DNA from: a virus
IMG/VR virus record: IMGVR_UViG_3300020439_000094
Coordinates: 1 to 22,072 of that record
Length of the DNA: 22,072 nucleotides
Strand: one strand, 5' to 3'
Positions within the stretch are counted from its first letter, which is position 1; every line of letters starts with the position of its first letter. A program made the position numbers and the translations under genes. The notes beneath the pieces were generated by a model, which did not search any database, was not told where the DNA came from, and saw only the letters and a list, made by a program, of their open reading frames with translations. Positions 1 to 22,072 of this stretch are shown here, one piece after another.

Positions 1-754
1 TATGAAGACCATAAGCTACTGAAAAAGCAGTTTGTCCAAAGTAGTTGTAACTAGTAGACTGATATCCTCCAGATGCAACTATAGTTGACCCTAAAGCACC
101 GTAAGAATTACTTCCTTTTTTTGTAGCAGAAAAAAGCACTCTCACATTTCCAGGGGAGTTAATATTCACAAATGAGTTTGAACTAGTATCCCAATATCTC
201 AAATAACCATATGATATAGAGTATGGGATAGGATCATTATCAAAAGCAGCTCCATTAACTCCTGTTTGAATCTGATTACTCTTAAATGAACCAAGTCCCA
301 TAACAAGAGGAATATCTGCTGCTGTTTGAGTGGTATTTGTTGGTTTTATAAATCCATATGAAGCTTCACAAACATCTGTTGAACCATTTAATATTTGAAC
401 TACACCAAATGTTCCATCATCTGCTTTGATATATCTGTGCTTTTTGCCAGAAGTTGCATAAAAACCTGCTTGTTCTATTCCTGCACCATCTACAGTTGAC
501 CCACTTGTATATCCAGTACCCATCTGCATAGAATGGGAATTCGTTGCGTTTCCGTTACGCTCAAATCTTATATAATTATCTGCATAAGTTCCAGAACCAT
601 TACTGATTTTACAGATGACAAAAGTTCCTGTGTCATACTCAATTTGTCCAGTAGTAATACCAATACCAGCAAGACCTGCCTTTACTGAAGTTCTAAAATT
701 AATATCTGAATTATAATCATAATCTGCGGCAGTTACTGTAATCGTTGCGGTCAT
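1..754 (-). CDS. Partial gene, probable virion structural protein (C-terminus beyond the window)
   Basis: An open frame runs from an ATG at 754 to the left edge without a stop, giving about 251 residues. The N-terminus reads MTATITVTAADYDYNSDINF. A ribosome binding site GGAGAG lies just upstream, overlapping the end of the preceding fibre gene, whose stop codon is 3 bases before this start. The protein is rich in Gly, Ser, Thr and Asn and poor in charged residues, as expected for a beta-rich virion protein. I recognise no family. Its place directly after a series of fibre genes suggests another surface or fibre-associated protein. A TATAAATA octamer at 838-845 may give it a late promoter of its own. 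The reading frame is well supported; the function is inferred from context only. Confidence 0.75.
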   Translation of the reverse strand, partial: MTATITVTAADYDYNSDINFRTSVKAGLAGIGITTGQIEYDTGTFVICKISNGSGTYADNYIRFERNGNATNSHSMQMGTGYTSGSTVDGAGIEQAGFYATSGKKHRYIKADDGTFGVVQILNGSTDVCEASYGFIKPTNTTQTAADIPLVMGLGSFKSNQIQTGVNGAAFDNDPIPYSISYGYLRYWDTSSNSFVNINSPGNVRVLFSATKKGSNSYGALGSTIVASGGYQSTSYNYFGQTAFSVAYGLH

Positions 755-757
755 TTA

Positions 758-3118
758 TCAGCTCTCCAAAGATAGATATTTGAAAGTAAAAGTTGTAATT
801 CCTGCTGTACCATCTTTGGTAAAGCGGTAGTTAAATGTATTTATAGGAGTATCTTCTGCATTAGCAAATATGGTTTGTGGTGAAAGATAAACTGTGCTAA
901 TTCCTGAAGTTATAGTTTCAAGAATAACTCCAGAACCAGAATCTGGGTCTTGTGTTCTTGCTCTTGATGCATCTGCAGCTGCCAAATCAGAACGAGTATA
1001 TAATCTCAACCACCCAGAAGCATCACCAACAGGATGAATTGAAATCATAACACCAGTCTTTGGTAATGTGATAGTTCCTGTTGTAGTAACTCCACTCGAA
1101 ATTGAACCAATCGTTAAAGTTTCACTACTTCTAGTTGCAGAACTTCCACCTCCACCACCACTAGCAGGAACATTAGCAGTAAGACCAACAACCTCTACAA
1201 TATCATTCTCGGAAGCACCCTCGTCCAATACAATATTTGTACCAGTTGTAGAAGTGTATTGATCCTCACTCAACTTTACGCCATTCAAATATACATCAAC
1301 AAATCCTACAGTATAAGTTCCGTTGAATGTAGTTTGTCCTGCAGTCGCAGTCGTTGCAGTTGCAGACTTTGTAGCGAAGCTAGATGCAGCACCGACTACA
1401 GTTGCAGCAGAAATATTCTCCCACTGACTATTAGTACTATTATATTGAAGTAACTGATTATCGGCAAGTGTACCTATAGTAACATCAGAGAGACCATCTA
1501 AGGTAGAAGCACCACCGCCACCACCTGCAGATTGATCTATCCAATCATAATCAGATCCGTCCCAACTTAATACTTGAGTACTTGAAGCAGTAGATACATT
1601 AAGATGATTATCAACATCACTATTTGTATAAGAACTGCCACCACTACCTCCACCACCATTAATAGTGATAGTTTTAGTTGCACCACTACCAGTAGCAGTA
1701 ACACCAGCACCAACAAAGTTCAATATACTTGCTACTGATGTTAAAGGAGTCCCTTCATCTTGAATCGTGAGAGAACCTCCACCTACTCCTCCACCACCAG
1801 ATCCAGTACTAATAGTAGAATATGCAATAATATCTACATACTCTCCACCAAAACATGCAGTAGATAATCCAATATTTGTTCCGTCATTAGCAGTAAATTC
1901 AGAATCAGTAAGACGAATTCCATTTACATAAACGTCTATAAATCCAACATTATAAGATGTGCTAAACCCTGTCTGACCAGCAGTTGCAATTGTAGAGAAT
2001 CCTGTTCTAACAACTGGGAAAGTATCCCAAGCCAAACCATCACCTGTAGATCTTAGGTATTGATAATTAGTTCCTGTTGTATTTCCAACTGATATCTTAT
2101 TAAATGTAGAAACACCAGAAACATTCAGAGTTCCATTAACATCTAAAGTTGCTGTTGGATTTGTAGTTGCAATACCAACTTTACCATTAGAATCTATAAC
2201 TGCTCTCTCTGTTCCTCCAGTAAAAAATGTTAGGGCATCTTCATCAGCACCTGCAGAAGACTCGGCAGTAATATAAGTATCTTGGTCTACGTCTTTGATA
2301 CCACCAAGAGAACCCCATGCATTTCCTGCACCATACCCTTCAAACTGAGATAACTCACTATTATATCTAATCTGACCTAAAGTTACTCCAGTACCAGTTG
2401 GTCTATCAGTAGAAAGTCCTACCGGTATTTGTAAATATCCAGTGCTATGAATTTCTACATTATTTTGGAATGTGGAAATACCAGAGACATTTAAATCTCC
2501 ATCAAGATCTAAAGTTGCTGTTGGATTTGTAGTTCCGATTCCAACTTTACCATCAGAATCTATAACTGCTCTCTCTGTTCCTCCAGTAAAGAATGTCAGA
2601 GCATCTTCATCTGATCCAGGAGAAGATTCTGGTTTGACATACGTATCCCCATCAACGTCTTTAACTCCACCAAGAGATCCCCAATCATTACCAGGACCGA
2701 ATCCCTCAAACTGTGAGTTAGTTGTATTATATCTTATCTGTCCAGTAACTGCCGTCCCTACAGCGTCTTTTTCTGCATCAGTTCCAACAGGAACTTGAAT
2801 AGAATTAGTACTATCGAAGATTACTCTATCTTTAAAGGTAGCAATACCAGTGACTAATAAAGTTCCATCATTATTTGCAAAAACACCAGTATTACCAGTA
2901 CCAACATTAATAGAATCACCGGACATAGTTCCGGTGATATCAATATTATACGTTCCCGAAAGTCTTTCACTTGAAATTGTTCCTGTTAGACTTTCCGACG
3001 GAACAGATGTCAGTCCGATACCAGAACCAGTAAAACTTTCAGCTGTAACTATCCCGACTACGCTCGCTCCAAGTCCTACTTGGAGTCCATTTTTGACTCT
3101 AAAATCTTGATTCGCCAA
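758..3118 (-). CDS. Repeat-built tail fibre-like virion protein, 786 residues, TTG start
   Basis: Probable phage fibre or fibre-associated protein. The start is a TTG at 3116-3118, with AGGGGACAG upstream; the next in-frame ATG is 65 codons in and would remove a conserved-looking N-terminus (ANQDFRVKNGLQVG). Residues 95-216 and 217-338 are two tandem 122-residue modules with motifs such as GQIRYN, WGSLGG, KDVD, TERAVID and GI(G/A)TTNPTATLD. Residues about 376-432 and 588-644 are two copies of another module (FIDVYVNGIRL and FVDVYLNGVKL). Poly-Gly linkers separate them near 440, 490, 532 and 654. The last 125 residues form a different domain (motifs WLRLYT, DASRARTQDP, GSGVI) that I recall at the ends of other cyanophage structural proteins. 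The modules are shared with the upstream 1757-residue protein. No chaperone or peptidase domain is visible. Confidence 0.85.
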   Translation of the reverse strand: MANQDFRVKNGLQVGLGASVVGIVTAESFTGSGIGLTSVPSESLTGTISSERLSGTYNIDITGTMSGDSINVGTGNTGVFANNDGTLLVTGIATFKDRVIFDSTNSIQVPVGTDAEKDAVGTAVTGQIRYNTTNSQFEGFGPGNDWGSLGGVKDVDGDTYVKPESSPGSDEDALTFFTGGTERAVIDSDGKVGIGTTNPTATLDLDGDLNVSGISTFQNNVEIHSTGYLQIPVGLSTDRPTGTGVTLGQIRYNSELSQFEGYGAGNAWGSLGGIKDVDQDTYITAESSAGADEDALTFFTGGTERAVIDSNGKVGIATTNPTATLDVNGTLNVSGVSTFNKISVGNTTGTNYQYLRSTGDGLAWDTFPVVRTGFSTIATAGQTGFSTSYNVGFIDVYVNGIRLTDSEFTANDGTNIGLSTACFGGEYVDIIAYSTISTGSGGGGVGGGSLTIQDEGTPLTSVASILNFVGAGVTATGSGATKTITINGGGGSGGSSYTNSDVDNHLNVSTASSTQVLSWDGSDYDWIDQSAGGGGGASTLDGLSDVTIGTLADNQLLQYNSTNSQWENISAATVVGAASSFATKSATATTATAGQTTFNGTYTVGFVDVYLNGVKLSEDQYTSTTGTNIVLDEGASENDIVEVVGLTANVPASGGGGGSSATRSSETLTIGSISSGVTTTGTITLPKTGVMISIHPVGDASGWLRLYTRSDLAAADASRARTQDPDSGSGVILETITSGISTVYLSPQTIFANAEDTPINTFNYRFTKDGTAGITTFTFKYLSLES
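838..845 (-). promoter_or_regulatory. Candidate T4-type late promoter octamer TATAAATA
   Basis: The minus strand reads exactly TATAAATA, the late promoter consensus of T4-like phages. It lies inside the 3' end of the 786-residue fibre gene, about 84 bases upstream of the partial gene starting at 754. The match is perfect, but it also encodes part of the fibre protein, so chance is possible in AT-rich coding DNA. Confidence 0.35.
2141..2244. repeat. Direct repeat copy 1 (104 bases)
   Basis: This stretch matches 2507-2610 with 7 differences in 104 bases, about 93 percent identity by hand alignment. The offset is 366 bases, exactly the 122-residue protein module. It encodes the conserved part of the second module (TFFTGGTERAVIDS to NPTATLD). 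Neighbouring parts of the modules are more diverged, which suggests local gene conversion or selection. Confidence 0.85.
2507..2610. repeat. Direct repeat copy 2 (104 bases)
   Basis: Partner of the copy at 2141-2244, same orientation. It encodes the same segment of the first 122-residue module of the 786-residue fibre protein. Unequal recombination between the two copies would delete or add exactly one module and stay in frame. Confidence 0.85.
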
Positions 3119-3152
3119 GGTTCACTGTCCCCTTTGCTTTTATACTTTTTTA

Positions 3153-3160
3153 TATTTATC
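3153..3160 (-). promoter_or_regulatory. Candidate late promoter octamer GATAAATA
   Basis: The minus strand reads GATAAATA, one base from the T4 late consensus TATAAATA. It lies in the 43-base gap between the stop of the 1757-residue gene (3162) and the TTG start of the 786-residue gene (3118), at a suitable distance of about 35 bases. An intergenic position makes it more credible than octamers inside genes. Confidence 0.45.
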
Positions 3161-3161
3161 T

Positions 3162-6100
3162 TCAGACTTTATTGGTAGTAAAATTCACAACATAATTTGC
3201 GGTTGTTCCAGCACCAGCAGTTGCAAGTAAGCGAATCGCACCACCAGCAACATCAACATCAAAGGTTACTAAGTTACTAGTATTAAAGACAGTTCCATAC
3301 TCAGTCAGATATGCATCTGTACCATCATGAAGTGCAAGAAGTTTTGTGAAGTGGAAATTAGGACCCTGAGTTACCTGAATAGAATATTCTACTGAACGAT
3401 AAGTATTTACTGCGAGCTCAGAATGTAAGATAATTTGATCGGTAGTACTTCCAGCACCAACTAAGGTGTTGGAATATGTCATCGTGTTCGCAAAACCAGC
3501 ATTTGCGGTTACGATATTTGATACAGTTACATTATTAGGAAGACCAACTTTTATCTTCTTATCTGATGATCCACCACCAATATTAGTTAATGCAGTTTCA
3601 ATCTCATCAGTTGTTCCTTCAATAATAAGAGTCTCGCTACTCAGATCTACTGTAAGAGCACTACCTGCCTGATCATCCTTAACACTCAGAGTAAGTGCAT
3701 CAATCTCAGTATCAACATATGCTTTGATTGATTGTTGAGTTGCAAGTGCGGTATCACTATCGGATACCATATCATCTTCATCAAGAATAGAACTGACATC
3801 AACTGTAGAAACACCAAGTTGTAAAGTGGAGATTGTTCCAATACCACTTACATCTAAGTTACCCGCATTATCAATTTTAACGAACGTGGTTCCAGAACCT
3901 GCTGGTCCAAACTGAGCACTATTAGAAACTGTGAGATTTGTTGTATCAACATTTGTACCGGCAATAGAACCAGTAATACTAATATCATAAGTTCCTGAAA
4001 GTCTTTCACTTGAAATTGTTCCAGAAGCAATATTAGAACCATCTAAAAGTGTAAGATTTGATCCATCTCCATAATAAGTTATGATACCACTTATAGCAGT
4101 TACAACACCTGCACTAGAAACTGAAAGATTTCCTAATCTAGCACCACCACGAACATCCAGTTTTGCGGATGGATTTGTGGTTCCAATACCGATTTCATTC
4201 GACGAGTAGTCAAATACAAACTCACTAGAACCATCAATCAGACCTGCGGCATTATGATACTGGACATTTGTTATGTTTCCACCAGCAGTTGAAACACCGA
4301 CCACAGGAGGTGCAGACCAAACCCATCCGCCATTTCCATCTGCAACAGGAACTTGCTGAATATTGCCAGAAGCATTACTAGCATCATAAAGACCACCACG
4401 GACTCTAACGTCTCCGGCAACATCAAGAAGTTGTGTTGGAACACTCGTTCCGATTCCAACATTATCAGTTACGTTGTATATTTCATTTGTAGACTCACTT
4501 CCTCTCCAATAATCAAGAATTGGGCGAGAAGAAACATGGTCATTATTAAATTTGACAATCTCTACTTGATCACCGGCATATGCACCAGCATTTAAATAAA
4601 CATTCAGACCATTCGTTGCCGTATAATCAGAACTAGAAAGTTTAACACCGTTCAGGAATACGTCAATTAATCCAGGAGTATAATTTGTAGTGAAGGTTGT
4701 TTGACCAGCACCAGCAGTTGCATTAAATGTCGATCTTATTGTGGTATTAACATACCAATCAACATTTCCATCACCATCGGTTCTTAAGAAAGTTCCCTCA
4801 AGTCCATCATAATCTGGGAAAGTATATTCACTACTACCAGTTCCAACAGTAAGTCTTGCAGTTGTGGTAAATCCAGTTACATGAACATCACCATGAACAT
4901 CTAACTTATACTCAGGTGCTGTGGTTCCAATACCAACTTTTGCAGCACTATCATCATAGTAGAATCCAGTTCCAGCAGTTCCGATTGAAACGTCACCGCC
5001 TGTAATGCCAATACCATTCTTAACATCAATAGTAGAAGCAGAACCGAAAGTGGCAATACCAGTTACAAGTAAATCACCAGTTTTTATATTAGTAAGAGAA
5101 GCACCGATAGCAGTAATCTCAGCACCAACGTTTGCGCCATCAACAATCAGTGCTCCATCAATATTAACATTACCACGAATGTCTACAATATGATTTTCTT
5201 TTGGTGAAAATGTAGTAGTACCAATACCAATTGAAGAAGTCGTGTCTCCAAAAGAAACATTAATATCATCATTAAAGGTAGAAAGACCAACAACCTCAAA
5301 GTCTTGAGTTGTCGTTACTCCAGTAACACCCAGAATATTCAGAGTAGAAATACCAGATACATTTAAGTTATCAAGTTCGGTAAGACCAACAACATCCAAA
5401 TCTGCGATTGGATTTGTGGTTGCAATACCAACATTACCAACAGAAGTAACGACAAATGGATTTTCGGAAGTACCAACCTGCAGAGCCTGCAGAGGATTTA
5501 CGGTTCCAATTCCTAAATTATGCTCAAGAAGAGAGAATGAATTGACAACACTTACCTCATTACCAATACGATCATGATTCTCGGATTGATAGTAAAGAAC
5601 AGAAGGAGTTTGCTTGGTAACTACAATCTGAGTATATGCATTTGATGCGCCAGGTGTTCCATTATGAGTTACTCCAGTAGTATACTCAGTTGTTCTATCA
5701 GATTCAAGGTAGAACTTAAGTCTATGATTCGTATTTGAAGAATCTTCTTGGTCAAAACGATAAGTCTTTCCAGGAACAAACTGAATATAAGGTGCCTCAT
5801 CACCATCAAATAAGAATGAGCGATTATCACCAACACCAGTATAACGGTGATTAGCAGTCTTACTAGCAGAAGAAGTTACCGTAATATCAACAAAAGACTT
5901 GTGCTGCTCACCATAGTAATCTGCAGTAACTTGCTTAGCAGTTAAACTTTCGGTTACATCTACATCAATATTAAATGTAGAAATGCCAGTTACATATGCA
6001 GTACCATCGACATGCAATTTAGATGTAGGAACCGTAACTCCAATACCAACATCACCAGAAATATGAGCGTTACCAGCAACATCAAGTTGTTGTCTTGGTT

Positions 6101-8435
6101 GATTGTTCTGATTAAATAAAGTTCCGATACCAATATAAGAACTGGTGCTAATCGTAAATACTCTTCTATTTGCTTCACCGTCATGGATTCCAAATGCTCC
6201 ATCATTATCATCGGCAAAGAATTCCCAGTCTCTATTATTATCTCTTGTCTTTAAGAAAATTCTAGCATTTCCTTTGCCGGGATTTTCTAATATAAAATCA
6301 GCATGAGTCTCTTGACCCTGAACAGTATCCTGCCTATAAATGTGAATGGAAGCCTGTGGTGCTGTGGTTCCTATTCCTACTCTATTTCCAAACGTAGAAA
6401 TACCAGAGACATCTAAATTAGCACCTACAAATAACTGAGACCCATCAAAAGTAAAGTTAGAATCATCCTCAAGTTCACCAGAAGGTCCAGAGATAACGAC
6501 TCTATTATCTGTCAAATCTTCTACTTTAAGTGAAGATACATTAATACCACCATTTGCGTCTATTAATGATGCAAATGTAGCAATACCAGAAACATTTAAA
6601 TCATCAAGTTCGGTTTGACCTACAACATCCAAATCGGCAGTTGGAATTGTGGTTCCAATACCTACATTTCCAGTAGAGTCAATCGCAACTCTTGATGAAC
6701 CAGAGGTATAGAAGACTAATTTATCATCATCACTACCAGGACTCTCTTCAGCTACAATAAAAGTATCACCGTCTACATCCTTAACTCCACCAAGAGATCC
6801 CCACTGACCACCAGCACCATATCCTTCAAAGGTGTCATTAGTAGTGTTATATCTAATTTGACCAGTAACGGCAGTTCCTACTGCATCTCTCTCGGCAGTA
6901 GTACCAACAGGAATCTGAATAGAGTTAGTGCTGTCAAAGATAACTCTATCTTCAAAGGTGGAAATGCCAGATACATTAACAGTTCCATCGGTTCTAATTA
7001 CAGTTCCTGTAGTCGCAGAACCAACGGTTAACTCCGTTCCTGTAAATGTAAAGTTACCATCATCCTCAAGTTCACCGCCAGTTCCGACAATAACAACACG
7101 GTCATTTGTCAGGTCTTCTACCTTAAAGGTATTTGCCTGACCACCATCATTAATATCTACAAGTCCATTAAATGTAGAAATACCAGCAACTCTCAGAGTT
7201 CCGTTAATATCAAGCAGCGACTCTGGTGTTGTAGTAGCAATACCAATCTTGCCGTCAGAAATTATACGTGCTCTTTCTTCGTCATTTGTTCCAAGAATAA
7301 GAGTATTGGAAGCAGGAGAATGTATCGTCGTTCCTGTTCCAAGACTTAATGTATCAGCAGAAAGTCTTTCCGTTTGGTCAATCTGATAGACCTTACCAGA
7401 TGCAATATTAAAGTTCTCGCTAGACTTTAATGAAGTGGAAGCATTATGATATAAAAGTGTTTTTCTATTACCATCCGTTCCTATACCAAGTCCTGCACCA
7501 TCAAGCAGAATGTCGTCGGTACAAGTTGTGGCAATACCGACTACCTTATCGGCAATATTTACAGTCGTAGAATCAACTTGGAAGTTTGTGCCCTGAACGT
7601 ATAGATCACCCTGAATATAAACATTACCACTCGTCGTTCCAACACCAACAGGATGTGGGTCAATAATAATATTTTCTGGTCCAGAGATTGTTACGGTTTC
7701 TGTCTGACCAAGAGAAATATTAGAGTCAAAAGTGGCATCACCAATTACAGAAAGACCTGCGCCAACAGTTACATTTAAATCAACACCAAGACCACCGTCA
7801 ATCTGAACAGCACCAGTATTAGAGTCACCTAATACATTATCAGTTGTATCAGTAAATGTGGCAAGACTACTGATTCCTAATGTGGTAAATGTTGCACCAG
7901 CACCAGGAACAGCAACACCTTTAATACCAGAATATACGGCACCACTAATATAAATGGAATTACCAGCAACCTCTGCTGGAAGATTAGTTCCAATAAAGTT
8001 TAAAGTTCCAGACGCATAATCAAAGAACCATTCTTCATTCGTTTCTGCAGCAGATAGCGTTGTACCAGAAGCAGCGGCAGAACCAGCTTGCCCAGAAGTA
8101 TGAGCATAAACTTTAATCAAATATGTTGGTCCTACTTCAGGAGGAATCCAATCAATACTTTGTGTTTTCCAAGTTCTATTAGCAGTTGCAGTAGTATCAG
8201 GAACACACTCAATAGGAGCAGTTGTAGGATATACAGTTACAACACCAGCAGAAGTTGCTGGCATGACACCAGGAATTAAGTCTGCCTGTGACCAAACATT
8301 TTGACCACGGGTAAAAAGAGGACTTGGAATTGATTCGTTAGTTGCACCCTTAACAGAATTTACGTCGGTTTTAGCTCTGCCATAACCGACTTTCTTCCAA
8401 AGATAATCAACCTTTTGGGTATCTGTAATTGCCAT
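3162..8435 (-). CDS. Giant modular tail fibre-like virion protein, 1757 residues
   Basis: Very long repeat-built structural protein, probably a fibre. The start has AGGAG and GGT elements about 14 and 5 bases upstream, overlapping the 15-base gap after the 882-residue gene. The first 180 residues are a unique N-terminal region (MAITDTQKVDYLWKKVGYG). The body carries at least eight copies of a motif like VGIGTTxPxxxLDVxG followed by VSGISTF. It also has two copies of LKVEDLT...RVVI...GELEDD and one copy of the 122-residue module found twice in the 786-residue protein, near residue 494 onward. Residues about 847-965 are a cupredoxin-like domain with lost copper ligands. Near residue 1245 is a copy of the FLNGVKLSSSDYTATNG module, also shared with the 786-residue protein. 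The C-terminal 120 residues form another domain (YRSVEYSIQV, LLALHDGTDAYLTEYG, FDVDVAGGAIRLL) that I recall from cyanophage structural proteins. The exact place in the virion cannot be told from sequence. Confidence 0.87.
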   Translation of the reverse strand: MAITDTQKVDYLWKKVGYGRAKTDVNSVKGATNESIPSPLFTRGQNVWSQADLIPGVMPATSAGVVTVYPTTAPIECVPDTTATANRTWKTQSIDWIPPEVGPTYLIKVYAHTSGQAGSAAASGTTLSAAETNEEWFFDYASGTLNFIGTNLPAEVAGNSIYISGAVYSGIKGVAVPGAGATFTTLGISSLATFTDTTDNVLGDSNTGAVQIDGGLGVDLNVTVGAGLSVIGDATFDSNISLGQTETVTISGPENIIIDPHPVGVGTTSGNVYIQGDLYVQGTNFQVDSTTVNIADKVVGIATTCTDDILLDGAGLGIGTDGNRKTLLYHNASTSLKSSENFNIASGKVYQIDQTERLSADTLSLGTGTTIHSPASNTLILGTNDEERARIISDGKIGIATTTPESLLDINGTLRVAGISTFNGLVDINDGGQANTFKVEDLTNDRVVIVGTGGELEDDGNFTFTGTELTVGSATTGTVIRTDGTVNVSGISTFEDRVIFDSTNSIQIPVGTTAERDAVGTAVTGQIRYNTTNDTFEGYGAGGQWGSLGGVKDVDGDTFIVAEESPGSDDDKLVFYTSGSSRVAIDSTGNVGIGTTIPTADLDVVGQTELDDLNVSGIATFASLIDANGGINVSSLKVEDLTDNRVVISGPSGELEDDSNFTFDGSQLFVGANLDVSGISTFGNRVGIGTTAPQASIHIYRQDTVQGQETHADFILENPGKGNARIFLKTRDNNRDWEFFADDNDGAFGIHDGEANRRVFTISTSSYIGIGTLFNQNNQPRQQLDVAGNAHISGDVGIGVTVPTSKLHVDGTAYVTGISTFNIDVDVTESLTAKQVTADYYGEQHKSFVDITVTSSASKTANHRYTGVGDNRSFLFDGDEAPYIQFVPGKTYRFDQEDSSNTNHRLKFYLESDRTTEYTTGVTHNGTPGASNAYTQIVVTKQTPSVLYYQSENHDRIGNEVSVVNSFSLLEHNLGIGTVNPLQALQVGTSENPFVVTSVGNVGIATTNPIADLDVVGLTELDNLNVSGISTLNILGVTGVTTTQDFEVVGLSTFNDDINVSFGDTTSSIGIGTTTFSPKENHIVDIRGNVNIDGALIVDGANVGAEITAIGASLTNIKTGDLLVTGIATFGSASTIDVKNGIGITGGDVSIGTAGTGFYYDDSAAKVGIGTTAPEYKLDVHGDVHVTGFTTTARLTVGTGSSEYTFPDYDGLEGTFLRTDGDGNVDWYVNTTIRSTFNATAGAGQTTFTTNYTPGLIDVFLNGVKLSSSDYTATNGLNVYLNAGAYAGDQVEIVKFNNDHVSSRPILDYWRGSESTNEIYNVTDNVGIGTSVPTQLLDVAGDVRVRGGLYDASNASGNIQQVPVADGNGGWVWSAPPVVGVSTAGGNITNVQYHNAAGLIDGSSEFVFDYSSNEIGIGTTNPSAKLDVRGGARLGNLSVSSAGVVTAISGIITYYGDGSNLTLLDGSNIASGTISSERLSGTYDISITGSIAGTNVDTTNLTVSNSAQFGPAGSGTTFVKIDNAGNLDVSGIGTISTLQLGVSTVDVSSILDEDDMVSDSDTALATQQSIKAYVDTEIDALTLSVKDDQAGSALTVDLSSETLIIEGTTDEIETALTNIGGGSSDKKIKVGLPNNVTVSNIVTANAGFANTMTYSNTLVGAGSTTDQIILHSELAVNTYRSVEYSIQVTQGPNFHFTKLLALHDGTDAYLTEYGTVFNTSNLVTFDVDVAGGAIRLLATAGAGTTANYVVNFTTNKV
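5541..5897 (-). other. Degenerate cupredoxin-like domain inside the 1757-residue fibre protein
   Basis: Residues about 847-965 show the order expected for a cupredoxin-like beta-sandwich: PGKTYRF, then NHRLKF with His904, then TEYTTGVTHNGTPG, a beta strand, and LYYQSENHDRIGN at the end. In copper-binding relatives the last loop carries Cys-x2-His-x2-Met. Here the corresponding residues are Ser951, His954 and Ile957, so Cys and Met are missing. I infer a structural domain that no longer binds type 1 copper. The family assignment is by motif only. Confidence 0.55.
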
Positions 8436-8450
8436 TTTTACCTATAACTC

Positions 8451-11099
8451 CTAACTTATGCTAAGGCTTGTTATTGATTGACCAGAATTTAATGCGATTC
8501 TCACCAAAACAACATTACCAGTAGCATTTGTCATATTTTCTTCACCAAGTGTCATCGTATAAGAACCACTTAATGAGGTGTTTGTCAAAATTCTACTTCC
8601 ATTATTGGAAGCACATCCATCACTACCATTACCACCTGCACCAGTATTAGAACCAGGAATACCAGAACCAGCATATGTGACACTAGTATTCAACCACTTG
8701 TTCAATCCGCTCGTATTATCAATTTGGGTTCCTGGTGCAGCAATCCAACATCCGGCAATACCGGTGGAAGTAATATTAATATTGAAGTTTGCAACAACTG
8801 TTCTTCTGAAAGCAAAAGTGAAGTACTGAGTTCCAGTATCCCCACTTCTGTCAGGTCCACCAGTCGGCAGATATCCAGAAGAATAATCATTAGTGTTATG
8901 TTCAATAAGTCCATCACCACTAGATCCCTGAATTCTTACAGTTGCTTCCCGTGTTCCCTGCACTCCTGGATCAGAAGATTCGGTATAAGGATTGCTTGTA
9001 TAAAAATTGGTAGCACTATTGAATGATGGTGTATCTGTGGTTTCTCCACTCAAGTCAAAAATTCTCACGCCATCATCAGTATAAGTCTCACCCAAACTAT
9101 TAGAAACGTCAATTGCAATTTCACTAATACCAGCCTGAGCAGTCTTGTGAACTCTAATAATAGTAGGAATTGCGGTATTATATGACCCAGTTCCTTCTAC
9201 ATTTCTTGCTCTTACCCGAATCTTATCAACAGTTCTTACCAAATTACCAGTAATATTAACCGAAAGGTCTCCGATTGCATAGGCACCACCAACTCCAGTA
9301 TTTACGTTTGGTATTCCACCCGTAAGCATGGAAGAAGCACCATCAATATCCGCATAACTGTAATCAGTATTGGTAGTTGCACTAGAAGACGTTCCTTCCT
9401 GATTTGTGGCATTATCAACTTCAACAATATTACTCTGATTGGTATAGCACTGACCAACTAAGTTAGTAATCGTAACTCCAGAAAGTGTAAGATTGCCACT
9501 TGTATAATAAGGAATACCGGAGATATATTTCTTAGAACCCGATGCTTCTGTTAAGGTTGCTCCAGAAACATCCACTACAGGAACTGCAGTAAGATCGTCT
9601 TTTACAAAATCAACTCTATTCGTATCTCCAGTTACACTATGAGATAACTTCATACTATTCGCACCCGTAGAAATATTGCTAGTATTCTTTGCGACTCTTG
9701 CTTTAAATCCTTTTGCAAATCCAGGATAGTAAATGCTATTTGCAAATGATACTGAACTACCACCTGCATTCAAAAGGTTATAATCACTCTCAGAATCTAC
9801 AACAAGACTGGTATATGTTCCACTATTATTAGCAGAAGATAATGTAACATTACCATCATCTACTTCATTTACTAATGCAGTAAGAGTTCCGTTATCCCCA
9901 TCAAAAGCAAATGTTGATATTGGACCTGCAGTTACAGTTCCACTTCCACTATCAATACGAACAACACTATTACCAGCACTTAATGTAGTTCCGCCACTTA
10001 CATTATCTGTAAATCCAGAAGCAAGTCTTGGGGAAGAACCCGTAGAAGAAGGAGAAGAAATTGTCTTAGAACTTAATCCATCAGGATTTGCTGGATTATT
10101 ATCATAAACCTTCAACTGTTTTGTTATGGAAGGTTCTCCGGCAATAACAAGAGGATCTGAAAGATCATTTTTAGTTACTTTCAGTAAGACAGTATCTCTT
10201 CCTGTAGACGTGTGAGTAACTGGTGATGTAGTCCAAGTGTGCTGAAGTCTTGCAGCATTATCTCCACTACCACCCGGTGCAGTTGAAAGAATGCCTACCT
10301 CTTCTGATGTTCCATCTCCCCAGTTGATAGTAAATTCTGCATTCATTCCCACTCTATTACAGTGAGTAGTGTTATTATCAAGATATAAAGAATCACCTTC
10401 GATTACATAAAGATCATTTCCAGATAACGGAGAACCTCCAGTTGATGCTCTATAAAGTTCAAATGCAGGAACTGGATTTGGAGTATAAACAACATAACTC
10501 CAATCAGAAGTTACTGTGAATGAAGATCCAGCACCAACACCATTTGTATTGAGTGCAGTAACTGTTGGGGTAAAGATTCCACCTTCCCCAGCAGTATTAA
10601 AAGTATGATTTACTGTGTGATTATCTTCGGGTCCATTAGAAGTCTGAACGTTACCATCACCCCAATCAATAATGTACTGATTTGCATTACCAATTGAATC
10701 AATTTCAATATCAGTAACTAGAGGATCTCCATCAGTCCTCTGACTCGTCGTCAAAGAAACTCCGGTTACCGCAGTATTCTTAATAATATTAAATCCAAGT
10801 TCATTTAAATCATCAATACTATTGACAACAGAAGAGTTACTAGTAAAAGTATTAAGTGCTCCGGGAGTAACAATATCTCCATCAGAAGGAGTGCCTAATG
10901 TAAGTGCTCCACCTTCTCCAAGATAAATCGTAGATCTGGTAGTTCCACGAATCTCCAGTTCATGTCCTGGAGTAAAGATAGTAGTGCCAATACCAGTACG
11001 ACCAACAACCTCAAGCACTTTAACAGACTCTGTGCTTCCTTCTACACCTATTTTTTGTTGTTGTTGTCTTCCACTAAGGAATTTAATCGGTGCTACCAT
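8451..11099 (-). CDS. Virion structural protein with two PKD-like domains, 882 residues
   Basis: Large beta-rich protein, probably part of a fibre or of the particle surface. Residues about 112-186 and 230-310 each contain a PKD-like signature: YIIDWGDGN at 142-150 and FTINWGDGT at 256-264, each followed by a conserved His-containing strand (HTF, HTW). PKD domains are immunoglobulin-like folds used in surface adhesion. The N-terminus (MVAPIKFLSGRQQQQKIGVE) and the early GRTGIGTTIFTPGHELEIRG segment echo the GIGTT motif of the neighbouring fibre proteins. The final 130 residues contain GCWIAAPGT, GAGGNGSDGC and GNVVLVRIALNSGQS, which resemble the ends of other cyanophage structural proteins. 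The start follows the 114-residue gene by 9 bases with only a weak AAGAAA binding site. No catalytic motif is seen. Confidence 0.85.
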   Translation of the reverse strand: MVAPIKFLSGRQQQQKIGVEGSTESVKVLEVVGRTGIGTTIFTPGHELEIRGTTRSTIYLGEGGALTLGTPSDGDIVTPGALNTFTSNSSVVNSIDDLNELGFNIIKNTAVTGVSLTTSQRTDGDPLVTDIEIDSIGNANQYIIDWGDGNVQTSNGPEDNHTVNHTFNTAGEGGIFTPTVTALNTNGVGAGSSFTVTSDWSYVVYTPNPVPAFELYRASTGGSPLSGNDLYVIEGDSLYLDNNTTHCNRVGMNAEFTINWGDGTSEEVGILSTAPGGSGDNAARLQHTWTTSPVTHTSTGRDTVLLKVTKNDLSDPLVIAGEPSITKQLKVYDNNPANPDGLSSKTISSPSSTGSSPRLASGFTDNVSGGTTLSAGNSVVRIDSGSGTVTAGPISTFAFDGDNGTLTALVNEVDDGNVTLSSANNSGTYTSLVVDSESDYNLLNAGGSSVSFANSIYYPGFAKGFKARVAKNTSNISTGANSMKLSHSVTGDTNRVDFVKDDLTAVPVVDVSGATLTEASGSKKYISGIPYYTSGNLTLSGVTITNLVGQCYTNQSNIVEVDNATNQEGTSSSATTNTDYSYADIDGASSMLTGGIPNVNTGVGGAYAIGDLSVNITGNLVRTVDKIRVRARNVEGTGSYNTAIPTIIRVHKTAQAGISEIAIDVSNSLGETYTDDGVRIFDLSGETTDTPSFNSATNFYTSNPYTESSDPGVQGTREATVRIQGSSGDGLIEHNTNDYSSGYLPTGGPDRSGDTGTQYFTFAFRRTVVANFNINITSTGIAGCWIAAPGTQIDNTSGLNKWLNTSVTYAGSGIPGSNTGAGGNGSDGCASNNGSRILTNTSLSGSYTMTLGEENMTNATGNVVLVRIALNSGQSITSLSIS

Positions 11100-11108
11100 T
11101 TTCTTATA

Positions 11109-11453
11109 TTAGAGGTTAGATGTTTCAAGAACGCTGGCCAAGAAATTCAAATCTGTGGCATCACTACCAAGAATGGATAAACTGTCTCCACTTTCAACAA
11201 CCAATTTTCCAGAAAGAAGATTGGCAGTATCACTCGCAGGAATTGCCAAATCTTTGACAATTGGAGTTTCTATATTAGAACCATCTGCAGTTCTCTTATA
11301 GTTGAAAGTCATATTATGTGTTTGAGTTCCAAGATTTGTTACCTGAGATAACAATACAACACCAGTATATCCACTTGGTGCAGTATAAAATACTGAAGAC
11401 GCAGTGCCTACAGTTTGAGTAAAAGTTCGGAATACGTTTACTGCAATTGCCAT
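11109..11453 (-). CDS. Small virion structural protein, 114 residues
   Basis: Short beta-rich protein (MAIAVNVFRTFTQTVGTASS) with few charged residues and no Cys. It sits between two giant structural genes, 3 bases after the stop of the 1041-residue gene, and has a purine-rich binding site GGGGGAGA 7 bases before its ATG. The segment VFYTAPSGYTGVVLLSQVTN and the later IPASDTANLLSGKLVVESGD look like one compact beta-sandwich domain of the kind common as fibre caps or connectors. I know similar small proteins in this position in cyanophage genomes but cannot name a function. The close spacing implies co-expression with its neighbours. Confidence 0.8.
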   Translation of the reverse strand: MAIAVNVFRTFTQTVGTASSVFYTAPSGYTGVVLLSQVTNLGTQTHNMTFNYKRTADGSNIETPIVKDLAIPASDTANLLSGKLVVESGDSLSILGSDATDLNFLASVLETSNL

Positions 11454-11456
11454 TTA

Positions 11457-14400
11457 TTAATCTCCCCCTAATGCTAGAATGAATGGTGTGACCTGACTGA
11501 ACAAACTCTTAACGTAAACATCACCAGTAACTGAACCAGCAGCTTGGTCAATCACAACACCATCACCAATTCTAAAGTTACCGTCTTGATCAGTGCTTGT
11601 ATATACAACTTGACCTCCATCAATTTTAACAACCTCATTTTCTTGAATTGTTACACCACCCTTAGATGGATATGCAGACTCAATTGTATTACCAGCACCG
11701 ATGTATTGGAATGAATGAGAACTTACAATTTGGAAACTTTGTCTTGCAAAGAAAACTGTAGTTCCTACACCTACTGCATTATTTAGAGCATTATTTAAAG
11801 TCACCGTAGAGACACCAGCAACAGGTGCTGTTGCAGATTGAACAGTATAATAAATTGGACGAAGTGTGACTTCTGCAGTTGCAGTTACCCCAGCACCTGG
11901 TGGCGGATCGATTGTAATTTGAGGATTGTCCTCAATAATATACTGTGTTCCACTTGAAATAAGATCAATTAACGTTACTCTTCCATTTTCAACAGTTGCG
12001 ACTGCTGTTGCATTAACAGCAACACCAGGACCAGTTGGAGAATCAATCTCTACGGCAGGAGGATCAACATAACCAGATCCAGGATTTGTGATTACAACAG
12101 TATCAATTTCATAATACTTACGGTCAAAGAAAAGTGCCTGTCCCTGATAAGGTCTATTGTTTCCAATACCAGAAACAAAAATCCTATCCTGAAGAGATTC
12201 TGTAGGAGAATTTATATGTCCAGTATATCGATCAACAATTTTACTTGTTTGATCGCCAAGACCTTCAGAAACAAGACCTTTAGTTCCAAAAGAAGAGTTG
12301 GAGTTAGTCAAATCACACTGACCACCACCCCCGGTATATACTGCAATATCATCACAAATAGTAAAGAGTGAAACTAATTGTGCATAAGCACCATTAGTAA
12401 TAGACATTCCAATACCACTCTGATTATATTGGGTGTAAGAGTCAACGTTAAATGAACCTTGAACACCAATATCTGTTAAGACATCCCCTTCTTCTGCATT
12501 AAATCCGTCAATCTTAGCACCAACACTTCCCGGAATAAAATTGGTACAGTTACGAATGTATGGACCTTTTGTAATAACTCCCGTACCAGCACCGTATGGA
12601 GGATAAATTTTACCACCATTTACATAAGTATGTACAATAGTGCTAATGCCAACATTCATAGTTACATCATCACCAGATACACCAGTAACCTTAAATGTAT
12701 ATCCATTTGTTCCATCTGGGAAGAATGTTGTGGTGACTCCTGCAGAACTTCCGCTATAAGGAAGAACTGTAATAGTTCCAATCATACTCTGATGACCGGA
12801 AACACTACACTGATAATAATATGTTCCAGGAGCTGATGGTGTCCAAGTAACAGTATCAGTTCCTTCTCCAGTAGCTGCGGGATTGCTTACACTTGCCCCA
12901 TCATCTTCTACTCTAATATACATCGGATGTGCTCCACCCAAAGCAGAATTATCAAATGTAATTGTGTCTCCTGCCCATACTGTTATGCCAGGGTCATTTG
13001 CATTACTATGAGTAGTTGTACGGTCAGTTCCACTAATTACATAGTCGGAACCGTTTCCGGAAAGAGTATTAAACGTAAAAGAAGAACCACAATTAAACTC
13101 TAAATTTCTTAACTCTACAGTATCTCCTACCTTAACTTTTACACCAGGAGAAGTTACAGTTACAATACCAGTTGACTCTGTATAAACTGCTCCGGTAATA
13201 TCCAAAGACCTATCAACAATAAATCCACCAGACTCATAAGTATGCTCAAGAGTTGAGACTCCAACACGAATTGAAATTATTCCATTACTATCAATTCTTT
13301 CAATCGGGAATTCATATCCATAAGCACCGGATGGGAATACCTGAGTTGTAGTTCCAATTCCAGTTCCTGAATGGCAGGAAAAAAGTAAATCTCTAAATTC
13401 TACTCTATCACCAACTTTATAATTTGAGTTTGCAACTGTGAAAGTAACAACTCCACTCAAATTATCATATCCAGCACTTGTAACTAAGTCTATAGTATCA
13501 AATCCGTCTCCACCATTTCCAGGATAAGTTGTTGTAAATCCAGTCGTTGCAGGATTTCCATCAATACCATTTTGAATAATACCCGTTACAATCCCAACGC
13601 AAACGGTGATAGCAGAATGAACATTTGCACAAGAACCAAAATCATGATTCGATCCAGTAGCACTATCTGCCTGAATACTTAAATCTCTAACTTGCCCATA
13701 CTCCGACTGATATCCTCCTGCCCAAAGATGATTGTTAATACATGAACGAGCAATACCAACTGAATAATTAAAGGCATCTATTGTTGTTGCGCCAAGTCCA
13801 ACAATATGATCTAAATTTCCATTAATATCAAAATATTTCTTACCTGCTTCTATACATTTAGAATTACCACCCCTAGTAATATCATGACATACTGCAAGAT
13901 ATACATCCTTAATATCATCTGCACAACTTTCAGTTGTTACAGAATTCATAGAGAATCCTGGATAGTCATTACTGTTTAAATATCCTACAGTTTCTTGTGC
14001 AATAAAATCAATATTTTGACGAATCAATCTTGCGGCATCAAAAAATCTGTCAGTAGACACACCAGCAAGTGGTCTATATGACATAACTGCAGCACCATCC
14101 TGAGATGGTTCTCCAACAAAACTTAAGTCTGTTAAATGAACACCCTGAGCAATATAAAATAAATCTAACTCAGGATTTTTTGGTTGTACCAAACACCGAC
14201 GAAGTTCTAGACCTTCAATCGATACATTATCAGGAATATAAATTGGATTCTCTTCTAAGTAAGTTCCTGGGAAAACCTTTACCGTATCACCAGGAACTGC
14301 TGCGGCAACCGCAGACTTAATAGTTGCTTTGGCATTAACTTCATTTAAACCACTATTTAAATCGTTCCCTTCGCTGGTTACGAATAAAGTTTTGCCTGGT

Positions 14401-14582
14401 GTGCTGACACTTCCAGCACCAATCTCTACTAATCTGGTACCAATTCCAGTATTATTCTGCTGCTGTTTGAAGAAAACTTTTCCATCATAAAAGTTTAGAG
14501 CTAATTCACCTAGCTGCAGCTGATCTGTAGTCGGTCTCTTACCGGGTACGGCAGACCGTTTAATCCTTATTGGAGTGGCCAT
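11457..14582 (-). CDS. Beta-helix-type virion protein with embedded cupredoxin-like domain, 1041 residues
   Basis: Large structural protein. Residues 1-60 (MATPIRIKRSAVPGKRPTTD, LGELALNFYDGKVFFKQ) resemble an attachment region common at the start of cyanophage fibre-like proteins. Residues about 64-160 have a right-handed beta-helix pattern (GKTLFVTSEGND, AVPGDTVKVFPGTY, NPIYIPDNVSIEG). Residues about 377-455 and 471-658 are two copies of one module with KVGDxVExRxLxFxC, FPxGxxGYxF and VGxST..HTY.xGG. The second copy is interrupted by a plastocyanin-like domain at 502-612 with His552, Cys592, His597 and Met600. Residues about 828-905 contain GSGY-type repeats (ITNPGSGYVDPP). The C-terminus has YTSTDQDGNFRIGDG. 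A late promoter octamer lies 48 bases upstream; the local ribosome site is weak. Probably a fibre or baseplate-associated protein; which one is not determinable here. Confidence 0.87.
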   Translation of the reverse strand: MATPIRIKRSAVPGKRPTTDQLQLGELALNFYDGKVFFKQQQNNTGIGTRLVEIGAGSVSTPGKTLFVTSEGNDLNSGLNEVNAKATIKSAVAAAVPGDTVKVFPGTYLEENPIYIPDNVSIEGLELRRCLVQPKNPELDLFYIAQGVHLTDLSFVGEPSQDGAAVMSYRPLAGVSTDRFFDAARLIRQNIDFIAQETVGYLNSNDYPGFSMNSVTTESCADDIKDVYLAVCHDITRGGNSKCIEAGKKYFDINGNLDHIVGLGATTIDAFNYSVGIARSCINNHLWAGGYQSEYGQVRDLSIQADSATGSNHDFGSCANVHSAITVCVGIVTGIIQNGIDGNPATTGFTTTYPGNGGDGFDTIDLVTSAGYDNLSGVVTFTVANSNYKVGDRVEFRDLLFSCHSGTGIGTTTQVFPSGAYGYEFPIERIDSNGIISIRVGVSTLEHTYESGGFIVDRSLDITGAVYTESTGIVTVTSPGVKVKVGDTVELRNLEFNCGSSFTFNTLSGNGSDYVISGTDRTTTHSNANDPGITVWAGDTITFDNSALGGAHPMYIRVEDDGASVSNPAATGEGTDTVTWTPSAPGTYYYQCSVSGHQSMIGTITVLPYSGSSAGVTTTFFPDGTNGYTFKVTGVSGDDVTMNVGISTIVHTYVNGGKIYPPYGAGTGVITKGPYIRNCTNFIPGSVGAKIDGFNAEEGDVLTDIGVQGSFNVDSYTQYNQSGIGMSITNGAYAQLVSLFTICDDIAVYTGGGGQCDLTNSNSSFGTKGLVSEGLGDQTSKIVDRYTGHINSPTESLQDRIFVSGIGNNRPYQGQALFFDRKYYEIDTVVITNPGSGYVDPPAVEIDSPTGPGVAVNATAVATVENGRVTLIDLISSGTQYIIEDNPQITIDPPPGAGVTATAEVTLRPIYYTVQSATAPVAGVSTVTLNNALNNAVGVGTTVFFARQSFQIVSSHSFQYIGAGNTIESAYPSKGGVTIQENEVVKIDGGQVVYTSTDQDGNFRIGDGVVIDQAAGSVTGDVYVKSLFSQVTPFILALGGD
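12747..13079 (-). other. Inserted plastocyanin-like (type 1 copper) domain
   Basis: This encodes residues 502-612 of the 1041-residue protein. Visible features are AGDTITFDN, then AHPMY with His552, then TVTWTPSAPGTYYYQCSVSG and HQSMIGTITV. The residues His552, Cys592, His597 and Met600 have the order and spacing (C-x4-H-x2-M) of a type 1 copper site, and GTYYYQC...GTITV matches the last two strands of plastocyanin-like folds. Comparison with the intact module copy at residues 377-455 places the boundaries between NCGSS and AGVTTTFFP. Copper binding is inferred. Confidence 0.65.
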
Positions 14583-14629
14583 TTATTACAATTTGGTATG
14601 TACCAGAATAGCAGTATATACTGCTGATC

Positions 14630-14637
14630 TATTTATA
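14630..14637 (-). promoter_or_regulatory. Candidate T4-type late promoter octamer TATAAATA
   Basis: Perfect match to the T4 late promoter consensus on the minus strand. It lies in the 60-base gap between the HNH gene and the 1041-residue gene, with its near edge 48 bases before the start codon at 14582. The intergenic position, the perfect match and the structural gene downstream make this the best promoter candidate of the late region. Confidence 0.6.
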
Positions 14638-14642
14638 AAACC

Positions 14643-15014
14643 TCAGGAAGCATTATTTCTTCTTGGTCTATATTTAAACAAATTAGTAGGAGGTTCTGGT
14701 CTCATCCAATCCTTAATTTTTTCATACCTATCAACATCAAAAAACTCCTGAGAAAGATACCAATCTTCCACAGGAGTATGACCTTTATCTTGATTACATT
14801 CGTGACAGGCACACAGAACATTCTTCGTAAAATCTGTTCCGCCCTTTGCTCTTGGCACAATGTGATCTATTGTGAGGTTCTCATCAGACCCACAATAGGC
14901 ACACTCCCAATCCCATTCTTCCTTTATCTTTGACCTCCATAATCTTTTTGCTTCTGCAGAACTCGTTGTTTGGAGGTTAAAGACATAGGCTTGAGGAGAA
15001 TTGTAGAGAGGCAT
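14643..15014 (-). CDS. HNH endonuclease, free-standing, 123 residues
   Basis: Predicted metal-dependent HNH nuclease. The zinc-ribbon and beta-beta-alpha motifs are complete: C38-x2-C41 (CAYCG), LTIDHIVPRAKGG with Asp50-His51, Asn65, and C70-x2-C73 followed by N-x2-KG (CHECNQDKG). The length is typical for small phage HNH proteins. Both neighbours are intact, so this is a free-standing gene and shows no sign of lying in an intron. Phage genes of this class often act as homing endonucleases that spread themselves and flanking DNA between related genomes; that role is inferred here. No strong ribosome binding site is visible, and a TCTAAATA octamer at 15035-15042 is a weak promoter candidate. 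Confidence 0.88.
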   Translation of the reverse strand: MPLYNSPQAYVFNLQTTSSAEAKRLWRSKIKEEWDWECAYCGSDENLTIDHIVPRAKGGTDFTKNVLCACHECNQDKGHTPVEDWYLSQEFFDVDRYEKIKDWMRPEPPTNLFKYRPRRNNAS

Positions 15015-15054
15015 AAAAAATTGCGTCTTACATATATTTAGATTCTATTACACA

Positions 15055-15885
15055 TCAGAATCCATACCTATTTTTTACTGCATCATAATTTTGTGCTATT
15101 TCTGCTGGTGTTAATGCCGAGGAATAAATTCTAACTATAGAAATACGACCATTATATTCACCACGATAATTGCTACCAGATTTGTCAGCAATACCTATAC
15201 CATATGTACCTTGTGATTGTCCTTTTGGTGCAAAGGTCGTCATACTGGCAACATTAACTTTATCGACATAAACGTTTGCAATCTTGCCCGTTTCCGCTCC
15301 CGGACCTGGCCAAGATTCCGATACAAGAACATGTTGATGCCAGGTTTGAGTTGATGGATTCGTACTATAATCAACTTGTGTCTCCGTTCCATAAGTATTT
15401 GTATGAACAAGACTATTATATCCAAATAAAAGCCCGTTATTGTTTGCTGCACCAGAACTCCAATCAGCAGATGCGGAATTTGTCCATAAACAACCATCCA
15501 CCCATGGATTTACATCGCTACCACTATTAGGCGTAGAAGCAGCATCATAATAATTCCAAATTTCAATAGTAAAATATGAACCTAGTGTAAGTGAACTTCC
15601 AGGTAAAGTAAAACATCCTTGAGTGCTGTCATAACTAGGACCATCTGTCCAATCAAACCACCCATTAGAATCATAAACTACCTCAGAAGAACTAGTTCTA
15701 GTGAAGTTTCTATTGTTACTAGTCAAATCATACCATGTAGATCCAATTCCAGAATAACTTAGAGTTCTTCCTGCATCAAGAGCAAGTATTAATTGACCAC
15801 CGTAGGTATTAGTAACTATTCCAACTAAAGAGTTTTCTGGTGATAGATTTATCCAATCATTAGTTGGTCCTGAAAATACTCCCAT
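15055..15885 (-). CDS. LamG/concanavalin-like adhesin candidate, 276 residues
   Basis: Probable receptor- or carbohydrate-binding virion protein. From residue 29 the sequence GGQLILALDAGRTLSYSG, then STWYDLTSNNRNFT, then the beta-rich middle and the ending YNGRISIVRIYSSALTPAEI plus NYDAVKNRYGF follow the pattern of Laminin-G-type (concanavalin-like) domains found in phage and bacterial surface proteins. The upstream 521-residue protein has the same framework and a closely related ending (FNGKISNVKIYKGKGLTATE), so the two are tandem paralogues. Start and stop overlap by one base (TAATG), so translation is probably coupled. No signal peptide or membrane segment is present, which fits a virion protein. 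Confidence 0.8.
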   Translation of the reverse strand: MGVFSGPTNDWINLSPENSLVGIVTNTYGGQLILALDAGRTLSYSGIGSTWYDLTSNNRNFTRTSSSEVVYDSNGWFDWTDGPSYDSTQGCFTLPGSSLTLGSYFTIEIWNYYDAASTPNSGSDVNPWVDGCLWTNSASADWSSGAANNNGLLFGYNSLVHTNTYGTETQVDYSTNPSTQTWHQHVLVSESWPGPGAETGKIANVYVDKVNVASMTTFAPKGQSQGTYGIGIADKSGSNYRGEYNGRISIVRIYSSALTPAEIAQNYDAVKNRYGF

Positions 15886-17450
15886 TAGATTCCAAACCTC
15901 CCTTTGAGTGCGTTAAAGTTTTGTAAGACCTCTGTTGCCGTAAGTCCTTTACCTTTGTAAATTTTCACATTAGAAATTTTACCATTAAAAAAATTATTTC
16001 CTGGTCCACTATCACTTTCTTCACCAATTCTCAAACCATTAGTTCCTGCGTCGATAAGAGATTTACTTACAGTCATAGAACCTTTAAGTACTCCATTAAG
16101 ATAAAACTTTGTTTCATTAGTTCCAGTCCCTTCTCTTACTAATGCAAAATGATACCAAGTATCTACTGAAGTTGAAGCATTAAATTCAGCATATTCAAGA
16201 TTTGTACCTGATGTTCCATCATAAGCAGCAAATGCTATTTGAGTTGCGCTTGAAATTCTTAATATCCAATTTCCATTATATGGATGAGTATAATACTTAT
16301 TAGAACATAATAATACTTGAAGTGTAGTCGTTGCAGATTTATTAAACCACCCTTCAAGAGTAAAATTACCTGTTCCAAAATCCAAATCACTTGACGCAGG
16401 TAATTGTACATAATCATTAGTTCCATCAAAATCTAAAGATCCGAGATTAGAAGAATTAAAAGTTGCTCCAGTTATAGTTCCATTATTACCTTTACCACTT
16501 ATATCAGTCCAACTATTGTTATTGAATCCTGCTGATTGAGGTGTAACATCCGCAGTATTAGTAGATGGGAATGATCTTCCAGCACCCCAGATAATTCTTA
16601 CAGCACCACCAGCAGCATCACCATATCCATCCGCACCTCCACCATAGTTACCACCAATGTTACTAGTGCCGTCTCCTCCACCAGATCCGCCACGACCACC
16701 CATAGCATTATCATTATTAGTTTGAGAAGAACTATGAGTACCAATTCCGGCAGCACCGCTAGCACCCTCACCAAGTATACCAACTCCGCCACCTGCTCCA
16801 GATGCACTACTAACTTGTCCTTGAATAGCCCATCCGCCACCACCACCGCCGCCTGATCCGGCACTTACTTGGACAGAATGACTCGCATTATTAGTTCCAC
16901 CATCACCACCAGCACCAGAATAACCACCAGCGCCTCCTCCACCTGCGCTATAACCAGGACCACTTCCATAAAGTCCACCTCTTCCACCTGCTCCACCAGT
17001 TCCGGCAATTACGGCACCGCCAGCAACTTGTGTCGATTGTTGAGATTGCCTTATTTCAGTTTCGCCACCACCTGCTGCTACTGTTGAAGTATTAATAAAA
17101 TAACTATCTCCACCATCAGCGCCTACTCCAGACACCCCATTAACTCCAGCAGCGCCTACTTCAACTGTATATGACTGTCCAGGTGTTACTGATATATTAT
17201 TGGCATAAGCGAGAGCTCCACCACCACCACCGCCAGACCAACTAGTATCATTATTTCCTCCTCCACCACCAACACAAACTACAGATACTGAAGTTACATC
17301 ATTAGGAGCAGTCCAACTATATGTTCCTGATGTAGTATATGCTTGTTGTCCTTGAGCAAAAATTTGATTTAATGACCTAACATTTCCAGCATCCAGTGCT
17401 AATACAAGTCCATCAGTAACTACTCGTGGGTTATAACCAATCGCCATCAT
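15885..17450 (-). CDS. LamG-type adhesin candidate with large glycine-rich insertion, 521 residues
   Basis: Probable host-recognition protein. Residues 12-26 (TDGLVLALDAGNVRS) are the opening strand of the LamG-type domain, and residues 312-521 hold the rest: WTDISGKGNNGTITG, LDFDGTNDYVQLP, NFTLEGWF, TWYHFALVREG, KFYLNGVLKG and NGKISNVKIYKGKGLTATEV. Between them, residues 27-311 form a Gly-rich block that begins with GTYSWTAPNDVTSVSVVCVG, contains many runs of 3-7 Gly and ends in GGAVRIIWGAGRSFPS. Gly-rich blocks occur in adhesins such as gp38 of some T-even phages, where they pack as polyglycine helices; that comparison is by analogy. The start overlaps the zinc-ribbon gene stop by 4 bases (ATGA). 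A CATAAATA octamer lies 19-26 bases upstream. Confidence 0.85.
   Translation of the reverse strand: MMAIGYNPRVVTDGLVLALDAGNVRSLNQIFAQGQQAYTTSGTYSWTAPNDVTSVSVVCVGGGGGNNDTSWSGGGGGGALAYANNISVTPGQSYTVEVGAAGVNGVSGVGADGGDSYFINTSTVAAGGGETEIRQSQQSTQVAGGAVIAGTGGAGGRGGLYGSGPGYSAGGGGAGGYSGAGGDGGTNNASHSVQVSAGSGGGGGGGWAIQGQVSSASGAGGGVGILGEGASGAAGIGTHSSSQTNNDNAMGGRGGSGGGDGTSNIGGNYGGGADGYGDAAGGAVRIIWGAGRSFPSTNTADVTPQSAGFNNNSWTDISGKGNNGTITGATFNSSNLGSLDFDGTNDYVQLPASSDLDFGTGNFTLEGWFNKSATTTLQVLLCSNKYYTHPYNGNWILRISSATQIAFAAYDGTSGTNLEYAEFNASTSVDTWYHFALVREGTGTNETKFYLNGVLKGSMTVSKSLIDAGTNGLRIGEESDSGPGNNFFNGKISNVKIYKGKGLTATEVLQNFNALKGRFGI
16518..17372 (-). other. Glycine-rich insertion within the LamG-type domain
   Basis: This encodes residues 27-311 of the 521-residue protein. 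It separates LVLALDAGNVRS from NSWTDISGKGNNGT, whereas the neighbouring 276-residue paralogue runs from LILALDAGRTLS to STWYDLTSNNRN in a few residues. The block starts and ends with its own conserved-looking edges (YSWTAP..VTSVSVV and AVRIIWG..RSFPSTNT), so it behaves like a self-contained module. By eye its DNA is full of short ccacca-type repeats on the plus strand. Confidence 0.7.
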
Positions 17451-17650
17451 TCATCAACTTTTTTCTTATATTTATGTTGACATGCTGCTCTTGCCCATGC
17501 TCTGGCAAGATGATTCACATAAGAACATGCTCTACCTTTCTGTCCACAATAGGGGCAGACTGAATCTGGCGGATCATTCTCATATGGATCATATTTAACC
17601 TTCTTAGGTTTTTTTGCATTCTCTGCTTGCTTCCGCTTTCTATGATTCAC
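17447..17650 (-). CDS. Small zinc-ribbon-like basic protein, 67 residues
   Basis: Short, highly basic protein. The first 20 residues are rich in Lys and Arg (NHRKRKQAENAKKPKKVKY). C32-x2-C35 (CPYCGQKG) is followed by Cys42, His47, Cys57 and His59, enough ligands for one zinc site. A nucleic-acid-binding role is plausible but unproven, and I do not recognise a named family. Its start overlaps the stop of the 162-residue gene by 4 bases (ATGA), and its stop overlaps the start of the adhesin gene in the same way. It therefore links the metabolic block to the structural block by translational coupling. Confidence 0.7.
   Translation of the reverse strand: MNHRKRKQAENAKKPKKVKYDPYENDPPDSVCPYCGQKGRACSYVNHLARAWARAACQHKYKKKVDE
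17469..17476 (-). promoter_or_regulatory. Candidate late promoter octamer CATAAATA
   Basis: One base from the T4 late consensus, on the minus strand inside the end of the zinc-ribbon gene, 18 bases before the ATG of the 521-residue adhesin. The resulting leader would be very short, about a dozen bases. It is attractive because it would separate adhesin expression from the upstream purine genes, but the match could be chance. Confidence 0.35.
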
Positions 17651-18135
17651 ACAAACTCACCAACACTATAAATGTAAAATCTACCCATCATAATCCAGTA
17701 GGGAGTAAAGACATCCTCAAAGTGTTCGGCAAAGAAACGAAACTTTTCATCAATAATTTCTTTACCAAGAACCTTGAAGTGAGCTTTAGATAGTGCAAAG
17801 AATTCTTCTAGTGCTTCTTCATCACCTTGTTTGAAACCACGAATATAAAGGTCTCTGGCTTCATCCATAATACCATGACACTCTTTGGGAAGAACAACTT
17901 CTGTGCCATCAGGTAATGGAAGAACTTTATTCTTGATTGTACCCATAGACAGTTTCATACAATCACGAGTTTGTTCAACTGATAGTGCTCGCTCATCACC
18001 ATCTCTGAATGCATGTTGCACACAACCATTCGTACATTCAACAACACGAATAAGTGCGGTGGCATCAAGAACTTCTGGAGTCTGAGAACTCCAGATATCA
18101 TGCCAGTACTTGTAATAGTTTTCTTTTACTTCCAT
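17647..18135 (-). CDS. Conserved-looking phage protein of unknown function, 162 residues
   Basis: No family recognised. The protein is soluble and mainly helical by composition, with a Trp/Tyr-rich start (NYYKYWHDIWSS) and end (TPYWIMMGRFYIYSVGEF). Four cysteines (C34, C38, C59, C86) with nearby His41 and His87 might bind a metal, though no classic motif is present. The start follows purC by 4 bases, with the AAGGA ribosome binding site made by the last codons of purC, so it is co-translated with the purine genes. It overlaps the zinc-ribbon gene by 4 bases downstream. A role linked to nucleotide metabolism is possible from position alone. Confidence 0.75.
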   Translation of the reverse strand: MEVKENYYKYWHDIWSSQTPEVLDATALIRVVECTNGCVQHAFRDGDERALSVEQTRDCMKLSMGTIKNKVLPLPDGTEVVLPKECHGIMDEARDLYIRGFKQGDEEALEEFFALSKAHFKVLGKEIIDEKFRFFAEHFEDVFTPYWIMMGRFYIYSVGEFV

Positions 18136-18139
18136 GATT

Positions 18140-18832
18140 TTATTCCTTTAGTTTATTTAATATAGTTTGATATGCTTCAATTATATCACCTTCACCCTTA
18201 CGAAATAAGTCTTTATCCATACTTTTATCATTCATTCTCAACCTACATCCATCTGGACTAATCTCATCGGCAACGACAATATTACCTTCAACCGTAGTAC
18301 CAAACTCAATCTTAAAGTCAATCAAAGTAATTCCAATCTTCTTGAAGATATCAGAAACAACCACATTTGTTTCTGCGGCATATTGTTTCATTTGTCTTAG
18401 ATTTTTATATCCCATGACACTCAATCGGTCTTCTGTCAAAAGAGGGTCATTCTTACTATCGTCCTTCAAATAAAATTCAATAAGAGGAGGACTAAATTTT
18501 GTATCCTTTGGAATAGTTGTCTGCCTTACAATAGAACCGTCGGCATAATTTCTAACAACAACTTCAATTGGAATAATTTCAACCTTTTTACACCTCATTA
18601 ATGCTGGTCCAGCATACTGAATGAAATGAGTTTTGATACCTGCCTTCTCCAGTTGTTTAAAGATAAGGCAGGAAATCTCATTATTAATCTTACCCTTACC
18701 TTCTGGATAGTCTTCCTTCTCACCATTACCTGCGGTAACTTTATCATGATAGTGAATCAGAACTTGGTCTTCTTCCACAGCCTGAATAACACTCTTTACT
18801 TTACCCTTTACAATCAATTCATTCGGTTTCAT
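18140..18832 (-). CDS. purC: Phosphoribosylaminoimidazole-succinocarboxamide (SAICAR) synthase
   Basis: Purine synthesis enzyme that joins CAIR and aspartate using ATP to give SAICAR. Its 230 residues are the usual bacterial length. The first family signature is present at 86-100 (IIPIEVVVRNYADGS), with Asp98 where Thr or Ala is usual before Gly-Ser. The second is intact at 170-178 (LIDFKIEFG), followed by ADEISPDGCRLR and MDKDLFRKGEG near 188-214. The ATG follows the purN stop by 9 bases, and the AGGAG ribosome site overlaps that stop (TAGGAG), so purN and purC form a coupled pair. purC is a known auxiliary metabolic gene of cyanophages, thought to help supply purines during infection. Confidence 0.96.
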   Translation of the reverse strand: MKPNELIVKGKVKSVIQAVEEDQVLIHYHDKVTAGNGEKEDYPEGKGKINNEISCLIFKQLEKAGIKTHFIQYAGPALMRCKKVEIIPIEVVVRNYADGSIVRQTTIPKDTKFSPPLIEFYLKDDSKNDPLLTEDRLSVMGYKNLRQMKQYAAETNVVVSDIFKKIGITLIDFKIEFGTTVEGNIVVADEISPDGCRLRMNDKSMDKDLFRKGEGDIIEAYQTILNKLKE

Positions 18833-18841
18833 AAAAATCTC

Positions 18842-19363
18842 CTACAACATATTATTAATAACCATGGGCAGCAATCGGTATTCTGCCTGTTGAACTCTTT
18901 GTGTCAGAGTTTCTATAGTATCACCCGAACAAATATTGACAACTGATTGTTCAATAATCTTACCAGAGTCCAATTCTTCTGTCACATAATGAACGGTACA
19001 TCCAGTAACCGTATCACCACTTTCTAATGCCCGACCAACTGCATTCAATCCCTTGTATTTGGGCAGAAGTGATGGATGCACATTAATAATCTTATCAAAA
19101 GATTGTATGAACTTTGGAGATACGACTCTCATCCATCCTGCCAGAACAACTAAATCAACCTTACATGATTTGAGAGTTGAAATCAGTTTATCTTCATCAG
19201 TAGATTTACAATAACAATAAGGAATGTCCAATCGTTTAGCACGTTCTACTGCTCCACAATTTTTTATATTATGAATCATAATCACAACTTCATGCTTATC
19301 ACAATGATTCACAATATTCTCAAAGTTTGTTCCATTACCGGAACACATAACTCCAATTCTCAT
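18842..19363 (-). CDS. purN: Phosphoribosylglycinamide (GAR) formyltransferase
   Basis: Purine synthesis enzyme that transfers a formyl group from 10-formyltetrahydrofolate to GAR. The substrate phosphate loop CSGNGTN lies at 7-13. The catalytic triad of the family is intact: Asn94 and His96 in INVHPSLLP, and Asp132 in EELDSGKII, equivalent to N106, H108 and D144 of the E. coli enzyme. At 173 residues it is somewhat shorter than the roughly 200-residue bacterial form. The ATG is the only sensible start because MRIGVMCSGNGTN is the conserved N-terminus. No Shine-Dalgarno is present; a terminator-like hairpin ends one base before the ATG. Together with purC it probably boosts nucleotide production in the infected host. 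Confidence 0.96.
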   Translation of the reverse strand: MRIGVMCSGNGTNFENIVNHCDKHEVVIMIHNIKNCGAVERAKRLDIPYCYCKSTDEDKLISTLKSCKVDLVVLAGWMRVVSPKFIQSFDKIINVHPSLLPKYKGLNAVGRALESGDTVTGCTVHYVTEELDSGKIIEQSVVNICSGDTIETLTQRVQQAEYRLLPMVINNML

Positions 19364-19364
19364 T

Positions 19365-19387
19365 AAAAAGAGGGTCTTGCGACCCCC
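19365..19387 (-). terminator. Terminator-like hairpin directly before purN
   Basis: On the minus strand a 7-pair stem with one G-U pair (GGGGGTC and GACCCTC) closes a GCAA tetraloop and is followed by five T residues. The T run ends one base before the purN ATG at 19363. It lies only 6 bases after the stop of the 38-residue gene. It may end the small-gene operon, act as an attenuator for purN, or do both. Confidence 0.75.
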
Positions 19388-19393
19388 AGTATA

Positions 19394-19510
19394 TCATATG
19401 TATATCATTCCTGCAAGCATAACACCGAAACAAAAGACTGTAAATATCATAAGTCCGATGCCCATCCAGTATACCCACTTAGGTATGGGTTCATTTTTCT
19501 GATGACTCAT
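19394..19510 (-). CDS. Tiny single-pass membrane protein, 38 residues
   Basis: Open frame MSHQKNEPIPK followed by a hydrophobic stretch from residue 12 to 37 (WVYWMGIGLM, then IFTVFCFGVMLAGMIYI). The short charged head and the single membrane segment are the normal plan of small phage membrane proteins. It starts inside the last codons of the 108-residue gene, overlapping by 20 bases in another frame, with a weak AAGAAG binding site. It ends 6 bases before the terminator-like hairpin. It is too short for certainty, but composition, position and fit in the gene chain support it. Function unknown; it could also act as a leader peptide for purN. Confidence 0.6.
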   Translation of the reverse strand: MSHQKNEPIPKWVYWMGIGLMIFTVFCFGVMLAGMIYI

Positions 19511-19817
19511 TTAATGCTTCTTTGAGTGCTTCTGTTACATTCTCTTTGAATGAACGATAGGGAATGAAGATCTCATCATCCTCAGTCTTATAGTCCTGGT
19601 GTGTCTCTTTGAACTGACGATCTACATCATACAACATAGATTGTACCATGTCATTGATGACTTCCAAGGTCTTTGGTGTGAGTGTGTGCCACTCATATCC
19701 AGGAAAGAGATCATCCTTGACACGATTTAGCAGTGCTCTTTTACAATGCCACTGACTATCAAAGATCTGGGTAAATGCTTCCCAGTCATGGTTAGATTTG
19801 AAATTAGGGATACTCAT
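19491..19817 (-). CDS. Phage protein of unknown function, 108 residues
   Basis: Soluble, mildly acidic protein with many aromatic residues in the front half (NHDWEAFTQIFDSQWHCK, GYEWHTL) and a charged helical tail (FKENVTEALKEALNESSEK). No motif or membrane segment is recognised. Its ATG overlaps the stop of the 51-residue gene by 4 bases (ATGA), and the 38-residue gene begins inside its 3' end. It is part of the small-gene run driven by the promoter at 20422-20450. Such runs of short unknown genes in T4-like phages are usually expressed early and often act on host functions. Confidence 0.75.
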   Translation of the reverse strand: MSIPNFKSNHDWEAFTQIFDSQWHCKRALLNRVKDDLFPGYEWHTLTPKTLEVINDMVQSMLYDVDRQFKETHQDYKTEDDEIFIPYRSFKENVTEALKEALNESSEK

Positions 19818-19969
19818 TTGTTTTTAATACTCCATTCTGGTCTAATATACGAATAATTTAGATAGTTCCAAAAAATATTTTCATAATCCTCAAGGTCGAA
19901 TTCAGGATCTGTTCCATCATATGATATTAGTTCTCTCCAATGCATAAAACATCTTTTAAAAAGTTTCAT
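19814..19969 (-). CDS. Small phage protein of unknown function, 51 residues
   Basis: An intact 51-codon frame, MKLFKRCFMHWRELISYDGT followed by an acidic middle (PEFDLEDYENIFWNY) and a basic end (EWSIKNK). Its ATG overlaps the stop of the 69-residue gene (ATGA at 19966-19969), and its stop overlaps the ATG of the 108-residue gene (ATGA at 19814-19817). Having this coupling on both sides is unlikely by chance and fills what would otherwise be the only gap in the chain. It is rich in Trp, Tyr and Phe. No family is recognised. Confidence 0.72.
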   Translation of the reverse strand: MKLFKRCFMHWRELISYDGTDPEFDLEDYENIFWNYLNYSYIRPEWSIKNK

Positions 19970-20175
19970 TTGTTGTTCTCACAATAAAGGAAATACTTGT
20001 AAGTTGCTGCTTGGTTTGGTGTGTATCGTACTACATCACACTCTTTATATCTATCAACCACCTCAAAGGATGATTCATTAATTGGTGTGTTGTTTGATAA
20101 TGCTACAATGATTAGCATAGCAATACCTACAACACCAAGAGTAAGTGCTACACCATTACGAAACTCATCAGTCAT
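19966..20175 (-). CDS. Small membrane protein of unknown function, 69 residues
   Basis: One membrane segment is clear at about residues 8-27 (VALTLGVVGIAMLIIVAL), after a short head (MTDEFRNG). The remaining 40 residues are polar with two Cys (C50, C64) and several Tyr. By the positive-inside rule the orientation is unclear. It overlaps the upstream 75-residue gene by 8 bases and the downstream 51-residue gene by 4. The function is unknown; small inner-membrane proteins in this part of T4-like genomes are typically accessory early proteins. Confidence 0.72.
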   Translation of the reverse strand: MTDEFRNGVALTLGVVGIAMLIIVALSNNTPINESSFEVVDRYKECDVVRYTPNQAATYKYFLYCENNK

Positions 20176-20395
20176 CGTTTACCACCTCATTCCATGCTTT
20201 CTTAAAGTTACGATCCCAATTGTCCATATACACTGGCATAAAAGCATTCAGTGCATGTGCAATGTCATGTGCTTGATCCATACGATTGTTGTCCATTGCT
20301 TCAGTCAGTTCTTCTAACATGAAACTAATTGTGGTGACGTTGTTGAAAGACTCTTCCAACTTATTCATCACATCCCAGTATTTACTGGTCATCAT
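20168..20395 (-). CDS. Small phage protein of unknown function, 75 residues
   Basis: First gene of the small-gene run. It starts at the first of two ATG codons in tandem, with the weak element AAGAG upstream, about 20 bases after the expected start of transcription. The product is acidic and looks fully helical (VMNKLEESFNNVTTISFMLE, ELTEAMDNNRMDQAHDIAHA), with heptad-like hydrophobic spacing that could give a small helical bundle. The C-terminus is WNEVVNDD. No family recognised. Confidence 0.72.
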   Translation of the reverse strand: MMTSKYWDVMNKLEESFNNVTTISFMLEELTEAMDNNRMDQAHDIAHALNAFMPVYMDNWDRNFKKAWNEVVNDD

Positions 20396-20421
20396 GATAC
20401 TCTTGTATTGACTATGTGAGT

Positions 20422-20450
20422 ATTATACAATAAAAAAGCACCCCTGTGAA
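20422..20450 (-). promoter_or_regulatory. Sigma70-like promoter for the small-gene run
   Basis: The minus strand has TATAAT at 20427-20422, a perfect -10 box, and TTCACA at 20450-20445, close to the -35 consensus TTGACA. They are exactly 17 bases apart. Transcription would start near 20415, about 20 bases before the ATG at 20395. The -35 box lies inside the loop of the preceding terminator. Early genes of cyanophages are read by host RNA polymerase, so this form fits an early promoter. Confidence 0.68.
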
Positions 20451-20458
20451 GGAGTGCT
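20431..20458 (-). terminator. Rho-independent terminator after the 223-residue gene
   Basis: On the minus strand AGCAC and GTGCT arms plus two further G-C pairs, separated by one A-C mismatch, form a hairpin around the loop TTCACA, followed by TTTTTT. It lies 20 bases after the stop of the 223-residue gene. Confidence 0.75.
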
Positions 20459-20478
20459 GTGACGGTTGTGGAAGTGGT

Positions 20479-21150
20479 TTACTTAGAAAGTTTTCTGGCA
20501 ATAGTACCTGCAACTTTACCAGCAGCACGGGCAGCTTTTAGTGCAAGTGATTTTCTTTTACTGGTTGTGCTGGTTGACTCAGATTTCTTTGGTTCTTCTT
20601 TCTTTTTAGATTTTAATTTTGGATCTAAACCAAATGCTCTTGGTCTACCCTTGTAAGTATCACTTCCAGTTTGATTATCTCTAATTCTATCCATCGTTCT
20701 TGTGGTCTTCTGAGACCTTGCATTCATTTTTGATCGTTCCTTAGGACCAGTAAATGTTTTATCAGACATAGTTTTATTCATTTTCATGATTCTACGAGCT
20801 CTTTTAGCATTCAATTCACCCTGCCTTCCTTGAATCTGACTTCCAGATGCTTTATCTGCTCTATCCATACCAGCAGAAAGTCTATCCTTTTCCCTTTGAA
20901 TTTTTCTTGATACTTTTTTCTCTGGGAATGATTTGAATGCTTCATCAAGAATGAAATTAATATCCTCTTGATCCAACTCTTCGGACATTAAAACAAGTGC
21001 TTCTTCTAAAGTATCTACCAATTCCTCTTCAAAAATATAATCTAAAACAATATCAAAAATATCATAATCTCCACACTCTTCATCAAGTTGATGACCTTCA
21101 ACAACTTCTAAATATGCTTCTTGAAAACTACGGAGTTCGTTGGGATTCAT
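20479..21150 (-). CDS. Charge-split phage protein of unknown function, 223 residues
   Basis: The first 72 residues are strongly acidic and helical (YDIFDIVLDYIFEEELVDTL, EEALVLMSEELDQEDINFIL). From residue 75 on the protein is strongly basic, with clusters such as KKVSRKIQREKDR, NAKRARRIMKMNK and SKKKEEPKK, ending in KRKSLALKAARAAGKVAGTI, a likely amphipathic helix. The N-terminal half resembles a motif I recall from other marine phage proteins of unknown role. The late-promoter-like AATAAATA upstream and its own terminator make it a single-gene unit. A packaged or DNA-contacting protein is possible, but this is inference. The ATG has GGAAG 10 bases upstream, separated by an A-rich run. Confidence 0.8.
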   Translation of the reverse strand: MNPNELRSFQEAYLEVVEGHQLDEECGDYDIFDIVLDYIFEEELVDTLEEALVLMSEELDQEDINFILDEAFKSFPEKKVSRKIQREKDRLSAGMDRADKASGSQIQGRQGELNAKRARRIMKMNKTMSDKTFTGPKERSKMNARSQKTTRTMDRIRDNQTGSDTYKGRPRAFGLDPKLKSKKKEEPKKSESTSTTSKRKSLALKAARAAGKVAGTIARKLSK

Positions 21151-21172
21151 TTTTTTTTAACTTCCATAGATT

Positions 21173-21180
21173 TATTTATT
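21173..21180 (-). promoter_or_regulatory. Candidate late promoter octamer AATAAATA
   Basis: One base from the T4 late consensus, on the minus strand, 23 bases before the ATG of the 223-residue gene and downstream of the psbD terminator. Its position between a terminator and a gene start supports a real promoter. The sequence around it is AT-rich, so chance cannot be excluded. Confidence 0.45.
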
Positions 21181-21197
21181 AAAAGGTATTATAGCAT

Positions 21198-21221
21198 AAA
21201 AAAGAGACCCGAAGGTCTCTT
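21198..21221 (-). terminator. Strong terminator after psbD with UUCG tetraloop
   Basis: On the minus strand AAGAGACC and GGTCTCTT form a perfect 8-pair stem around TTCG, giving the very stable C(UUCG)G loop, followed by TTTT. It lies 27 bases after the psbD stop. It should isolate psbD transcription from the gene that follows. Confidence 0.9.
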
Positions 21222-21223
21222 GA

Positions 21224-21239
21224 ATTACCGCAGGGTAAT
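21224..21239 (-). other. Second hairpin in the psbD 3' untranslated region
   Basis: A perfect 6-pair inverted repeat (ATTACC, loop CTGC on the minus strand, GGTAAT) lies between the psbD stop and the UUCG terminator, 2 bases from the latter. It could protect the mRNA 3' end from nucleases. The stem is A-T rich, so it is weaker than its neighbour. Confidence 0.5.
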
Positions 21240-21248
21240 GTATTTTTA

Positions 21249-22072
21249 TCACAAAGCATTGCCTCGTGGCAACACTTCCTCTGGAAATACAAAGTTCTCA
21301 TGCGGTTGATCTACTGGAGCCAACCAGGAACGGAGTCCTTCGTTGAGCAAGATATTTTTTGTATAGAAGGTCTCAAATTCAGGATCTTCAGCAGCACGAA
21401 TCTCCTGACTCACAAAATCGTATGCACGAAGGTTGAGTGCAAGACCGATGATCCCGATAGAGGAAGTCCAAAGACCCATGACAGGAACAAACAGCATAAA
21501 AAAATGCAACCAACGCTTATTACTAAACGCAATACCGAAAATTTGCGACCAAAAACGATTGGCAGTAACCATTGAATAAGTTTCTTCTTCTTGGGTGCTG
21601 TCAAAAGCTTTGAAAGTGTTTGCTTGTTCACCATCTTGATACAAAGTATTCTCTACTGTAACACCATGGATGGCAGAAAGCAATGCACCACCCAGAATAC
21701 CTGCAACACCCATCATGTGAAAGGGGTTGAGCGTCCAGTTATGGAATCCCTGGAGGAATAGAAGGAAGCGGAAGATCGCTGCAACACCAAATGACGGCGC
21801 AAAGAACCAACTGGACTGTCCAAGAGGGTAGATGAGAAAAACACTAACAAATACGGCAATAGGGCCCGAAAAAGCAATCGCATTGTACGGTCTAATTCCT
21901 ACGAGACGACTAATCTCAAATTGCCGAAGCATGAATCCTATGAGAGCAAAGGCTCCGTGGAGCGCCACAAAATTCCAGAGTCCCCCAAGTTGGATCCAGC
22001 GGACGAAATCTCCCTGAGACTCAGGACCCCAAAGTAGAAGAAGAGAATGACCCATAGCATCAGCAGGAGTCG
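21249..22072 (-). CDS. psbD: Photosystem II reaction centre protein D2 (3' part, start beyond the window)
   Basis: Core photosystem II subunit of the thylakoid membrane, binding P680 chlorophyll and the quinone QA. The frame is open to the right edge. Counting back from the normal 352-residue end, the window holds residues about 80-352. Key residues are intact: His117 (accessory chlorophyll), Tyr160 (the redox-active tyrosine D) with His189, His197 (P680 ligand), His214 and His268 (non-haem iron) and Trp253 (QA pocket). The C-terminus is [12 protein letters not shown], as in cyanobacteria. G+C is near 50 percent in a sampled line, against about 33 percent in the next gene, a sign of host origin. 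Cyanophages carry psbD to keep photosynthesis running during infection. A stable terminator follows. No frameshift or intron is seen in this part. Confidence 0.98.

Follow-up and report, generated by a model that had tools for sequence, protein, structure and literature searches.

A predicted cupredoxin domain inserted into a cyanophage tail-fibre protein, with relatives in other virion proteins

Results

The tail-fibre gene and its surroundings

The window, that is the whole stretch of DNA analyzed here, is an IMG/VR fragment of 22,072 nucleotides, and all the features located on it below lie on the minus strand. Its open reading frame 11457..14582 encodes a tail-fibre or virion structural protein of 1041 amino acids, which is matched over its full length by the PHROG 17885 'tail fiber protein' profile (916 bits, E 5e-275) and has orthologues with 48-61% identity in S-SKS1 (L001) and in three further sequences (L005-L007). 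The closest isolated relative is the 'tail fiber protein' of S-SKS1, which has 928 residues and is 59% and 49% identical over the two aligned halves. A partial psbD gene, encoding the D2 protein of photosystem II, occupies 21249-22070 at the end of the window, and therefore the virus is a cyanophage, in agreement with the photosynthetic host assumed in a preliminary description of this DNA. Identity of this gene to cyanophage copies is 92-93%, both for a frame of S-T4 annotated as D2 and for a frame of S-SKS1 annotated as D1; the latter annotation is apparently wrong.

Directly upstream of the tail-fibre gene lies a free-standing HNH endonuclease gene (14643-15014), whose position is conserved in relatives. 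The two neighbouring genes at 15055-15885 and 15885-17450 encode LamG/concanavalin-like C-terminal domains, accompanied in the second by a glycine-rich domain, and S-SKS1 has no counterpart of them at that place. The auxiliary metabolic gene purC (SAICAR synthase) is found at 18140-18832.

An insertion in the second of two tandem modules

The 1041-residue protein contains two tandem modules, A being uninterrupted and B carrying extra residues, and this architecture, already recognized in the preliminary description, was confirmed by alignment to relatives. Module A (residues 377-455, 13218..13454) has the loop FSC-HSGTGI-GTTT; module B is divided into an N-terminal part (approximately residues 463-498, 13089..13196), ending in LEFNC, and a C-terminal part (approximately residues 615-659, 12606..12740), beginning with GVTTTFFP. 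The insert (12744..13079) consists of the 112 residues, 502-613, that separate FNCGSS from AGVTTT. An anchored alignment to the window protein shows both modules uninterrupted in S-SKS1, L005, L006, L007 and L009. Module B of these relatives follows the pattern F-S-C-(DSSYA or DSGAGI)-G-x-T-T-x, with a loop of 5-6 residues, whereas 116 residues run from the Cys to GVTTT in the window, a net gain of 110-111 residues over the empty loop. The extent first proposed, 111 residues at 12747-13079, agrees with this gain and was short, trivially, by one codon at one end.

Relatives with and without the insert, whose comparison had been suggested as a check, were looked for among 90 orthologous frames, defined by the conserved block that follows the loop. 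The domain occupies the module-B loop in only one other contig (L004, the same as L142), which shares 95-98% identity with the window. A pattern placed the loop in 21 of the 90 frames, and its length is 3-6 residues in 14 of these 21. From these alignments the insert is most simply read as a lineage-specific gain.

One orthologue (L010:4001-7405) contains an unrelated module of 113 residues within its module-B loop, at the position of the insert. Because a different module is found there, the loop seems to be tolerant of passengers and may be an insertion hot spot. The borders of the insert have only GTTCT in common, which is not convincing as a target-site duplication. The neighbouring HNH gene was considered as a mobiliser and rejected, since it is found in relatives both with and without the insert.

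The insert has the fold of cupredoxins

Structure prediction and sequence profiles together make it almost certain that the insert adopts a cupredoxin fold. The core of the domain (residues 508-606, 12765..13061) is matched by the family profile with E = 6.9e-38. The best PDB match of the single insert sequence is auracyanin A (1.2e-5). A profile of 40 relatives retrieves amicyanin (7.6e-7, along the entire domain) and plastocyanin (1.5e-6), besides pseudoazurin and nitrite reductase, and in these matches the ligand columns are aligned. When the four ligand columns were set to X, the ranking still consisted almost entirely of cupredoxins, with plastocyanin, auracyanin, pseudoazurin, amicyanin and nitrite reductase at the top; the scores became weaker, the best being that of plastocyanin (0.006). 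Since the masked profile still ranks cupredoxins first, though weakly, the kinship is supported by more than the motif.

The AlphaFold2 model of the insert, built with 35 natural sequences, has a pLDDT of 94.4 and a pTM of 0.87, with nine strands in the expected order. Foldseek returned 48 PDB matches with E<=1e-3, and copper proteins account for 50 of 50 among the matches listed, including nitrite reductase (8.4e-6), rusticyanin, plastocyanin, auracyanin and pseudoazurin; TM-scores against solved cupredoxins are moderate, about 0.55, with an rmsd of about 5 A. Both the model and these matches agree with the Greek-key beta-sandwich of 7-8 strands that is typical of the superfamily. Structure prediction and fold search, which had been proposed as the way to examine the domain, have therefore given a cupredoxin fold. 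A model of the two modules together with the insert was poor (pLDDT 53) and was not relied on.

The domain had been called plastocyanin-like, and this holds for the fold but not for the ligand loop, because its spacing is C-x4-H-x2-M and not the C-x2-H-x4-M of plastocyanin. The Pfam profile PF00127 matches 31 of 40 family members, the window copy falling below the cut-off (20.3 against 21.2 bits); with the plastocyanin profile TIGR02656 the window copy reaches 20.9 bits, below the cut-off of 87.85, and the amicyanin profile TIGR02657 matches 30 of 40 members weakly and the window copy not at all at E 0.01. On these family cut-offs and profile matches, and on the plastocyanin loop, the window copy was rejected as a member of plastocyanin or amicyanin proper.

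Four putative copper ligands are conserved together

The order of type 1 copper sites, His ... Cys-xn-His-xn-Met, is followed in the insert by His552 (codon 12927..12929), Cys592 (12807..12809), His597 (12792..12794) and the axial ligand Met600 (12783..12785), the same residues that were picked out initially; sequence and alignment confirm them, and they are conserved in relatives. In the numbering of the AlphaFold2 model, H57 stands just ahead of strand 59-62, while C97, H102 and M105 lie between strands 91-97 and 106-112, as expected. Cupredoxins usually have Asn directly behind the first His; in the insert family this residue is Pro in nearly all copies.

All four ligands are invariant in 40 of 40 aligned copies, in which they make up half of the eight invariant columns. 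Copies with four ligands were counted in 55 of 58 cases from IMG/VR, 15 of 15 from isolates, 38 of 40 from cellular genomes and in one actinophage copy, the motif-based part of this retrieval being biased to copies with PGTYYYQC. Short peptide patterns served for the IMG/VR and genome scans, and some of these patterns span the Cys, the second His and the Met; no pattern includes the first His, and the tblastn searches were pattern-free. Loss of Cys and His in all relatives, named beforehand as evidence against a copper site, was not what we found: among clusters at 70% identity (median pairwise identity 0.39), 59 of 61 keep all four ligands and the other two have none, and the column conservation of the ligands is 0.97-0.98 against a mean of 0.54. 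Because each cluster retains or lacks the ligand residues as a set, one metal site is favoured, and at the level of sequence the co-conservation of His, Cys, His and Met is the pattern of a joint site. A disulfide role of Cys592 is unlikely, as it is the sole Cys within the domain.

The same conservation bears on a different explanation, in which the beta-sandwich with cupredoxin fold would be a pure Ig-like adhesion or spacer domain, with the ligand residues serving packing or binding metal incidentally. Beta-sandwich domains are common on phage surfaces, the copies of P-HM1 and MED4-213 were named Ig-like by their depositors, and ligand-free copies persist in virion proteins. However, the ligands are among the most conserved columns and are lost jointly or not at all; it would be unusual for a Cys, two His and a Met to be kept for packing alone, and the 40-sequence alignment has no conserved second Cys for a disulfide. 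We regard this explanation as rather unlikely.

The window contains a second, degenerate copy of the domain (5562..5855; profile E 2.8e-7), at approximately residues 863-960 of the 1757 amino acids encoded by the open reading frame 3162-8435, in which the first His is kept, the Cys is replaced by Ser and the Met by Ile. The fold can thus serve without metal, since a few copies, including this one, have lost ligands. A related frame of L006 (7436, residues 791-890) retains H, C, H and M.

The spacing of the ligands also distinguishes the insert from characterized cupredoxins. Most relatives have C-x2-H-x2-M, as does amicyanin (PDB 1aac family), whereas the window copy and its nearest domain relatives have C-x4-H-x2-M, a long loop combined with a short one, and the window copy has Pro after the first His; moreover amicyanin is a free periplasmic protein and the insert is part of a tail fibre. 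Plastocyanin, which phages also encode as PetE, shares fold and ligand order with the insert but is a photosynthetic electron carrier and not a virion module. Auracyanin A has the C-x4-H spacing of the window copy, and rusticyanin is among the best fold matches; both differ by a longer H-to-M loop and are membrane or periplasmic electron carriers of bacteria.

The domain is widespread among virion proteins

The domain was first seen as inserted into this one protein, which is correct, but it is not peculiar to it. A tblastn search at E<=1e-3 found it in 313 of 50,697 phage records, nearly all of them cyanophages, and most of the matches correspond to the C-terminus of gp9, the connector between baseplate wedge and tail fibre. 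The cupredoxin domain makes up the last 100 residues of S-SSM5 gp9, a protein that 287 records match over 80% or more of its length, and the gp9 C-terminus carries the domain in most marine T4-like cyanophages. Against the PDB, the similarity of S-SSM5 gp9 to T4 gp9 and gp10 is confined to the N-terminus; the cupredoxin end therefore belongs to the cyanophage protein. In gp9 (PHROG 677, T4-GC 398) the same domain, with four ligands in every copy read, is a fixed C-terminal part, whereas the copy of the window is specific to one lineage and interrupts a fibre module.

Further carriers are the proximal tail fibres of S-SCSM1 and P-SSM2, with the domain near their start, a subtilisin-like protein and an actinophage. 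In the T7-like cyanopodovirus P-GSP1 a protein starting with the domain (L139:3944-5944) adjoins a gene annotated as tail fibre, and S-SKS1, which lacks the insert, carries the domain two genes downstream (11049-11348 of its genome). The cellular relatives are mainly proteins of marine Bacteroidetes, including Flavobacteria, some of which have by eye a lipoprotein-like signal. As judged from sequence, this domain is a mobile module that is shuffled among virion proteins and has its best representatives in gp9.

In public annotation the members are named hypothetical, Ig-like, tail fibre or peptidase. The fold has long been known; we found no description of a virion cupredoxin in the openly licensed literature, where absence is not proof, and the ligand-complete cupredoxin module in virions is new relative to that literature. 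Among published ideas, iron in phage tail fibres comes closest (PMC11705849). The virion proteome of S-SM1 is reported to comprise 41 proteins, in a passage that does not name gp9 (PMC3037559).

Discussion

We infer copper binding, ligand geometry and any role of the insert, be it stability, adhesion, redox activity or copper carriage, from the features described above. The reading that we favour, and consider on the whole fairly probable, is that of an independently folding cupredoxin insert that is predicted to take up copper and that most likely serves fibre attachment, adhesion or stability. According to it, the domain would have entered the beta-hairpin loop of the second tandem module, probably by recombination with another virion gene; a self-contained beta-sandwich could sit in such a surface loop and leave the fibre module undisturbed. 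Copper is the likely metal because of what is established for cupredoxins, and the isolated domain can be expected with good confidence to bind it at the His-Cys-His-Met site. Phage assembly takes place in a copper-poor cytoplasm, so the ion would most likely be acquired after lysis or outside the cytoplasm; whether mature particles carry the copper is, in our estimate, evenly balanced. A beta-sandwich locked by its metal would be exposed at or close to the tail fibre, and the copper may either lock the fold or take part in the contact.

A role in attachment, display or adhesion is suggested by the positions in which the domain recurs, namely the C-terminal end of gp9 and the initial part of proximal fibres. 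The most likely job would then be fibre attachment, surface adhesion or stability, and we judge a structural or adhesive role somewhat more probable than a redox one. A function in electron transfer, or in sensing redox conditions, at the host surface could be argued from the well-studied members of the family, whose type 1 sites carry electrons; however, no redox partner domain is present in the 1041-residue protein and we know of no such role in a virion, so that this use of the domain appears very improbable.

A further explanation is that the site binds another metal, or that the domain is a metal carrier or receptor decoy, a copper version of the iron 'Ferrojan/Trojan Horse' that has been proposed for phage tail fibres. 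It could appeal to the domain in lipoprotein-like proteins of marine Flavobacteria and to iron-binding HxH tail fibres (T4 gp37; Alteromonas phage R22Y), which likewise have a metal site in the fibre and whose motifs have been discussed for engaging metal-uptake receptors (PMC11705849). Those fibres, however, hold octahedral iron by paired histidines, with neither a cupredoxin fold nor a Cys or Met ligand, whereas the ligand set of the insert is that of type 1 copper. No suitable copper-uptake receptor of marine picocyanobacteria is known to us, and on balance a different metal or a carrier function is improbable.

Returning to a copper-locked, attachment-related domain, a broader extension can be proposed only tentatively and is somewhat doubtful: most marine T4-like cyanophages might have genuine type 1 copper centres at gp9 and in their fibres, functional in adsorption or fibre deployment, and would then be copper-binding particles of the ocean. 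To our knowledge, few metal sites are known in virus particles. A conserved set of type 1 copper ligands in gp9 and in the fibres of these abundant marine viruses would tie adsorption to copper chemistry, would offer a testable rationale for a domain whose present labels are 'unknown' or 'Ig-like', and would be a copper counterpart to the idea of marine phages carrying iron. The distribution also shows that a single domain has been shuffled between proteins found in the virions of different phages and on the surface of marine bacteria.

Two minor observations concern copies outside phage structural genes. The family profile also matches a free frame of 112 amino acids in Syn2, which is probably PetE. 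In marine Bacteroidetes (L084-L123) the ligand-complete domain is found in small lipoprotein-like and in large repetitive surface proteins, and some of these genomes carry it at several loci.
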